From Thiobacillus denitrificans ATCC 25259 (GTDB taxonomy: Bacteria; Pseudomonadota; Gammaproteobacteria; Burkholderiales; Thiobacillaceae), in NCBI RefSeq assembly GCF_000012745.1, contig NC_007404.1, positions 186,001 through 250,000 on the forward strand: a stretch of 64,000 nt of DNA. The letters run 5' to 3'. A model generated the notes under the pieces. That model had not been told where the DNA came from. It saw nothing but the letters and a program-made list of their open reading frames with translations, and did no database searches. A program made the translations under genes and the position numbers. This document shows positions 1 to 64,000 of the stretch, piece after piece. Every line of letters starts with the position of its first letter. The first letter of the stretch is position 1.

Positions 1-1261
1 GCAGGCATTCGGGCACCAGCAGCGGGAAATACGTCGTCGGCGCGTGGTAGCCGTAGTCGAGCAGGCGCTTGGCGAAGTCCATCGCCGAGACGCCGGTCGC
101 ATCCTTGAGCTTCTTCAGCGTGACGATGAATTCGTGGCTCGCGCGCCGCGTCGGGTAGGCGAGATCGAAGCCGGCCTCGCGCAGCTTCGCCATCAGGTAG
201 TTGGCGTTGAGCGTCGCGTATTCGGCGACGCGGTGCATGCCTTCGCGGCCGAGAAGGCGCGCGTAGACGTAGGCGCGCATCAGCACGCCGGCGTTGCCCA
301 TGTTGGCCGACATGCGGCCGATCGACTGCGGCAGGTCGGCCTCGGTCGCGAGCCGGTAGAAACCGTTGTCGTTGAGCACGAGCGGAATCGGCATGAAGGG
401 CAAGAGGCGCCCGGAGACGCCGACCGGACCCGCGCCCGGCCCACCGCCGCCGTGCGGGGTCGAGAAGGTCTTGTGCAGGTTCATGTGGATGACGTCGAAA
501 CCCATGTCGCCCGGTCGCACCTTGCCGAGGATCGCGTTGAGATTCGCGCCGTCGTAGTAGAGCAATCCGCCCGCGTCGTGGACGATCTTCTGGATCTCGG
601 CGATCGTCTTCTCGAACACGCCGAGCGTCGACGGATTGGTCAGCATGAGTCCCGCAGTCTGCGGGCCGACCGCGGCCTTCAGTGCAGCGAGGTCGACCGC
701 GCCGGTGGCGTCGGTCGGAATTTCCTTGACCGTGTAGCCGCACATCGTCGCCGTCGCCGGGTTGGTGCCGTGCGCCGCGTCGGGGACGATGATCTCCCGC
801 CGCGCGGCATCGCCCTTCGCGTCGTGGTAGGCGCGGATCATCGCCACCCCGGCGAATTCGCCGTGCGCGCCGGCCATCGGCGCCATCGACACGCCGGCCA
901 TGCCGGTCACGTCCTTCAGCATCTCCTGCAGCTCGAACATGCTGGCGAGAAAGCCCTGCCCCGTCTCGTCCGGGCTCGCCGGGTGGCGCGCGAGGAACTG
1001 CGGCAGCATCGCGAGCGAATTGCACGCGCGCGGGTTGTACTTCATCGTGCACGAGCCGAGCGGGTAGAACTGCGTGTCGATCGAGAAGTTCTTCTGCGAG
1101 AGGCGCGTGTAATGGCGCACGACGTCGAGCTCGGAGACTTCGGGCAATGCGGGCGCGTCCTTGCGGCGCAGTTCGGCAGGCAGGTCGCCGAGGTCGCCGC
1201 CGGTGGCGGGCAGCTGGGCGGCGGCGGTGCGGCCGGGGCGGGAATGGTCGAATATCAGCAT
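1..1261 (-). CDS. gcvPB: Glycine dehydrogenase (decarboxylating) subunit 2, 3' end cut off by the window
   Basis: C-terminal half of a split P-protein of the glycine cleavage system. It is the PLP-bearing subunit that decarboxylates glycine and passes the aminomethyl group to GcvH. Translating the minus strand from the ATG at 1261 gives an open frame to the window edge (about 420 residues; the stop lies outside). It contains the PLP-lysine region [13 protein letters not shown], preceded by [13 protein letters not shown], and the substrate-pocket stretch [13 protein letters not shown] near residue 67. It is the last gene of the gcvT-gcvH-gcvPA-DUF3144-tpx-gcvPB run and is separated from tpx by a heptad inverted repeat. 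The large plus-strand frame over it is an antisense shadow. Confidence is high for identity; the true end is unknown. Confidence 0.95.
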
Positions 1262-1263
1262 GT

Positions 1264-1410
1264 TTTCTAGGGGTCAGGGATTCAGGGTCGATAGGGGTCA
1301 GGATTCAGGGATCAGGATTCAGGGGAATGAGCGGGCAAAGCCCGCACCGATCTGATGATGCGGCTTCGCCGCGCATTCCCTGACCCCTGAATCCCGACCC
1401 CTGACCCCTT
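1264..1410. repeat. Heptad-built inverted repeat, copy A
   Basis: The intergenic region between tpx and gcvPB. The left arm (about 1269-1327) is made of 7-base units alternating between ggggtca and ggattca. The right arm (about 1374-1408) carries the same units in reverse complement (tgacccc, tgaatcc). The centre holds two GC-rich mini-palindromes, one around 1331-1345 (gcgggcaaagcccgc) and one around 1361-1373. Transcribed in either direction it would fold into a long imperfect hairpin. The same architecture occurs at 3661, 4197 and 7686. It contains no gene. Confidence 0.85.
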
Positions 1411-1901
1411 TATTTCAGAGCCGCCAAAGCGGCCTCGTAATTCGGCTCCTGCTTGATCTCGGGAACGAGTTCGGCGTGGAGCACCTTGTTGGCCTCGTCG
1501 AGCACGACCACGGCGCGGGCGGTGACGCCGGCGAGCGGGCCGCTGGTGATCGCGACGCCGTAGTTCTTCATGAACTCGGCGCCGCGCATGGTCGACAGCG
1601 TCACGACCTTGTCGGTGTTCTCGACGCCGCAGAAGCGGCTCATCGCGAACGGCAGGTCGGCCGAGATGATCAGCACGACGGCGTTGCCGACGGCGGCGTC
1701 GTTGAATTTCTTGGTCGACGTCGCGCACACCGGGGTGTCGAGGCTCGGCACGATGTTGAGGATCTTTTTCTTGCCGGCGAAGTCGGCCAGCGAGACGTCG
1801 GCCAGATCCTTGTTCACGAGCTTGAAGTCGGGCGCGGTGTCGCCGACCTTGGGGAAGCTGCCTGCGATGTCGATGGGGTTGCCGCCTAGGGTCACTGCCA
1901 T
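1410..1901 (-). CDS. tpx: Thiol peroxidase (Tpx, atypical 2-Cys peroxiredoxin)
   Basis: Reduces hydrogen peroxide and alkyl hydroperoxides using thioredoxin; Tpx proteins are usually periplasmic or cytoplasmic depending on lineage, and no signal peptide is seen here. The frame is open further upstream, but the ATG at 1901 is preceded by a good ribosome site (aaggag) and gives 163 residues, close to the usual length of about 165. The peroxidatic Cys lies in [15 protein letters not shown] (about residue 61) and the resolving Cys in SRFCGVEN (about residue 95), the standard Tpx spacing. It sits inside the glycine-cleavage operon between the DUF3144 gene and gcvPB, which is not a usual place for it; cotranscription is likely. 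Identity is near certain. Confidence 0.95.
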
Positions 1902-1966
1902 GTCTCTTCTCCTTGAATCACGTCTGTCAAACCTCGGGCGATCGCCCGTCTCTCTCTGCGCTTCGT

Positions 1967-2251
1967 TCAGCCGGCTTGCTGGTCGAAACGCGCCAGGTGC
2001 TCGTCGATGTTCTCGCGCAGCATCTTCTCGTACTGGTCCATGAAATAGGCGATCGCGGCTTCCTTTTCGGCGACCATCTGTTCCTTGCTGCCCGCCGCTG
2101 CCGCGATGACGAAGGCGTTGAAGCGCGACGCCGCGAACAGCGCCGCGGCGCTGACCCGGCTCGGCTTGGTCTCGCTCAATTGGGTGTTGGCTACCGCGAT
2201 GTAGGCATCGGCCAGGTCGTAGAACTGCTTGTCGCGCGTCACGTCGCTCAT
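1967..2251 (-). CDS. DUF3144 family protein
   Basis: A 94-residue protein starting [18 protein letters not shown]. The D-K-Q-F-Y-D-x-A-D-A-Y-I start followed by an amphipathic helical body (about residues 35-90, with Ala-rich and Glu/Lys-rich faces) is typical of the DUF3144 family. No signal peptide, membrane segment or catalytic motif is seen, and the function is unknown. It lies 9 bases after gcvPA, so it is probably translated from the glycine-cleavage transcript, and 65 bases before tpx. Family recognition is from memory of the conserved N-terminus. Confidence 0.8.
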
Positions 2252-2260
2252 GGGGGTCTC

Positions 2261-3655
2261 TCAGTTCTTGTATGCACAGGGCGGCGCTTCGCGCCGCTTC
2301 GACAGGATGCGTTCCAGATGCTGGGCGTAGTGGTCGAGGTCGGCGCCGGTCTTGGTCTCGGTGACGCAGACCAGGATCGCCTGGCCGAGTTCGGGATACC
2401 AGCCCGATATGTCGAGACCGCCGAGGATGCCCTGCGCGCGCAGTGCGCGCAGCACGTCCTTCGCGCTGGTGCCTTTCAGGGTGCCGTCGTCGAGCTTGAG
2501 CACGACCTCGTGGAAGCACGGACTCGCGAAGGCGCGCGCCACGCCGGGAATCGCGCCGAGCTTCTCGGCGAGCGCGACGGTGTTGGCGTGGCTCGCCGCC
2601 GCGACCTTGGCCAGCCCCTGTGGACCGAGCAGCGCCATGTATTGCGTGGCGGCGGTAACGACGAGGCCCTGGTTGGTGCAGATGTTGGACGTGGCCTTGG
2701 AGCGGCGGATGTGCTGCTCGCGCGCCTGTAGCGTGAGCGCGAAGCCGGGCTTGCCGTCGAGGTCGACCGTGCGGCCGACGATGCGGCCCGGCATCTGCCG
2801 CACGAAGTCCTGGCGGCAGCACATGAAGCCGAAGTAGGGGCCGCCCGAGGCCATCGGCGCGCCGAGCGGCTGGCCTTCGCCGACCGCGATGTCGGCACCT
2901 TTCGTCCCCCACTTGCCGGGCGCTTCGAGCACCGCGAGCGTCGTCGGGTTGACGAGCGCGATCGCGAGTCCGCCGTTGGCGTGCGTCCAGTCGGTCATCG
3001 TGTGCACGTCTTCGAGCACGCCGAAGAAGTTGGGTTGCGGAATCACCAGCCCGGCGAATGCGCCCGGCTCCGAGGGCAGCACGGTCTTGCCCGTCGCCGG
3101 GTCGTACTCGAGCTCGACGAGATCGATGCCCTGGTTCCTGACGGTCGTGACGACGACGCTGCGGTAGACCGGATGCACCGTCTTCGGCACGAGCACGCGG
3201 CGCGAACTCTTGTGCGAGCGGACCGCCATCAGCACCGCTTCGGCGAGCGCCGACGCGCCGTCGTAAAGCGAGGCGTTCGAGACGTCGAGCCCGGTCAGCC
3301 GCGTCATCATCGTCTGGTATTCGTAGATCAGCTGCAGCGTGCCCTGGCTCGCTTCGGCCTGATAGGGCGTATACGCCGAGTAGAACTCGCCGCGCGTGGT
3401 GATCTGCCAGATCGCCGCCGGGATGTGGTGTTCGTAGACGCCGGCGCCGATGAAGTTCGACCAGAAGCCGTCCTGCGACGCGCGTTCCTGCATCAGCCGC
3501 GCGACCGCCATCTCGGGCAGGCCGTCGGGGACGTCCTTGAGCTTGCCGGTCTTTAGCGCGGGCGGGATTTCGTCGAACAAGTCCTCGATGCTCGCCGCGC
3601 CGATGGCGCCGAGCATGGCGGAGACGTCTTCTTCAGTGTGGGGGATGAAGGGCAT
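2261..3655 (-). CDS. gcvPA: Glycine dehydrogenase (decarboxylating) subunit 1
   Basis: N-terminal half of the split P-protein; it forms the alpha2beta2 enzyme with GcvPB. The protein has 464 residues, near the usual 440-460. It starts [19 protein letters not shown] and contains the family's [21 protein letters not shown] and [10 protein letters not shown] stretches. It is translated from the same strand as gcvT and gcvH, with a heptad inverted repeat (copy B) between it and gcvH. A single-chain GcvP is the rule in most betaproteobacteria, so the two-subunit form is a lineage marker. The start ATG at 3655 is at the conserved N-terminus. Confidence 0.96.
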
Positions 3656-3660
3656 GATTC

Positions 3661-3771
3661 TAGGGGGCAGGGTTCAGGATTCAGGGGTCAGGGCGCGGAT
3701 TCGGAATCAGAACCAGGGCGCGGCGGAGCCGCACATTCCCTGAATCCTGACCCCTGAATCCTGGCCCCTCC
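3661..3771. repeat. Heptad-built inverted repeat, copy B
   Basis: Fills the gap between gcvH and gcvPA. The left arm (about 3664-3692) has ggttcag-gattcag-gggtcag units. The right arm (about 3735-3769) has the complementary ttccctgaatcctgacccc series. The centre contains gcgcggcggagccgc (about 3717-3732), closely matching the right-hand palindrome of copy A. It may affect the relative expression of the genes on either side through RNA folding; this is inference. Confidence 0.85.
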
Positions 3772-4161
3772 TCAATGTGCTTCCGACTCGACCACCTTCT
3801 GGTACGCCGCGGCGTCGAGCAGTGCGTCGACGTCGGCGGGGTTGGCCGGCTTGATCTTGAACAGCCACGCGGTGTAGGCGTCCTGGTTCACCGACTCGGG
3901 GCTGGATTCGACTTCGCCGTTGGCGGCGATTACTTCGCCGGCGACCGGCGCATAGACGTCGGATGCGGCCTTCACCGACTCGACGACGGCGCACTCTTCG
4001 CCCTTGGCGAGCGTGCGGCCGACGGCCGGGTTCTCGATGAACACCATGTCGCCGAGGAGGTCCTGGGCGTGGTGGGTGATGCCTACCGTGACGCTGCCGT
4101 CGGCTTCGGCGCGTACCCATTCGTGGCTCTGCGTGTATTTGAGGTCTGCGGGGATGGACAT
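3772..4161 (-). CDS. gcvH: Glycine cleavage system H protein
   Basis: Lipoyl carrier that shuttles the aminomethyl group from the P-protein to the T-protein and is reoxidised by dihydrolipoamide dehydrogenase (not encoded in this window). At 129 residues it is the normal length. It starts [17 protein letters not shown] and has the lipoyl-lysine motif ESVKAASD near residue 63, with the usual GDMVFIENP and SSPESVN loops. It sits between gcvT and gcvPA, flanked on both sides by heptad inverted repeats (copies C and B). Confidence 0.97.
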
Positions 4162-4196
4162 GTGTCGGGCTTCCTTGGGTCGTTATGGTTGCTATC

Positions 4197-4335
4197 AGGC
4201 GTCAGGATTCAGGGGTCAGGATTCAGGGGTCAGGACTCAGGGGACGAGCGGGCTTTGCCCGCGTCTGTTTTTGAAAAGCGCGCGCGGCCGCACATCCTCT
4301 GATCCCTGACTCCTGGCCCCTGACCCCTGACCCCT
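4197..4335. repeat. Heptad-built inverted repeat, copy C
   Basis: Lies between gcvT and gcvH. The left arm (4199-4243) contains the most regular series in the window, alternating ggattca and ggggtca units. The centre has cgagcgggctttgcccgcg (about 4244-4262), the same mini-palindrome as in copy A but with its loop inverted, then gcgcgcggccgc. The right arm (about 4296-4335) has ctgatccctgactcctggcccctgacc-type complementary units and runs up to the gcvT stop codon. Confidence 0.85.
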
Positions 4336-5423
4336 CAAATCAAAGCTTTGCCGTTGCGCACGAACGGATATTTCACCACTTTGGCTTTCAGCTTCTTGTC
4401 GCGGATCTCGACTTCGACTTCGTCGCCCGGGGCGATGCCGAGCGGGATGCGGGCGAGGGCGATGGACTGCTGCAGTGTAGGCGAGAAGGTGCCGGAGGTG
4501 ATTTCGCCGTCGCCGTGCCGGGTGTGGACCTTCTGGTGGCCGCGCAGCACGCCCTTGTCGACGAGCACGAGGCCGGCGAGCTGCTTGGTCACTTCGCTGG
4601 TTTCGAGCGCCTTGCGGCCGACGAAGTCGCGTTCGCTCTTGAGGTCGACGGTCCACGCGAGGCCGGACTCGAGCGGCGAGGTCGTCTCGTCCATGTCCTG
4701 GCCGTAGAGGTTCATGCCGGCTTCGAGGCGCAACGTGTCGCGCGCACCGAGGCCGATCGGCTTGCCGCCGGCTTCCATGAGCGCCTTCCAGAAGAAGGGC
4801 GCGGACTTGGCGAGCACCATGACTTCGAAGCCGTCCTCGCCGGTGTAGCCGGTGCGGGCGATGAACATTTCGCCCATCGCGGCGGCGTTGAAGGGTTTGA
4901 GGTTCGCGGTGATCTGGTCGACGCCGGGCAGGGCTTCGTTGAGCGCCTGGGTGGCGTTCGGCCCCTGGATCGCGATCATCGCGAGGTCACGACGCGGGGT
5001 AAGCGAGAGCCCCATGTTCCACTCGGCGTTCATCTTCTCCATCCACGCGAGGTCCTTTTCCGCGGTGCCGGCGTTGACCACGAGGCGGAACCAGGATTCG
5101 TCCATGAAATAGATGATGAGGTCGTCGATGACGCCGCCGGCCTCGTTGAGCATGCACGAATAGAGCGCCTTGCCCGCAACCTGCAGCTTGTCGACGTTGT
5201 TCGCGACGAGGCGGCGCAGGAAGGCACGCACGTTCGTGCCCCGGATGTCGAGCGGCAGCATGTGCGAGACGTCGAAGAGACCGCAGCCGCTACGGACCGC
5301 GTGATGTTCCTCGATCTGCGAGCCGTAGTTGACCGGCATGTCCCAGCCGCCGAAGTCGACCATCCTGGCGCCGAGCTCGCGATGGGTGGCATTGAGTGGC
5401 GTCTGTTTGAGCGGATCGGACAT
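4335..5423 (-). CDS. gcvT: Aminomethyltransferase (glycine cleavage T protein)
   Basis: Transfers the one-carbon unit from aminomethyl-lipoyl-GcvH to tetrahydrofolate, releasing ammonia. The 362-residue length is normal. Family landmarks are [13 protein letters not shown] near residue 21, FDVSHM near residue 49, [12 protein letters not shown] in the folate-binding domain, [16 protein letters not shown], and the C-terminal [10 protein letters not shown]. It is the first gene after the tandem glycine riboswitch. The ATG at 5423 has no strong Shine-Dalgarno sequence and lies about 10 bases after a run of seven T, suggesting translation or termination control by the leader. Confidence 0.97.
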
Positions 5424-5449
5424 GGGGCACCAAAAAAATGATTAAGGGT

Positions 5450-5668
5450 GAACCCCTCTGTCCTTGGTACCTGAGAGATTACGGTGCCAGGTTGATCAAC
5501 CGGCGCCGCTGCCCCTTCGGTGGCAGTTCGCGCTTCAAGAAGGCGACTGCGCTCTCCAGAGTGTGTGCCCAGGATTGTCCTGGGTGTTGCGGTCCTTTTG
5601 CCTGAGCGATTCCGGGTGATTACGCCTTCGGCGGCAGGCTGGGCTGCGCTCTCCCGCAACGGGAACGC
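5450..5668 (-). promoter_or_regulatory. Tandem glycine riboswitch upstream of gcvT
   Basis: Read on the minus strand, aptamer 1 (about 5665-5590) shows gggagagcgc, then cgccgaaggcg, then ctcaggcaaaaggaccg. Aptamer 2 (about 5565-5455) shows tggagagcgc, then caccgaagggg, then ctctcaggtaccaaggacag. These are the conserved glycine aptamer segments. Between them lies an extra small hairpin (cccaggacaatcctggg, about 5571-5587), longer than the usual short linker. Downstream is a T-run (about 5431-5437) shortly before the gcvT start. Glycine riboswitches of this type normally act as ON switches for gcv operons; the mode here is inferred. Confidence 0.95.
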
Positions 5669-5715
5669 GCACTATACCGAAGAAGCGCCGCGGCAGCCAG
5701 CGCCCGGCCGCTGCT

Positions 5716-6795
5716 TCAGTACGCGAGCTTGAGGTCGAAGCCCATCGGGGCCGGGCCGGAGACGTCAAGCGGCAGGCTCAGCGCCTCTTCGCTGCGCGGC
5801 GCGAGGCCGGCAGCGATCCGCGCGGGGTCGCCGAGGTACTCGCTCGGCGCGAAACTTCGCCGCGACAGCGGCCGGTCGCGCTGGTCGGTCAGCGTCAGGA
5901 CCAGAAGCGGCCACGCCTGTACGTGATCCGCGCGGTTGCCGAGCGTGAGCACGAGCCGGTGGCCGCCGCCCGCTTCGGTCTGAAGATCCGAGCCGACGAT
6001 CTGCAGCAGCGCGAGCTTTCGCGGCAGGGCCAGCGTGCAGCCGAGCGTCGCGCAGACTCGTTCGAAAACGGGACGCGTCTGCGGCAGCTGGCTGACCACG
6101 GTGTCGCGCAGAAAAAAGGCGCTTTGCGCCAGCAGGCCTGCCAACAGCACGAGGCTCGCCGCAGCCCGGAGCCCGCGGCGGCTTCTCGCGCGGGCTCCGG
6201 CACGACGGCGTGGCGGAGCCGGCGGCTGGGCATCTGCCGGCGCTCGCAGGGGCGGATTCGCGGGCTCGATTGTCGCCGGCCGCGTTACCGTCGGCGTCGC
6301 CGGGCGCGCCGTCGCAGCCGCTGGCGGCGGATAGCTGGCGCCGGCAGGCGGAATCTGCGGAAGCGGACCGGGGTCGTCGGGCGGCGCCGCGTCGGGGTCG
6401 ATCAGGATGATCGAATCGAGTTCGTGCCCGTGCTCGCGCTGGACGATGCCTTGCGCGAGATCCTCGTCGCCCGCCAGCGTCTCGGCCGCCGCCAGCTCGG
6501 AAGGTGCTTGCTCGGGCGCAGCTTGCGCGGGAGCCGACGCGGCGGCGTCCGCGGGCTCGGCTGGCGCAGCGGGGACGTCGGCCGGCGCTTCGCTGCGAGG
6601 CGCGGCTGCCGATGGCGTCGGCGCGGCGGCGCTCGTGCTCGGCAGCGGCGAGCCGTCTTCCATGCGCAGGCTCGGGCGCACGTCGAACTTGGCACCGCAT
6701 ACGCTGCATTGCGCCCAGCCCGCCGCGGCGGCGAGTTGCGCGTCGCCGAGGCGGAATATGCTCGCGCACTGCGGACAGGTGGTGCGGTAGCTCAC
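5716..6795 (-). CDS. Zinc-ribbon and DUF3426 domain membrane protein
   Basis: A 359-residue protein starting at GTG 6795, overlapping the prmA stop (gtga), which decides the start because the zinc ribbon follows at once. The N-terminus is an MJ0042-type zinc ribbon (CPQC at residues 7-10 and CSVCG at about 31-35). A long Ala/Pro-rich linker follows (about 50-210). One membrane helix lies near residues 220-240 (LVLLAGLLAQSAFFL). The last part is a DUF3426 domain with ERVCATLGC and the hallmark ADHVQAWPLLVLTLTD. Such genes commonly follow prmA in betaproteobacteria; function unknown. The topology suggests a cytoplasmic zinc ribbon and a periplasmic C-terminal domain. Confidence 0.88.
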   Translation of the reverse strand: MSYRTTCPQCASIFRLGDAQLAAAAGWAQCSVCGAKFDVRPSLRMEDGSPLPSTSAAAPTPSAAAPRSEAPADVPAAPAEPADAAASAPAQAAPEQAPSELAAAETLAGDEDLAQGIVQREHGHELDSIILIDPDAAPPDDPGPLPQIPPAGASYPPPAAATARPATPTVTRPATIEPANPPLRAPADAQPPAPPRRRAGARARSRRGLRAAASLVLLAGLLAQSAFFLRDTVVSQLPQTRPVFERVCATLGCTLALPRKLALLQIVGSDLQTEAGGGHRLVLTLGNRADHVQAWPLLVLTLTDQRDRPLSRRSFAPSEYLGDPARIAAGLAPRSEEALSLPLDVSGPAPMGFDLKLAY

Positions 6796-7682
6796 CGCTT
6801 GACTCCGACCAGACGGACCCATCCCTCGTCGCTCGCCGGCGCGTCGAAAACGAACCAGGGCCGGTAGACCGCCATGACATCCTCGGCCTGCTCGGCGAGG
6901 ATGCCCGAGAGGACCAGGCTTCCGCCGCTGCGCACGCGGCCGGCGAGCAGCGGCGCCATCGCCTTGAGGGGATTGGTCAGGATGTTGGCGACGACGACGT
7001 CGTACTCGCCGGCGGCGAGCTCCCCAGGCAGGCCGAAATGGGCATCGACCTCGTTGAGCGCGGCGTTGTCGCGCGACGCGCTGACGGCCTGTGGATCGAT
7101 GTCGACGCCTTCGACGCGGCGCGCGCCGAGTTTGGCGGCCGCGATCGCGAGGATCCCTGAGCCGCAGCCGTAGTCGAGCAGGGTTTCGCCGCCGCGCAGG
7201 TTCGCGTCGAGCCAGCGCAGGCACAGCCGCGTCGTCGGATGGCTGCCGGTGCCGAAGGCGAGGCCGGGGTCGAGCTTGAGATTGAGCGCGCGGCTGTCGG
7301 GCGCTTCGTGCCAGGTCGGCACGATCCAGAGCCGTGCCGAGATTGGGATCGGATCGAACTGCGATTGGGTCAGCCGCACCCAGTCCTGTTCCGCGACGGT
7401 CTCGACCGTGTAGTCGAGCGGCGCCGCGACGCCGGCCTGCGCCGCCGCCGCGCGCAAGGTCTCGGCGACGTCGGCGTCGGCTTCGAGCAGCACGACCGCG
7501 ATGCTGTGCGGCCAGAGTTCAGCGCTCGGGTGATCCGGCTCGCCGAAGAGCGGCGTTTCGTCGACGGTCCCGGCGTCGGCGTCCTCGAGTGAGACCGACA
7601 GCGCGCCCGCTTCCATGAGCGCGTCCGACAGGGGTTCGGCCTGAACGGAATCGACGAGGATGCGGACGGATTGCCAGGGCAT
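6792..7682 (-). CDS. prmA: Ribosomal protein L11 methyltransferase
   Basis: SAM-dependent enzyme that trimethylates L11. The protein has 296 residues, normal length. The N-terminal substrate-recognition domain (residues 1-about 110) is followed by the Rossmann methyltransferase core. Motif I is LLDYGCGSGILAIAAAKLGA near residue 165, preceded by DPGLAFGTGSHPTT, and motif IV is VVANILTNPL. It overlaps the DUF3426 gene by 4 bases. Upstream is a heptad inverted repeat (copy D) separating it from accC. Confidence 0.96.
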   Translation of the reverse strand: MPWQSVRILVDSVQAEPLSDALMEAGALSVSLEDADAGTVDETPLFGEPDHPSAELWPHSIAVVLLEADADVAETLRAAAAQAGVAAPLDYTVETVAEQDWVRLTQSQFDPIPISARLWIVPTWHEAPDSRALNLKLDPGLAFGTGSHPTTRLCLRWLDANLRGGETLLDYGCGSGILAIAAAKLGARRVEGVDIDPQAVSASRDNAALNEVDAHFGLPGELAAGEYDVVVANILTNPLKAMAPLLAGRVRSGGSLVLSGILAEQAEDVMAVYRPWFVFDAPASDEGWVRLVGVKR

Positions 7683-7685
7683 CGG

Positions 7686-7850
7686 TTTAGGGTTTGGGGG
7701 CCAGGGGCCAGGGGCCAGGGGCTAGGGGCTAGGGGCTAGGGGTCAGGGGTCAGGGGGCTTTGTGCTTCGCGCCTAGTTTGATGGGGCGCGGCCTCCGGCC
7801 GCACCCCCCTAGTCCCTAGATCCTAGCCCCTAAATCCTGAACCCTCCCCC
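7686..7850. repeat. Heptad-built inverted repeat, copy D (variant units)
   Basis: Between accC and prmA. The left arm (about 7694-7759) is a run of 7-base units: three of ggccagg type, then three of ggctagg type, then two of ggtcagg type. The centre has ggggctttgtgcttcgcgcc and gcgcggcctccggccgc (about 7785-7801). The right arm (about 7806-7850) carries ctagtccctagatcctagcccctaaatcctgaaccc, complementary in kind. Architecture is the same as copies A-C but with the unit sequence drifted in blocks, as expected if heptads expand by slippage or unequal exchange. Confidence 0.85.
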
Positions 7851-9200
7851 TCACCCTTTCTCCCCCGCGAGCTTGTGCTCGAGGTAGTGGATGCTCGTCC
7901 CGCCGGCGATGAACGCCGCGTCATTCATCAGCTCCTGATGCAGCGGAATATTGCTCTGGATGCCTTCGACGACCATTTCCATGAGCGCCCCGCGCATGCG
8001 GGCGATGGCCTGGTCGCGGGTGTCGCCGTAGGCGATGAGCTTGCCGATCATCGAGTCGTAATGCGGCGGCACGTAATAGCCGTGGTAGACGTGCGAGTCG
8101 ACGCGGATGCCGGGGCCGCCCGCGGCGTGGTAATTGGTGAGTTTGCCCGGGCTCGGCACGAAGGTCGTCGGGTGCTCGGCATTGATGCGGCACTCGACCG
8201 CGTGCCCGCGAAAGCGGATGTCCTTCTGCTGGAAGGGCAGCTTCTCGCCGGCGGCGACGCGGATCTGCGTCTGCACGATGTCGATGCCGGTAATGAGTTC
8301 GGTGACCGGATGCTCGACCTGGACGCGCGTGTTCATCTCGATGAAGTAGAACTCGCCGTTCTCGTACAGGAATTCGAAGGTGCCCGCGCCGCGGTAGCCG
8401 ATCTTGCGGCAGGCTTCGGCGCAGCGCTCGCCGATCTTGTCGCGCAGCTTCGGGTCGAGTCCGGGCGCCGGCGCTTCCTCGAGAACCTTCTGGTGGCGGC
8501 GCTGCATCGAGCAGTCGCGCTCGCCGAGATGGACGGCATTGCCGTGTTCGTCGGCAAGGATCTGGATCTCGATATGGCGCGGCGTCTCGAGAAACTTTTC
8601 CATGTAGACCATCGGATTGCCGAAGGCGGCGCCGGCTTCGGTCTTGGTCATCGTGACGGCGTTGAGCAGCGCGGCTTCGGTGTGGACGACGCGCATCCCG
8701 CGTCCGCCGCCGCCGCCCGCGGCCTTGATGATGACCGGGTAGCCGATCGCGCGCGCGGTCTTGAGGATCTCCTGCGGGTCATCGGCGAGTGCGCCGTCCG
8801 AGCCGGGCACGCAGGGCACCTTGGCGTCGATCATGGCCTGCTTGGCCGCGACTTTGTCGCCCATCAGGCGGATGTTGTCGGGGCGCGGGCCGATGAACGT
8901 GAAACCCGACGATTCGACGCGTTCGGCGAAGTCGGCGTTCTCGGAAAGGAAGCCGTAGCCGGGATGGATGGCGGCGGCGTCGGTGACTTCGGCGGCAGCG
9001 ATGATCGACGGCACGTGCAGATAGCTTTGCGCGGACGGGGCGGGTCCGATGCACACCGATTCGTCGGCGAGCTTGACGTATTTGGCGTCGCGGTCGGCCT
9101 CCGAGTAGACCGCGACCGTCTTGATCCCCATTTCGCGGCAGGCGCGCTGGATTCTCAGGGCTATCTCGCCGCGGTTGGCGATCAGAATCTTTTCAAACAT
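7851..9200 (-). CDS. accC: Acetyl-CoA carboxylase, biotin carboxylase subunit
   Basis: ATP-dependent carboxylation of biotin on AccB, the first step of fatty-acid synthesis. The protein has 449 residues, normal length. Landmarks are [17 protein letters not shown] at the start, the Gly-rich ATP-grasp loop [14 protein letters not shown] near residue 160, the [13 protein letters not shown] segment, [11 protein letters not shown], and [16 protein letters not shown]. It lies 73 bases after accB on the same strand, in the usual aroQ-accB-accC order. Confidence 0.98.
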
Positions 9201-9273
9201 GTTGGATGAGGCTCGGTGAGGATGAGGGACGGGAAGTGACGACGGCTACGCCTGACGCCTCATGGCCGCTGCT

Positions 9274-9723
9274 TCACGCGATGACAAACAGGGGTTCGCC
9301 GTATTCGACCGGCTGGCCGTTCTCGACCAGGATCGCCTTGATGACGCCGCCCTGGTCGGCTTCGATCTCGTTCAGGAGCTTCATCGCTTCGATGATGCAC
9401 AGGGTGTCGCCGGCGCTCACGTTCTGGCCGACTTCGGCAAAATTCTTGGAACCGGGCGAGGGGGCGCGGTAGAAGGTGCCGACCATCGGCGAGCGCACGA
9501 TGTGGCCTTCGGGCACTGCATCCTCTGCAACCGCAGCCGGCGCCGCCGCAGGGGCGGCGGCCGGGAGGGTCGCCTGCATCACTTGGGGCGCCTGCATCAT
9601 CATCGGCGCGCCGGCGATACTCTTGGCGATGCGGACCTTTTCCTCGCCTTCGGTGATTTCGAGTTCGGCGATGCCGGAGGCCTCGACCAGATCAATGAGC
9701 TTTTTCAGTTTTCTGAGATCCAT
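9274..9723 (-). CDS. accB: Acetyl-CoA carboxylase biotin carboxyl carrier protein
   Basis: Carries biotin for AccC and the carboxyltransferase. The protein has 149 residues. It starts [20 protein letters not shown], typical of AccB, followed by an Ala/Pro-rich linker (about residues 40-70) and the biotinyl domain with the biotin lysine in [11 protein letters not shown] near residue 115. Its start overlaps the end of aroQ by 19 bases, so the two are translationally coupled. Confidence 0.97.
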
Positions 9724-10223
9724 TGGGGGGTCCTGTCTTGAAAGTGGCGCAGCGCGTGTTCCAGCGCCAGTTCGTATCCCTGTGCACCGAGGCCGGAAAT
9801 GACGCCGATCGCCAGGTCGGAAAAATACGAATGCTGGCGGAAAGCTTCCCGCGCAAAGATGTTTGAAAGATGAATTTCGATGAAGGGGATCGCGCTCGCT
9901 GCGAGCGCGTCGCGCAGCGCGACGCTGGTGTGCGTGTATGCGGCCGGATTGATGATGATGAAATCGACGCGGTCGCGCGCGGCCTGATGGATACGGTCGA
10001 TCAGGGCACCTTCGTGGTTGTGCTGGAAGGTTTCGACGAGGGCGCCGGCGGCTTCTGCGCGGCTCACGAGACTGCGGTCGATTTCCTCGAGCGTGACGCG
10101 GCCATAGTGCTTCGGCTCGCGACTCCCCAGCAGATTCAGGTTGGGCCCGTGCACGACCAGGATCTGGAGGCGCAAACTGGGGGCCGCCTTGGCCGCGGCG
10201 CGGCTGCTTCGTTTAGTCGTCAT
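9705..10223 (-). CDS. aroQ: 3-dehydroquinate dehydratase, type II
   Basis: Converts 3-dehydroquinate to 3-dehydroshikimate in the shikimate pathway. The type II signature [15 protein letters not shown] is near residue 24, followed by [15 protein letters not shown] and [20 protein letters not shown], then [16 protein letters not shown] chose the ATG at 10223 (172 residues) because the longer open frame begins with a TTG at 10244 and no ribosome site supports it. About 15 basic, Ser/Ala-rich residues precede the conserved domain. Its order before accB-accC is common in proteobacteria. Confidence 0.95.
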
Positions 10224-10282
10224 GGCGCGCGCAGTGTGCCGCAAACGGGGGGGAATTGTCCAGATAAGCGGCTAATTAGCCG

Positions 10283-10798
10283 TTATGTGCCGGTTCTGAG
10301 CAGGGCTTCCTCGAGTGTCTCCCGCGGCAGCCGGCCGAGATGCTGCAGCACGACTTCACCTTTACGACCGAATACCAGGGTATACGGCAAGGCGCCGCTC
10401 GCATTGCCGAGTTCGCGTGCGAGGCTGTGCGCCGCGCCTTCTCCGACGAGGATCGGATAAGCGACTGGCTGGCGCGCGAGGAAGCGCGCGACGGCCGCCG
10501 GCTGGTCGACGGCGATACCGACGAACTCGACGCCGCGCTGTGCGTAGCGCGTGCGCAGCGCGTCGAATTCGGGCATTTCCTCACGACAGGGCGCACACCA
10601 GCTCGCCCAGAAGTTGAGCACCAGCACCTTGTCGCGCCACTGCGCGAGTGCCTGCGGACGGCCCTCGGCGTCGGGGAAGCTCTGCTGCCAGAGCTGCGCG
10701 AGCGGCAGCGACGCCGGGCGCGGCGCGAACTGCCTCTGCGCGACCCAGGCGCCCGCGGCGAGCGCGAGAGGAATCGCATAGCGCCACGGGCTTCGCAT
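10283..10798 (-). CDS. TlpA/ResA-like thiol-disulfide oxidoreductase
   Basis: A 171-residue membrane-anchored periplasmic thioredoxin. An N-terminal signal anchor (about residues 6-22) is followed by a thioredoxin fold with the active site WCAPC at residues 67-71 and a cis-Pro loop ALPYTLVF near residue 140. It lies just downstream of ccsB and resB on the same strand, which fits a role in reducing apocytochrome c cysteines before haem attachment (the ResA/CcsX function of System II); this role is inferred from context. A 20-base palindrome overlaps its stop codon, with no U-run. Confidence 0.88.
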   Translation of the reverse strand: MRSPWRYAIPLALAAGAWVAQRQFAPRPASLPLAQLWQQSFPDAEGRPQALAQWRDKVLVLNFWASWCAPCREEMPEFDALRTRYAQRGVEFVGIAVDQPAAVARFLARQPVAYPILVGEGAAHSLARELGNASGALPYTLVFGRKGEVVLQHLGRLPRETLEEALLRTGT

Positions 10799-10826
10799 CG
10801 ACGACGGCCGCGCGGGAGCGGGCGGC

Positions 10827-11966
10827 TCAGAGTTCGCCGTAGGAGTGCAGGCCGGAGAGGAACATGTTCACGCCGAGGAACGCGAAGGTCGTCACGAAGA
10901 GTCCGACCAGCGCCCACCAGGCGAGCATCGGCCCGCGCAGGCCCTTGACCAGGCGGATGTGCAGCCAGGCTGCGTAGTTCAGCCACACGATCAGCGCCCA
11001 GGTCTCCTTCGGGTCCCACGACCAGTAGCCACCCCAAGCCTCGGCCGCCCACATCGCGCCGAGGATGGTCGCGATCGTGAAGAAGGCGAAGCCGATCGCG
11101 ATGGCCTTGTACATGACGTCGTCGATCACCTCAAGCCGTGGCAGGCGGGTCGCGAGAATGCCGCGTGCGGCGAGAAGATATGCCGCGCCGAGCATCGCCG
11201 CGATCGAAAATGCGCCGTAGCCGATGAAGTTCGCGGGGACGTGCAGCTTCATCCACCACGACTTGAGCGCGGGCACCAGCGGCTGGATTTCATGTGCACC
11301 GCGGTCGAGCGTGTACCAGAGGATGAAGCCGACCGCGGCCGAGATCACGAGCAGGACGAAGGCGCCCATGGTCCGCGTCTGATAGCGGGCTTCGTAGTAG
11401 AGGTACATCATCGCCGTGATCAGGCAGAACAGGACGAATACTTCGTAGAGATTGGAAACCGGGATGTGCCCGATGTCGGTGCCGATCAGATAGGACTCGT
11501 ACCAGCGCACCATGAGACCGACGTAGCCGAGCGTGATCGCGGCCCAGGTCAGGCTGCTGCCGGTCTTCATCGTGAATTCGGAACGCGCGAGCATGCCGCC
11601 CCAGTAGGCGACGGTGGCGAGACCGAACAGCGCGCACATCCACATGATCGCGGCCTGGCTGGAGATCAGGTACTTGAGGAAGAAGGCCTCCTCCATGCGC
11701 CCGAGTTCGCCCTGATATTGGCTGATCGCGAAAAGACTGAGTGCGCCGACGACGATGAAGAGCGGGCGGAAGGGCTTCCAGAACCAACCGAACACCGCGA
11801 GTGCCGGGATCGACGCCAGCAGGATGCCTTTCTCGTAGATGTCCATGTATTCGCCGAAGCGCGAGAGCGCGAACAGGCCGCCGGCGGCGACGATGGCGGC
11901 GAACAGCCAGTCGAACCAGGCAAGGCGCTTGAAAAGCGGGGCGGGATGGTTGAGAGCGAGTTCCAT
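10827..11966 (-). CDS. ccsB: Cytochrome c biogenesis protein CcsB/CcsA (System II)
   Basis: Polytopic haem-handling protein of the System II cytochrome c synthase. The protein has 379 residues with about eight hydrophobic segments. The WWD-type haem-binding motif is WGGYWSWDPKETWAL near residue 310, and conserved histidines occur nearby (LHVPANFIGYG, AAWLHIRLVKG). It follows resB by 33 bases, so they form one unit with the TlpA gene. Naming varies in the literature: this is the WWD-domain partner of ResB. Confidence 0.93.
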   Translation of the reverse strand: MELALNHPAPLFKRLAWFDWLFAAIVAAGGLFALSRFGEYMDIYEKGILLASIPALAVFGWFWKPFRPLFIVVGALSLFAISQYQGELGRMEEAFFLKYLISSQAAIMWMCALFGLATVAYWGGMLARSEFTMKTGSSLTWAAITLGYVGLMVRWYESYLIGTDIGHIPVSNLYEVFVLFCLITAMMYLYYEARYQTRTMGAFVLLVISAAVGFILWYTLDRGAHEIQPLVPALKSWWMKLHVPANFIGYGAFSIAAMLGAAYLLAARGILATRLPRLEVIDDVMYKAIAIGFAFFTIATILGAMWAAEAWGGYWSWDPKETWALIVWLNYAAWLHIRLVKGLRGPMLAWWALVGLFVTTFAFLGVNMFLSGLHSYGEL

Positions 11967-11999
11967 GGTGGGTCTCCTAAATGATGCGCAGCCCGGTGC

Positions 12000-14012
12000 C
12001 TATTTGGCGAGCGCGTCCAGCGCGCGGGCGTGTTCGGCGAATTCCGTCTCGAAATCGATGGTGTGCTTGGCAGACGACATCGCGAGTAGTGCGTGCCCGG
12101 GTTTGATGCGCAGCCAGACGCGGCGTTCGCGGACGTAGAGCATGAAGAATACGCCGAGCGTCAGCAAAAGCGAACCGAGGTAGACGATGTTCTTGCCGGG
12201 CGAGCGCGTGAGTTGCAGCCCGCTGGCCTTGACCTCGTCGTATTGCATCAGTTGCAGGTACACCGGCGCACCGTAGACGAAGATGTCGCTCATGCTGTTG
12301 AGCGTGTCGCGCACCAGCCAGCCGGCCGCCTCGTCCGCCTGGGGTGCCGCAAGGCCGTTCTGGCGGTTGGAAATCTTCAACGCCTCGAAGGCCGCCAGTT
12401 CGAGGATGCGCAGATAGGTGCCGGCGGCCTTTTCGCGTTCGGCTTCGGGGACGCGGCTTTCGATGAAGCTCCCGAGCGACTGGAAGCCGCCTTGCGCAAA
12501 CAGCCCGAGAACCTGCGTTGCGCTGAGCTTGAGCTTGTCCTCGATCTCGGTACCCCAGGCTTCCTGCGGCAGGGCCTGGCGCGCAAATGCGGCCGTGATC
12601 GCCGGGTGCTGGGCGGGATCGAGCAATGCGCCGCGCAGGCGCATGAAGGTCTCGATCTTGCCTTCGGGATCGAGCGGCATGCGCAGGTAGCGGAAGGCTT
12701 CGTTCGGCGATTCGCGCACGCCCGACATCAAATACCAGCGTCCGTCGAGTTCCAGCGGCAGCATGTAGTTGGAGTATTCCCGGGCCTGGCCGCGGGCGTC
12801 GCGCACCTTGTACTGGAAGCTCGGGCCGACGTTGTGAAGCCCCGTGTCGTCGGCGACCGGGCTTCCGCCGAGGACGCTCATGGTGTCCCGCGGGGTCGTT
12901 GTCTCGCCGCCGAGGTTTTCGATATTGAAGGGGCGGAAGTCGACGAACTCGAGCGTGTAGTTGCCGCCGTCGCTCGCCAGCGTCGCATTCTGGTATACGG
13001 TGCCCTGCACCGGGAAGGATTCGGCCGTCGGCGCGAACAGGTTCCATCCGCGCAATTGCAGCCGCGTGCCGCCGTCGGCAAAGCTCGCCTGATAGATCGC
13101 GATGCCGTCGTGGATCAGCGGATGGTTGACGGCGATCGTCGCTTCGCGGAGTTTGTTGCCCGCGTGGTCAAAAATCTCGACGTCACTCTCGAAGCTCTTC
13201 GGCTGGCCGTTGCTGTAATGCTCGATGCGAAATTCCTTGAGCGCGACCGTGAACGGCAAATCCTGCACCAGGTAGCCGTCGGCGACATTGAGGAATGCGA
13301 TATCCGCACTCGAGCCCTCGGGAATCTGCACGCTGCCTCGAAACGACAGATTGGCCGGCGTCAGGCGCGAGATCGCCGGCACCTGGCTCTGCGGAATGTC
13401 GCGCGTCTCGATCTTTTTGAGGCCCAGCAGTTGCTGCGCCTTGAAGACGAGGTTGCCGTCGATGAGCCCGCCGATGCAGATCATCACGATCGCCGAATGC
13501 GCGAGCAGGTAGCCGAGCCGGTTCCAGCTTCCGGCCTTGGCGGCGAGCAGCACGCCGTCTTCGCGCTGCAGCGTCTTGACCCGGTAACGACGGCTTTCGA
13601 GATAGCGCTGGGCGCTCGCGGCGAGCGCTTCCGGCGACTCGCTCGTCGCGCGCTCGTGCTTGTGCTTGAAAGCGGCGAGCGATTGCTCGCTGACGTGTTC
13701 CCGGAAAGTCCTCATCTCGCGCACGAAATTCGGCGCGTTGCGCCAGATGCAGACGCTGGTCGAGACGACGAGGAAGGTCAGAATGACGAGAAACCAGCCT
13801 GCGTGATAGACGTCGTAGAGCCCGAGTTTCTTGTAGACCTCGAACCAGAACGGCCCGAACTGGATCAGGTAATTGCTGTAAGGCTCGGCCTGCTTGAGCA
13901 CCGTGCCGACGATCGACGCCACCGCGAGGATGGAGAGCAGGCTGATGGCGAAGCGCATCGAGCTGAGCAATTCGAACGAGGCCTTGCCGAAGGAATGGGA
14001 AGCGGTGTGCAT
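12000..14012 (-). CDS. resB: Cytochrome c biogenesis protein ResB (System II)
   Basis: Membrane partner of the CcsB-type haem lyase. The 670-residue length fits the betaproteobacterial ResB size. Three hydrophobic segments lie near the N-terminus (about residues 18-38, 70-90, 165-185) and one lies near the C-terminus (NIVYLGSLLLTLGVFFMLYVRERRVW, about residues 610-635), with a large periplasmic domain between them. The family start FELLSSMRFAISLLSILAVAS is clear. It is transcribed in the same direction as cytochrome c4 upstream, but a terminator at 14042-14071 separates them. Confidence 0.93.
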   Translation of the reverse strand: MHTASHSFGKASFELLSSMRFAISLLSILAVASIVGTVLKQAEPYSNYLIQFGPFWFEVYKKLGLYDVYHAGWFLVILTFLVVSTSVCIWRNAPNFVREMRTFREHVSEQSLAAFKHKHERATSESPEALAASAQRYLESRRYRVKTLQREDGVLLAAKAGSWNRLGYLLAHSAIVMICIGGLIDGNLVFKAQQLLGLKKIETRDIPQSQVPAISRLTPANLSFRGSVQIPEGSSADIAFLNVADGYLVQDLPFTVALKEFRIEHYSNGQPKSFESDVEIFDHAGNKLREATIAVNHPLIHDGIAIYQASFADGGTRLQLRGWNLFAPTAESFPVQGTVYQNATLASDGGNYTLEFVDFRPFNIENLGGETTTPRDTMSVLGGSPVADDTGLHNVGPSFQYKVRDARGQAREYSNYMLPLELDGRWYLMSGVRESPNEAFRYLRMPLDPEGKIETFMRLRGALLDPAQHPAITAAFARQALPQEAWGTEIEDKLKLSATQVLGLFAQGGFQSLGSFIESRVPEAEREKAAGTYLRILELAAFEALKISNRQNGLAAPQADEAAGWLVRDTLNSMSDIFVYGAPVYLQLMQYDEVKASGLQLTRSPGKNIVYLGSLLLTLGVFFMLYVRERRVWLRIKPGHALLAMSSAKHTIDFETEFAEHARALDALAK

Positions 14013-14041
14013 GAGGCAGCGAGGCCCTGTTGGCTACAAGA

Positions 14042-14071
14042 AAAAAAGGGTGACTTGCGTCACCCTTTCAT
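14042..14071 (-). terminator. Rho-independent terminator after the cytochrome c4 gene
   Basis: Read on the minus strand, aaagggtgacgcaagtcaccc (9-bp stem) is followed by a run of seven T. It lies between the cytochrome c gene and resB, ending the cytochrome transcript before resB. Confidence 0.85.
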
Positions 14072-14150
14072 CGACTTAAGCAAGCCGGATAAGTTTACCC
14101 GCAAGGCGCGAGCCGCGGTGGGGTGCCGACGAGGCGGCGGCAACCCGGCC

Positions 14151-14777
14151 TTAGCGCAGGCCTTCGATGTATGCGGCGACGGCCTTCATGTCGGCGTCGG
14201 TCATTTTGGTCGCGATGCTGCGCATCATCTTCGCGGCGTCGTTGGCGCGGTTGCCGAGACGGAAGGCTTCGAGCTGCGCGTAGATGTAGTCGCCGTGCTG
14301 GCCGGCCAGACGCGGGAACTGCGCCGGGATCCCCTGGCCCTGCGGGCCATGGCATGACGCGCAGGCCGGGACGCCGGCACCTTGCACGCCGCCGCGATAG
14401 ATTTTCTGGCCGGCGAGGGCGAGTTCCTTGTCCTTGGCCGTCGCGGGCTTGGGCTGCTGGGCGCTGTAGTAGGCGGCGAGGTTCAGCATGTCCTGTGGGC
14501 TCAGCGAGGCGACCATGCCGCTCATGACCGGGCTCTGGCGCGCGCCCGATTTGAATTCGTTGAGCTGCTTGTTGAGGTATTCGGCGTTCAGACCGGCAAG
14601 CTTCGGATTGGCCGCTGCGGGGCTATTGCCGTCGACCGCGTGGCACCCGGCGCAAAGCTGGTTGACGATGCTTTCTGCAGCCTTGGGGTCGCCCTTGCTG
14701 GCCGGGCCGGCAGCGGGTGCAGCAGCAAAAGCGGAAGAGGCGACCAGGGCGGCGACCAGCGAGACGACGAGTTTCAT
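14151..14777 (-). CDS. Periplasmic diheme cytochrome c4
   Basis: A 208-residue electron carrier with a signal peptide (residues 1-about 20, cleavage after ASSAFA) and two class I haem motifs, CAGCH (about residues 42-46) and CASCH (about residues 139-143). Each half has a downstream Met-ligand region ([23 protein letters not shown] in the first half, [22 protein letters not shown] in the second), giving the two-domain c4 layout. I use the ATG at 14777, six bases after a good aggag ribosome site, not the TTG just before it. Its usual role is delivering electrons to terminal oxidases. It is adjacent to, but transcribed separately from, its maturation genes. Confidence 0.93.
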
Positions 14778-14834
14778 CAAAAGCTCCTAAAGCTTGCAAA
14801 ACTTGGGAAAACGGGTAGTTTAGCGGTAACTAAT

Positions 14835-15455
14835 ATGACTGCCAAGCCCGTGCTCAACCGCGCCCACTTCTTCACGTCGGTCGCCCAGTTTCGTGATTTG
14901 CCCCCGAGCCGAGCCGAAGTTGCGTTCGCAGGCCGGTCGAATGCCGGAAAATCCAGTGCAATCAACCTGCTGACGAGGAAAAACCGCCTGGCCTTCACGT
15001 CCAAGACGCCCGGGCGGACGCAGCTGATCAATTTTTTCGAACTGACGGCGGATACCTATCTGGTCGATTTGCCCGGCTACGGCTATGCCAAGGTCCCTCC
15101 CGAAGTGAAGGCCAAGTGGGAAGGCCTGCTGTCGCGCTACCTGCAGGAGCGCGAGGCGCTGGCAGGAATGGTCCTGATCATGGATGCCCGCCACCCGCTC
15201 ACCCCGCTCGATCGCCAGATGCTCGAATGGTTCGCCCCGACCGGCAAGCCTGTCCATATCCTGTTGTCGAAAGCCGACAAGCTCTCGAATAGCGAAAAGG
15301 CGCTGACCTTGCGCAAGGTCAAGCAGGAACTGGCGGATCGGGAGACGGTCTCGGTGCAGCTGTTTTCGAGCCTGTCCCGCGTCGGTGCCGAGGAAGCCGC
15401 GGTGCGGATCGAAGGCTGGCTCGCGCCGGAAGCCGCCGTCCATGCCCCCGGATAG
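14835..15455 (+). CDS. engB: Ribosome biogenesis GTPase EngB/YsxC
   Basis: Small GTPase needed for large ribosomal subunit assembly. From the ATG at 14835 it has 206 residues. The G1 loop [15 protein letters not shown] is near residue 28, G2 is SKTPGRTQ, G3 is [11 protein letters not shown], and G4 is LLSKADKLS. The open frame extends far upstream across the cytochrome gene, but the conserved N-terminus ([16 protein letters not shown]) sets this start. It is divergent from cytochrome c4, with only about 57 bases between the starts. Confidence 0.96.
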
Positions 15456-15463
15456 CGGGCAAC

Positions 15464-16642
<1,179 letters not shown>

Positions 16643-16714
16643 ATTTCGCTGCGCGGGGGGCCGATAAAAGCACGTGGGACCGCCTTTTCCAACTGACGAA
16701 TCGGGAGTGGCAAG

Positions 16715-17497
16715 GTGACGCTGGATTTGCAAAAACTGATCGGGCGCGGCCGAAGCGTCGCGGATGACTTCGATCGAACCATCATCAGCTTCGAGTCGCC
16801 TTACCGCCTCAAGGACCTGAGCCCTGTTTCCGGAAGCGATCCCGAGACGCAGGAAGAAGGTCTGGGCGAAAAGCTCTTCAAGCTGCGCTTCGCCCAGCAC
16901 GACGAGGTGTTCAACAACGCCAGCATGCTCGTGCAAAAGCGCTACGCCTGGCGCGGCTTCCCCAAGGCCCAGCTCAAGAAGTATCCGAACCGCATCACGA
17001 TCCTGTCGTTTCACCAGGAAAAGATCGTCGGCACGGTCACGGTCGGCTACGACTCCGAAGAGGGCATGCTGGTCGACGAGATATACAAGCCGGAAATCGA
17101 CGCGTTGCGCGCGCAGGGCAGGAAGGTCGGCGAACTCAGCAAGCTCGCGATCGACGAGAACATCGGTTCCAAGCAGTTGCTCGCGAGCCTGATCCACATC
17201 GCCTATTTATATGGCGTCATCCACGACTGCACCGACGCGATCATCGAGATCGTGCCGCGCCACAAGGCCTTCTACGAGCGAATGCTCGGCTTCAAGCAGA
17301 TCGGCGAGGAACGCATGAACAACCGGGTCAACTTTCCGGTCCTGCTGATGCATCTCGAGCTCGATTACATGCGGCAGAAAATCGAGGAATTCGGCGGCCA
17401 GGGCAAAGCGGCCAAGGATCGCAGCCTCTATCCCTACTTCTTCTCGGCCCGCGATCAGCAGGGGATTCTCGCCCGGCTGCTGAGGGAGGAAGGTTGA
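16715..17497 (+). CDS. FeeM-like N-acyl amino acid synthase domain protein (GNAT fold)
   Basis: A 260-residue protein starting at GTG 16715. The core (about residues 55-215) resembles the FeeM/autoinducer-synthase branch of the GNAT fold: LRFAQHDEVFNNASMLVQKRYAWRGF, then ITILSFHQEKIVGTVTVGYD, then LVDEIYKPEIDALRAQGRKVGELSKLAI, then the helix region KQLLASLIHIAYLYG and EIVPRHKAFYERMLGF. FeeM enzymes transfer long-chain acyl groups from acyl carrier protein to amino acids such as tyrosine; the acceptor here is unknown. Its stop overlaps the TTG start of the ThiF-like gene (ttga), and that gene overlaps the nitroreductase gene, so the three are translationally coupled. It lies 72 bases after hemB with no terminator between. 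Confidence 0.75.
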   Translation: MTLDLQKLIGRGRSVADDFDRTIISFESPYRLKDLSPVSGSDPETQEEGLGEKLFKLRFAQHDEVFNNASMLVQKRYAWRGFPKAQLKKYPNRITILSFHQEKIVGTVTVGYDSEEGMLVDEIYKPEIDALRAQGRKVGELSKLAIDENIGSKQLLASLIHIAYLYGVIHDCTDAIIEIVPRHKAFYERMLGFKQIGEERMNNRVNFPVLLMHLELDYMRQKIEEFGGQGKAAKDRSLYPYFFSARDQQGILARLLREEG

Positions 17498-18369
17498 CCG
17501 CAGGCGCTTTCGATTACGACGAGGCCTTCAGCCGCAACCTCGGCTGGCTGACGCCCGATGAACAGCGGACGCTGCGCGGCAAGAAGATCGCGATCGCGGG
17601 ATTGGGCGGCGCGGGCGGCGTGCATCTGCTCACGCTCGCGCGGCTCGGGATCGGGCGTTTCCACCTGGCCGATCTCGACCGCTTCGCGCTGGTCAATTTC
17701 AATCGTCAGGCCGGGGCCGGGATGGGAAGCATCGGCGAGCCGAAGGTCGAGGTCATGGCGCGGCTGGCGCGTGACATCAATCCCGAGCTCGACATCGCGA
17801 CTTTTGACGAGGGCGTGCAGCCGCACAACGTCGACGCCTTTCTCGACGGCGTCGACCTCTACGTCGACGGCCTCGATTATTTCGTGTTTCCGGCGCGCCG
17901 TCTGGTCTACGACGCGTGTCGCGCGCGCGGCATTCCGATCACGTTCGCCGTCCCGCTCGGCATGGGCGCCGCAGTCCTCAACTTTCTTCCGGGCGGACCT
18001 AGCTTCGACGATTACTTCCAGCTCGATGGCACACCCGAGGAAGAATGGCCCGTGCGTTTCCTGGTCGGCCTCGCACCGGCCCTGCAACACCGGAGTTACC
18101 TCGTCTACCCGCAGATCGTCGATTTCAGCATTCAGCGCGTGCCCTCGACCGGACTCGCCTGCCAGTTGTGCGCCGGCATGGCGGGCACCGAAGCGCTGAA
18201 AATCCTGCTCGGCCGCGGCCCCGTCAAGGGCGTGCCGCACAGCATGCAGTTCGACGCCTACACCGGCAAACGCGTCGCGACCTGGCGTCCCGGCGGCAAT
18301 CGTCATCCGCTCAATCGCCTTGCGATCGGCTACGTCAATTGGCGACTGAAACGCGAACGCAGGGCGTGA
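17494..18369 (+). CDS. ThiF/MoeB/E1-like adenylyltransferase
   Basis: A 291-residue E1-type enzyme starting at TTG 17494, inside the stop of the previous gene and just after gggaggaagg. The nucleotide loop is IAGLGGAGGVHLLTLARLG near residue 35. The acidic/Arg block is LADLDRFALVNFNRQ, the conserved Lys lies in EPKVEVM, and the family Asp in VDGLDYF. Only one CxxC (CQLC near residue 225) is present, where MoeB/ThiF have two zinc-binding pairs, and no obvious catalytic cysteine loop is seen, so it may adenylate without forming a thioester. No ThiS/MoaD-like carrier is nearby. A fused ThiF-nitroreductase protein exists in mycobacteria (annotated MoeY), supporting a joint function with the next gene. 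Confidence 0.82.
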   Translation: MTAGAFDYDEAFSRNLGWLTPDEQRTLRGKKIAIAGLGGAGGVHLLTLARLGIGRFHLADLDRFALVNFNRQAGAGMGSIGEPKVEVMARLARDINPELDIATFDEGVQPHNVDAFLDGVDLYVDGLDYFVFPARRLVYDACRARGIPITFAVPLGMGAAVLNFLPGGPSFDDYFQLDGTPEEEWPVRFLVGLAPALQHRSYLVYPQIVDFSIQRVPSTGLACQLCAGMAGTEALKILLGRGPVKGVPHSMQFDAYTGKRVATWRPGGNRHPLNRLAIGYVNWRLKRERRA

Positions 18370-19427
18370 CGCCCGAGCTCGCGGCGGTGCTCGAGCGCGC
18401 GCGCTGGGCGCCGAGCGGGGACAACACCCAGCCTTGGCGCTTTCGGGCGCTGGGTGCCGACGAGATCGAGGTGTTGTACCGTCCGTCGGACGCCCTCGGC
18501 GTTTTCAACCTCGACCATTTCGCGGGCCACCTCGCGATGGGTGCGCTGCTCGAATCGATCGACATTGCGGCGAGCATGCACGGCTGGCGGGCCGTGATCG
18601 CGACCGACCATGCGGGCGAAGGTCGCTTTCCCATTGGGTTCGAGGCCGCAGGCAGGGCGGCCTCGCCGCTGCTACCGTTTCTTCAGGAACGCGCGACGCA
18701 GCGCAGGCCCCTGTCGCCGAAACGCCTGACCGGGGCGCAAAAGCGAATTCTCGAAGCCAGCGTCGGGGCTGCGTTCAGCGTCGAGTGGGTGGAGGGCGCC
18801 GGGGCAAAGGCCCGGCTCGGCGTCCTGCTCGCACGGGTCGACAAGGTGCGGCTGACCATTCCCGAGACTTTCGCCGTGCATCGCGACACGGTCGCCTGGG
18901 GTGCGCGCTTCAGCGAAGACCGAATTCCCGATGCGGCAATCGCCGTCGATCCGCTGCTGCTCCGGGTGATGCGCTGGGCGATGCAGTCCTGGTCGCGCGT
19001 GCACTTCCTCAATCGCTATCTGTGGGGCCACGGCCTGCCACGCGTCGAGATGGATCTGCTGCCTTCGCTCTTCTGTGGCGCCCACGCTTTGCTCGTGAGC
19101 CAGACGCCGATGAGCAGTGTCGGGGACGTGATCGCGGGCGGACGGGCCATGCAAAGGCTGTGGCTGACCGCGGCGTCGCTCGGACTGCAGGCGCAGCCCG
19201 AGATGGCGCCCGTGATCTTCTCGCGCTATGCGGCGGGTGCAACGGCGTTCACCGAGGTCGCGGAGCAGCGGCTTTACGCGGCCGCGCTGAGCGGGCGTTT
19301 TGCCGACTTCTTCGGCGCGGGCAATTGGACGCAAGCGACCTTTCTCATGCGCTTCGGTTTCGGCGCGCCCGCCCAGTCGCGCTCGCTGCGCAAACCCCTG
19401 TCCGATTTGTGGATTTCGGACGAATAA
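18366..19427 (+). CDS. Nitroreductase-like protein coupled to the ThiF-like gene
   Basis: A 353-residue protein starting at GTG 18366, overlapping the ThiF-like stop (gtga). The N-terminus has the nitroreductase flavin-site motif ARWAPSGDNTQPWRF near residue 12, and later LSQTPMSSVGDVIAGGRAMQRLWLTAASLGLQAQP-type sequence (about residues 240-275) matches the family's second half. It is much longer than ordinary nitroreductases (about 200 residues), with an inserted middle section (about residues 90-225). The reaction is unknown. With the FeeM-like and ThiF-like partners it suggests reduction or oxidation of an activated N-acyl amino acid. A strong terminator closes the operon. Confidence 0.8.
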   Translation: MTPELAAVLERARWAPSGDNTQPWRFRALGADEIEVLYRPSDALGVFNLDHFAGHLAMGALLESIDIAASMHGWRAVIATDHAGEGRFPIGFEAAGRAASPLLPFLQERATQRRPLSPKRLTGAQKRILEASVGAAFSVEWVEGAGAKARLGVLLARVDKVRLTIPETFAVHRDTVAWGARFSEDRIPDAAIAVDPLLLRVMRWAMQSWSRVHFLNRYLWGHGLPRVEMDLLPSLFCGAHALLVSQTPMSSVGDVIAGGRAMQRLWLTAASLGLQAQPEMAPVIFSRYAAGATAFTEVAEQRLYAAALSGRFADFFGAGNWTQATFLMRFGFGAPAQSRSLRKPLSDLWISDE

Positions 19428-19466
19428 AAAACCGGCAAGCCTGTCGGGCAGGCTTGCCGGTTTTCT
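19428..19466. terminator. Bidirectional terminator between the nitroreductase and PEP-CTERM genes
   Basis: aaaaccggcaagcctg and caggcttgccggtttt form a 16-base inverted repeat around the loop tcggg, with A-runs and T-runs at the ends. It serves the plus-strand triad and the convergent minus-strand PEP-CTERM gene. Confidence 0.95.
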
Positions 19467-19484
19467 TCGTTCCGCTGTCTGGCT

Positions 19485-20342
19485 TTACGCTTTGCGGCGG
19501 CGCGTCGCGAGGCCCAGGCCGACGAGGCCGAGTCCGAGCAGCGCCAGGCTGCCGGGTTCGGGAACGGCGAAGCTGAACGAGCCGTCGTTGAGCGTGTAGA
19601 TGTCGCCGGGGCCGTTGGGGGCGCCGAGGCCGGTCGTCGCGATGAAGTCTGCGGCGACCGCGCCCGAAGGCGTCGTGATGTTGTTGTTGGAGTCAGTCAG
19701 GCCCACGGTCAAGGCGCCGGCGCCAAGCAGGTCGTAGACGTCGGTGTCGGCAACGCCGTCGCCATCGGTGTCGACGAACCAGTAACCCTGCGCCACGCTG
19801 GTGACATCGAACAGGATGTCGACGTTGCCGTCGACGCCGGCCGGGTTGGCGAAGTCGATCTGGCCCTCGCCGGTACGGATGCTCAGGCTCATGATGTTGG
19901 TGCCGTCCATGGCCGTCCCGAAGCTATTGTAGTTGAGGGCGTTATCGATGTAGATGTTGAGCGTGCCGCCCGCGTCGAAGAAGAACTCCGTGTCGTCGCC
20001 CGTGGTGGCGCCATAGCTGCCGGTCCAGTCGAGGAAGGTTGCGGTGAGTTCATAGCTGACGCCGAGGCCCGAGGTGCCGGCGGGGATGGGCGAGCCGTCG
20101 TTCTGGAAACCGGTCGCGCCGATGCGGCCGACGTCGGTGAAGGTGCTGCCGGGGGCGATGCCCGTGCTCTCGGTGTAGCTGATGCCGAGATAGGTCATTT
20201 CGTCGATCGGCGTCAGCATGGCGCCGCCGCCGAGACCATCGGCATCGAAGCCCCAGTTGTCGAAGCTCATCGTGAAGGCGGAAGCGTGGCTGGTCGCTGC
20301 GGCAAGAGCGATCGCCAGGGCCGCTTTGTGCAATGTTTTCAT
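19485..20342 (-). CDS. PEP-CTERM sorting-signal protein
   Basis: A 285-residue exported protein. The signal peptide is residues 1-about 22 (cleavage near SHASA). The mature part is Gly/Thr/Asp-rich with few charges. The C-terminus has VPEPGS, a hydrophobic segment (LALLGLGLVGLG) and RRRKA, the exosortase recognition tail. A DTDGDGVADTD stretch near residue 195 resembles a calcium-binding loop. Such proteins are processed by exosortase and are often tied to exopolysaccharide and floc formation; similarity to the flocculation-associated PepA group is possible but not established here. A sigma-54 element at 20423-20438 and a 17-bp box at 20525-20541 lie upstream, matching the second PEP-CTERM gene. 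Confidence 0.92.
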   Translation of the reverse strand: MKTLHKAALAIALAAATSHASAFTMSFDNWGFDADGLGGGAMLTPIDEMTYLGISYTESTGIAPGSTFTDVGRIGATGFQNDGSPIPAGTSGLGVSYELTATFLDWTGSYGATTGDDTEFFFDAGGTLNIYIDNALNYNSFGTAMDGTNIMSLSIRTGEGQIDFANPAGVDGNVDILFDVTSVAQGYWFVDTDGDGVADTDVYDLLGAGALTVGLTDSNNNITTPSGAVAADFIATTGLGAPNGPGDIYTLNDGSFSFAVPEPGSLALLGLGLVGLGLATRRRKA

Positions 20343-20422
20343 TTGAGAATCCCCGTTAAAAATTGTTTACGAATCTGGCAAGGCGGTGGAGCGGCCAGCT
20401 TTCTCGACTACGCTCTTCGTTA

Positions 20423-20438
20423 AGCACGGCCCGTGCCA
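20423..20438 (-). promoter_or_regulatory. Sigma-54 promoter of the PEP-CTERM gene at 19485-20342
   Basis: The minus strand reads tggcacgggccgtgct, with GG at -24 and GC at -12 in exact register with the consensus TGGCACG-N4-TTGCW (one mismatch in the -12 block). The predicted start of transcription is about 20412, leaving a leader of about 70 bases. No sigma-70 alternative stands out. Confidence 0.8.
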
Positions 20439-20524
20439 TGTTCGGTTTGACGGGAAAAATAATCGATAAAACAATGCGTTGTGTGCCTGCTGGGGCGAGG
20501 CCTAGGGGGTAAAGAAAGCGCCCG

Positions 20525-20541
20525 AGTAAAGTTTTCCGACG
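20525..20541 (-). promoter_or_regulatory. Candidate PrsR site (PEP-CTERM box)
   Basis: The minus strand reads cgtcggaaaactttact. It matches the site before the other PEP-CTERM gene (tgtcggcggtttttaca, 46318-46334) at the pattern yGTCGG-N5-TTTACw. Both lie 87 bp from the first base of the -24 element. The remaining gap sequence (20343-20568) shows nothing else recognisable. Confidence 0.65.
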
Positions 20542-20568
20542 CGCGTGCTTTCGGCCCGCGACGCGCGC

Positions 20569-23364
20569 TCAGGAAGCAGCCGGCAGGCTCTTGAGTAGGG
20601 TCTCCGCCGCAGCGCGTTCCTCGAAGCGCGGCGTTTCGGCGAGCAGCTGCTCGAGCAGCTTGCGCGCACCTGGGCGGTCTCCGGTGCGGGCGAGCGCCAC
20701 CGCGTGGTGGTAGCGCAGGCTCGCGTTCTTCGGTGTCTGGGCCATCGCCTTGCGCAGGTACCCGAGTCCGCGCCGGGCCTGGCCTTGTTCGACCAGAACC
20801 CAGCCCAGGGTGTCCTGGACGGCCGGGTTGGTCGGCGCGAGTCGGTTGGCCTGGGTCGCGAGCTCGAGCGCGCGCGGGTCTCGCTGCTGCAGATAGAGGC
20901 TGGCGAGATTGTTCAGGATCATGACGTTGCGTGGTTCGTGCTTCAGGATCTGCCGATAAGTCTCCGCAGCGCGCGCGCTTTGCCCGGTGACAAGGTAGTA
21001 CCCGGCTGCGTATGCGGCGACGCCGCTGTCCTTCGGATGCTGCCGGATCCAGTCCTCGAGCCGGCGGTCGGCCGCCGCACGGTTCTGCCCCGAGAGGACG
21101 GTCGCTCGGTGGAACTGGACCAGCACAGCCGGCCCGGCGCCATGTTCCAGCGCGCGGACGTAGGCCGGCACAGCCTGCGCGATGCGTTTTTCGGCGAGCA
21201 GAATGTCGCCTTCGCGTACGAAGCCGACGGCGGAATCGGGGTGGCCCTTCTGGATGTCGCGCGCGACGAGAAGCGCGGCCTCGGGGCGCTTGGCGGCGAG
21301 TTCCAGCTTGATCAATGCCTCCTGGCTTTTGAGATGTCCCGGCGCGAGTTCCAGCGCGTGCAGCAGGTTGCGGCGCGCTTCGTCGAGTTTACCGTCGGCC
21401 AGCTGCACCTGCGCGAGACGCACGAAGCCTTCCGGCGACTGCCTAGTCTCCCGGGTAAGCCGGCTGAAGGTGCTCGCCGAACTCGCCTTGTCGTCGAGCG
21501 CGAGTTGCACCGTGCCGAGCAGGTTGAGCGCGGCAGGGTGGTCGGGGTTGGCGCGGACCGCCTCGTTGGCCAGGGCGAGCGCCTTCTGGCCCTCGTTGCG
21601 GGCCAGGTAATGCCGTACCAGTTCGATGCGCGGCTGTATCGCCTTGCCGTCGGCGCGGGCGGCTTTCTCGAGCCAGTCGATCGAGGCCTGCTCCTGACCA
21701 TTGCGGGCAGCCATCCGCGAGAGCGCGAGCATCGCGGCGACCCGGTTCTTGTCCTGGGCGAGCGCGCGCTCGAGACGCATGCGGGCCGCGTCCGCCTTGT
21801 TCTCGGCCACGTCGAGCTGCGCGAGGCTGGCGACCGCGGGGAAGAACGCCGCGTCGGCGGCGAGCGCCTGTTCGAAATTACGGCGGGCGGCAAGCTTGTC
21901 GTTCTTGCCGAGGTAGGCCTGCCCGGCCAGGTGATGGATTTTCGCGCTGGCGTCGCCTTTTTTCTGTAGGGTCGCAAGCGCGGCGAGTGCGCGGTCGTAA
22001 TCCTTGCGGCTCAGATAGGCGACCGCAAGCAGCGTGTCCGCCTGGGAGCCCGAAGAATGCTGTGAGGCATCGGTCAACTCGTCGATGGCGTCTTGCGTGT
22101 TCCCGGCGGCGAGCTGACTCAGGCCGAGCTGCGTACGTATCGTGACGTTGCCGGGTTCGAGCGCGAGCGCGCGTTCGAAGAGCGCCGCGGCCTGGCTCGG
22201 GTTGCCGTTGGCCATCTGCGCTTCGCCCGCCAGCGCCAGACCCTGTGCATCCCGCACCCCGGGGGCGAGGAAAGGGGCGAGCGTGACGAGCGCCTTGTCG
22301 AATTGCTTCGACTTGATTTGCGTCGTCGCAAGCATCTTGAGCCCTTCCGCGTGGCCGGGAACCCGCAGCAGAAAGCGCTTGAAATACGTTTCCGCCTCCT
22401 GGTAGGAGCCGAGCGCATGGGCGCTCATGCCGGCGAGCATCAGGCTCGGAACATGGTCGGGCGAGACTTTCAGGGCTTCCTGAATCGCGGCGTTTGCCTC
22501 GGCGAATTTCTTCTCGCTGTAGGCGATCGACGCCTCGAGGTAATGTGCGCGGGTCGATTTGGGCGCGAGCTTCCTGATCACGGCCAAGTACTCGCGCGCG
22601 CGCTGGGTGTCTCCCGCCTTGACGTGAATCGCGACCAGACTCTGCAGCGCATCCAGATTGTTCGGTTCGATCTTCACAGCCTTCGAATAGGCAGCGAGCG
22701 CCTTCGCCGTATCCTTGCCGGCCAATTCGAGGTTGCCGAGGTGAATCCAGGTGCGGGCGCGCTTGTGCTCGAGCTTGAGCGCGCGTTCAAGCCAGTCGCG
22801 CGCCTTCGCCGCGTCACCCGTTGCCAGCGCGCAGCGCGAAAGGCCCCAGTAGGTGGGCGGGTTGCCGGGCGAGGCATCGTAGGACTGCTGGAACAGATTG
22901 CACGCCTCCTCCAGTTTCCGCTGGTTCAGCAGGGCCTCGCCACGCAGTTGCAGGATGCGCGACAGGCGCTCCTTCGGTCCCTGCGTGTCCGGCTGGATTT
23001 CGTCGAGGACGCGCGCGTACTCGCCCATCAGCAGCAGGGCTTCCCCGAGCAGGGGCTCGAGGGTGGCGCGGCCGACGCCGAGCCGCTCGGCTTGTCGAAG
23101 TTCCTTTTCCGCTTCGGCGCCGAAGCCCGCCTTGAGGTAGACCTGTCCCAGCAGGAGCCGGGCTTCGGCGCTGTCGGGATTCTTCTGGATCGCGTTCTTC
23201 AGTTCGATGACGCTGCCCTTGAGGTCGCCCTTGTCCTCGAAGTCCTTGGCGCGCTGGACGTGTTCCTGGGCGCTGAGTCCGGCCGTGGGATCGCAGCCGG
23301 CGAGCGGCGCGCAAAAGGCCAGGACCAGCAGCGACGCAATCAGGGGAGCGGGATGTCGAGTCAT
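20569..23364 (-). CDS. prsT: PEP-CTERM system TPR-repeat lipoprotein PrsT (copy 1)
   Basis: A 931-residue lipoprotein. The signal peptide ends in the lipobox LAGC (Cys near residue 24), so it is a lipid-anchored envelope protein. The rest is a near-continuous array of TPR helices, e.g. GSVIELKNAIQKNPDSAEARLLLGQVYLKAG near residue 50 and NNLASLYLQQRDPRALELATQANRLAPTNPAVQDTLGWV near the end. It is typical of PrsT proteins that accompany PrsK/PrsR and exosortase loci; the role is probably scaffolding in export or polysaccharide assembly. It is the last gene of the epsB-prsK-prsR-prsT-prsT run, 32 bases after the second prsT. Confidence 0.93.
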   Translation of the reverse strand: MTRHPAPLIASLLVLAFCAPLAGCDPTAGLSAQEHVQRAKDFEDKGDLKGSVIELKNAIQKNPDSAEARLLLGQVYLKAGFGAEAEKELRQAERLGVGRATLEPLLGEALLLMGEYARVLDEIQPDTQGPKERLSRILQLRGEALLNQRKLEEACNLFQQSYDASPGNPPTYWGLSRCALATGDAAKARDWLERALKLEHKRARTWIHLGNLELAGKDTAKALAAYSKAVKIEPNNLDALQSLVAIHVKAGDTQRAREYLAVIRKLAPKSTRAHYLEASIAYSEKKFAEANAAIQEALKVSPDHVPSLMLAGMSAHALGSYQEAETYFKRFLLRVPGHAEGLKMLATTQIKSKQFDKALVTLAPFLAPGVRDAQGLALAGEAQMANGNPSQAAALFERALALEPGNVTIRTQLGLSQLAAGNTQDAIDELTDASQHSSGSQADTLLAVAYLSRKDYDRALAALATLQKKGDASAKIHHLAGQAYLGKNDKLAARRNFEQALAADAAFFPAVASLAQLDVAENKADAARMRLERALAQDKNRVAAMLALSRMAARNGQEQASIDWLEKAARADGKAIQPRIELVRHYLARNEGQKALALANEAVRANPDHPAALNLLGTVQLALDDKASSASTFSRLTRETRQSPEGFVRLAQVQLADGKLDEARRNLLHALELAPGHLKSQEALIKLELAAKRPEAALLVARDIQKGHPDSAVGFVREGDILLAEKRIAQAVPAYVRALEHGAGPAVLVQFHRATVLSGQNRAAADRRLEDWIRQHPKDSGVAAYAAGYYLVTGQSARAAETYRQILKHEPRNVMILNNLASLYLQQRDPRALELATQANRLAPTNPAVQDTLGWVLVEQGQARRGLGYLRKAMAQTPKNASLRYHHAVALARTGDRPGARKLLEQLLAETPRFEERAAAETLLKSLPAAS

Positions 23365-23396
23365 GGGGCTACCTTGGGCGAGGGGTGGGCGGCAGT

Positions 23397-26180
23397 CTAG
23401 CTCTTTTTGTTGCGCAGCCGGGCGAGCAATTCACGCGCTTCCTGTTCCTGGGGAAAGCGCGTCGCATCGGCGAGCAGTCGCTCGAGTTCGCCGCGCGCGC
23501 GGTCGTGCTCGCCGGTCTGATACAGGGTTGCGGCGACGTGATAGCGGATTTCGGCGGCGTCGGGGGCCTTGGAAAGTGCTTTGCGCAGATGTGTCAGCCC
23601 CTGGGCCGGCTGCCCTTGTTGGGCGAGGATCCAGCCGTAGGTGTCGAGGATCGCCGGATCTTCGGGCCGCAGTTTGAGCGCGCGCGTCGCGTAGCCGAGC
23701 GCACGCGCGTCCTTCGACTGGTGCAGCGCCCACGCGAGATTGTTCAGCACGACGAGGTCGTCGGGTGCCTTTTTGTGCAGGACGAGGTAGTGGCGCGCCG
23801 CTGCCGCGTACTCGTGACGCTTGATCAGGCTTTCGGCGAGGAGCAGCCGCGCCGGGGCGTCGTCGGCGTGCGTGGAGAGCCAGGCGAGGATACGTTTTTC
23901 GCCCTCCGGGGCGCGTTGCAGCGCGCTCAGGACACGGTGCTGGCGGGCGAGCGTCGCGCTCGACGGTGCGATCGCGTGGGCGTGCTCGAAGGCCGCGAGC
24001 GCGGCCGGGAAATCTTTCTGGACGAACGCCGTGTCGCCTTCCAGGACGAAGCCCGCCGCCTGCTCGGGTTTCTGCGCCTGCATCCGGCGCGCGATGCGAT
24101 ACGCAGCTTCGAAGCGCTCGGCTTCGATTTCGATGCGGCCCAGCAGCAGCTGTGCGTCGCGGAAGTCGGGCTCCCGCTGCAAAGCGGCCTGCAGCGACCG
24201 GCGCGCGCCTGCGGCGTCCTTCGCCACCCACTGGGCGTACGCGAGCTTCGCGAGCGGCGCGGCCTGATCGGGCTGGCGCTCGACCAGCTTGCGATAGCTG
24301 GCGAGGGCGTTCGCCGAATCGCCGAGCGCAAGCTGGGCGCTCCCAAGCAGTTCGAGCGCGGCCGGACTGTCGGGCGCGAGATTTACCGCTTCGCGAGCGA
24401 CCGTGAGCCCCTGCGCGGCGCTGCCCTTGCGCAGCAGATGGCTGCCGAGGGCAAGCCGCGGCTCCTGGGCTTGTGGATGCGCGGCCGCGGCTTTTTCCAG
24501 CCAGCGCGTGTGCGTTTTCTCGTCGCCACTGCGCAAGGCGAGTTCAGCCAACGCGAGCATCGCCCCGAGGTGTTTGGGGTCGGCCGCGAGTATGCTTTCG
24601 AAGCGCTGGCGCGCGGCCGCCGGCCGCTTCTCCTGCAGGTCGAGCTGCGCGAGGTTGGCAGCCGCCGGGAAAAATCCCCGGTCGAGCTTGAGCGCCTCCT
24701 CGAAGCTCGCGCGCGCGCGGACCTTGTCCTGCTTGCCGAGATAGGCCGCACCCCGGTAGTTCCACACCAGCGGATTGGCGCCCTCCTTCTTTTCGAGGGC
24801 GGCGATGCTCGCCAGCGCCGCATCGAACTGCTTCCGCTTCAGGCCGTCGAGAATGAGGAAGGTGTGCGCGCGGCTGCCCGCGCCCTCCATGCCGGCGGCT
24901 GTCCGCAGGTCGGCCAGCGCGCGTTCGTCGCCGAGCCCCAGGCGCGAAATGCCGAGTTCGGTGCGGATCGCCGCGTTGCCGGGGTCGCGGCTCGCCGCGT
25001 CCTCAAAATAGCGTGCGGCCTGCGCGAAGTCGCGCTTCGCCAAGGCGATTTCACCGGCCACGGTGAGCGCCGCCGGGTCGTCTGCGTTCCGCCTGAGCGC
25101 GACGCCAATCGTGCGCGCGGCGTCGTCGAAACGTCCCATGCGCAATTGCGTGGCGGCCAGCAGGCGCACGGCATAGGGGTCGTGTGGCGCGGCCTGCACG
25201 ACCTTGTTGAAGTGGGCCTCCGCCGTCTGCAGGTTGCCGAGCGCATATTCCACGGTCCCCCCCAGTTGCAACGCGGGCAGAAATTCCGGTGCGCTCTTCA
25301 GTACCGCCGCCAGACCATCGCGCGCGCGTTCGGTCTTGCCTTCCTTGAAGTCGATCAGCGCGCGGAGGTAGTGGGCCTGGAGGCTGCTCGGCGTGAACGC
25401 GAGCGCGCCGTCGACTTCCTTGCGCGCCTCGGCGAGCCTGTTCTCGGCGAGCGCGATGCCGGCGAGCGCCAGCCGTGCGTTCGGGTGGCGGGGGGCGATG
25501 CGCAGGATGTCGCGGTAGGTCGCCGTGGCCTCGGCGGATTTTCCACTCGCGTAGAGCAGGTCGCCTTTCAGCAGCAGGCTGTCGCGATGCGCGGGGTCGA
25601 TCTGCAAGGCCTCGTCGACCGCTTTCATGGCGTCGGCAGGTTTGCCGTCGGCCGCGGCGAGCTGGGCGAGCGCGAGCTGCACTTCGGCGTTGCGCGGTGC
25701 GTCGGCCTGTGCCTGCGCCAGGGTCTTGCGCGCGTCGTCCTTGCGGCCGAGGCCGAGTTCGGCGGTCGCGCGCAGCGCGTGCAGGGCGAGGGCGTCGTCG
25801 CTCTTGCCCGAAGGCGCCGGAAGCTCGTCGAGCAGCCGCTGGAACGCGCGCTGGCCGAGCAGGGCGCGCGCGATCATGACGTTCGCCGCGGCCGCGGGGT
25901 AGCCGGCTTCGCGCGCACGCCTGAATTCCTTTTCGGCTGCGGCGAGATCGAGCCTTGCGAGATAGAGCTTGCCGAGTTCGAAGCGGGCCTCTGCGTCGTC
26001 CTCGTCGGCGGCCAGCGCGTTCTTGAGCTGAATGATCGCGGATTTGTCGTCGCCGGCCGCTGCCATTTTCTTCGCCTGGTCGACGAGCGAGGGCGCGCTT
26101 TCGTCGGCACAGCCGGCAAGCAGCGCACTGCCGACGAAGAGCGCGGGCAGAAGGCGGCGGAGTTCAAGAAACGCGGGCAT
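23397..26180 (-). CDS. prsT: PEP-CTERM system TPR-repeat lipoprotein PrsT (copy 2)
   Basis: A 927-residue lipoprotein starting at ATG 26180, five bases after ggagg; the GTG two codons earlier overlaps that ribosome site and is less likely. Lipobox LLAGC is followed by TPR repeats throughout, with the same start pattern as copy 1 (SAIIQLKNALAADEDDAEARFELGKLYLARLDLAAAEKEFRRA). The two copies are tandem and nearly equal in length but clearly diverged, so the duplication is not recent. The C-terminal region again shows LNNLAWALHQSKDARALGYATRAL and DTYGWILAQQGQ. It lies between prsR and copy 1. Confidence 0.92.
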   Translation of the reverse strand: MPAFLELRRLLPALFVGSALLAGCADESAPSLVDQAKKMAAAGDDKSAIIQLKNALAADEDDAEARFELGKLYLARLDLAAAEKEFRRAREAGYPAAAANVMIARALLGQRAFQRLLDELPAPSGKSDDALALHALRATAELGLGRKDDARKTLAQAQADAPRNAEVQLALAQLAAADGKPADAMKAVDEALQIDPAHRDSLLLKGDLLYASGKSAEATATYRDILRIAPRHPNARLALAGIALAENRLAEARKEVDGALAFTPSSLQAHYLRALIDFKEGKTERARDGLAAVLKSAPEFLPALQLGGTVEYALGNLQTAEAHFNKVVQAAPHDPYAVRLLAATQLRMGRFDDAARTIGVALRRNADDPAALTVAGEIALAKRDFAQAARYFEDAASRDPGNAAIRTELGISRLGLGDERALADLRTAAGMEGAGSRAHTFLILDGLKRKQFDAALASIAALEKKEGANPLVWNYRGAAYLGKQDKVRARASFEEALKLDRGFFPAAANLAQLDLQEKRPAAARQRFESILAADPKHLGAMLALAELALRSGDEKTHTRWLEKAAAAHPQAQEPRLALGSHLLRKGSAAQGLTVAREAVNLAPDSPAALELLGSAQLALGDSANALASYRKLVERQPDQAAPLAKLAYAQWVAKDAAGARRSLQAALQREPDFRDAQLLLGRIEIEAERFEAAYRIARRMQAQKPEQAAGFVLEGDTAFVQKDFPAALAAFEHAHAIAPSSATLARQHRVLSALQRAPEGEKRILAWLSTHADDAPARLLLAESLIKRHEYAAAARHYLVLHKKAPDDLVVLNNLAWALHQSKDARALGYATRALKLRPEDPAILDTYGWILAQQGQPAQGLTHLRKALSKAPDAAEIRYHVAATLYQTGEHDRARGELERLLADATRFPQEQEARELLARLRNKKS

Positions 26181-26221
26181 GCGCACCTCCGGTATTGTCG
26201 TGTGGGTTCTCTGCGAAGCCC

Positions 26222-27571
26222 TTATTTCATGCCGATCTTCGCCATCAGATCGTACAAGGTCGGCCGGGTGATTCCGAGCAGTTCGGCGGCCTGCGCAATG
26301 CTGCCGTCGCTGTGCGCCAAGGCGCGGCTGACGGCGATCCGTTCGGCGTTCTCGCGGGCCTGACGCAGATTGAAGGGGCGCGGCTCGACCTCGCCGGCGT
26401 CGAGGCCGAGGTCGGCGGCGGTGATCTGGCTGCCGTCCGCCATGATCGTCGCGCGCTTGATCAGGTTTTCCATTTCGCGCACGTTGCCGGGCCAGGGATG
26501 CGCTTCCAGCGCCGCGAGGGCGTCTGCGGTGAAGCCGCGGATGCGGCGGCCGAGCTCGCGGGCATAGCGTTCGAGAAATGCCTGCGCGAGCAATACGGCG
26601 TCGCCAGGGCGTTCGCGCAGCGGCGGGATGTTCACCGAAATTTCGGAGAGCCGGTAATAGAGGTCTTCGCGGAAGCCGCCCTCGCGGATCATCGCCGCGA
26701 GGTCACGGTGCGTCGCGCATACGACGCGCACGTCGACGGGAATCTCGCCGCGCCCGCCGAGGCGTTCGATCACGCGTTCCTGCAGGAAGCGCAACAGCTT
26801 GGCCTGTAGCGGCATCGGCAGGTCGCCGATCTCGTCGAGGAAGAGCGTGCCTTCGTTGGCGTATTCGATGCGGCCGATGGTTTGCTTGGCGGCCCCGGTG
26901 AACGCGCCTTTCTCGTAGCCGAACAATTCCGATTCGAGGAGCGTGTCGGGAATCGCCGCGCAGTTGATCGCGACGAAGCGCTTGTTCGAGCGCGGCGACA
27001 GCTCGTGCACGCCGCGTGCGAGAACTTCCTTGCCTGTGCCGGATTCGCCGAGCAGGAGCACGGTCGCATTGGCCGGGGCCACTTTCTCGATCGTGCGGCA
27101 GATCTTCAGCATCGGCTCGCTGCTCGTGATGAGGCCCTGAAGGGAAGAACCCCGCTGCCGCGTAAGCCGGCGGTTTTCGGTTTCCAGCCCGTGGACGTGG
27201 AGCGCGCGCGCGATCATGAGCGCGAGGACGTCGGGATCGAACGGCTTCTGGAAAAAGTCGTAGGCACCGAGGCGGATGGCTTTGACCGCGTTGCTGCGAT
27301 CGAGATTGCCGGTGACCACGATCACCTTGGTGACCGGCGAGAGTGAAAGGATCTGTTGCAGCGCTTCGAGCCCTTCGGTTGCGCCGTCGACGTCCGGAGG
27401 CAGACCGAGGTCGAGCAGCACGACCGGCGGTTCGTGGCGGCGCAGCTGGGCGATCGCGCTGTCGCGGTCTGCGGCGACGATCAGCTCGTAATCGGCAAGG
27501 CTCCACTTGAGCTGCTTTTGCAGCCCAAGGTCGTCCTCGACCAGCAGAATCTTTTGTTTGGCGTCGCTCAT
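26222..27571 (-). CDS. prsR: PEP-CTERM-box response regulator PrsR (sigma-54 activator)
   Basis: A 449-residue NtrC-type regulator. The receiver domain (residues 1-about 125) has phospho-Asp in VVLLDLGLPPD near residue 54. The AAA+ domain (about residues 145-375) has Walker A GESGTGKE and the sigma-54 contact loop GAFTGA within GYEKGAFTGAAKQ. The Fis-type HTH is at the C-terminus (GSIAQAAELLGITRPTLYDLMAKIG). It is the cognate regulator of PrsK, whose stop overlaps its start (atga). It should activate sigma-54 promoters; three such elements lie in or around this locus and the second PEP-CTERM gene. Confidence 0.95.
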   Translation of the reverse strand: MSDAKQKILLVEDDLGLQKQLKWSLADYELIVAADRDSAIAQLRRHEPPVVLLDLGLPPDVDGATEGLEALQQILSLSPVTKVIVVTGNLDRSNAVKAIRLGAYDFFQKPFDPDVLALMIARALHVHGLETENRRLTRQRGSSLQGLITSSEPMLKICRTIEKVAPANATVLLLGESGTGKEVLARGVHELSPRSNKRFVAINCAAIPDTLLESELFGYEKGAFTGAAKQTIGRIEYANEGTLFLDEIGDLPMPLQAKLLRFLQERVIERLGGRGEIPVDVRVVCATHRDLAAMIREGGFREDLYYRLSEISVNIPPLRERPGDAVLLAQAFLERYARELGRRIRGFTADALAALEAHPWPGNVREMENLIKRATIMADGSQITAADLGLDAGEVEPRPFNLRQARENAERIAVSRALAHSDGSIAQAAELLGITRPTLYDLMAKIGMK

Positions 27572-29649
27572 GCGGCGTCTCCTCCGGAAGGTGCATTATT
27601 GTCTAACGGCAGGGTCAGGCGGAAGCGGGTGCCCTGACCGGGGCTGCTTTCGACCTCGATGTTTCCGCCGAGCGCGCGCAAGGTCTCGCGGCATTCGTAG
27701 GCGCCGATGCCCATACCCGCGCCCTTGGTCGAGTCGAAGGGTTGAAAGAGGCGGTGACGGATGAAGTCCTCGTCCATGCCGCTGCCGGTGTCGGCGATCT
27801 CGACCACGGCCTGCCCCCCTTCCTCGAACGCGCGGAGGCTGACCGACCCGGTCTGCGGCGTCGCCTCGAGCGCGTTCTGCAACAGGTGCCCGACCGCGCG
27901 TTCGAGCCGATGACGCTCGGCGCGCACGCGCAGCCCGGGCGGCGCGCTCAACTCCGGGCGCAGCTTGAACGCCTGTTTGCTGGCAATGGCTTCACGCAGC
28001 ACGTCGGCCAGGACGACCGACTGCACCTCGGTGTCGCCACCGCCGCGGCGCAGTTGGGCCAGCACCTTGTTCATCCGCGTGACGGCGCTTTCCACCGTCT
28101 CGAGCATGTCCGCCTGGAACTCCGGATTGTGCTTGTGTTTCTCGGCGTTGGCGAGAAGCAGCGAGAGTTGGGCGACCAGGTTTTTCAGGTCGTGGATGAC
28201 GAAAGTCGTGGTGCGGTTGAACGACTCGAACTGGCGCGCGACGATGAGTTCGTTCGAGGCACGCATCTGCGCCAGATGGGCCGCCGCCTGGCGCGCGGTG
28301 ACCTTGAGCAGGTCGCTCACCTCCCAGTTGAAGGTGACCTTGCCGAGCGAATGCTTGAGCACGACGAAGCCGAGCAATTCCTCGTGCAGCATCAGCGGAA
28401 TAACTAGCCAGGCGTCGCCGGCCTCACGCAGCCAGCGCGGCGCGTCGAGATCGCCGTACAGGTCCGGACGGGTTTTCATCTCGTCGAGGTCGACGACCCA
28501 CTGCTTGCTTGTGAGCCATTGGAGGAAGGCCGAATCGGTGGGCTCGACGCCCTGCAAATCGGCCCAGTTCCAGTGGCTCGCGCGCTGATACCCGGCGTTG
28601 CCTTCGCGCAGCCATACCGCCCCGCCGGGGCTTTCGACCAGTCTCGCGAGTGCCTCGACGGCACGGTCGCACAAGGCCTCGCCGGGCCTGCCTTCGGTCA
28701 GCGCCCGCGTGAACTTCAGCCATTCCTCGCGGTAGTCGTAGCGGTAACTGAAGAAGTGTTTGGCGAGGAACACCCGCAGCCGCGCGCGCAGCGTGCCGGA
28801 AAAAATCAGCAGCGCGAGTACCATCGCGGCGGCGAAGATGAAGACCGTCTGCACGACGTCGCCCCATTCGCCGCCGAACAGTCGCAGGTAATACCCGGCG
28901 CCCGCCATGAACAGCAGGTAGATTCCGGCGCCGAGAAGGCTCGCGGTATGGAAGGCCATGCTGCGCGACAGGCCGACCGGCGCGGACCATTCCGGATTGC
29001 GCGCGGCCGAGATCGCGATCAGCGGCGTGATCAGGGCAGCGACGTAGCCGCGAGCGGCCCAGACCCGCAGGTCGAGTCCGCCGAACAGCATGGCGTTCGC
29101 GTACAGATAAAAATCGTAGACGTACAGGCCGCCGAGGCCGAGGCAGAGAAACTTGATCGCCCAGCGGTCTTCCGGGCGGGTGCTGCGATACACCTGCTCG
29201 GTTAGCACCAGGCCGATCGTTGCGAGCATCAGCAGGAAGAGGTTGGTCGTCCAGAGCGCAAAAGCGCGCGATGCAGGCGCCCAGAAAGGCAGCACGCTCA
29301 GGAGCAGCAGGCCCGCGACCAGCGCCGTGGCGAGCGCCTGTATCAGACGCAGGGGCACCGGAAATGGCGTGCCCGATGCAAGGCGCAGACGCAGGATGTA
29401 GAGCAACAGCGCGAGCCACGCGCCGTCGCGCGCGACTTCGAAGACCAGTTGTAAGCGCGGGAGCGGCGTGGCGAAGGCGGCGAGCGCGGCCGAAGCCGCC
29501 CAGACGGCAGTGAGCGCGGTCGCGAGGCCGAGCAGACGTCCCTGTGACCGGCGGCGCCAGCTCGCGACGATCAGGCCCGACAGGGCCAGGAAGGCGAGCG
29601 CCGCGAGTCCATGGCCGAGCGCGGACAGGAGGAGCAGCGTGACGGCCAT
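27568..29649 (-). CDS. prsK: PEP-CTERM system membrane histidine kinase PrsK
   Basis: A 693-residue sensor kinase. The N-terminal half has about ten hydrophobic segments (residues 1-about 275), followed by a GAF-like stretch (about residues 310-450), the phospho-acceptor helix FVIHDLKNLVAQLSLLLANA near residue 485, and an ATPase domain with EIADTGSGMDEDFI and GIGAYECRETLRALGG. The H-box His-Asp-Leu-Lys-Asn is the PrsK variant. It is coupled to prsR by a 4-base overlap. The signal sensed is unknown. Confidence 0.94.
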   Translation of the reverse strand: MAVTLLLLSALGHGLAALAFLALSGLIVASWRRRSQGRLLGLATALTAVWAASAALAAFATPLPRLQLVFEVARDGAWLALLLYILRLRLASGTPFPVPLRLIQALATALVAGLLLLSVLPFWAPASRAFALWTTNLFLLMLATIGLVLTEQVYRSTRPEDRWAIKFLCLGLGGLYVYDFYLYANAMLFGGLDLRVWAARGYVAALITPLIAISAARNPEWSAPVGLSRSMAFHTASLLGAGIYLLFMAGAGYYLRLFGGEWGDVVQTVFIFAAAMVLALLIFSGTLRARLRVFLAKHFFSYRYDYREEWLKFTRALTEGRPGEALCDRAVEALARLVESPGGAVWLREGNAGYQRASHWNWADLQGVEPTDSAFLQWLTSKQWVVDLDEMKTRPDLYGDLDAPRWLREAGDAWLVIPLMLHEELLGFVVLKHSLGKVTFNWEVSDLLKVTARQAAAHLAQMRASNELIVARQFESFNRTTTFVIHDLKNLVAQLSLLLANAEKHKHNPEFQADMLETVESAVTRMNKVLAQLRRGGGDTEVQSVVLADVLREAIASKQAFKLRPELSAPPGLRVRAERHRLERAVGHLLQNALEATPQTGSVSLRAFEEGGQAVVEIADTGSGMDEDFIRHRLFQPFDSTKGAGMGIGAYECRETLRALGGNIEVESSPGQGTRFRLTLPLDNNAPSGGDAA

Positions 29650-29665
29650 CGCGACTTGGGCGCGC

Positions 29666-31060
29666 TTAGCGCACGCCCTTTCCCCAGAGCACGACCTGCG
29701 CCGTCTGGGAGAGGATCATGAGGTCGAGAAACAGGCTGTGGTTCTTGACGTAGTAGAGGTCGTACTGCAGTTTGTGCATCGCGTCCTCGTCGGACGCGCC
29801 GTAGGGATAACGCACCTGCGCCCACCCCGTGATGCCCGGCTTGACGATGTGGCGCACGCCGTAATACTGGATTTTCTGCGTGAGATCCTGCACGAAATAC
29901 GGGCGCTCTGGGCGGGGCCCCACGAAGCTCATCTCGCCGAAAAAGACGTTGAATATCTGCGGCAGTTCATCAATGCGGGTGCGCCGGATGAAGCGCCCGG
30001 TACAGGTCACGCGATCGTCGTTCTGCCCCGCCCAGCGCGGCTGCCCGTCCTTCTCGGCGTCGACGCACATGCTGCGGAATTTGAGGATGGTGAAGTTGCG
30101 TCCGCCCTGACCGACACGTTCCTGCCGATACAGGACCGGCCCCGGGCTTTCGAGCTTGATGAGGAGCGCGGTCAGCGCCATGATCGGCAGGCACACCGCG
30201 AGCATCGCGCTGCTGACCAGGAGGTCGAACATGCGCTTCGCGGTGTCCCGGAGCATGCCTTGATGAAACCCCTCCGACAGGATCATCCAGCTCGCGTTCA
30301 GCGAGTCGAGCTGCAGGTGGCCGTTTTCGCGCTCGAAGAAGCTCGACAGTTCGAGGACGCGGATGCCGAGCAGTTTGCAGGCGAGGAGGTCCTGCACGGG
30401 CATGCCGCCGCCGCGGCGGTCGCGGACCGCCAGAACGATCTCGCCGATGTGCAGGCGTCGCGCGAGCAGTGGCAGCGACTCGTCGCTGTCGAGAATGCGC
30501 GCATGGTCGACGAAATGGTGGCTGCCGCCGACGGGCAGATAGCCGACCACGTGAACGTTGCTGGCGTGGCCGCGCCGTGTGAGCAAGGCCTCGATATGGG
30601 CCGCGCGGCTGCCCGTGCCGATGACGAGCGTGCGCGTCTTGAGTGCGCCGACGCGCGCCCAGCGCAGGAAAAGCGCACGGCTGAGCAGGATGCCGAGAAG
30701 CGCGATGCCGAAGGAAAGCAGGAAGGCGCCACGCCCGACGAGCAGGACGGGCACGAAATAGAACAGCAGGCTCATCGTCACGAGCCCGAGGCCGAAGCTC
30801 AGGCCGAGACGATGGAGCAGGGTGCGGACGCCGCCTTGCCACTCGAGATCGTACAGCCCGCTCGCGGTCATCAGCGCCAGCATGACGCCGGCGAAGGTGA
30901 GCGCCTTGGGCATGAGCGGCTGCAGATCCTCGGGCACCGCGCCGGCGTCGAGAAAGCGCGCGCTGACGCCGACGTAGATCGCGCCGCCGAGGATCAGCGC
31001 CTCGAGCGCGACCAGCAGCAGCAAATTCAGCGGAACGTAGTGCCTGAAAAATCGGATCAC
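29666..31060 (-). CDS. XrtA/PEP-CTERM system glycosyltransferase (EpsB-type sugar transferase)
   Basis: A 464-residue polyprenyl-phosphate sugar-phosphate transferase that would start exopolysaccharide repeat-unit synthesis. Hydrophobic segments lie at residues 10-30, 45-65, 80-100 and 105-125. A nucleotide-binding-like middle (LVIGTGSRAAHIEALL) follows, then the bacterial sugar-transferase domain with KRMFDLLVSSAMLAVCLPIMA near residue 270, QERVGQGGRNFTILKFRSM, and FIRRTRIDELPQIFNVFFGEMSFVGPRPERP. It starts at GTG 31060, 25 bases downstream of the predicted sigma-54 transcript start. It leads the regulatory operon. No exosortase gene is in this window. Confidence 0.9.
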   Translation of the reverse strand: MIRFFRHYVPLNLLLLVALEALILGGAIYVGVSARFLDAGAVPEDLQPLMPKALTFAGVMLALMTASGLYDLEWQGGVRTLLHRLGLSFGLGLVTMSLLFYFVPVLLVGRGAFLLSFGIALLGILLSRALFLRWARVGALKTRTLVIGTGSRAAHIEALLTRRGHASNVHVVGYLPVGGSHHFVDHARILDSDESLPLLARRLHIGEIVLAVRDRRGGGMPVQDLLACKLLGIRVLELSSFFERENGHLQLDSLNASWMILSEGFHQGMLRDTAKRMFDLLVSSAMLAVCLPIMALTALLIKLESPGPVLYRQERVGQGGRNFTILKFRSMCVDAEKDGQPRWAGQNDDRVTCTGRFIRRTRIDELPQIFNVFFGEMSFVGPRPERPYFVQDLTQKIQYYGVRHIVKPGITGWAQVRYPYGASDEDAMHKLQYDLYYVKNHSLFLDLMILSQTAQVVLWGKGVR

Positions 31061-31095
31061 AGTGTCTGGCCGATCAATGTCGACGCAGGTGTGCC

Positions 31096-31112
31096 AGCAG
31101 CTTCCATGCCAA
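31096..31112 (-). promoter_or_regulatory. Sigma-54 promoter of the epsB-prsK-prsR-prsT-prsT operon
   Basis: The minus strand reads ttggcatggaagctgct, with GG and GC 12 bases apart as required. The expected transcript start is near 31085. The flanking gap (31113-31224) is unusually AT-rich for this genome. I could not find the yGTCGG-N5-TTTACw box at the expected distance or elsewhere in the gap. Confidence 0.65.
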
Positions 31113-31224
31113 GTTTCCTCCCCCTATATGTCGCTTATGCCTACTTATTATTTTGTAGTTTGATAGTTGTAGAGGCGTTGCGCTATTCATTTTTCTTTTT
31201 CCGCGCGACGGGGGTGCGTTGCCT

Positions 31225-31800
31225 TCAGACCAAGGTCCGAACCTGCGAGAGCCGCAGTCGGCGCGGGCTGCCGTCCGCCTGCAATTTTTTCATATTGCGC
31301 AACTCCGCGGCCGGGTAGACGATGAGATCGACCTGGGCGCGGGGGTCGTCGATGACGAAGCGTGGATAGACGCGGGCGGGGGCGTCGGCCGTCCGGTGCT
31401 CGCTAGCGTGATAAGGCACCGCCAGGGTGATCAGCAGAAATTCCAGATCCTTCTGGCGGTCGGTGAAAAGCTGCAGGGTGATGTCGGTGTTGCGCCCCGC
31501 AGTGCCGTTCAATACCGCGCCGGTCAGGTGGGGATCGAAATCGGCGAGCCGCTCCATGTATTCGATCGCCGTCTGCCTCAGCAGCGCGAGTTGGGCGCGG
31601 GTCTCGTCGGCCTGGTAGAGCGCCTGGTAGCTGCGCAGCGCCTCCTCGATCTGTTGGTTGTCGGGCAGGTTGCCGCTGTCCGGCGCGCCGAGTTGCCGGG
31701 CTGCCTTGCGCTTGGCGGTGCCGTAGTCGAGGCTGCCGTCCTCGGCGATCATGCGCGCCGCGGCGTGGGCGATGAGCCGGCGCATGTCCTGGTGCTTCAC
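31225..31800 (-). CDS. Nucleotidyltransferase-like protein overlapping mrcA
   Basis: A 191-residue protein starting at GTG 31800, overlapping the PBP1A stop (gtga); an in-frame ATG lies five codons later. The N-terminus (RRLIAHAAARMIAEDG...AKRKAARQLG) is helical and basic. The middle contains AVLNGTAGRNTDITLQLF near residue 105, like the Gly-Ser...Asp-x-Asp loop of pol-beta-type nucleotidyltransferases, and AQVDLIVYP near residue 160 could supply the third acid. The usual second Asp of the D-x-D pair appears to be Thr, so activity is doubtful. I recognise it as a conserved betaproteobacterial protein of unknown function. Context suggests cotranslation with PBP1A. Confidence 0.6.
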   Translation of the reverse strand: MKHQDMRRLIAHAAARMIAEDGSLDYGTAKRKAARQLGAPDSGNLPDNQQIEEALRSYQALYQADETRAQLALLRQTAIEYMERLADFDPHLTGAVLNGTAGRNTDITLQLFTDRQKDLEFLLITLAVPYHASEHRTADAPARVYPRFVIDDPRAQVDLIVYPAAELRNMKKLQADGSPRRLRLSQVRTLV

Positions 31801-34178
31801 TGCGGTATCCCGGGAGGTGGTGCGTCCGGGTCGGAGGGCGTCTCCGTGGGCGCTTCGAGCAGGTCGGTCGGCGGCGCGGCGCGGTCGGGCGGCGGAAACT
31901 CCTGATAGAAATGTTCGACGATGGACTCCGCTTCGGTGCCGAACAGATCGCCGAAAAATTCGTCGATCGCCGATCCGGACGCGCGCGCGCCCGTCACCGG
32001 ATCGATTTCCACGCTGACGAGGCCGGCGGGCATCGCCCAGCCTTTTTGCGGAATGCCCTTGAGCGCCGTCCCCATGAAGCTCATCCAGACCGGCAAGGCC
32101 GACTGCGCGCCGGTCTCCCGCCGGCCCATCGAGCGGGGCTGGTCGTAACCCATCCAAGCGACCGCGACGAGGTCCGGGGTGTAGCCGGCGAACCAGGTGT
32201 CGCGCGCATCGTTGGTCGTGCCCGTCTTGCCGGCGATGTCGCTGCGCTTGAGCTGCGAGGCGCGCGCCGCGGTGCCGTAACGCACGACGTCCTGCATCAT
32301 GTTCGTCATCAGCCAGGCGTTGCGCGGGTCGATGACGCGGGGCGCGTTGACGCCGGCCTTTTGCGCGCTGGCCTGCATCAGCAGGCGGCCGTCCTTGTCG
32401 AAGACCTTGTCGATGAGGTAGGGCTTGACCCCGAAACCGCCGTTGGCGAAGACGCCGTAGGCCGAGGCGAGTTGCAGCGGCGTGACGCTGCCGGCGCCGA
32501 GCGCCATCGTCAGATAGGGCGGGTGACGCGCCGGGTCGAAGCCGAAGCGGCGGATGTAGTCGCGTGCATAGTGCGGGCCGATGCCTTGCAGAATGCGGAT
32601 CGACACCAGATTGAGCGATTTGGTGAGCGCGGTGCGCATGCGCACGGGCCCGCTGCTGCTGCCGTCGTAGTTGCGTGGCTCCCACGCCGTGCCGCCCGCC
32701 TCTTCGGCGGCGAGTATCAATGGTGCGTCGTCGAGGATGGTCGCCGGGGTGTAGCCCTTTTCCAGGGCCGCCGAATAGATGAAGGGCTTGAAGCTCGACC
32801 CAGGTTGCCGCCACGCCTGCGTCACGCGGTTGAACTTGTTTCGGTTGAAGTCGAAGCCGCCCACCAGTGCGGTGATCGCGCCGCTGTTGGGGTCGAGCGC
32901 GACCAGGGCCGCCTCGACCTCGGGCAGCTGGGCGAGGCGCCAGCGCTCCTTGCCGGCGCCGGTCTGGACGCGGACGATCGCGCCGGGCTCGAGCTTTCGC
33001 CCTTTCTTGGCGGTGGCCCAGTTGTCCACCCACTTGAGCGACTTGCCGGAGATCTCGGCAACCGTGCCGTCCGCCAGCTGCGCGTGAATGGATTTCTTGT
33101 CGGCACGCGTGACGACGGCCGGCAGCATGCCGCCGACCGGCGCGAGGTCGGCGAGGGCCGTGGCGATCGCGCTGTCGCGTTCCGCCCTGTCGGCAGGCAG
33201 GCGAATCTGCTTTTCGGGCCCGCGGTAGCCGTGGCGCTGGTCATAGTCGGCGATGCCGCGCCAGACGGCGAGGTTCCCGCTGTTCTGCTGGCTGCGGCGC
33301 AACGTGGTCACCACCTTGTAGCCGGAGCTGTAGATCGCTTCCCCGTATTTTTCGAACAGGATCTGGCGCACCATTTCGGCGGCGTAGTCTGCCACAACGT
33401 CCGCGTGCTGGCGTGCCTCACGGATGACGAGCTTTTGTCCGACCGCCGCCTGCCAGGTCGGCCGGTCGATGAACCCGAGCTTGAGCATGCGCCCGAGCAC
33501 ATACTCCTGTCGTGCCTTCGCGCGCGGAAAATTGACGACCGGGTTGTAGCGTGATGGCGCCTTCGGCAGGCCGGCGAGCATGGCGAACTCGGCGAGCGTG
33601 AGTTCCTTCATCGGCTTGCCGAAATAGGCGCGGGCTGCGGCTTCGAAGCCGTAGGCACGCTGCCCGAGGTAGATCTGGTTGATGTAGAGCTCGAGTATCT
33701 TGTCCTTTGAAAGGCTGTGCTCGATCTTCATCGCGAGCATCGCCTCGGACAGTTTCCGGCTCAGGGTCTTCTCGTTCGACAGGAAGAAGTTGCGCGCGAC
33801 CTGCATCGTGATCGTCGACGCGCCTTCCTTTGCCCCGCCCGACACCAAATTCGCGCCCGCAGCGCGCAGCACGCCAAGGGTGTCGACACCACCGTGGCTG
33901 TAGAAGCGCTCGTCTTCGGCCGCGATGATCGCCTGTTTCATGTAGCGCGGAACCTTGTCGATCGCGATGAACGCGCGCCGCTCCTCGCCGAATTCGCTGA
34001 TCAGCGCGCCGTCCGCGGTGTAGACGCGCAGTGGCAGCTTGGGCTTGTAGTCGGTCAACGCCTCGAGCGGCGGCAGGTTGGGGTAGATCAGGGCGGCCGC
34101 GAGGCCGGCGAGCGCAGTGCCGACGACGCCGAGGCTCACGACCAGCGCCAATGCGTAATGCCACCATCTGGAAAACAT
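31797..34178 (-). CDS. mrcA: Penicillin-binding protein 1A (bifunctional transglycosylase/transpeptidase)
   Basis: Polymerises and cross-links peptidoglycan. The protein has 793 residues. An N-terminal membrane anchor (about residues 7-30) is followed by a GT51 transglycosylase domain with IIAAEDERFYSHGGVD and STITMQVARNFFLSNEKTLSRK. After an OB-like insert comes the transpeptidase with SxxK in GSSFKPFIYSAALEKG and KTG in GKTGTTNDARDTWFAGYTPDL. It is divergent from pilM, the normal mrcA/pilM arrangement in proteobacteria. The C-terminus ends in a Pro/Asp-rich tail. Confidence 0.96.
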   Translation of the reverse strand: MFSRWWHYALALVVSLGVVGTALAGLAAALIYPNLPPLEALTDYKPKLPLRVYTADGALISEFGEERRAFIAIDKVPRYMKQAIIAAEDERFYSHGGVDTLGVLRAAGANLVSGGAKEGASTITMQVARNFFLSNEKTLSRKLSEAMLAMKIEHSLSKDKILELYINQIYLGQRAYGFEAAARAYFGKPMKELTLAEFAMLAGLPKAPSRYNPVVNFPRAKARQEYVLGRMLKLGFIDRPTWQAAVGQKLVIREARQHADVVADYAAEMVRQILFEKYGEAIYSSGYKVVTTLRRSQQNSGNLAVWRGIADYDQRHGYRGPEKQIRLPADRAERDSAIATALADLAPVGGMLPAVVTRADKKSIHAQLADGTVAEISGKSLKWVDNWATAKKGRKLEPGAIVRVQTGAGKERWRLAQLPEVEAALVALDPNSGAITALVGGFDFNRNKFNRVTQAWRQPGSSFKPFIYSAALEKGYTPATILDDAPLILAAEEAGGTAWEPRNYDGSSSGPVRMRTALTKSLNLVSIRILQGIGPHYARDYIRRFGFDPARHPPYLTMALGAGSVTPLQLASAYGVFANGGFGVKPYLIDKVFDKDGRLLMQASAQKAGVNAPRVIDPRNAWLMTNMMQDVVRYGTAARASQLKRSDIAGKTGTTNDARDTWFAGYTPDLVAVAWMGYDQPRSMGRRETGAQSALPVWMSFMGTALKGIPQKGWAMPAGLVSVEIDPVTGARASGSAIDEFFGDLFGTEAESIVEHFYQEFPPPDRAAPPTDLLEAPTETPSDPDAPPPGIPQ

Positions 34179-34480
34179 CGTGTTCCTTTATATATGTGCG
34201 GGCGGGCAAGCCGCGACCTTCGGGCTTCTGTCCCGTCCGCCGGGCGCGCAATGCGACCGGCGCGACCTGCGGGCCGCAGCGCGTGTCCCGCGCCGGGGGC
34301 GAGCGGAGCCCCCTAAAGTTTCCGCCGATTATAGGCGTTAGTGCTGTTGGAAATTGGACACAGGTGTCTAACTCTTGCAAAGCTGCGGCAAAAAGACTGT
34401 CTAAAACCGTTGCTTGTTGCTAGCATCTAAAAAAATAATTAAGAAGATCGCGCAACCGGCCGAAGTGTAAAGGAAAATTC
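34179..34480. promoter_or_regulatory. Divergent mrcA/pilM intergenic region
   Basis: 302 bases between two divergent starts. The half next to mrcA is GC-rich with several short palindromes. The half next to pilM is AT-richer and contains ttgcaa near 34374 and tgtcta 17 bases later, a possible weak sigma-70 pair. No sigma-54 element or long repeat is seen. Confidence 0.4.
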
Positions 34481-35569
34481 TTGCACATTAATATCAATAT
34501 GGACTGGCTGTCGGCCAAGGGCCTGCCCATTCTGGGCCTGGACATCAGTACGACGGCCATCAAGCTAGTCGAGCTGTCCGATGCGGGCAAGGGCATGTTG
34601 AGGGTCGAGCGCTACATCATCGAGCCGCTGCCGAAGGACGCGGTGAGCGACGGCAACATCGCCAATCTCGATCAGGTCGCCGACACGCTTCGCCATGCCT
34701 GGAAAACGCTCGGCTCGCGCGTCAAGAACGTCGCGCTCGCCTTGCCGTCATCGGCCGTCATTACCAAGAAAATCCTTGCTCCGGCGAGCCTCACCGGGAT
34801 CGAGCTGGAAAATCAGGTCGAGGCCGAGGCGAATCAGGTCATTCCCTTCGCGCTCGACGAGGTGAACCTCGATTTCCAGGTGCTCGGGCCGTCGCCCGGG
34901 AGTCCGGACGACATGCAGATCCTGCTCGCGGCCGCGCGCAAGGAAAAGGTCGAGGACCGGGTCGCCGCGGTCGAGGCGGCCGGCCTGAAGGCGCTGATCA
35001 TGGACGTCGAGTCGTACGCCACGCAGGCCGCCTATGAGCAGATCGCCCACCTGCTGCCCAATGGCGGCGCGGGGCAGACCGTCGCGATCATCGACGTCGG
35101 GGCGCAGAACATGCACATCAACATCCTGAACGACAACGAATCGGTGTACCTGCGCGAGCACGGCTTCGGCGGCAACCAGCTCAACAACGAAATCGCGCGG
35201 CGCTACGGCATGTCGGGCGAGGAGGCCGAAAACGCGAAGCGCAAGGGCTCGCTGCCGGAAAGCTACGAACTCGAGGTGTTGCAGCCTTACAGCGAGACGC
35301 TGGCGATGGAAATCGGCCGCGCGCTGCAGCTCTTCACGACCTCGACGCAGTACCGCAAGATCGACCAGATTCTGCTCGCCGGAGGCGGCGCCATGATCCC
35401 GGGTCTCGACGAAGTCGTCGCCCAGCGCACGGGTACGCCGACCCTAGTCGTCAACCCGTTCGCCAACATGGCGGTCGCTTCGAAAGTCCGCCCCCAAGCC
35501 CTTACCGCCGACGCGCCTTCGCTGTTCGTCGCCTGCGGCCTCGCCATGCGGAGGTTCGACTCGCAATGA
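34481..35569 (+). CDS. pilM: Type IV pilus assembly protein PilM
   Basis: Actin-like cytoplasmic ATPase that links the PilN-PilO-PilP alignment complex to the type IV pilus motor. The protein has 362 residues from TTG 34481, chosen because agga at 34471 sits 6 bases before it; the ATG at 34499 has no ribosome site. Fold landmarks are PILGLDISTTAIKLVELS near the N-terminus, the conserved NQVIPFALDEVNLDFQ, the phosphate loop AIIDVGAQNMHINI and LAGGGAMIPGLDEVV. Overlaps pilN by 4 bases. Confidence 0.96.
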   Translation: MHININMDWLSAKGLPILGLDISTTAIKLVELSDAGKGMLRVERYIIEPLPKDAVSDGNIANLDQVADTLRHAWKTLGSRVKNVALALPSSAVITKKILAPASLTGIELENQVEAEANQVIPFALDEVNLDFQVLGPSPGSPDDMQILLAAARKEKVEDRVAAVEAAGLKALIMDVESYATQAAYEQIAHLLPNGGAGQTVAIIDVGAQNMHINILNDNESVYLREHGFGGNQLNNEIARRYGMSGEEAENAKRKGSLPESYELEVLQPYSETLAMEIGRALQLFTTSTQYRKIDQILLAGGGAMIPGLDEVVAQRTGTPTLVVNPFANMAVASKVRPQALTADAPSLFVACGLAMRRFDSQ

Positions 35570-36141
35570 TCCGCATCAATCTCCTCCCCCACCGCGAAAT
35601 CGCGCGCGCCGCGCGGCGGCGCCAGTTCAACGTCCTGCTCGGCCTGGCCGTCGCGGCAGGCGTGGTCGCGGTCATCCTCGGTCACAGCGTGATCGCGGCG
35701 CGGCAGTCCGCTCAGGAAGCCCGCAACGCCTTCCTCGAACAGGAAATCGCCAAGCTCGACAGCCAGATCGGGGAAATCAAGAAGATCCGTGAGCAGACGC
35801 AGGCCTTGCTGGAGCGCAAACAGGTCGTCGAGACGCTGCAGTCCAACCGCACCGAAGTGGTTCACCTCTTCGACCAGATGATCCGGCTCCTGCCCGAAGG
35901 TCTTTATCTGAAATCGTTCAAGCAAGTGGGCGACACGGTCACGATCGACGGCTACACGCAGTCGAGCGCGCGCGTCTCGACACTGATGCGCAATCTCGAC
36001 GATTCGCCCTGGTTCGAATCGGCCGGGCTGGTCGAGATCAAGGCAGCGACCGTGAACAATCTGCGCGCCAATGAATTCGTTCTGACGGTGAAGCAATCGA
36101 GGCAGCAGGCCGACGCTGCGACCGAAGGGGGCAAGGCATGA
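35566..36141 (+). CDS. pilN: Type IV pilus inner-membrane assembly protein PilN
   Basis: A 191-residue bitopic protein. The short cytoplasmic N-terminus MIRINLLPHRE binds PilM. One membrane helix lies at about residues 24-44, followed by a coiled coil (about residues 48-90) and a ferredoxin-like periplasmic domain (LPEGLYLKSFKQVGDTVTIDGYTQSSARVSTLMRNL). The start and stop overlap pilM and pilO respectively. Confidence 0.96.
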   Translation: MIRINLLPHREIARAARRRQFNVLLGLAVAAGVVAVILGHSVIAARQSAQEARNAFLEQEIAKLDSQIGEIKKIREQTQALLERKQVVETLQSNRTEVVHLFDQMIRLLPEGLYLKSFKQVGDTVTIDGYTQSSARVSTLMRNLDDSPWFESAGLVEIKAATVNNLRANEFVLTVKQSRQQADAATEGGKA

Positions 36142-36755
36142 CCTTTGACGACCTCAACAACCTCGATCTGAAGGCCGCCGCCGACTGGCCGCTGCCGACC
36201 AAGCTCGTCGCCTTGTCGCTGCTGGCCGTCGCGATCGTTGCGGCCGGATGGTGGTTCGACTGGCGGGGTGGCATGGAAGCCGTCGACGCCGCGAAGCAGA
36301 AGGAAACGGAATTGCGCAGCGTCTTCGCGACCAAGAAGAATCAGGCGATCAACCTCGAGGCGTACCGGAAGCAGCTGACCGACATCGAGCAGGCCTTCGG
36401 CGCCTTGCTCAAGCAGCTGCCGAACAAGCAGGAAATGGACGCGCTGATCACCGACGTCAACCAGGCCGGACTCGGGCGCGGGCTGCAATTCGAGCTGTTT
36501 CGCCCCGAGGCCGAGACGGTCTCCGAGTTTTATGCGGAAACACCGATCCGCGTCAAAGTCACGGGCGGCTATCACGATGTCGCCGCGTTCGTCAGCGACG
36601 TCTCCAAGCTGTCGCGCATCGTGACGCTGCACGACATTGCGATGGTGCCATCCAAGGATCTGCTGAACATGGACGCGACGGTCAAGACCTACCGCTATCT
36701 CGACGACGAGGAAGTCATCGCGCGGAAACAGAAAACCAAGGAGCAGCCGAAATGA
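36138..36755 (+). CDS. pilO: Type IV pilus inner-membrane assembly protein PilO
   Basis: A 205-residue partner of PilN. The membrane helix lies at about residues 25-42 (LVALSLLAVAIVAAGWWFDW), followed by a coiled coil (about residues 45-95) with LEAYRKQLTDIEQAFGALLKQLPNK, then a periplasmic domain with FYAETPIRVKVTGGYHDVAAFVSDVSKLSRIVTL. It overlaps pilN and pilP by 4 bases each, giving strict translational coupling. Confidence 0.96.
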   Translation: MTFDDLNNLDLKAAADWPLPTKLVALSLLAVAIVAAGWWFDWRGGMEAVDAAKQKETELRSVFATKKNQAINLEAYRKQLTDIEQAFGALLKQLPNKQEMDALITDVNQAGLGRGLQFELFRPEAETVSEFYAETPIRVKVTGGYHDVAAFVSDVSKLSRIVTLHDIAMVPSKDLLNMDATVKTYRYLDDEEVIARKQKTKEQPK

Positions 36756-37252
36756 AGCGCCTGGCTACGGTATTGATCGCGCTCGGCCTGGGTGGCTGCG
36801 GCGGCAGCGGCACCGAGGACCTGCAGGCGTTTGTCAACGAAACCGGCAGGGACATGCAGGGCAAGATCGAGCCCCTCCCCGAGGTAAAGGTCTACGAGCC
36901 GTTCACCTACAACGCCTTCGACCTGCCCGACCCGTTCAAGCCGAGGAAGCTGTCATCGAGCGGGGGCGGCGGCGCCATGCAGCCCGACCTCACGCGCCCG
37001 CGGGAGCCCCTGGAGACGTTTTCGCTCGAGACGCTGAAGATGGTCGGCGTGGTCTCCAAGAAAGGCGCGGTCCACGCGGTGATCAAAACCCCCGATAGCG
37101 CGGTTTACCACGTCACCAGAGGAAATTACGTGGGCCAGAATTTCGGCCTGATCACGCGCATCGGCGACAGCGAAATGACCTTGCGCGAGATCGTGCAGGA
37201 CAGCGCCGGGGATTGGTCCGAGCGCATCAGCACCCTGATATTGCAAGAATGA
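36752..37252 (+). CDS. pilP: Type IV pilus lipoprotein PilP
   Basis: A 166-residue lipoprotein with signal sequence and lipobox LGGC (Cys near residue 16). It connects PilN/PilO with the PilQ secretin. After a flexible segment (YEPFTYNAFDLPDPFKPR) comes the beta-sandwich domain with LETLKMVGVVSKKGAVHAVIK and YHVTRGNYVGQNFGLITRIGDSEMTLREIV. The start is set by the overlap with the pilO stop; a longer open frame upstream is a shadow. Confidence 0.95.
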   Translation: MKRLATVLIALGLGGCGGSGTEDLQAFVNETGRDMQGKIEPLPEVKVYEPFTYNAFDLPDPFKPRKLSSSGGGGAMQPDLTRPREPLETFSLETLKMVGVVSKKGAVHAVIKTPDSAVYHVTRGNYVGQNFGLITRIGDSEMTLREIVQDSAGDWSERISTLILQE

Positions 37253-37281
37253 TTTGTCGCATGAATTCCAAAGAGGCTGAC

Positions 37282-39519
37282 ATGAACGCACTGCCGAAAA
37301 TTGCCCGGAAAATGGCCCATCGCCTGATCGCGGTCTTCCTATTCACCGGCCTGGCCATGGGCCCCGCGGCGCAGGCCGCCGACGCGCCGCCCACCGCCAA
37401 CGCGGTGCAAAGCGTCGAAACGACGACCTTGCCCGGCGGCAAGGTGGTGGTCCGTGTCAACCTCAAGAAGCCGCTCGCCGCGACACCGGCCGGCTTTACG
37501 GTCGGCAATCCGCCGCGGATCGCACTCGATCTGCCCGATACCGGCAACGCGATGGGGCGCAACACGGTCGACGCCAATCTCGGCCCCTTGTCGAACGTGA
37601 ACGTCGTGCAGGCGGGGACGCGCACCCGGCTTGTGCTGAACCTGAACAAGTCCGTCGAATATGACGCGCGGATCGAAGGCAATAGCCTGCTCGTCGCGCT
37701 GGGCGACGTCGGTGCGGGCGCCACGCCCGTGAATGCGAGCCCGCGATTTGCCGAGGCCGCACCTGGCGAGTCGCGTCACACGATCCGCGACGTCGACTTC
37801 CGCCGCGGCGCGGCCGGCGAAGCGCGCATCGTGACGACGCTGTCGGACGCACAGGCGGGCATCAACATCCGCCAGCAGGCCAACGGCGTCACCGTCGACT
37901 TCATCGGAACCGAATTGCCGAAAGCCTTGCAGCGTCGTCTCGACGTCGCCGACTTCGGTACGCCGGTGAAAGTGATCGAGACCTATTCGTTGGGCGACAA
38001 CACGCGGATGGTGATCCAGCCGCAGGGCGGCTGGGAATACTCGGCCTATCAGACCGATAACAGCTTCATCGTCGAGGTCAAGGCGAGCGACGACGCGCAG
38101 AAGAAAACCGCCGACGGGAAGGTGAAATATAGCGGCGAGAAACTGTCGCTTAACTTCCAGAATGTCGAAGTGCGCTCGGTGCTGCAGGTGATCGCCGACT
38201 TCACCGGCCTCAACATCGTCGCGAGCGATACGGTCACCGGCAACCTCACGCTGCGACTCAAAGACGTCCCGTGGGACCAGGCGCTCGACCTGATCATGCA
38301 GACCAAGGGTCTCGACAAGCGCCAGAACGGCAACGTCATCTGGATCGCGCCGCGCGATGAGTTGCTGGCCAAGGAAAAGCTCGAATTCGAAGCCAAGAAA
38401 CAGGTGGCCGACCTCGAGCCCCTGGTCACCGACTACATCCAGCTCAACTATCTCCGCGCTGACGAGGCGCAGACGATGTTGTACGGCTTCGCCTCGGGTG
38501 CGTTCCTGAACTCCGCGGGCAACAACGCGGTGAACTGCTCCACGCAGGCCCAGGGCCTCGGCGGCGCGGCGGTCGCGCAGGCCATGCAAAAAGGTGAAGG
38601 CGACACCGATCAGAAGGTGCTAACGAAGCGCGGGCGTGCGACCTACGAACTGAAGACCAATACGCTCATCATCACCGACACCGCGAGCAAGATCGCCGAA
38701 GTGCGTGGCCTGCTCGCGCGACTCGATGTGCCCGCGCGTCAGGTCATGATCGAAGCGCGTGTCGTCATCGCCGATAGCCTTTGGAGCCGCGAGCTCGGAG
38801 TCCGCCTCGGCACCCGTCTGTTCAAGGCAACCGGACGCGACAATATCGGCGTCGGCGGGACCCTGAACGAATCCGCGTCGATCGCAGCCGGTGGAACGCC
38901 GACCGTCACGCCGCAGGTGGAGTTGGGCACCGTGGGAGCCGCCGCCGGACAGATCGCGATGTCCCTGCTCAATGCCAGCAACGGAAACCTGCTCAGCCTG
39001 GAGTTGTCGGCGCTCGAAGCGGACAATCGCGGCAAGATTCTCTCCAACCCGCGCGTGATGACGTCCAACCAGAAGCCCGCCGTGATCCTGAACGGTACGC
39101 AAATTCCGTTCATCACACCGGGTACTGCGAACAGCCCCGCGACCGTGACGTTCAAGGACGCATTCCTGTGTCTGCTCGTCGACCCTCAGATACTGAACAA
39201 CGATGCGCTGATCATGACGATCGAAGTGCAAAAGGATGCGATCGATACCGCCAATGCGGCCGTGGGGGCCGACATCATCGCCCCGGCGATCGCCACGCGC
39301 CGGATCAAGACGCAGGTTCGCGTGAACAACGGCGAGACGCTGGTCCTCGGTGGCATATTCGACCAGACCGAGTTCAACAACGTCGACAAGGTGCCCTTCC
39401 TCGGCGACGTGCCCGGGCTCGGCAACCTGTTCAAACGGACCAACAAGCAGGACCAGAAGACCGAGATGATCGTGTTCATCACGCCACGCATTCTCGACGA
39501 GCGGCTGTCCCTGCGCTGA
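37282..39519 (+). CDS. pilQ: Type IV pilus secretin PilQ
   Basis: Outer-membrane channel for the pilus fibre. I choose ATG 37282 (745 residues) because agagg lies 6 bases before it and a signal peptide follows (RLIAVFLFTGLAMGPAAQAAD); in-frame starts upstream extend without support. Domains are AMIN repeats (about residues 45-130 and 165-270), an STN/N0 domain (SLNFQNVEVRSVLQVIADFTGLNIV), an N1 domain, and the secretin core with VMIEARVVIADSLWSRELGVRLG and VPFLGDVPGLGNLFKR. A terminator follows. Confidence 0.97.
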   Translation: MNALPKIARKMAHRLIAVFLFTGLAMGPAAQAADAPPTANAVQSVETTTLPGGKVVVRVNLKKPLAATPAGFTVGNPPRIALDLPDTGNAMGRNTVDANLGPLSNVNVVQAGTRTRLVLNLNKSVEYDARIEGNSLLVALGDVGAGATPVNASPRFAEAAPGESRHTIRDVDFRRGAAGEARIVTTLSDAQAGINIRQQANGVTVDFIGTELPKALQRRLDVADFGTPVKVIETYSLGDNTRMVIQPQGGWEYSAYQTDNSFIVEVKASDDAQKKTADGKVKYSGEKLSLNFQNVEVRSVLQVIADFTGLNIVASDTVTGNLTLRLKDVPWDQALDLIMQTKGLDKRQNGNVIWIAPRDELLAKEKLEFEAKKQVADLEPLVTDYIQLNYLRADEAQTMLYGFASGAFLNSAGNNAVNCSTQAQGLGGAAVAQAMQKGEGDTDQKVLTKRGRATYELKTNTLIITDTASKIAEVRGLLARLDVPARQVMIEARVVIADSLWSRELGVRLGTRLFKATGRDNIGVGGTLNESASIAAGGTPTVTPQVELGTVGAAAGQIAMSLLNASNGNLLSLELSALEADNRGKILSNPRVMTSNQKPAVILNGTQIPFITPGTANSPATVTFKDAFLCLLVDPQILNNDALIMTIEVQKDAIDTANAAVGADIIAPAIATRRIKTQVRVNNGETLVLGGIFDQTEFNNVDKVPFLGDVPGLGNLFKRTNKQDQKTEMIVFITPRILDERLSLR

Positions 39520-39534
39520 GCGGGATGCAGGAAC

Positions 39535-39563
39535 AAAAAACGCGGGCTTGCCCGCGTTTTTTG
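39535..39563 (+). terminator. Terminator after pilQ
   Basis: aaaaaacgcgggcttgcccgcgttttttg: a perfect 6-bp GC stem (cgcggg/cccgcg) with flanking A and T runs. It lies between pilQ and aroK, so aroK probably has its own start or receives read-through. Confidence 0.93.
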
Positions 39564-39624
39564 TTGTCGTTCAGTCCGACCACGCGCGCGCACCGCCGTC
39601 TCCAACCTCAATTAGAATGGCGCC

Positions 39625-40176
39625 ATGAGCAAGCGCGACAATCTTTACCTCGTGGGCCTGATGGGCGCCGGCAAGACGACGGTCGGGCGCCTGCTCGCGA
39701 AGCACTACGGCTGCACGTTCTACGATTCCGACCACGAGATCGAAGCGCGCACGGGCGTGAAGATTCCCGTCATATTCGAGATCGAGGGCGAGGCCGGCTT
39801 CCGCAGGCGCGAGGAAGCGGTCATCGCTGAACTCACGACGCTTTCCGGAATCGTCCTCGCGACTGGCGGCGGCGCCGTCCTGTCGCCTGCCAACCGCGAA
39901 CACCTGCGCACCAACGGCCTGGTGATCTACCTGCGCGGATCGCCCGAACAGCTGTGCGAGCGGACTCGGAACGATCGCAATCGGCCGCTGCTGCAAACCG
40001 GGAACCCGCTCGCCAAGCTGCGCGAGCTGTATCAGCAGCGCGATCCGATCTATCGCGAGCTCGCCGACGTGACGGTCGACACTGCGCGTCAAAGCGTCGC
40101 CGGAATGACGCGCGTGCTTTACGGCAAGCTCGACCTGCTCAAAGGGGAGGCGACGTCGTTCGACCCGGCGGGCTGA
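39625..40176 (+). CDS. aroK: Shikimate kinase
   Basis: Phosphorylates shikimate. The protein has 183 residues. The P-loop is [18 protein letters not shown] near residue 12, the shikimate-binding site [11 protein letters not shown], then [16 protein letters not shown] and the lid region [14 protein letters not shown]. Its place after pilQ is standard, but the usual next gene aroB is not present; a VanZ-like gene follows. The 175-base gap 40177-40351 is GC-rich and shows no gene or clear regulatory element. Confidence 0.96.
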
Positions 40177-40351
40177 GGCGGGGCGCCGGCCCGGCCTGGC
40201 TGTCGGCGGGCGGCTCGCAAGCTGCCCAGCGGCCTGCGCATCGCTTCGTCTACACGCACGGCGCAGCACGTATCCCGCGACGGAACCCCGCCGCCCGCGC
40301 GCGAAGGAACTTCGGGAACCCACCCCACGCTGGCAGGAGCGCTTTCCGGCC

Positions 40352-42673
40352 ATGACCGGCGTAGCCGAAGGCACTCGCGTACGCCTGCCTCTGCTGCTTC
40401 TGGCGCTCGCCTATACGCTTTTCGTCGTCTACGGGAGTCTCGTCCCGCTCGAATTCCGGCCGCTGTCGTGGGACACGGCGGTGGCCCGGTTCGGCGCCAT
40501 GCCCTTCCTCAAGCTGGGCATCGGCTCGCGCGCCGACTGGATGGCGAACCTCCTGCTGTTCATTCCCCTGACCTTCGTCTGGATGGGCGTGCTGTCACCA
40601 TCCGGCACCCTGCTCGGGCGGCTGGCTGCGACGCTCGTGCTGATTCCGCTCGCGACGGCTTTGAGTCTTGGCATCGAATTCGTCCAGCTGTTTTTCCCCC
40701 AGCGTACGGTGTCGCAGAACGACGTCTTCGCCGAGACACTGGGCGGCGTGCTGGGCGTCGCGCTGTGGTGGGTCGCCGGCGCGCGGTTCTCGGCATGGCT
40801 GCAAGGCTGGCGAGCGCAGCATTCCCGGGCCGCGCTGGCAGAGCGGATTGCCTGGACCTATTTCGCCGGCGTGCTGGTTTACAACGTGCTGCCGCTCGAC
40901 CTGACGATCAGTGCGGTCGAGATCTTTCACAAATGGCAGGATGGTCGGGTCAATCTCATTCCCTTTGCGCGCCTGCCGGCCGACCCGTTCTACGCGGTCT
41001 ACGAAATCGCGACCGACGCCTTGCTCTGGGTCCCGCTTGCACTGCTGTGGCGGCTCGACGGAAAGCGCGGGCCCTGGCGCGCCTGGGGCATGACGCTCGT
41101 GACCGCGGCCACGCTCGAAGTGTTGCAGCTCTTCGTCTTTTCGCGCGTCAGCGACATCACCGATCTCTTCACCGCGGCAGCCGGCGCGGCCCTGGGCACG
41201 GGGATCGGAAGCCGCGTGCGCGGCCGCGGCGCGCACGCGGAGGGCTTGACGCGCGACCGGGGCACGTCATGGGCAATGCGGCGGTGGGCGCCTTTCGTGT
41301 TGACCGCACTGTGGATGGCCGCGCTCGCCCTCGTGTTCTGGTTCCCGTTCGACTTCCGGACCGACGGCGCGTTTGTCCGCACCCGCCTCGACTTCGTCCT
41401 GCGCGTGCCCTTCGAGGTCTATTACTTCGGCACCGAGTACCGCGCGATCACCGAGGTCTTGCGCAAGACGCTGTTCTTCGCCCCGCTGGGCGCATTGCTC
41501 GCGTGGGGCGTCGCAGTCCAGCCGTGGCGCCTGCGCGCACCCTTGTTCGTGCTCGCACTGCTGCTTCTGGCCGCCGTGCCGGCAGTCATCGAATTCGGGC
41601 AGGTGATGCTGCCGCACAAGATTGCCGATACGACGGACTGGTTCCTCGCGTGGGCCGGTGGTCTGGCCGGTTACGCGCTGGCCCGCCGGTTTGCCCGCGC
41701 GCCGCGCGTCGTGGCCGCGCCGCATGTCTCGCGGGGCGAGGAAGCGCACACGAATCCGGCGAGCCAGCCGGTCGGCTGGCATTTCGTGTTCTCGACCGCC
41801 GGCCTCGCACTGCTCCTGTGGCTACTCGGCCAGGCCGCCTTCGTGCCGTACAACGTGCGCGAGCTGTTGCAACACGATAGCCCGGTACTCTCGGCGCTGC
41901 TTCTCGCGGTCGCCTGCTACTGGCTCGCGGTCTGGCCCCTGTGGCTCGCACGCCGCCGCGTCTCGGCGCTTGCGCGTCTGCTTCAGTTGCCGTTCGGCTT
42001 GTTCGTCTACGGGCTCGTCGCCTTTCTGCTGCTGCGCTTCGCCGTTCCGGAGGAGAGCCTGCACGATCTGGTCGGAAGCCCGATTCTCGGGTGGGGCCAG
42101 TGGGAAACCGGCGTCCGATGGATTGCGCTCGCAAGCGTGCCCGGTGCCATGCTGTATCTCGCCGCGCAGAGCATTCGGCGCTGGCGGGGGCGGACGCTCG
42201 GCGCAATCCATTTCTGCGCCGTGCTCCCGGTGCTGGCCATCGCCTACTGGGCTGTCGTTCACCGTGCCGCCACCGACAACCTCGTCGAACTCATCGCCAC
42301 GCCGCGGCCACTCGCTTTCGCCGCACTTTGCGGCGCGCTCTGGCTGCTGTTTTTCGCGGCCGCGTCGGTCGCATCGCCGCAGTCCGCGTCCATGCGCTTC
42401 GGCAGGCCCATCGTGGTGGCGCTTTCGCTGCCGCTCGCCGCGTTACTGGTCCATTTCGGTCTCGCCGACGAGATCGACAAGTATGGTCAACGGTTCTCTG
42501 CGCTGCAGTTCCTGTTAAGCGCGGACCGTCAAAATTACGCGGCGCCGGCCTACATCTGGTTGCGCTATGCGGGCGTGCATGTGCTTGTCATCGCCGGGCT
42601 TGCGTTCATACAATGGCCGCACTTCAGAACCGCCCGACGAACTCACGCCCAAGGCTCCGATGTCCCTTATTGA
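40352..42673 (+). CDS. VanZ-like membrane protein with three VanZ-type units
   Basis: A 773-residue integral membrane protein with about 18 hydrophobic segments. Three units resemble VanZ, each with a hydrophobic N-L-L/T-D-A-L-L-x-x-P-L part followed by a conserved E-x-x-Q...D line. They end at IEFVQLFFPQRTVSQNDVF (about residue 108), LEVLQLFVFSRVSDITDLF (about 255) and IEFGQVMLPHKIADTTDWF (about 413). After residue 480 a further set of about eight membrane helices shows no unit I recognise. VanZ proteins are linked to glycopeptide tolerance in some bacteria, but the family is broad and the role here is unknown. The stop overlaps the DHH gene by 14 bases. Confidence 0.78.
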   Translation: MTGVAEGTRVRLPLLLLALAYTLFVVYGSLVPLEFRPLSWDTAVARFGAMPFLKLGIGSRADWMANLLLFIPLTFVWMGVLSPSGTLLGRLAATLVLIPLATALSLGIEFVQLFFPQRTVSQNDVFAETLGGVLGVALWWVAGARFSAWLQGWRAQHSRAALAERIAWTYFAGVLVYNVLPLDLTISAVEIFHKWQDGRVNLIPFARLPADPFYAVYEIATDALLWVPLALLWRLDGKRGPWRAWGMTLVTAATLEVLQLFVFSRVSDITDLFTAAAGAALGTGIGSRVRGRGAHAEGLTRDRGTSWAMRRWAPFVLTALWMAALALVFWFPFDFRTDGAFVRTRLDFVLRVPFEVYYFGTEYRAITEVLRKTLFFAPLGALLAWGVAVQPWRLRAPLFVLALLLLAAVPAVIEFGQVMLPHKIADTTDWFLAWAGGLAGYALARRFARAPRVVAAPHVSRGEEAHTNPASQPVGWHFVFSTAGLALLLWLLGQAAFVPYNVRELLQHDSPVLSALLLAVACYWLAVWPLWLARRRVSALARLLQLPFGLFVYGLVAFLLLRFAVPEESLHDLVGSPILGWGQWETGVRWIALASVPGAMLYLAAQSIRRWRGRTLGAIHFCAVLPVLAIAYWAVVHRAATDNLVELIATPRPLAFAALCGALWLLFFAAASVASPQSASMRFGRPIVVALSLPLAALLVHFGLADEIDKYGQRFSALQFLLSADRQNYAAPAYIWLRYAGVHVLVIAGLAFIQWPHFRTARRTHAQGSDVPY

Positions 42674-43619
42674 CGTTTTCAACGGCGATGCCGACGGCAT
42701 CTGCGCGCTTCACCAACTGCGCCTCGAGCAACCGGGCCAATCCGAGCTCGTGACCGGCCCCAAGCGCGATATCAGTCTGCTCAAGCGCGTGACCGCAGAC
42801 ACGGGCGACCAGATCACCGTGCTCGATATCGCGCTGTCGAAGAATCGCGAAGCGCTCGACCGGCTGCTCGCCGTCGGGGCCCGCGTGCGCTACTTCGACC
42901 ATCACCAGCCGGGTGACGACCTGCCTCGCCATCCCGGCTTCGAACCGCACATCGACACCGACGCCAACGTCTGCACGAGCCTCCTGGTCAATGCGTACTT
43001 GCACGGCCGACGCCTGCCCTGGGCGGTGGTGGCCGCGTTCGGCGACAACCTGGCGGACGCGGCACGGCAGGCAGCCGCGCCGCTCGGGCTGGGCGAGGCG
43101 CAGTTGCAAAGCCTGCAGTCGCTTGGTGAGTGCCTCAATTACAACGGTTACGGCGAGACGCTCGACGACCTCTTTTTCGACCCCGCCGACCTCTACCGCC
43201 AGCTGCGGCCCTTCGACGACCCTTTGGCCTTCGTCGCCGAATCGACCGCCTACCGGACGCTGAGGACGGGCTTCGACAGCGACATGGCGCAGGCGCGCGC
43301 GGTGGGCGCCGCCGAGGACCGCGCGGCGGGGCGCATCTTCATGCTGCCGGCCGAGAAATGGGCACGACGCATTTCCGGCGTCTTCGGCAACGCGCTCGCC
43401 ACCGCGTCGCCCCGACAGGCCCACGCCGTGCTCACGGCCAAGCCAGGCGGCGGCTACGTCGTCAGCGTGCGCGCGCCGCTTGCGAACAAGACCGGCGCCG
43501 ACCAGTTGTGTAGCCAGTTCGAGACCGGCGGCGGGCGTAAAGGCGCGGCCGGCATCAACCACCTTCCCGAGTCGGAACTCGACCGATTCATTGCTGTTTT
43601 TTTCCAGATTTACAACTAG
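42660..43619 (+). CDS. DHH-family phosphoesterase
   Basis: A 319-residue predicted metal-dependent phosphoesterase. DHH motifs are VFNGDADGICAL near residue 6, TVLDIALSKN, YFDHHQPGDD near residue 80, and DTDANVCTSLLV. The C-terminal DHHA1-type substrate loop is GGGRKGAAGINHLP. Family members hydrolyse small phosphodiesters such as short oligonucleotides; the substrate here is unknown. ATG 42660 starts inside the VanZ-like gene, and the DHH domain begins immediately. Confidence 0.88.
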   Translation: MSLIDVFNGDADGICALHQLRLEQPGQSELVTGPKRDISLLKRVTADTGDQITVLDIALSKNREALDRLLAVGARVRYFDHHQPGDDLPRHPGFEPHIDTDANVCTSLLVNAYLHGRRLPWAVVAAFGDNLADAARQAAAPLGLGEAQLQSLQSLGECLNYNGYGETLDDLFFDPADLYRQLRPFDDPLAFVAESTAYRTLRTGFDSDMAQARAVGAAEDRAAGRIFMLPAEKWARRISGVFGNALATASPRQAHAVLTAKPGGGYVVSVRAPLANKTGADQLCSQFETGGGRKGAAGINHLPESELDRFIAVFFQIYN

Positions 43620-43675
43620 CTCGTGCGCCTCCTCCCCACGAGCGTGCGCCCTATTCCATCGGACCTTGGAGCAGC

Positions 43676-45310
43676 ATGGTGAATCAACTGATCGAGCCCT
43701 ACGGCGGCACCCTCGTCAATCTGATCGATCCGGAGAAGCGTGAAGCTCTCAAACACGAGGCGCTGAGCCTGCCGTCGCTCGACCTCGATTGGCAGCAGCA
43801 GTGCGAGCTCGAAATGCTGATGACCGGCGCCTATTCGCCGCTGACCGGTTTCATGACGCGCGCGCAATGCGCTCGCGTCGAGTCGGCGCAGCAGCTGGAC
43901 GACGGCAGCTTCTGGCCGTCTCCGATCACACTGACGAGCCGGGATCGCGCGCTCGCCGACCGTCGGCCGGGCGAGCGCCTCGCGTTGCGTGACGGCGAAG
44001 GCTACATGCTCGCGATCCTGACGCTCAGCGATGTGTGGAAAGACGGCGAGCGCTGGCATCTGGCGGGCGAAGTCGAGGGCGCGGCCTTGCCTCCACATCC
44101 CGACTTCGTCAGCCTGCGCGCGACGCCCGCCGAATTGCGCGCGCTATTCGTTCGCCGCGGCTGGCGCCGGATCATCGCCTGGCAGGCGCGCCAACCGATG
44201 CACCGTGCGCAATACGAGTTCTGTCTGAAGAGCGCGATCGAGAACGAGGCCAACCTGCTGCTGCATCCGCAGGTCGGCGGCGACATCACGGAGGCGCCAG
44301 CGTATTTCGGCCTGGTGCGCAGCTTTCTCGCGATCCGCGACCGCTTTCCGGCGGCGACCACGCAGCTCTCATTGTTGCCTGCGCCGCCACCCGAGGCGAG
44401 CGGGCGCGCACTGCTGTTGCGCGCGATCGTCGCGCGCAACTTCGGCTGCAGCCTGCTGATCGCGGGCGGCGAGCATCAACCCGACGGCGGCGATTGCCGG
44501 CGCGGCGAGGACCTCACGCAGAACCGGGTCGATCCCTCGGTCGCCGAACGCGCGGAAAAAATCGGCGTGCGGCTCATCGCCTACCCACGCATGGTCTACG
44601 TCGAGGATCGCGCCGAGCATCTTCCGGAAGCCGAAGCCCCGCAGGGCGCACGCTTGCTCACGCTTTCCGGCGAGGAATTCCAGCGCCGCATGCGCGCCGG
44701 CCTCAAGATCCCCGAGTGGTACAGCTTTCCCGAAGTGCTGGCCGAACTGCACCGGCAGACGCCGCCCCGCGAGCGCCAGGGGTTCACGGTGTTTTTCACC
44801 GGCCTGTCGGGCGCCGGGAAATCGACGCTCGCCCGCGCGCTGGCCGCGCGGCTCATGGAAATGGGCGGGCGCTGCGTGACCTTGCTCGACGGCGATATCG
44901 TGCGCCGGCATCTGTCGTCGGAGCTGGGCTTTTCGAAAGCGCACCGTGACGTCAACGTGCGCCGGATCGGTTTTGTCGCGAGCGAGATCACCAAGAACCG
45001 CGGTATCGCGATCTGTGCGCCCATCGCGCCTTACCGGCAGACGCGCCGTGACGTGCGGGCGATGATCGAGGCGGTCGGCGGCTTCGTCGAAATTCATGTC
45101 GCGACGCCGATCGAAACCTGCGAGTCGCGCGATCGCAAAGGTCTCTACGCCAAGGCGCGTGCCGGCCTGATCCCGGAATTCACAGGGGTGTCCGACCCCT
45201 ACGAGGTGCCCGAGACGCCCGAACTCGCGATCGATACGACGGGGCTTGCGATCGATGAAGCCGTGCAGCAGATCCTGCTCAAGCTCGAACACGAAGGCTA
45301 TCTGCGCTGA
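43676..45310 (+). CDS. Two-domain APS kinase with degenerate ATP-sulfurylase domain
   Basis: A 544-residue protein. Residues 1-about 365 are an ATP-sulfurylase fold (starts with the family's YSPLTGFM). The ATP-site motif that is normally HxxH reads MHRAQ (near residue 180), and the usual GRDHAGPG reads AGGEHQPDG (near residue 262). Residues about 370-544 are an APS kinase with Walker A FTGLSGAGKSTLARAL, DGDIVRRHLSSELGFS and RDVNVRRIGFVA intact. Published work on the Thiobacillus denitrificans homologue describes a two-domain hexameric APS kinase lacking sulfurylase activity, and the residues seen here fit that. It is often annotated as bifunctional, which is probably wrong in function. It makes PAPS from APS. 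Confidence 0.9.
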   Translation: MVNQLIEPYGGTLVNLIDPEKREALKHEALSLPSLDLDWQQQCELEMLMTGAYSPLTGFMTRAQCARVESAQQLDDGSFWPSPITLTSRDRALADRRPGERLALRDGEGYMLAILTLSDVWKDGERWHLAGEVEGAALPPHPDFVSLRATPAELRALFVRRGWRRIIAWQARQPMHRAQYEFCLKSAIENEANLLLHPQVGGDITEAPAYFGLVRSFLAIRDRFPAATTQLSLLPAPPPEASGRALLLRAIVARNFGCSLLIAGGEHQPDGGDCRRGEDLTQNRVDPSVAERAEKIGVRLIAYPRMVYVEDRAEHLPEAEAPQGARLLTLSGEEFQRRMRAGLKIPEWYSFPEVLAELHRQTPPRERQGFTVFFTGLSGAGKSTLARALAARLMEMGGRCVTLLDGDIVRRHLSSELGFSKAHRDVNVRRIGFVASEITKNRGIAICAPIAPYRQTRRDVRAMIEAVGGFVEIHVATPIETCESRDRKGLYAKARAGLIPEFTGVSDPYEVPETPELAIDTTGLAIDEAVQQILLKLEHEGYLR

Positions 45311-45333
45311 ATCGGCGCGAGACGACCCGGTGA

Positions 45334-45370
45334 AAAGAAGACGGCGACCCGCGGGTCGCCGTCTTCTTTC
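45334..45370. terminator. Bidirectional terminator between the APS kinase and PEP-CTERM genes
   Basis: aagaagacggcgaccc and gggtcgccgtcttctt form a near-perfect 16-base inverted repeat with a very short loop, A-rich on one side and T-rich on the other. It serves both convergent genes. Confidence 0.93.
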
Positions 45371-45386
45371 TGGGCCAGCGTGAGAC

Positions 45387-46133
45387 TTAGACGCGGGTCT
45401 TGCGGCGGCGTGCGGCGGCGAGTCCGGCCATGCCGATGCCGAGCAGCGCGAGCGAAGCGGGCTCGGGCACGCCAGGCAGGCTGCCCTGCTCGAGCAGCGC
45501 GTAGTGGATCGTCCCGCCGGCGTTCAGCACCTCGCCGAAGCCGTCGCCCCAGAACTGCACTTTCGTGAAGTTGCCCGAGTCGTCGAAGGCGGCGACGAAG
45601 ACACCGGCGCCGCCGTTGGTCAGGTAGCCGTCCCCGAGGGTGGTCGAATGACCGACGAGAATAGGCGCGCCGTCGTCGAACGAAATGTAAAGATCGGACG
45701 GCTGGCAGCAGGTCGACCAGTCACCGACTTCGAAGCCGATCGCGTTGACCGCGGTGTCGAAAGTCAGCGTCATGCCGCTGCCGATCGCGCCGATGCCCGG
45801 CCCGGAGCCGGCTGGGTCGATGCTGACCATATGGCCGCTGGTCTGCCGGCTCGGACTCGAGTTATAGAGCGTGTAGACCGACGAGAACATGGAGCTACCG
45901 TCGTTCATGCTCACGACATAGTCACCCTGATCCGAGGACGTCCCGCTCAAGGCGCTCGACCAGACGTCGTGGGTGGCAGTGCCGCCCGCGGCGGCAACCG
46001 TGCTGTTGAAGTTCGCAAGGCCGCCGTCGAAGTCGTCGTAGACGGTCACGATCGTCGCATTGGCGAGACTCGCGGCCACCGACGACGCGGCAAACAGGGC
46101 GATCGGGGCGAAGCGCTTGAAGCTTGGTTTCAT
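45387..46133 (-). CDS. PEP-CTERM sorting-signal protein
   Basis: A 248-residue exported protein. The signal peptide is residues 1-about 26 (cleavage near ASLANA), and the beta-rich mature part is low in charge. The C-terminal tail is VPEPAS, then LALLGIGMAGLAA, then RRRKTRV, the exosortase signal. One Cys pair (STCCQPS) lies near residue 135. It is unlike the first PEP-CTERM protein in sequence apart from the sorting tail, yet it carries the same sigma-54 element and 17-bp box upstream at the same spacing, so the two are probably co-regulated. Confidence 0.92.
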   Translation of the reverse strand: MKPSFKRFAPIALFAASSVAASLANATIVTVYDDFDGGLANFNSTVAAAGGTATHDVWSSALSGTSSDQGDYVVSMNDGSSMFSSVYTLYNSSPSRQTSGHMVSIDPAGSGPGIGAIGSGMTLTFDTAVNAIGFEVGDWSTCCQPSDLYISFDDGAPILVGHSTTLGDGYLTNGGAGVFVAAFDDSGNFTKVQFWGDGFGEVLNAGGTIHYALLEQGSLPGVPEPASLALLGIGMAGLAAARRRKTRV

Positions 46134-46215
46134 TATGGCCTCCTTGAACGATGGGAAAGACGGGCAACTCAGGCGGGGCTCATGGAGCGCACGACCCCTT
46201 GCACATCTGGCTCAA

Positions 46216-46231
46216 AGCATCACGCGTGCCA
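46216..46231 (-). promoter_or_regulatory. Sigma-54 promoter of the PEP-CTERM gene at 45387-46133
   Basis: The minus strand reads tggcacgcgtgatgct, with GG/GC spacing correct and one mismatch to the -12 block. The predicted transcript start is about 46205, leaving a leader of about 72 bases, nearly equal to that of the other PEP-CTERM gene. Confidence 0.8.
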
Positions 46232-46317
46232 TGTCCTGTAGCGCGCGGCAATGTCCAGTCTAATCAATGACCTATGTGGAGTCAGCGGCAGGTGTGGCGG
46301 CGCGGATGGGCCGGCCT

Positions 46318-46334
46318 TGTAAAAACCGCCGACA
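46318..46334 (-). promoter_or_regulatory. Candidate PrsR site (PEP-CTERM box)
   Basis: The minus strand reads tgtcggcggtttttaca, matching the box at 20525-20541 by the pattern yGTCGG-N5-TTTACw. It ends two bases before the stop codon of the symporter gene and lies 87 bp from the -24 element. Confidence 0.65.
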
Positions 46335-46335
46335 G

Positions 46336-47763
46336 TCAGTGACGGCGTTTGGGGACGGCCAGGCTGCCCAGCACCATGCCCAGCGCGCTCGCGATCAGGC
46401 CGGCGAACTGCGGTGGCAACGCGGCGTCCGGCGCAACGAACTCCACCGCGACCCAGACGACGAAACCGAGCGCGATCGCAAGCCCGGCGCCGACGTTGCT
46501 CGCGCGTCGCCAGTAAAGCCCGGCCACGAGCGGAACGAAGGCACAGGCAAGCGTGACCTTGTAGGCGTTCGCGACCATTTCGTGAATGCTGGTGCTCGAT
46601 TGCAGCGACCACAGCGAGTAGGCGACGACGAGTACGCTGAAGGCGACAACGACGGCGCGCGTGATCCACAGCAGCTGCGTTTCGTTCATGCCGTGCCGGG
46701 GCATGAATTCCCGGATGACGTTTTCCGAAATCGTGACCGAAGGCGCGAGCAGCGTGCCCGACGCGGTCGACATGATCACCGACAGCAGCGCGCCATAAAA
46801 GATGATTTGCGCATAGAGCGGCAGATGGCTCTTGACGAAGGCGGGCAGCACGCGCTGCGCGTCCTCGGCGAGCGCCGCCTGCGTCATCGCCGGATCGACC
46901 AGCGTCGCGGCATAGGTGAGATAGATCGGTACCGCGGCGAACAGGAAATACAGCAGGCCACCGACGAGCGTGCCCCATACCGCGATGCGCTCGGTTTTCC
47001 CGGCGTTGGCACGCTGGAAGACGTCCTGCTGCGGAATCGATCCGAGCCCCATGGTAAGCAGACCGGCCACGAAGGTCAGGATCGCCGCCCATTCCAGCGG
47101 TGGCCAGAATTCGAACTTGCCCGCCGCTGCGGCGTGCGCGACGACCGGGGCGACGCCGTCGACCTCGGGCATGTCGCCGACGAGCTTCGCGATCCACAGC
47201 AGACCGAGCACGATGACGGTCATCTGGACCAGGGTGGTCAGCGCCACCGACCACATGCCGCCAAACAGCGTGTACAGCAGCACGACCGACGCACCGATCA
47301 CGATGCCCTGCGGCTGGGTGACGAGGCCTTCGGAGAGCACGTTGAACACCAGCCCCAGCGCGACCACCTGTGCCGACACCCAGCCGAGGTAGGACAGCGC
47401 GATCGCGGACGAAATGACCACCTCGACCGGGCGGTTGTAGCGCTGGCGAAAGAAGTCGCCGAGCGTCAGCAGTTGCATGCGGTACAGCGGACGCGCGAAG
47501 AACAGACCGAACAGGATCAGTGCGAGCGAGGCGCCGAAGGGGTCGGCGATCGTCGCGCCGAGGTTCTCGTCGAGGAAGGTCGCCGGAATGCCGAGCACGG
47601 TTTCGGCGCCGAACCAGGTCGCGAAGACCATCGCGACGACGACGACCATCGGCAGGGCCCGTCCCGCGGTGATGTAATCGCCGGCGCCATGGACCTTGGT
47701 CGCGCCGTACAGTCCGATACCGATCGACACGACGAGGTAGAGAGCGACAAAACCGATCAGCAC
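46336..47763 (-). CDS. Sodium:solute symporter (SSS) family protein
   Basis: A 475-residue membrane transporter with about 13 hydrophobic segments. It starts at GTG 47763, nine bases after ubiB. Family landmarks are GAGDYITAGRALPMVVVVAMVFATWFGAETVLGIPATF (residues 26-about 62), LYRMQLLTLGDFFRQRYNRPVE, and FAGLLTMGLGSIPQQDVFQRANAGKTERIAVWG, which is the SSS signature. The substrate cannot be told. It is probably cotranscribed with ubiB. Its 3' end abuts the PEP-CTERM box of the downstream gene. Confidence 0.9.
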   Translation of the reverse strand: MLIGFVALYLVVSIGIGLYGATKVHGAGDYITAGRALPMVVVVAMVFATWFGAETVLGIPATFLDENLGATIADPFGASLALILFGLFFARPLYRMQLLTLGDFFRQRYNRPVEVVISSAIALSYLGWVSAQVVALGLVFNVLSEGLVTQPQGIVIGASVVLLYTLFGGMWSVALTTLVQMTVIVLGLLWIAKLVGDMPEVDGVAPVVAHAAAAGKFEFWPPLEWAAILTFVAGLLTMGLGSIPQQDVFQRANAGKTERIAVWGTLVGGLLYFLFAAVPIYLTYAATLVDPAMTQAALAEDAQRVLPAFVKSHLPLYAQIIFYGALLSVIMSTASGTLLAPSVTISENVIREFMPRHGMNETQLLWITRAVVVAFSVLVVAYSLWSLQSSTSIHEMVANAYKVTLACAFVPLVAGLYWRRASNVGAGLAIALGFVVWVAVEFVAPDAALPPQFAGLIASALGMVLGSLAVPKRRH

Positions 47764-47772
47764 GCCTTGCCC

Positions 47773-49341
47773 CTACTGCAGGATGGAATAGAGCACGAGC
47801 CCCGACAGCACGGTGAGCAGCACGGCGATCGCCCCGAGCCATGTGTTGCGCGTCTGCTGCTGGCGCAGCATCAGCACGAGATCCGCTTCCACCAGCGCGA
47901 GACGGTTGTCGGCGAGCGCGGCGTGAGCCAGCCGCGGCAGCTGCGGCAGCAGGGTCGCCCATTTCGGCGCCTCGGCTTCGAGGCTCTTGAGCAGCGCCCG
48001 CCAGCCGATCTGCTCGTTCATCCAGCGCTCGAGGAATGGCTTTGCGGTCTTCCACAGATCGAGATCCGGGTCGAGCTGACGCCCCAGTCCTTCGATGTTG
48101 AGCAGCGTCTTCTGCAGCAGCGCGAGCTGCGGCTGGATTTCCACGTTGAAGCGGCGCGAGGCCTGAAAGAGCTGCAGCAGCACGCGGCCGAACGAGATGT
48201 CCTTGAGCGGCCGATCGAATACCGGTTCGCACACGGCGCGCACGGCCGCTTCGAGTTCGTCGACGCGCGTGTCGGGCGGAACCCATCCCGATTCGAGATG
48301 CGCGAGCGCGACGCCGCGGTAATCCCTGCGGAAGAAGGCGAGGAAATTGCGCGCGAGGTACTGCTTGTCGATCTCGGTGAGCGTTCCCATGATGCCGAAA
48401 TCGAGCGCGACATACTGGTCGACGCGCGCGACCTCGCCGGCCGCCGGGCTGCCGGCGAGGTCGCGAGCCGGCCGTACGAGGATGTTGCCCGGATGCATGT
48501 CGGCGTGGAAAAAGCCGTCGCGGAACACCTGGGTGAAGAAAATTTCGACACCGGTCGCGGCCAGTCGCCCGAAGTCGACGCCGGCTTCGCGCAGGCGCTC
48601 GATCTGACTGACCGGAATGCCGTCCATGCGGTCCATCACCATGACGTCCGCACTGCAGTAGTCCCAGTACACCTCGGGCACCGCGAGCAGCGGCGAGTCG
48701 CGGAAGTTGCGCCGCAGCTGCGAGCAGTTGGACGCCTCGCGCATGAGGTCGAGCTCGTCGGCCAGATGTTTTTCGAACTCGGAGACGACCTCGCGCGGAC
48801 GCAGCCGCTTGCCGTCGGCGAACAGCTTCTCGACGAGCGCCGCCGCGAGGTACATGAGCGAGACGTCGTGCGCGATGACCGGCGCGATGCCGGGGCGCAG
48901 GACCTTGACCGCCACCTCGGTACCGTCGTGCAGCCGCGCGAAATGCACCTGGGCGACCGAAGCCGAGGCGACCGGGGTGGCGTCGAACTCGGCGAAAGCC
49001 GAAGACAGCGGCGTGCGGTAGGCGGCCTCGATCGTCGCGATCGCCTGCACCGAGGGAAAGGGCGGGACGCGGTCCTGCAGGCGCGACAGCTCTTCGACGA
49101 TGTCCGCAGGCACGAGGTCGGGGCGGGTCGACAGGAGTTGCCCGAACTTGACGAATATCGGTCCGAGCGACTCGAGCGCGCGGCGCAGGCGCACGGCGCG
49201 CGGCTCGCGCAGCGGTCGCCAGAACAGCGTGATGCGCACGAGCCAGCGCAAGGGGCGTACGCGCTCGTGTCCGAGGAAGAACTCTTCGAGACCGAAGCGC
49301 AGGCCGGTGCGGATGATGCGCGCGAGACGCAGGAGTTTCAT
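47773..49341 (-). CDS. ubiB: Ubiquinone biosynthesis regulatory kinase-like protein UbiB
   Basis: Atypical kinase/ATPase needed for ubiquinone synthesis. From ATG 49341 it has 522 residues. The KxGQ motif is [17 protein letters not shown] near residue 67, with Ala-rich [14 protein letters not shown], then [42 protein letters not shown] and [12 protein letters not shown]-terminal membrane anchor lies near residues 490-520. The open frame continues upstream across ubiJ but the conserved start is clear. Overlaps ubiJ by 4 bases in the ubiE-ubiJ-ubiB order. Confidence 0.97.
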
Positions 49342-49916
49342 CGGGCCTCGGCTTCCAGGCGACGCAGGCGCGCGGCGAGGCGCTCGCTGTCGTCGGCGAG
49401 GGCGTCCACCTGCCGATTGAAGCGTGCGACGTCGACGCCCCGGGCCATCACCTCCGCCTCTTCGACGGCATATTCGCCGACATTGCGCCCCAGCGCAGTC
49501 GCCGCGTCGCCGAGCGCAGCGAGGGCGCCCCGGCCCAGGTGGTGCAGCCGGGCCGCGGCGACGTCGCCGACCCAAGGGACGAGGTCCGACTCGACGTCCC
49601 ACTCGAGTTGCCGGAAGACGCGGTCGAGCGTCGCGAGCAGCGCCGGGTCGCCGCGGTAGTCGGCAAAACGGAAGGCTTCGCGGCCGGCGAACGGCAGGCG
49701 TGCCACAAGCGCAGCGGTCGGCGCGATGACCGCGTCGGGAGCGTCGATGGCCGCCTGCGAAAAATAGCCGTCGTCGGCGATGCGGGCGTCGTAGCGGACG
49801 ACGCCGAGGTCGAAGCGCACGCCCGCGCCGGCATGGCGGGCGAGGGCCGCGGGCGCGCCCGGCGACTGACGCAGCAGATGATTGAGGCTGCGTTCGACGA
49901 GGCCTGCAGCGATCAA
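49338..49916 (-). CDS. ubiJ: Ubiquinone biosynthesis accessory factor UbiJ (SCP2 domain)
   Basis: A 192-residue lipid-binding accessory protein of the Ubi complex. It starts at TTG 49916, overlapping the ubiE stop (ttga); no other start fits before the conserved [26 protein letters not shown]. The SCP2-like domain covers residues 1-about 115, and the C-terminal helix ends in a coiled coil ([23 protein letters not shown]), as in UbiJ. Its place between ubiE and ubiB supports the call. Confidence 0.92.
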
Positions 49917-50647
49917 ACCTTGTAGCCTTTGTGCAGGGCGACGACGCCGGCCGTCATGTTGTGGTAGCTGACGCGGGCGAATCCCGCGCTTTCCATCATC
50001 GCCTTGAGTTCTTCCTGGCCGGGATGCATGCGGATCGACTCGGCGAGATATTGATAGCTCGCGGCGTCGTTCGCGACGAGCCTGCCCATGAGCGGAAGCA
50101 GCTTGAACGAGTAGAGGTCGTAGGCGGCCTCGAGCGGCTTCCAGACCTTGGAAAACTCGAGCACGAGCAGGCGGCCGCCCGGCCTCAGCACGCGGTGCAT
50201 CTCGGCCAGCGCCTGGTCCTTGTGCGTCATGTTGCGCAGGCCGAACGCGACCGACACGCAATCGAAGTAATCGTCGGGAAAGGGCAGGCGTTCGCCGTCG
50301 CACTGCACCGCGGGCGGCGTTCTGCCCTCGTTGAGCATGCGGTCGCGGCCTTCGCGCAGCATCGAGAAGTTGATGTCGGTCAGCAAAACCGTGCCGCTCG
50401 CGCCGACTTCCTTGAGGAAGAGGCGCGTGAGGTCGGCCGTGCCGCCGGCCACGTCGAGCACCTTCATGCCGGGCCGCAGCCCTGCCTGCGCGACGGCGAA
50501 GCGCTTCCAGAGGCGGTGCAGGCCCGCCGACATCAGGTCGTTCATGATGTCGTATTGCGCCGCGACCGAATGGAAGACCTCGGCCACCTTGGCGGCTTTC
50601 TCGGATTCGGCGACCTCCTGGTAGCCAAAGTGGGTGGTTTTTTCCAT
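49913..50647 (-). CDS. ubiE: Ubiquinone/menaquinone C-methyltransferase UbiE
   Basis: SAM-dependent C-methylation in ubiquinone synthesis. The protein has 244 residues. It starts [18 protein letters not shown] with [25 protein letters not shown], then motif [43 protein letters not shown], and the C-terminal [17 protein letters not shown]. First gene of ubiE-ubiJ-ubiB. Confidence 0.97.
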
Positions 50648-50719
50648 GGCAGTCGGGCTGAGCGGACAAGCCCGCGATTCTACCAGCGCGGGCGCGGGAA
50701 CGCCCCGCCGCGGCGCGTG

Positions 50720-50749
50720 ACGTCATAAATCAGTCATACTGCCGTCATA
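50720..50749 (+). promoter_or_regulatory. Pho box upstream of phoB
   Basis: Three gtcat blocks at 50722-50726, 50733-50737 and 50744-50748, spaced exactly 11 bases apart, matching the direct-repeat design of PhoB sites. The region lies in the divergent ubiE/phoB gap and suggests autoregulation of phoB-phoR under phosphate limitation. Confidence 0.8.
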
Positions 50750-50781
50750 GCATGGCCACCATTCAAAATGCTGGAGCGACG

Positions 50782-51474
50782 ATGGCTGCCAATATTCTGC
50801 TGGTCGAGGACGAACCCGGGATCCAGGAGCTGCTGAAATTCAATCTCACGCAGGCGGGTCATCAGGTCACCGCGGCGGGGGATGCCGAGCACGCGCTGAA
50901 ATTCCTCAAGACGACGCTACCCGACGTCATCCTGCTCGACTGGATGTTGCCCGGCATGTCCGGCATCGACCTGTGCCGGCGCCTGCGCGGCGACGCGCGC
51001 TATCAGCCGGTTCCGATCATCATGCTGACCGCGCGCGGCGAGGAGCGCGACAAGGTGCTCGGCCTCGACACCGGCGCCGACGACTACATCACCAAGCCGT
51101 TCTCGCCGCGCGAACTGGTCTCGCGGATCAAGGCCGTGTTGCGCCGCCGCGCGCCGCAGATGACCGAGGAAGCGGTCGAAGTCGCCGGCCTGCGGCTCGA
51201 CCCGGTAAGCCATCGCGTCCAGGGCAAGGGCATCGCGCTCGAGCTCGGTCCGACCGAGTTCCGCCTGCTGCATTTCTTCATGACCCATCCCGAGCGCGTC
51301 TACACGCGGCCGCAGCTGCTCGATCAGGTCTGGGGCGACGACGTGTTCGTCGAAGAGCGCACGGTCGACGTCCACATCCGTCGCCTGCGGCTCGCGCTCG
51401 AGCCCTCCGGGCACGCCGCGCTCGTGCAGACGGTACGCGGCTCCGGCTATCGCTTTTCGACCGAAGTGGGCTGA
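50782..51474 (+). CDS. phoB: Phosphate regulon response regulator PhoB
   Basis: An OmpR-type activator of phosphate-starvation genes. I choose ATG 50782 (230 residues, the usual PhoB length) because ggag sits 6 bases before it; the ATG at 50752 has no ribosome site. The receiver domain has phospho-Asp in [22 protein letters not shown] near residue 53 and [12 protein letters not shown]. The winged helix contains [32 protein letters not shown] and [14 protein letters not shown]. phoR follows after 28 bases. Confidence 0.95.
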
Positions 51475-51502
51475 TAATCGCCCCTGTTTCCTTACGGCGA
51501 TA

Positions 51503-52852
51503 ATGATGGGTTTCTGGTGGCGACCGCTCAGCGTATTGGCCAGCGTGATGCTGGTCGCGCTGATCCTGTGGGCGGGGTCGGGCTGGGTCGCGGCGCTCGG
51601 CTTTCTCGCCGGCATCCAGGCCTTCGTCATGCTGCGCCGCCTGTGGCAGGAATACCGTCTGTCGCGCTGGCTCGAAAACCCGGACGAGGTCGATCCGCCC
51701 GACGCGACCGGTACCTGGGGCGACATCTTCTACCGCCTGCAGAAACTCCAGCGCCGCCAGCGAGCGAGCCGCAGCGAGCTCACCAATGCGCTCGAACAGT
51801 TCGAACACGCCGCGCAGGCGGTGCCCGACGCGATGGTCATCCTCAACGGCACCGAGCAGATCGAATGGTGCAACCCGGCGTCGCGCAGCTACCTGGGGCT
51901 CGATTGCGAGCGCGACCAGGGCCAGTTCGTCCGTTACCTGATGCGGCAGGCGCATTTTCTCGACTTTCTCGACGCCGCCGACTATTCGCGCCGCCTCGTC
52001 TGCAAGTCGCCGGTCAACCGCGAGCTCACGCTCTCGGTCCAGCTCGTTCCCTTCGGCGAAGGCAAGAAGCTGCTGGTCGCGCGCGATATCACCGACCTCG
52101 AGCGGGTCGACGCGATGCGGCGCGACTTCATCGCCAACGTCTCGCACGAACTGCGCACGCCCCTGACCGTCGTCGGCGGCTTCGTCGAAACGCTCGCCGA
52201 GACAGACGATCTGCCGCCCGCCGAGAGCCGCCGCTATTTCGACCTCATGCTCGACCACACGCGGCGCATGCAGCGGCTGCTGGACGATTTGTTGATACTC
52301 TCGCGGCTCGAAAGCGCCGATCACAGCCTGAGCGACGAGCCCGTCAACGTGCCGGAGATGGTGCAGGCGCTGAAGTCCGAGGCCGAGTCGCTGAGCCGGG
52401 GACGGCATCGCGTCAGCGTGCAGGCCACGAGTGGCACGTGGCTCAAGGGCAGCCAGCAGGAAGTCCGCAGCGCATTCGGCAACCTGGTCTCCAACGCGGT
52501 GCGTTACACGCCTGAGGGCGGCGCAATCACCCTCGGTTGGCACGAGCGCGACGGCGAGGCGGTTTTTTCCGTGAAGGACACCGGGGAAGGCATCGCCGCC
52601 GAGCACATTCCGCGGCTGACCGAGCGTTTCTACCGGGTCGACCGCAGCCGCTCGCGCGAGACCGGCGGCACCGGCCTTGGCCTTGCGATCGTCAAGCACG
52701 TGCTGACCCGTCACCACGCGCGTCTCGACATCCAGTCGACACCCGGGCGCGGTAGCGCCTTCTCCGCGATCTTCCCGGCTCAGCGCGTCCTCGCGGCGCC
52801 CGAGAACGCCCAAGTCATTCCGTTTCCTGCGCGCGACCAAGGCGCCGCCTGA
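51503..52852 (+). CDS. phoR: Phosphate regulon sensor histidine kinase PhoR
   Basis: A 449-residue sensor kinase. Two N-terminal hydrophobic segments (about residues 6-45) are followed by a DUF3329/PAS region with MVILNGTEQIEWCNPASRSYLG near residue 112, the H-box FIANVSHELRTPLTVVGGFVETL near residue 212, and an ATPase domain with VSNAVRYTPEGGAITLGW, VKDTGEGIAAEHIPRLTERFYRV and TGGTGLGLAIVKHVL. Its 3' end overlaps the convergent HIT-family gene by 38 bases. Confidence 0.95.
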   Translation: MMGFWWRPLSVLASVMLVALILWAGSGWVAALGFLAGIQAFVMLRRLWQEYRLSRWLENPDEVDPPDATGTWGDIFYRLQKLQRRQRASRSELTNALEQFEHAAQAVPDAMVILNGTEQIEWCNPASRSYLGLDCERDQGQFVRYLMRQAHFLDFLDAADYSRRLVCKSPVNRELTLSVQLVPFGEGKKLLVARDITDLERVDAMRRDFIANVSHELRTPLTVVGGFVETLAETDDLPPAESRRYFDLMLDHTRRMQRLLDDLLILSRLESADHSLSDEPVNVPEMVQALKSEAESLSRGRHRVSVQATSGTWLKGSQQEVRSAFGNLVSNAVRYTPEGGAITLGWHERDGEAVFSVKDTGEGIAAEHIPRLTERFYRVDRSRSRETGGTGLGLAIVKHVLTRHHARLDIQSTPGRGSAFSAIFPAQRVLAAPENAQVIPFPARDQGAA

Positions 52853-53243
52853 GCGCCGCGCCAAGCCGCGCGTCCAGGTCGGGCGCTGCGGCGCGCGGCG
52901 TATCCCGTTGCCTCACGCCCCACACCGCATTCGGGAAATGCGGGTCGTCGGTAAAACGCGGGATCACATGCCAGTGCAGATGCGGCACCAGGTTGCCGAG
53001 CGAGGCGAGATTGACCTTGTGGGGCGCCACGACCTCGCGCAGCGCGGCTTCGGTCGCGAGTACGACCTGCAGCAGGCGCTGCTGGTCGGCTGGCGCGAGA
53101 TCGCTCATTTCCTTCACGTGGGCGGCGAGGATCACGCGGAGGAAGCCGGGATAGTCCGGCTCGTCGGCGAGGACGACGCGGCAGAAATCGTCCTGCCACA
53201 GGATCGTCCCGCCCGGGGTGTCGCATAGCGGGCAAGCGGGCAT
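52815..53243 (-). CDS. HIT-family protein
   Basis: A 142-residue nucleotide hydrolase or transferase-type protein. It starts at ATG 53243, seven bases after ggag. The N-terminal CPLC motif (residues 4-7) could bind zinc. The histidine triad is HLHWHVIPRF near residue 90, so it is H-x-H-x-H, with NLVPHLHWH upstream. The substrate is unknown. Its coding end overlaps phoR, so convergent transcripts share 38 bases. Confidence 0.9.
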   Translation of the reverse strand: MPACPLCDTPGGTILWQDDFCRVVLADEPDYPGFLRVILAAHVKEMSDLAPADQQRLLQVVLATEAALREVVAPHKVNLASLGNLVPHLHWHVIPRFTDDPHFPNAVWGVRQRDTPRAAAPDLDARLGAALRRRLGRAQETE

Positions 53244-53257
53244 GTCGGGACTCCACA

Positions 53258-53288
53258 AACAAAACGCCCCGCATCATGCGGGGCGTGA
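53258..53288 (-). terminator. Terminator after the DUF3683 gene
   Basis: On the minus strand, cgccccgcat and atgcggggcg form a 10-bp stem with a very short loop, followed by ttttgttt. It lies 120 bases after the stop of the large FAD/Fe-S gene and just before the HIT gene. Confidence 0.85.
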
Positions 53289-53407
53289 ACAGGACTGGCA
53301 AGCCTTAGGAGTATCGCCGGCGTGCCCGCCACCGACCAGCGCCAGGCGGCCAGCAGCATCGCCGACTCTCGGGCGCCGCGATAACACTCGATCAGCCGCG
53401 TAGAAGC

Positions 53408-56400
53408 TTACAGCAGCACCCGCTCGATCCCGCCGTTGCCGACGCGGGCGAGGTAGTTCGTCATCCAGTTCTCGCCGAGCAGCCTCTTCGCGAGTTCGAT
53501 CACGATGTAGTCGGGTTCGACGTCGGCGTCTTCGGTGTAGCGCGACAATCCCTGCAGGCACGACGGGCAGCTGGTGAGAAGTTTTACCGGCGTCGTGGTG
53601 CGCTGGCCCGCTTTGATCGCCGCGACCCCGGCGCGGATTTCCTCTTCCTTGCGGAAGCGGATCTGGGTCGAGATGTCGGGGCGGCTGACGGCGAGCGTGC
53701 CGGACTCGCCGCAGCAGCGGTCGGACAAGACGACGCCGTCGCCGAGCAGCGCGTTGGCGACTTTCATCGGCGCGTGGGTCTTCATCGGCGTATGGCAGGG
53801 GTCGTGGTAGAGATATTTCTCGCCGGCGACGCCTTCGAGCTTCACGCCTTTTTCCATCAGGTATTCGTGGATGTCGAGCAGGCGGCAGCCGGGGAAGATT
53901 TTCTCGAATTCGTATTTCAGCAGCTGATCCATGCAGGTGCCGCAGGACACGAGCACGGTCTTGATGTCGAGGTAATTGAGCGTATTGGCGACGCGGTGGA
54001 ACAGCACGCGGTTCTGCGCGGTGATCGCGTCGCCCTTGTCTGACTGGCCGCCCGCGATCTGCGGGTAGCCGCAGCAGAGGTAACCGGGCGGCAGCACGGT
54101 CTGCGCGCCGAGCTCGAACAGCATCGCCTGCGTCGCGAGCCCGACTTGCGAGAAGAGGCGCTCGGAGCCGCATCCCGGGAAGTAGAAGACTGCGTCGGAC
54201 TCGTCGGAGAGCTTGGCCGGGTTGCGCAGGACGGGGACGATCGAGGGGTCCTCGAGTCCCAGCAGCGCGCGCGAGGTCTTCTTCGGCAGGCCGCCCGGCA
54301 TCGGCTTGTTGACGAGATGGATGACCTGCGCAACCGCCTGGGAGCGACCGGTGGTCGCCGGCGGATGGCGGGTCTGGCCCTGGATCAGTCCCATGCGCTT
54401 GAACAGCTTGTGGCCGACGCGCTGGCTGCTGTAGCCCCACTCGATCAGCGGCTTTCTGAGCGCCTTGATCGTCGCCGGGTCGGTCGCGTTGAGGAAGGCC
54501 ATCGACGCCCAGGTGCCGGGGTTGAATTTCTTCTTGCCCTGGCGGCGCAGCAGGTTGCGCATCGCGATCGAGACGTCGCCGAAGTCGATGTCGACCGGGC
54601 AGGGGTACTTGCACTTGTGGCAGATCGTGCAGTGGTCGGCGACGTCGCCGAACTCGTCGAAGTGCTTCAGCGAAACGCCGCGCCGAGTCTGCTCCTCGTA
54701 GAGGAAGGCCTCGATCAGGAGCGAGGTGGCGAGGATCTTGTTGCGCGGCGAATAAAGCAGGTTGGCGCGCGGAATGTGGGTGTTGCAGACCGGCTTGCAC
54801 TTGCCGCAGCGCAGGCAGTCCTTGATCGAATCGGCGATCGCGCCGGTCTCCGAGGCCTCGAGGATGATCGATTCGGCCTCGAGCAGGTTGAACGAGGGCG
54901 TGTAGGCGTTGCGCAGGTCCGCCCCGGGCATGAGCTTGCCCTTGTTGAAGCGGCCGGCCGGATCGACCTTGTTCTTGTAGTCGACGAAGGTCGCGATCGT
55001 CGCGTCGTCGAGGAACTCGAGCTTGGTGAGGCCGATGCCGTGCTCGCCCGAGATCACGCCGCCGAGTTCGGTCGCGAGCGCCATGATGCGGGCCACTGCT
55101 GCGTTGGCGGTCGCGAGCATCGCGTAATCGTCGGAGTTGACCGGGATGTTGGTGTGCACGTTGCCGTCGCCGGCGTGCATGTGCAGCGCGACGAAAACGC
55201 GGCTCTTCAATATGTCCTTGTGGATGCTGTCGCAGGTTTGCAGCACCGGCGTGTATTCGCGGCCGATGAAGAGCTGGTGCAATTCGCGCCGCACTTCGCG
55301 TTTCCACGACACGCGAACTTCCTTGTCGCGCAGCGCGGTGAACACGGTGCCGGCCTCGTAGGGCGCGTCGAGATCGGCGAGGTAGCCCGCCCAGCGCTCG
55401 CGGACGGCGGCGAGCAGTGCCTGTGCCTGGCGCTGCTTTTCGGCTGTCTGTACCGGGTCGGCGACCGTGTCTTCGTCCTCATGCAGGGGGAGCGGGGCGG
55501 CGAAGAATTCGGCGAGGGCGTCGATCAGCGCGAGCTTATTGCGGATCGACAGCTCAATGTTGATGCGCTCGATACCGTCGGTGTAGTCGCCCAGCCGCGG
55601 CAGCGGGATGACGACATCCTCGTTGATCTTGAACGCGTTGGTGTGCGCCGCGATCGCGGCGGTGCGGGCGCGGTCGAGCCAGAATTTTTTGCGCGTCTCG
55701 GCCGACACGGCGATGAAGCCTTCGCCGCCGCGCGCATTGGCGATTCGCACGATCCGCGACGCCGCTTCGCCGACGGCGGTTTCGTCGTCGGAGACGACGT
55801 CGATCAGCAGCACCATGTTCGGCCGCGCGGCGCGCGGCGACTTGGTCGCATAGCCGACGGCCTTGAGGTAGCGGGCATCGAGGTGCTCGAGGCCGGCGAG
55901 CAGGACGTCGGGATGGGCGTCGCAGTAATCCTTGATTTCGACGATCGCGGGCGTCGCCTCGCGCGCGTTGGCAAAGAATTCCAGGCAGAGCGTCCGGGTG
56001 TGCGCCGGCATCTTGTGCAGGATGAAGCGCGCCGAGGTGATGAGCCCGTCACAGCCTTCCTTCTGGATGCCGGGCAGTCCGGCGAGGAACTTGTCGGTGA
56101 CGTCCTTGCCGAGCCCCGCCTTGCGGAAGCGGCTGCCGGGAATCGTGAGGATTTCGGGCGAGCCCTTGGGCGTCGCCCCGTCGGCCGCATAGCGGCGGAC
56201 CTCGAAGGTCGCCGCCGGGGCGTCGTGGATCTTGCCGCGGTTATGGTTGAGCCGTGTCACTTCGAGCCAGTCCGCCTCGGGCGTGACCATGCGCCAGGAC
56301 ACCAGGTTGTCGAGCGCCGTGCCCCACAGCACGGCTTTCTTGCCGCCCGCGTTCATCGACACGTTGCCGCCGATGGTCGACGCGTCGGCCGAGGTCGGAT

Positions 56401-57187
56401 CGACGGCAAACACGAGGCCAGCCGCGTCGGCGGCTTCCATCACGCGCTTGGTCACGACGCCCGCGCCGCAAAGGATCGTCGGCACGCCGAATTCGCAGCC
56501 GGGCAGATGCTGCATCTCGACGCCGCTCATCACTTCGAGCTTTTCGGTGTTGACGACCGCGGCCTTGTCCGTGAGCGGCACCGCGCCCCCGGTATAGCCC
56601 GTGCCGCCGCCGCGCGGGATCACGGTCAGCCCGAGCTCGATCAGCCCGGCGACGATGCCGGCGATTTCGGCCTCGGTGTCGGGGGTGAGTACGACGAAGG
56701 GGTATTCCACGCGCCAGTCGGTCGCGTCGGTGACGTGCGAGACGCGCGCGAGACCGTCGAAGGAAATATTGTCGCGGCGCGTCACGCCGACAAGGCGGCG
56801 CAGCGTGCGGGCGCGCAGGTCGGCCGTGTCGTCGAACCACTCGGCGAATTCCCGCACCGCGCGTTCGGCAGCCGCGAGCAGTTGGCCGACCAGTTCGTTG
56901 CCATGACGCCGCAGCTCGATCTCGTGCAGCCGGTGCCGCAGCGCGTCGATCAGCATCTGCCGGCGTTTCGGATTGGCGAGCAGGTCGTCTTCGAGATAGG
57001 GATTGCGCCGCACGACCCAGATGTCGCCGAGCACCTCGAACAGCATGCGTGCCGAGCGTCCGGTCCGGCGCTCGCTGCGCAGCGTGTTCAGCCCGTTCCA
57101 CGCGTCGGCGCCGAGCAGGCGGATGACGATCTCGCGGTCGGAAAACGAGGTGTAGTTGTACGGGATTTCGCGGAGGCGGGAATTCAT
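53408..57187 (-). CDS. DUF3683 / FAD-linked oxidase / Fe-S cysteine-rich fusion oxidoreductase
   Basis: A 1259-residue multi-domain protein from ATG 57187. The N-terminal DUF3683 domain (residues 1-about 165) is followed by a PCMH-type FAD-binding domain with [18 protein letters not shown] near residue 195, then an FAD oxidase C-terminal domain with the GlcD-like [16 protein letters not shown] near residue 715. Two [4Fe-4S] clusters follow ([11 protein letters not shown] near residue 790; [14 protein letters not shown] near residue 855). Two CCG-type cysteine-rich domains end the protein ([32 protein letters not shown]; then [21 protein letters not shown]). The layout combines GlcD-like and GlpC/LutA-like parts in one chain, so a D-2-hydroxyacid dehydrogenase feeding the quinone pool is a reasonable guess. 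Confidence 0.88.
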
Positions 57188-57328
57188 GGCGGGGCGGTGC
57201 TGCAAAACCGGTATTTTACGGGATATCGACGGCCCCGTCGGCCTGCACGCGGCGTCAGAAACCCTGTCGGACGCAGGGTGGGACTTCGCTTCGTCGAATG
57301 CGGGCGCGAATTTTCGCCGCGTGAACGC

Positions 57329-58264
<936 letters not shown>

Positions 58265-58277
58265 ACGCTGTCTATGC

Positions 58278-59426
58278 TCAGTCGCCGAGCTGGATGCGGC
58301 CGGCTTTTTCGGCCGCGGCGAAGTCCAGCATTTTCTGGATCGAGCGCCGCGCGCGCTGGCCGACCGATTCTTCGACGTGGATCTCGTTGGCGCTGCGCTT
58401 GCCGACTGCCGCGGATTCGAGCACGGCGGCGAGTTTTCGCAGGCCGTTCATCGCCATCCACGGGCAGTGCGCGCACGAGACGCAGGTCGCGCCTTCGCCG
58501 GCCGTGGGCGCCTCGATCAGCGTCTTTCCGGGCGCGGCCGCGTGCATCTTGTGAAAGATGCCGTTGTCGGTCGCGACGATGAATTCGGGGTTGGGTAGCG
58601 TGCGCACCGCTTCGATCAACTGCGTGGTCGAGCCGACGATGTCGGCCAGCGCGATCACCGACTCGGGCGACTCCGGATGCACGAGTACCGCGGCCGCCGG
58701 GTGCGCCGCGTGCAGCGATTTGAGGGCCTCGGCTTTGAAGGCCTCGTGCACGACGCATGAGCCCTGCCACAGGATCATGTCCGCGCCGCTGACGCGACGC
58801 ACGTATTCGCCGAGGTGGCGGTCGGGCGCCCACAAGAGTTTGTGGCCCTGCTGGTGCAGGTATTTCACGATCTTGACCGCGATACCAGAGGTCACGACCC
58901 AGTCGGCACGCGCTTTGACTTCGGCGCTGGTGTTGGCGTAGACGACCGAGAGACGATCGGGGTGGGCGTCGCAGAAGGCCGTGAATTCGTCGGCCGGACA
59001 GGCGAGGTCGAGCGAGCATTCGGCGCCGAGATCGGGCATCAGGACGCGCTTCTCGGGGTTGAGGATCTTCGCCGTCTCGCCCATGAATTTCACGCCCGCG
59101 ACGGTCAGCGTGCGCGCCGGGTGGGCGTGGCCGAAGCGCGCCATCTCGAGCGAATCGGAGACGCAGCCGCCGGTTTCCTCGGCCAGATCCTGGAGGTCGG
59201 CCGAGGTGTAGTAGTGGGCGACGAGCACCGCATCCTGCTCCTTCATCAGCGTCTTGATGCGGGTCTTGAGCGAGGCGCGCTCTTCGGCGTCTAGCACTTC
59301 CTCCACCATGGGCGGGGCTTGAATGACGGGTTTCACCGGAACAGGAAAGGCGGGAGTCACGGGCACGGCCTGGCGTTCGACAAACGAAGAATCGCAAGTA
59401 TAGCCTTGCGTCGCCGACGCCTTCAC
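58278..59426 (-). CDS. nadA: Quinolinate synthase A
   Basis: Condenses iminoaspartate and dihydroxyacetone phosphate to quinolinate in NAD synthesis, using a [4Fe-4S] cluster. The protein has 382 residues from GTG 59426. Cluster cysteines are in [26 protein letters not shown] and [13 protein letters not shown]. Substrate motifs are [33 protein letters not shown] and [10 protein letters not shown]. The first 50 or so residues form a variable extension; an internal start could not be excluded. The short gap to hda holds no clear terminator. Confidence 0.95.
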
Positions 59427-59479
59427 GTTGCGGCGTCGCGGTTTTTGCAGCCGCCGCTTTTGCCTTATCCTTCGGCCCC

Positions 59480-60133
59480 ATGCAGCAGCTTCTCCTCGAT
59501 GTCCGTCCGCCCGCGCGTCCCGACCTCGGCCACTTCGTCGTCGGGCGGAATGCCGAGTTGATGAACCAACTCGCGGCGATGATCGAGGGCGCCGCTGTCG
59601 AGCGTTCGGTCTACGTCTGGGGGGCGCCCGGCACTGGCAAGACGTACCTGTTAGCGGCGTGGGCGCGCGCCTGCGAGGCGCGCGGCCTCACGGTCGACTA
59701 CGGCGCGCAGCAGCCGGCGCAGGCCGTCGTCGCCGATCAGCTCGAATCCTGGGACGCCGACCGCCAGCACACTGGGTTCGCGACCTTCAACCGGGTGCGC
59801 GAGGCCGGGGGGCTATGGCTCGCGGCAGGATCCGTCCCGCCGGCCGAACTGCCGGTTACGCCGGAACTGCGCACGCGCCTCGGCTGGGGGCTTGTGTTTC
59901 AGATCCACGGCCTCGACGACGCGGAGAAGCGCGCCGCACTCGTCCACCATGCCGAGACGCTCGGTTTCCGTCTCGATACGCAGGTCGCGGATTACTTGCT
60001 GAACCACACCTCGCGCGATATGCAAAGCCTGCTACGCGTCCTCGAGGCGCTGGATCGCCTCAGCCTCGAAACGCGTCGAGCGATCACGCTGCCGCTGCTG
60101 CGGCAACTGCTTGCCGCAGTCCCGCGGTCCTGA
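59480..60133 (+). CDS. hda: DnaA regulatory inactivator Hda
   Basis: A 217-residue AAA+ DnaA homologue that promotes DnaA-ATP hydrolysis after initiation. [22 protein letters not shown] contains the N-terminal clamp-binding QLLLD. Walker A is [16 protein letters not shown] near residue 50. The Walker B region is poorly conserved, as in other Hda proteins. The C-terminal segment is [35 protein letters not shown]. Its stop directly abuts that of the convergent thioredoxin gene. Confidence 0.93.
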
Positions 60134-60511
60134 TCAGGCTTCGCCCTGCTGGGACTGCTGGTCGGCGATGTCCTTGTGGACCTGTGCCATGTCCAGCCCC
60201 ATCACCTGTTCGATCAGGGAATCGAGCGCGTTCGCCGGCAGCGATCCGGCTTCAGAGTAGAGGATGACCTGCTCGCGAAACACCATCAGCGTGGGGATCG
60301 AGCGGATCTGGAAGTACCCGGCGAGATCCTGCTCGACCTCGGTGTTGACCTTGGCGAAGACGATGTTGGGGTGCTTTTCCGACGCTGCTTCGAAAATCGG
60401 CGCAAAGCCGCGACACGGGCCGCACCACGGCGCCCAGAAGTCGACGATCACGACGTCGTTGCCGTTGATCGTGGTTTCGAAGTTGTCCTTGGTGAGTTCG
60501 ATGACAGCCAT
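60134..60511 (-). CDS. Thioredoxin family protein
   Basis: A 125-residue cytoplasmic thioredoxin from ATG 60511; a longer frame upstream lacks support. The active site is FWAPWCGPCRGFAP (WCGPC at residues 29-33), the cis-Pro loop is RSIPTLMVFREQ, and the C-terminal helix is LDSLIEQVMGLDMAQVHKDI. It is longer than classical Trx by about 15 residues at the C-terminus. Its end touches the hda stop with no gap. Confidence 0.93.
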   Translation of the reverse strand: MAVIELTKDNFETTINGNDVVIVDFWAPWCGPCRGFAPIFEAASEKHPNIVFAKVNTEVEQDLAGYFQIRSIPTLMVFREQVILYSEAGSLPANALDSLIEQVMGLDMAQVHKDIADQQSQQGEA

Positions 60512-60549
60512 GGGGATTCCTGCAGAATTTTGACGATGCCGGGACGGCA

Positions 60550-60581
60550 AATAAAAAGCGCGAGGACGAAACCTCGCGCCG
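60550..60581 (-). terminator. Terminator after the 88-residue gene
   Basis: On the minus strand, gcgcgagg-tttcgt-cctcgcgc is followed by tttttattt. Further hairpins lie upstream in the same gap (cctccgacaatcggagg at about 60608-60624; gggtagggc...gccctaccc at about 60635-60661). Confidence 0.88.
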
Positions 60582-60690
60582 AGTGCCACCCTATCACGGA
60601 TGGCGGGCCTCCGACAATCGGAGGCGGATTATCGGGTAGGGCGACCCTGCGGCCCTACCCTAGGTCCAGCCGAAGCCGGCTGGCCTGAAA

Positions 60691-60957
60691 TCATTTGGCG
60701 AACACCTGATCGAAAGGGCCCGGCTTCGCTGCCGCAGGCCGTTCGTGGCGCGCCATGTTGTGGCTCTGCCTGAGATTGCTCCGCACTTCGGCCCGGTTCA
60801 CCGCCATGATGAGTTCGGTGGCCAGCACGCGCGCCTGATGAGGGCTCAGGTTGAGCGTGCATTCATGCCGCTGAAGTGACAGCACGATGCAGTCACGGCC
60901 TTGGGCATCCTCTTGCAAGGTGATGTCCAGGACGCTGCCGGGTTCCAGTTCGATCAT
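60691..60957 (-). CDS. Small hypothetical protein with a sigma-54 promoter
   Basis: An 88-residue soluble protein starting MIELEPGSVLDITLQEDA from ATG 60957, with ggag about 10 bases upstream. The first 50 residues look like alternating beta strands ending in a helix (LSPHQARVLATELIMAVNRAE). The tail is basic and disordered (ARHERPAAAKPGPF). I do not recognise the family and see no Cys cluster, signal peptide or membrane segment. A near-consensus sigma-54 element lies at 60991-61007. Its own terminator makes it a stand-alone unit. Confidence 0.7.
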   Translation of the reverse strand: MIELEPGSVLDITLQEDAQGRDCIVLSLQRHECTLNLSPHQARVLATELIMAVNRAEVRSNLRQSHNMARHERPAAAKPGPFDQVFAK

Positions 60958-60990
60958 CTCAAGCTCTCCTCATTGTTTTGTACGGATACC

Positions 60991-61007
60991 AGCAGAGTCC
61001 GTGCCAA
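60991..61007 (-). promoter_or_regulatory. Sigma-54 promoter of the 88-residue gene
   Basis: The minus strand reads ttggcacggactctgct: a perfect -24 block (ttggcacg), a 4-base gap, then ctgct (one mismatch to ttgcw). The expected transcript start is near 60980, 23 bases before the ATG. No yGTCGG-N5-TTTACw box was found at the distance used by the PEP-CTERM genes. Confidence 0.75.
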
Positions 61008-61263
61008 GCGCGCCTGGCGCCGGCCTGCCCGAAAAGCCATTCAAATCAGGTGGTGGAAAAGCCGATGTTGACCAAGGCAGGCGCTCGCGTGATGAGGCTT
61101 CGTCAGAGCCGGCAGCAAAGTCGTCAATCCGGAATGCGCGGCGCGGGAAGTCGCCGAGCAACGGACCTTAGAGCTGGAGCGGCGTATGCGTGAGTGGGGT
61201 GGATAGGCGATACAGGCGAGGCGGTTTGTGGCACGAGGCCGAACGCGGGCCTTGGGTGCGGGC

Positions 61264-61293
61264 AATAAAAAACGGGGGACGCGCCCCCGTTTC
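61264..61293 (-). terminator. Terminator after the H1-like gene
   Basis: On the minus strand, aacgggggcgcgtcccccgtt (8-bp GC stem with a short loop) is followed by tttttattg. It ends the histone H1-like transcript. Confidence 0.9.
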
Positions 61294-61316
61294 AGATTGG
61301 GCAGTGCCCGACCTGT

Positions 61317-62033
61317 TTAAAGCCCGAACGGCTTGATGACCGGTACCGCCGGTGCGGGAGCAGGCGCGGGCGCAGGGGCCTGTGCGGGCTTGGCGGGAAC
61401 CGCCTTCTTCGCAACAGGCTTCTTCGCCGCCGGTGCTTTTTTGGCGACCGGCTTCGCGGCTGGCTTCTTGGCAGCGGGTTTGGCGGGCGCTTTCTTTGCC
61501 GGTGCCGCTTTTTTGGCCGGTGCAGCTTTCTTGGCTACGGGCTTTTTGGCCGCTGCGGTTTTTTTGGCCGGTGCTGCCTTTTTAGCCGGTGCAGCTTTCT
61601 TGGCTACGGGCTTTTTGGCCGCTGCGGTTTTTCTGGCCGGTGCTGCCTTTTTGGCCGGTGCAGCTTTCTTGGCTACGGGCTTTTTGGCCGCTGCGGTTTT
61701 TCTGGCCGGTGCTGCCTTTTTAGCCGGTGCGGCTTTCTTGGCTACGGGCTTTTTGGCCGCTGCGGTTTTTCTGGCCGGTGCGGCTTTCTTGGCTACGGGC
61801 TTTTTGGCCGCTGCGGTTTTTTTGGCCGGTGCTGCCTTTTTAGCCGGTGCAGCTTTCTTGGCTACGGGCTTTTTGGCCGCTGCGGTTTTTTTGGCCGGTG
61901 CTGCCTTTTTAGCCGGTGCAGCTTTCTTGGCTACGGGCTTCGCGGCTGCCTTCTTGGTTGCGGGCTTAGCGGCAGACTTCGCTGTCGCCTTCTTTGCCGC
62001 GGGTTTGGCGGCGGGTTTCTTGGCTGTTGCCAT
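61317..62033 (-). CDS. Histone H1-like Lys/Ala/Pro repeat protein
   Basis: A 238-residue protein made almost entirely of Lys, Ala and Pro, with ATG 62033 six bases after aaggag. The core is a tandem repeat of the type TAAAKKPVAKKAAPAKKAAP; some copies have Arg for Lys. The C-terminus has APAPAPAPA and ends IKPFGL. Such AlgP/H1-like proteins are thought to bind DNA non-specifically and shape the nucleoid. Composition, not domain similarity, supports the call. The opposite strand also has a long open frame, a by-product of the repeat. Confidence 0.85.
   Translation of the reverse strand: MATAKKPAAKPAAKKATAKSAAKPATKKAAAKPVAKKAAPAKKAAPAKKTAAAKKPVAKKAAPAKKAAPAKKTAAAKKPVAKKAAPARKTAAAKKPVAKKAAPAKKAAPARKTAAAKKPVAKKAAPAKKAAPARKTAAAKKPVAKKAAPAKKAAPAKKTAAAKKPVAKKAAPAKKAAPAKKAPAKPAAKKPAAKPVAKKAPAAKKPVAKKAVPAKPAQAPAPAPAPAPAVPVIKPFGL
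61533..61938. repeat. 69-bp tandem repeat within the H1-like gene
   Basis: The word ggctacggg recurs at 61533, 61602, 61671, 61740, 61791, 61860 and 61929. Steps are 69, 69, 69, 51, 69 and 69 bases, so one unit lacks 18 bases (6 codons). All steps are multiples of three, keeping frame. The array is likely to vary in copy number between strains. Confidence 0.9.
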
Positions 62034-62333
62034 CTAACACTCCTTAGAAGTTGAACACATTCAGTTACCACTACAGCTTGATGCCACGTGCAGTCAGAAT
62101 TTGCACTTCCAAAGCGTGGTACCGACAGGCAACCAACCTGCCCGAAACCCGCGAGAGACGGGCGATACCGAGGCTCCGCTTGGTGAGCCTCATTCTAGTT
62201 ACTTTTGCAAGTGGTTCAACGGATAGTCAAGACCCGGCCGAAATAATCGGCCGGTCGCTGTAGCGGTCAAGCAAACAGTATCGGGTCGATACGAAATTGC
62301 GGCGCCGGACGTTGTCGTCCATGCCGCGGAAGC
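62034..62333. other. Intergenic region between the H1-like gene and lysA
   Basis: 300 bases with no credible gene. It must hold the H1-like promoter (next to 62034) and the lysA 3' end. A hairpin gacccggccg/cggccggtc (62231-62255) could be a weak lysA terminator on the minus strand, but only a short T-run follows. No sigma-54 element is found. Confidence 0.45.
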
Positions 62334-63578
62334 TCAGTCCAGAAGCCGCTCTCCGGCCATCAGGCCTTCCTGCGTTTCGCGCTCGCGAATCAGATGAATT
62401 TCTTTCTTGTCGACGAGAATTTCCGCCGCGCGGGGGCGCGAATTGTAGTTCGACGACATGCTCATGCCGTATGCGCCCGACGAAAGCAGCGCGACGAGGT
62501 CGCCCTCGTCGAGCGAAAGCTCGCGTGCGGATCCCAGGAAATCGCCGGTCTCGCAGATCGGGCCGACGACGTCGTAGCGCCGCTTGGGCAGCGGGCGCGC
62601 GATCACCTCGACGATCTCGTGATAAGCCTCGTACAGTGCGGGCCGCATGAGGTCGTTCATTGCGGCGTCGACGATCGCGAAGTTCTTGTCTGCGCCCAGC
62701 TTCAGGTATTCGACACGCGCGAGCAGAAGGCCGGCGTTGCCGACGAGCGAGCGGCCGGGCTCGACGATCAGCGTTTCTCGCCGGCCGGCAAAGCGTTCGG
62801 CGAGAACGCGGCCGTAGCCGGCGAGGTCGGGCGCGGTTTCTCCGCGATAGGAGATTCCGACGCCGCCGCCGAGGTCGATGTGTTCGAGCGCAATGCCTTC
62901 GGCCGCGAGCGCGTCGACGAGTGCGAACACGCGGTCCGCTGCGTCGGCAAGCGGGGACAGGTCGAGCAGCTGCGAGCCGATGTGGCAGTCGATGCCGGTC
63001 ACCCTGATGTGCGGAAGTGCGGCTGCCGTGCGATAGAGCGCCGGGGCCTCCGCGATCGGGACGCCGAACTTGTTCTCCTTGAGCCCCGTCGAGATATAGG
63101 GATGGGTCTTCGGGTCGACGTCCGGATTGACGCGGAAGGAGACCGGCGCGACCTTGCCGAGCTCTCCCGCCACGCGGTTCAGCCGGTGCAGCTCGCTCGT
63201 CGATTCGACGTTGAAGCAGAGAATGCCCGCCTCGAGCGCGGCGCGCATCTCGTCCACGCGTTTGCCGACGCCCGAGAACACGACTTTTCGCGGATCGCCC
63301 TGCGCCGAGAGTACGCGGGCGAGCTCGCCGCCGGAGACGATGTCGAAACCGGCGCCCATCCGGGCGAACAGGTTCAGGAGGGCCAGGCTCGAGTTGGCCT
63401 TGACTGCGTAACAGATCAGATGCGGCGTCGCGGCGAACGCTTCTTCATAGGCGCGGTACGCGGCTTCGAGGGCGGCACGCGAGTAGACGTAGAGGGGGGT
63501 TCCGCAGCGCTCGGCGAGCGTGTCCAGGGCCACGCCCTCGAGATGGAGGCGGCCGTCGATGCGATGGGGAGCGTTCAA
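62334..63578 (-). CDS. lysA: Diaminopimelate decarboxylase
   Basis: PLP enzyme of lysine synthesis. The protein has 414 residues. The PLP lysine is in ICYAVKANSSLALL near residue 58, with GAGFDIVSGGEL, HIGSQLLDLSP, the PLP-phosphate site DLGGGVGISY, EPGRSLVGNAG and the dimer-interface ICETGDFLG, and SSGAYGMSMSSNYNSRPR near the C-terminus. It overlaps lptM by 4 bases (atga), the standard lptM-lysA arrangement beside cyaY. Confidence 0.98.
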   Translation of the reverse strand: MNAPHRIDGRLHLEGVALDTLAERCGTPLYVYSRAALEAAYRAYEEAFAATPHLICYAVKANSSLALLNLFARMGAGFDIVSGGELARVLSAQGDPRKVVFSGVGKRVDEMRAALEAGILCFNVESTSELHRLNRVAGELGKVAPVSFRVNPDVDPKTHPYISTGLKENKFGVPIAEAPALYRTAAALPHIRVTGIDCHIGSQLLDLSPLADAADRVFALVDALAAEGIALEHIDLGGGVGISYRGETAPDLAGYGRVLAERFAGRRETLIVEPGRSLVGNAGLLLARVEYLKLGADKNFAIVDAAMNDLMRPALYEAYHEIVEVIARPLPKRRYDVVGPICETGDFLGSARELSLDEGDLVALLSSGAYGMSMSSNYNSRPRAAEILVDKKEIHLIRERETQEGLMAGERLLD

Positions 63579-63700
63579 GGTGAAGTCCGTTGCGGGGCGG
63601 GAGGATTTTCGGGAAGATACAGGTCACCCTTGGAGCCGCAGGCCGACAGACCGAGCCCGCAGAGCAACAGGGACACTATATATAAGGTGCGCAGCTTCAT
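63575..63700 (-). CDS. lptM: Small lipoprotein LptM (YifL family)
   Basis: A 41-residue lipoprotein too short for most gene finders. The signal peptide MKLRTLYIVSLLLCGLGLSACG ends in the lipobox LSAC (Cys at residue 21), followed by GSKGDLYLPE, the conserved YifL/LptM stretch, and a Pro-rich tail. LptM helps mature the LptD LPS translocon in Escherichia coli. Its place between cyaY and lysA matches other proteobacteria. Start ATG 63700. Confidence 0.9.
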   Translation of the reverse strand: MKLRTLYIVSLLLCGLGLSACGSKGDLYLPENPPAPQRTSP

Positions 63701-63726
63701 GCGCGAGATGGTAGCACGGGGCATCA

Positions 63727-64000
63727 TGACGGAAATTGAATCGAACGAAGCCGAGTTCAACCACGCCGCGGCGGCGACGCTGGCGCGCATCGAGCGCGCC
63801 CTCGAGGATGCCGATCTCGATTTCGAAACGCCTGCCGACGGGATCGTCGAAGTCGAATTCGACGACGGCAGCAAGATCATCATCAACCGTCACGGCGTGG
63901 CACGTGAGATCTGGGTCGCCGCGCGCTCGGGCGGTTTTCATTTCAAGCGGCAGGCCGGCGACTGGATCGACACCAAGAGTGGCGAGCCGCTTTACGACAA
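63727..64000 (+). CDS. cyaY: Iron donor protein CyaY (frataxin), 3' end cut off by the window
   Basis: Bacterial frataxin that regulates Fe-S cluster assembly. From ATG 63727 the visible 91 residues cover most of the protein (about 105 residues). They include the acidic first helix (EFNHAAAATLARIERALEDA), the beta-sheet DGIVEVEFDDGSKIIINRH, and EIWVAARSGGFHFKR, then DWIDTKSGEPLYD at the edge. It is divergent from lptM-lysA with only 26 bases between the starts. Confidence 0.95.

Follow-up and report, generated by a model that had tools for sequence, protein, structure and literature searches.

The gene sets OxzAB, TyzABC and TrzAS, together with the NasY-ThiF-nitroreductase clusters of Massilia, Thalassotalea and Stieleria, are described as leading to acyl-oxazolones or N-acyl dehydrotyrosines. 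In the account of PMC10404671, which takes the OxzAB system of Pseudoalteromonas rubra (de Rond et al.) as its starting point, the FeeM-fold acyltransferase TyzA, the ThiF-type cyclase TyzB and the flavin-dependent oxidase (FDO) TyzC produce C12:0-tyrazolone. The published pathway runs by way of an adenylate that cyclises within the same molecule, giving an oxazolone, and a flavoprotein performs the desaturation with O2 (PMC10404671, PMC12856293, PMC12479983). TrzS is reported to cyclise first and then desaturate, and the order is not obligate in TyzABC (PMC12856293). Furthermore, in Massilia kyonggiensis and Thalassotalea the NAS, ThiF and nitroreductase genes are described as overlapping or separated by gaps of less than 10 bp, and a shared route to N-acyl dehydrotyrosines was proposed for both clusters (PMC12479983). 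The physiological role of oxazolones is named as a major unresolved question in PMC12856293.

Three coupled genes of Thiobacillus denitrificans ATCC 25259 were analysed within a 64,000-nucleotide stretch of its genome (the window, whose numbering is used below). On the forward strand, an FeeM-type N-acyl amino acid synthase (NAS; 16715..17497, GTG start, 260 residues; PF21926) is followed by a ThiF/E1-like adenylating enzyme, the predicted oxazolone cyclase (17494..18369, TTG start, 291 residues; PF00899, NF006077/PRK08223), and by an Acg-type FDO, the predicted desaturase (18366..19427, GTG start, 353 residues; PF00881). The 4-base overlaps noticed in a previous, sequence-only reading of this DNA are present, with TTGA at the NAS stop and ThiF start and GTGA at the ThiF stop and FDO start. 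Upstream, and outside the pathway, hemB (porphobilinogen synthase; 15578..16642, forward strand; NF006762, 510 bits) ends 72 bases before the NAS start; near its own start it contains a short in-frame direct repeat (MRRMRRMRRD, around 15660-15692). The strong terminator that had been placed behind the triad was recovered as a hairpin at 19428..19466, terminator-like on both strands by fold energy: the stretch 19424-19484 has a folding energy of -31.7 kcal/mol, where shuffled copies average -16.8 (z -5.3), and none of 200 shuffles was equally stable. The hairpin is absent from the output of a simple terminator scan and, being sited between convergent genes, it could act for both the FDO gene and pepA.

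The triad itself had thus been correctly delimited, while the XrtA/PEP-CTERM locus just downstream had been left unmentioned. This locus, convergent with the triad and entirely on the reverse strand, comprises a PepA-like PEP-CTERM protein (19485..20342; NF033554, 127 bits, cut-off 80; PF07589), two PrsT genes (20569-23364 and 23397-26186; TIGR02917, 808 and 1127 bits, cut-off 312) and, each over its cut-off, PrsR (26222-27571; TIGR02915), PrsK (27568-29649; TIGR02916) and a glycosyltransferase (29666-31060; TIGR03013). Another gene on that strand (45387-46133) also encodes a C terminus that resembles PEP-CTERM by pattern. Two exosortase matches were found in the genome (one contig of 2,909,809 bases), the nearer one 104 kb from the cyclase; Haft et al. 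2006 (PMC1569441) reported two EpsH genes in this strain and placed the consecutive Tbd_0195-0198 among its associated genes.

Taking together the genes, their folds, the conserved residues of the ATP site and the gene linkage, the triad very probably encodes an acyl-oxazolone or N-acyl dehydroamino acid pathway. Judging from its FeeM homology, NAS would take an acyl chain from acyl-ACP or acyl-CoA and attach it to the amino nitrogen of an amino acid, an aromatic one (Tyr or Phe) being the likeliest. The amide oxygen would then displace AMP and so form a 5(4H)-oxazolone without the help of a ubiquitin-like carrier; the FMN oxidase, by its homology with TyzC and TrzS, would use O2 to desaturate the part derived from the amino acid. 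An acyl-oxazolone would result, hydrolysable to an N-acyl dehydroamino acid. N-acylation, carboxylate adenylation and flavin redox chemistry had all been foreseen in the sequence-only reading, which missed the intramolecular closure of the oxazolone and the desaturation with O2; its statement that no such pathway was known is superseded by the three papers in which the pathway is described (PMC10404671, PMC12856293, PMC12479983).

The first protein had been likened to N-acyl amino acid synthases, and it matches PF21926 at 165 bits (cut-off 27, E 1.1e-48), as would be expected of the FeeM-fold N-acyltransferase of an acyl-oxazolone pathway. FeeM is the sole Pfam family found at E <= 0.01, ruling out an ordinary acetyltransferase, and FeeM 2G0B is its only solved relative by sequence among the matches listed. 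Tandem NAS genes were observed at three other loci (L113, 3924-8175; L057, 7264-9214; L050, 5530-7737), the first of which, titled Planctomycetota, has them upstream of a 758-residue ThiF-FDO fusion.

The second protein matches PF00899 (7.7e-42) and NF006077/PRK08223 (461 bits, cut-off 266). The adenylation core proposed for it is indeed intact: R14, N70, R71, K84, D125 and D128 are kept in both a diverse set of 16 relatives and a nearer set of 21, the ATP-site residues being preserved as in the ThiF-type enzymes of the pathway, and the predicted structure (pLDDT 88.8) has a MoeB/ThiF fold, with matches to AclA, MoeB and ThiF. A literature search for AclA found no paper. Judged by position, the conserved D125/D128 of this protein would correspond to D217 of TrzS, and the likewise conserved R162 and Q277 of the triad to R540 and Q651. 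Among the best 80 of 475 confirmed places, the nearest named cyclase loci are six at 80-87% identity, all from Thiobacillus. The T. denitrificans genome holds other ThiF-superfamily genes (G000:C1:550747-551154 and 2462976-2463440), perhaps encoding housekeeping E1 enzymes.

The third protein matches the nitroreductase family PF00881 at 3.7e-8. The large middle insertion attributed to it is real and corresponds to the Acg-type architecture, a flavin oxidase with a lid insertion like that of the acyl-oxazolone pathway, which rules out an ordinary dimeric nitroreductase. None of the NCBIfam models tried reaches its cut-off with this protein, the Acg family FMN oxidoreductase NF047509 (104.5 bits against 199) included. 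Across the 49 cyclase-bearing genomes of the host's genus, an FDO adjoins the cyclase in 25 and none lies beside it in 24. When the Acg family was sought genome-wide in those 24 and in two others, five of the 26 had a match over cut-off (four among the 24) and one further genome had a 20-bit fragment; 12 of the other genomes have completeness estimates of 99-100%, so the missing FDO is not only a matter of missing sequence, and these genomes may contain a very divergent one. Cyclisation therefore appears to be retained more widely than desaturation. Several genus loci without an FDO (L037, L039, L040, L041, L044 and similar ones) have a PEP-CTERM gene directly behind or near the cyclase.

That the genes form a conserved, co-functioning set was borne out by their co-occurrence. 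Among 100 related genomes, 59 cyclase matches exceed the cut-off, and 57 of these have an FeeM-type match no more than 6 kb away, a count into which 67 FeeM matches of at least 92 bits entered and from which weaker ones (48 bits down) were dropped; in the host's genus (56 genomes), NAS occurs in 50, the cyclase in 49 and both in 48. Among 80 named loci, the best of 475 confirmed places, the cyclase has an FDO next to it or fused with it in 54 and, with either strand allowed, has none in 26; NAS reaches at least 60 bits within the stretch in 31 and does not in 49, where some contigs end; and nine loci carry ThiF-FDO fusions. Fusion to FDO also figures in a separate protein search, of whose 2681 entries 120 were covered. 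With a laxer NAS profile, 27 of the 80 remained without NAS, but the final round of this profile drifted (from 79 to 102 matches) and it was not used. Adjacency or fusion of the partners is thus seen both in the window and in its relatives. All three triad proteins align in order along the 989 positions of NF011425, far below its cut-off. The mycobacterial protein cited earlier as a fusion of the last two ('MoeY') is Rv1355c, described in PMC12856293 as the cyclase-FDO TrzS; against its family, NF005901, the window proteins score 73.7 and 105.2 bits (cut-off 476). A split arrangement was observed in L045 (3102-4037, 6259-7242), L046 and L047, where the cyclase gene lies behind a gene for an alpha/beta hydrolase (the two overlap in L045) and is separated from NAS by a methyltransferase gene; the hydrolase was found in 3/35 and the methyltransferase in 4/35 of the sequences searched.

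On a broader scale, the cyclase subfamily occurs in 16 of 398 genomes sampled across the phylum. An exosortase is found in 14 of the 16, compared with 59 of the 382 others (Fisher p 1.4e-9) and, counted per genus, in 10/12 cyclase genera against 46/201 others (p 3.5e-5), p values which overstate independence because nine of the 16 cyclase genomes belong to one family. In 44 related genomes outside the host's genus, the exosortase accompanies the cyclase in 8/9 and occurs without it in 7/35 (p 2.7e-4). Cyclase and exosortase share a contig in 11 of the 14 genomes having both (2.9, 2.9, 17, 26, 28, 35, 36, 36, 45, 104 and 372 kb apart), nine of them with 50 kb or less between the two. Moreover, PEP-CTERM genes, called by our own pattern and not by an HMM, were present at 16 of 22 loci of the genus (including G043, with NAS and without the cyclase) against 1 of 20 control stretches, chosen arbitrarily from 12 genus genomes. 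Craig et al. 2011 had linked NAS with exosortases, as cited in PMC4897644, PMC7293339 and PMC11072679, and PMC7293339 describes a PEP-CTERM gene within the stieleriacine cluster. The main texts of PMC10404671, PMC12856293 and PMC12479983 contain neither 'exosortase' nor 'PEP-CTERM', that of Haft et al. 2006 (PMC1569441) mentions no ThiF, nitroreductase or acyltransferase, and a literature search for 'exosortase' and 'ThiF' in one paper returned none among the matches listed. The cyclase-exosortase link may nonetheless be in print already, and we do not claim it as unpublished.

In the same 398-genome sample, an acyltransferase lies within 4.3 kb of the cyclase in all 16 cyclase genomes, and the ACYLTRANSFERASE beside the cyclase is exchangeable: an FeeM-type gene stands 144-269 bases away in three, and a gene of the exosortase-associated acyltransferase family TIGR03694, at 41 bases to 4.2 kb, in 13. 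Six of the latter proteins were confirmed one by one; members of the family score 28-42 bits with the FeeM model, and none was found anywhere in the T. denitrificans genome. The family is named 'PEP-CTERM/exosortase system-associated acyltransferase'. Since TIGR03694 replaces the FeeM-type gene beside the cyclase, its members are predicted to make N-acyl amino acids; this prediction, possibly not a new one, is a concrete statement of activity provided by the cyclase linkage. The family is also present in 10 of the 59 exosortase genomes without this cyclase (G411, G458, G270 and seven others), and thus often occurs independently of it.

We consider it very improbable that the ThiF protein works as a conventional E1 on a sulphur or ubiquitin-like carrier whose gene lies elsewhere, with a neighbourhood due to coincidence. 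MoeB/ThiF sulphur-carrier E1 enzymes have two CxxC pairs. The cyclase shares their fold and adenylation core, but it has only the single CxxC that had been reported for it, CQLC at residues 220-223, and this motif varies among the 16 diverse relatives, where no cysteine is invariant. C142 and C223 are invariant in the 21 nearer relatives, which would suit an E1 and may indicate a cysteine role in that group. The MoeB/ThiF equivalog models stay under cut-off (TIGR02356, 84.5 against 275; NF006444, 78 against 449) which, with the non-invariant cysteines, rules out an ordinary sulphur-carrier E1; the constant acyltransferase neighbour, the fusion to FDO in relatives and the two further ThiF-superfamily genes of the genome also speak against the E1 reading. 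A rather unlikely, though less remote, alternative concerns the end product, which in the cell might be an open-chain N-acyl dehydroamino acid like kyonggic or thalassotalic acid; the ring would then be no more than a transient that aids desaturation and is afterwards opened. According to PMC12479983, producers with the same three genes gave no observed acyl-oxazolone and a producer lacking the ThiF and nitroreductase genes makes saturated compounds only; loci of the Massilia type are also near relatives of the triad among the best 80 of 475 confirmed places. However, oxazolones are hydrolysed when they are worked up with acid or alcohol (PMC12856293), which may make the open form an artefact, and the cyclase without a neighbouring FDO in half of the genus would be unexplained if it served desaturation only.

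The linkage with exosortases leaves the chances about evenly balanced that the triad works with the neighbouring XrtA/PEP-CTERM envelope system. It is somewhat short of an even chance that the product is a secreted, free-standing surfactant, signal or antimicrobial with no exosortase tie, the linkage then reflecting shared lineage or a common envelope and biofilm gene region. Such a product would agree with the lack of an exosortase match in two of the 16 cyclase genomes (G072 and G213), with the predominance of one family among these genomes, with the distance of the nearer exosortase in T. denitrificans and with the FeeM-type NAS, which alone is not enriched with exosortase (4/36 against 69/362 in the 398-genome sample). 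It is at odds with the per-genus counts, with the nearest exosortase lying within 50 kb in 9/14 genomes, with the PEP-CTERM genes of the genus loci and with TIGR03694 as the partner of the cyclase in 13/16. To our knowledge, exosortase functions beyond the cleavage of sorting signals are unsettled. In view of the cyclase-exosortase linkage, an envelope or exopolysaccharide role is our best guess for the triad product, which may be a diffusible compound. We think it improbable that acyltransferase and cyclase together belong functionally to the exosortase/PEP-CTERM system and that their acyl-oxazolone, saturated where the FDO is absent, either donates activated acyl groups to surface proteins or exopolysaccharide or anchors these as a lipid, desaturation being optional and stabilising; that the oxazolone itself acts as activated donor or anchor there is, taken singly, just as doubtful or slightly more so. 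A conserved physical link between cyclase and exosortase would allow both to be tested jointly in harmless environmental bacteria.

Among E1-like enzymes, TcdA (tRNA threonylcarbamoyladenosine dehydratase) uses ATP to close a ring on a small group derived from an amino acid, with no carrier. It is the best profile match of the cyclase among solved structures in the matches listed, but it acts on tRNA and has neither an FDO nor an acyltransferase partner. The pathway systems come closer. TyzABC (Rv2336, Rv2338c, Rv2337c) likewise consists of three separate genes for an FeeM-fold acyltransferase, a ThiF-type cyclase and a single-domain FDO; tyzA is on the opposite strand, whereas the triad genes overlap in one direction beside PEP-CTERM genes. 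OxzAB of Pseudoalteromonas rubra and TrzAS (Rv1356c-Rv1355c) have the same three activities that are predicted for the triad, with ThiF and FDO fused, whereas in the triad these are separate genes scoring below the fusion-family cut-offs. NAS here adjoins PEP-CTERM genes, like the NAS genes for which Craig et al. 2011 described the PEP-CTERM/exosortase link; as cited, that link concerned NAS, while our counts set the cyclase against the exosortase. The closest published arrangement is that of the NasY-ThiF-nitroreductase clusters described in PMC12479983, with separate genes which overlap or nearly so in Massilia kyonggiensis and Thalassotalea; the products are known in these two and in Stieleria, whereas that of the triad is predicted. 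By a likeness drawn from families, architecture and gene order, the T. denitrificans triad is most likely an unfused case of the known acyl-oxazolone pathway, matching it in kind and in coupling.
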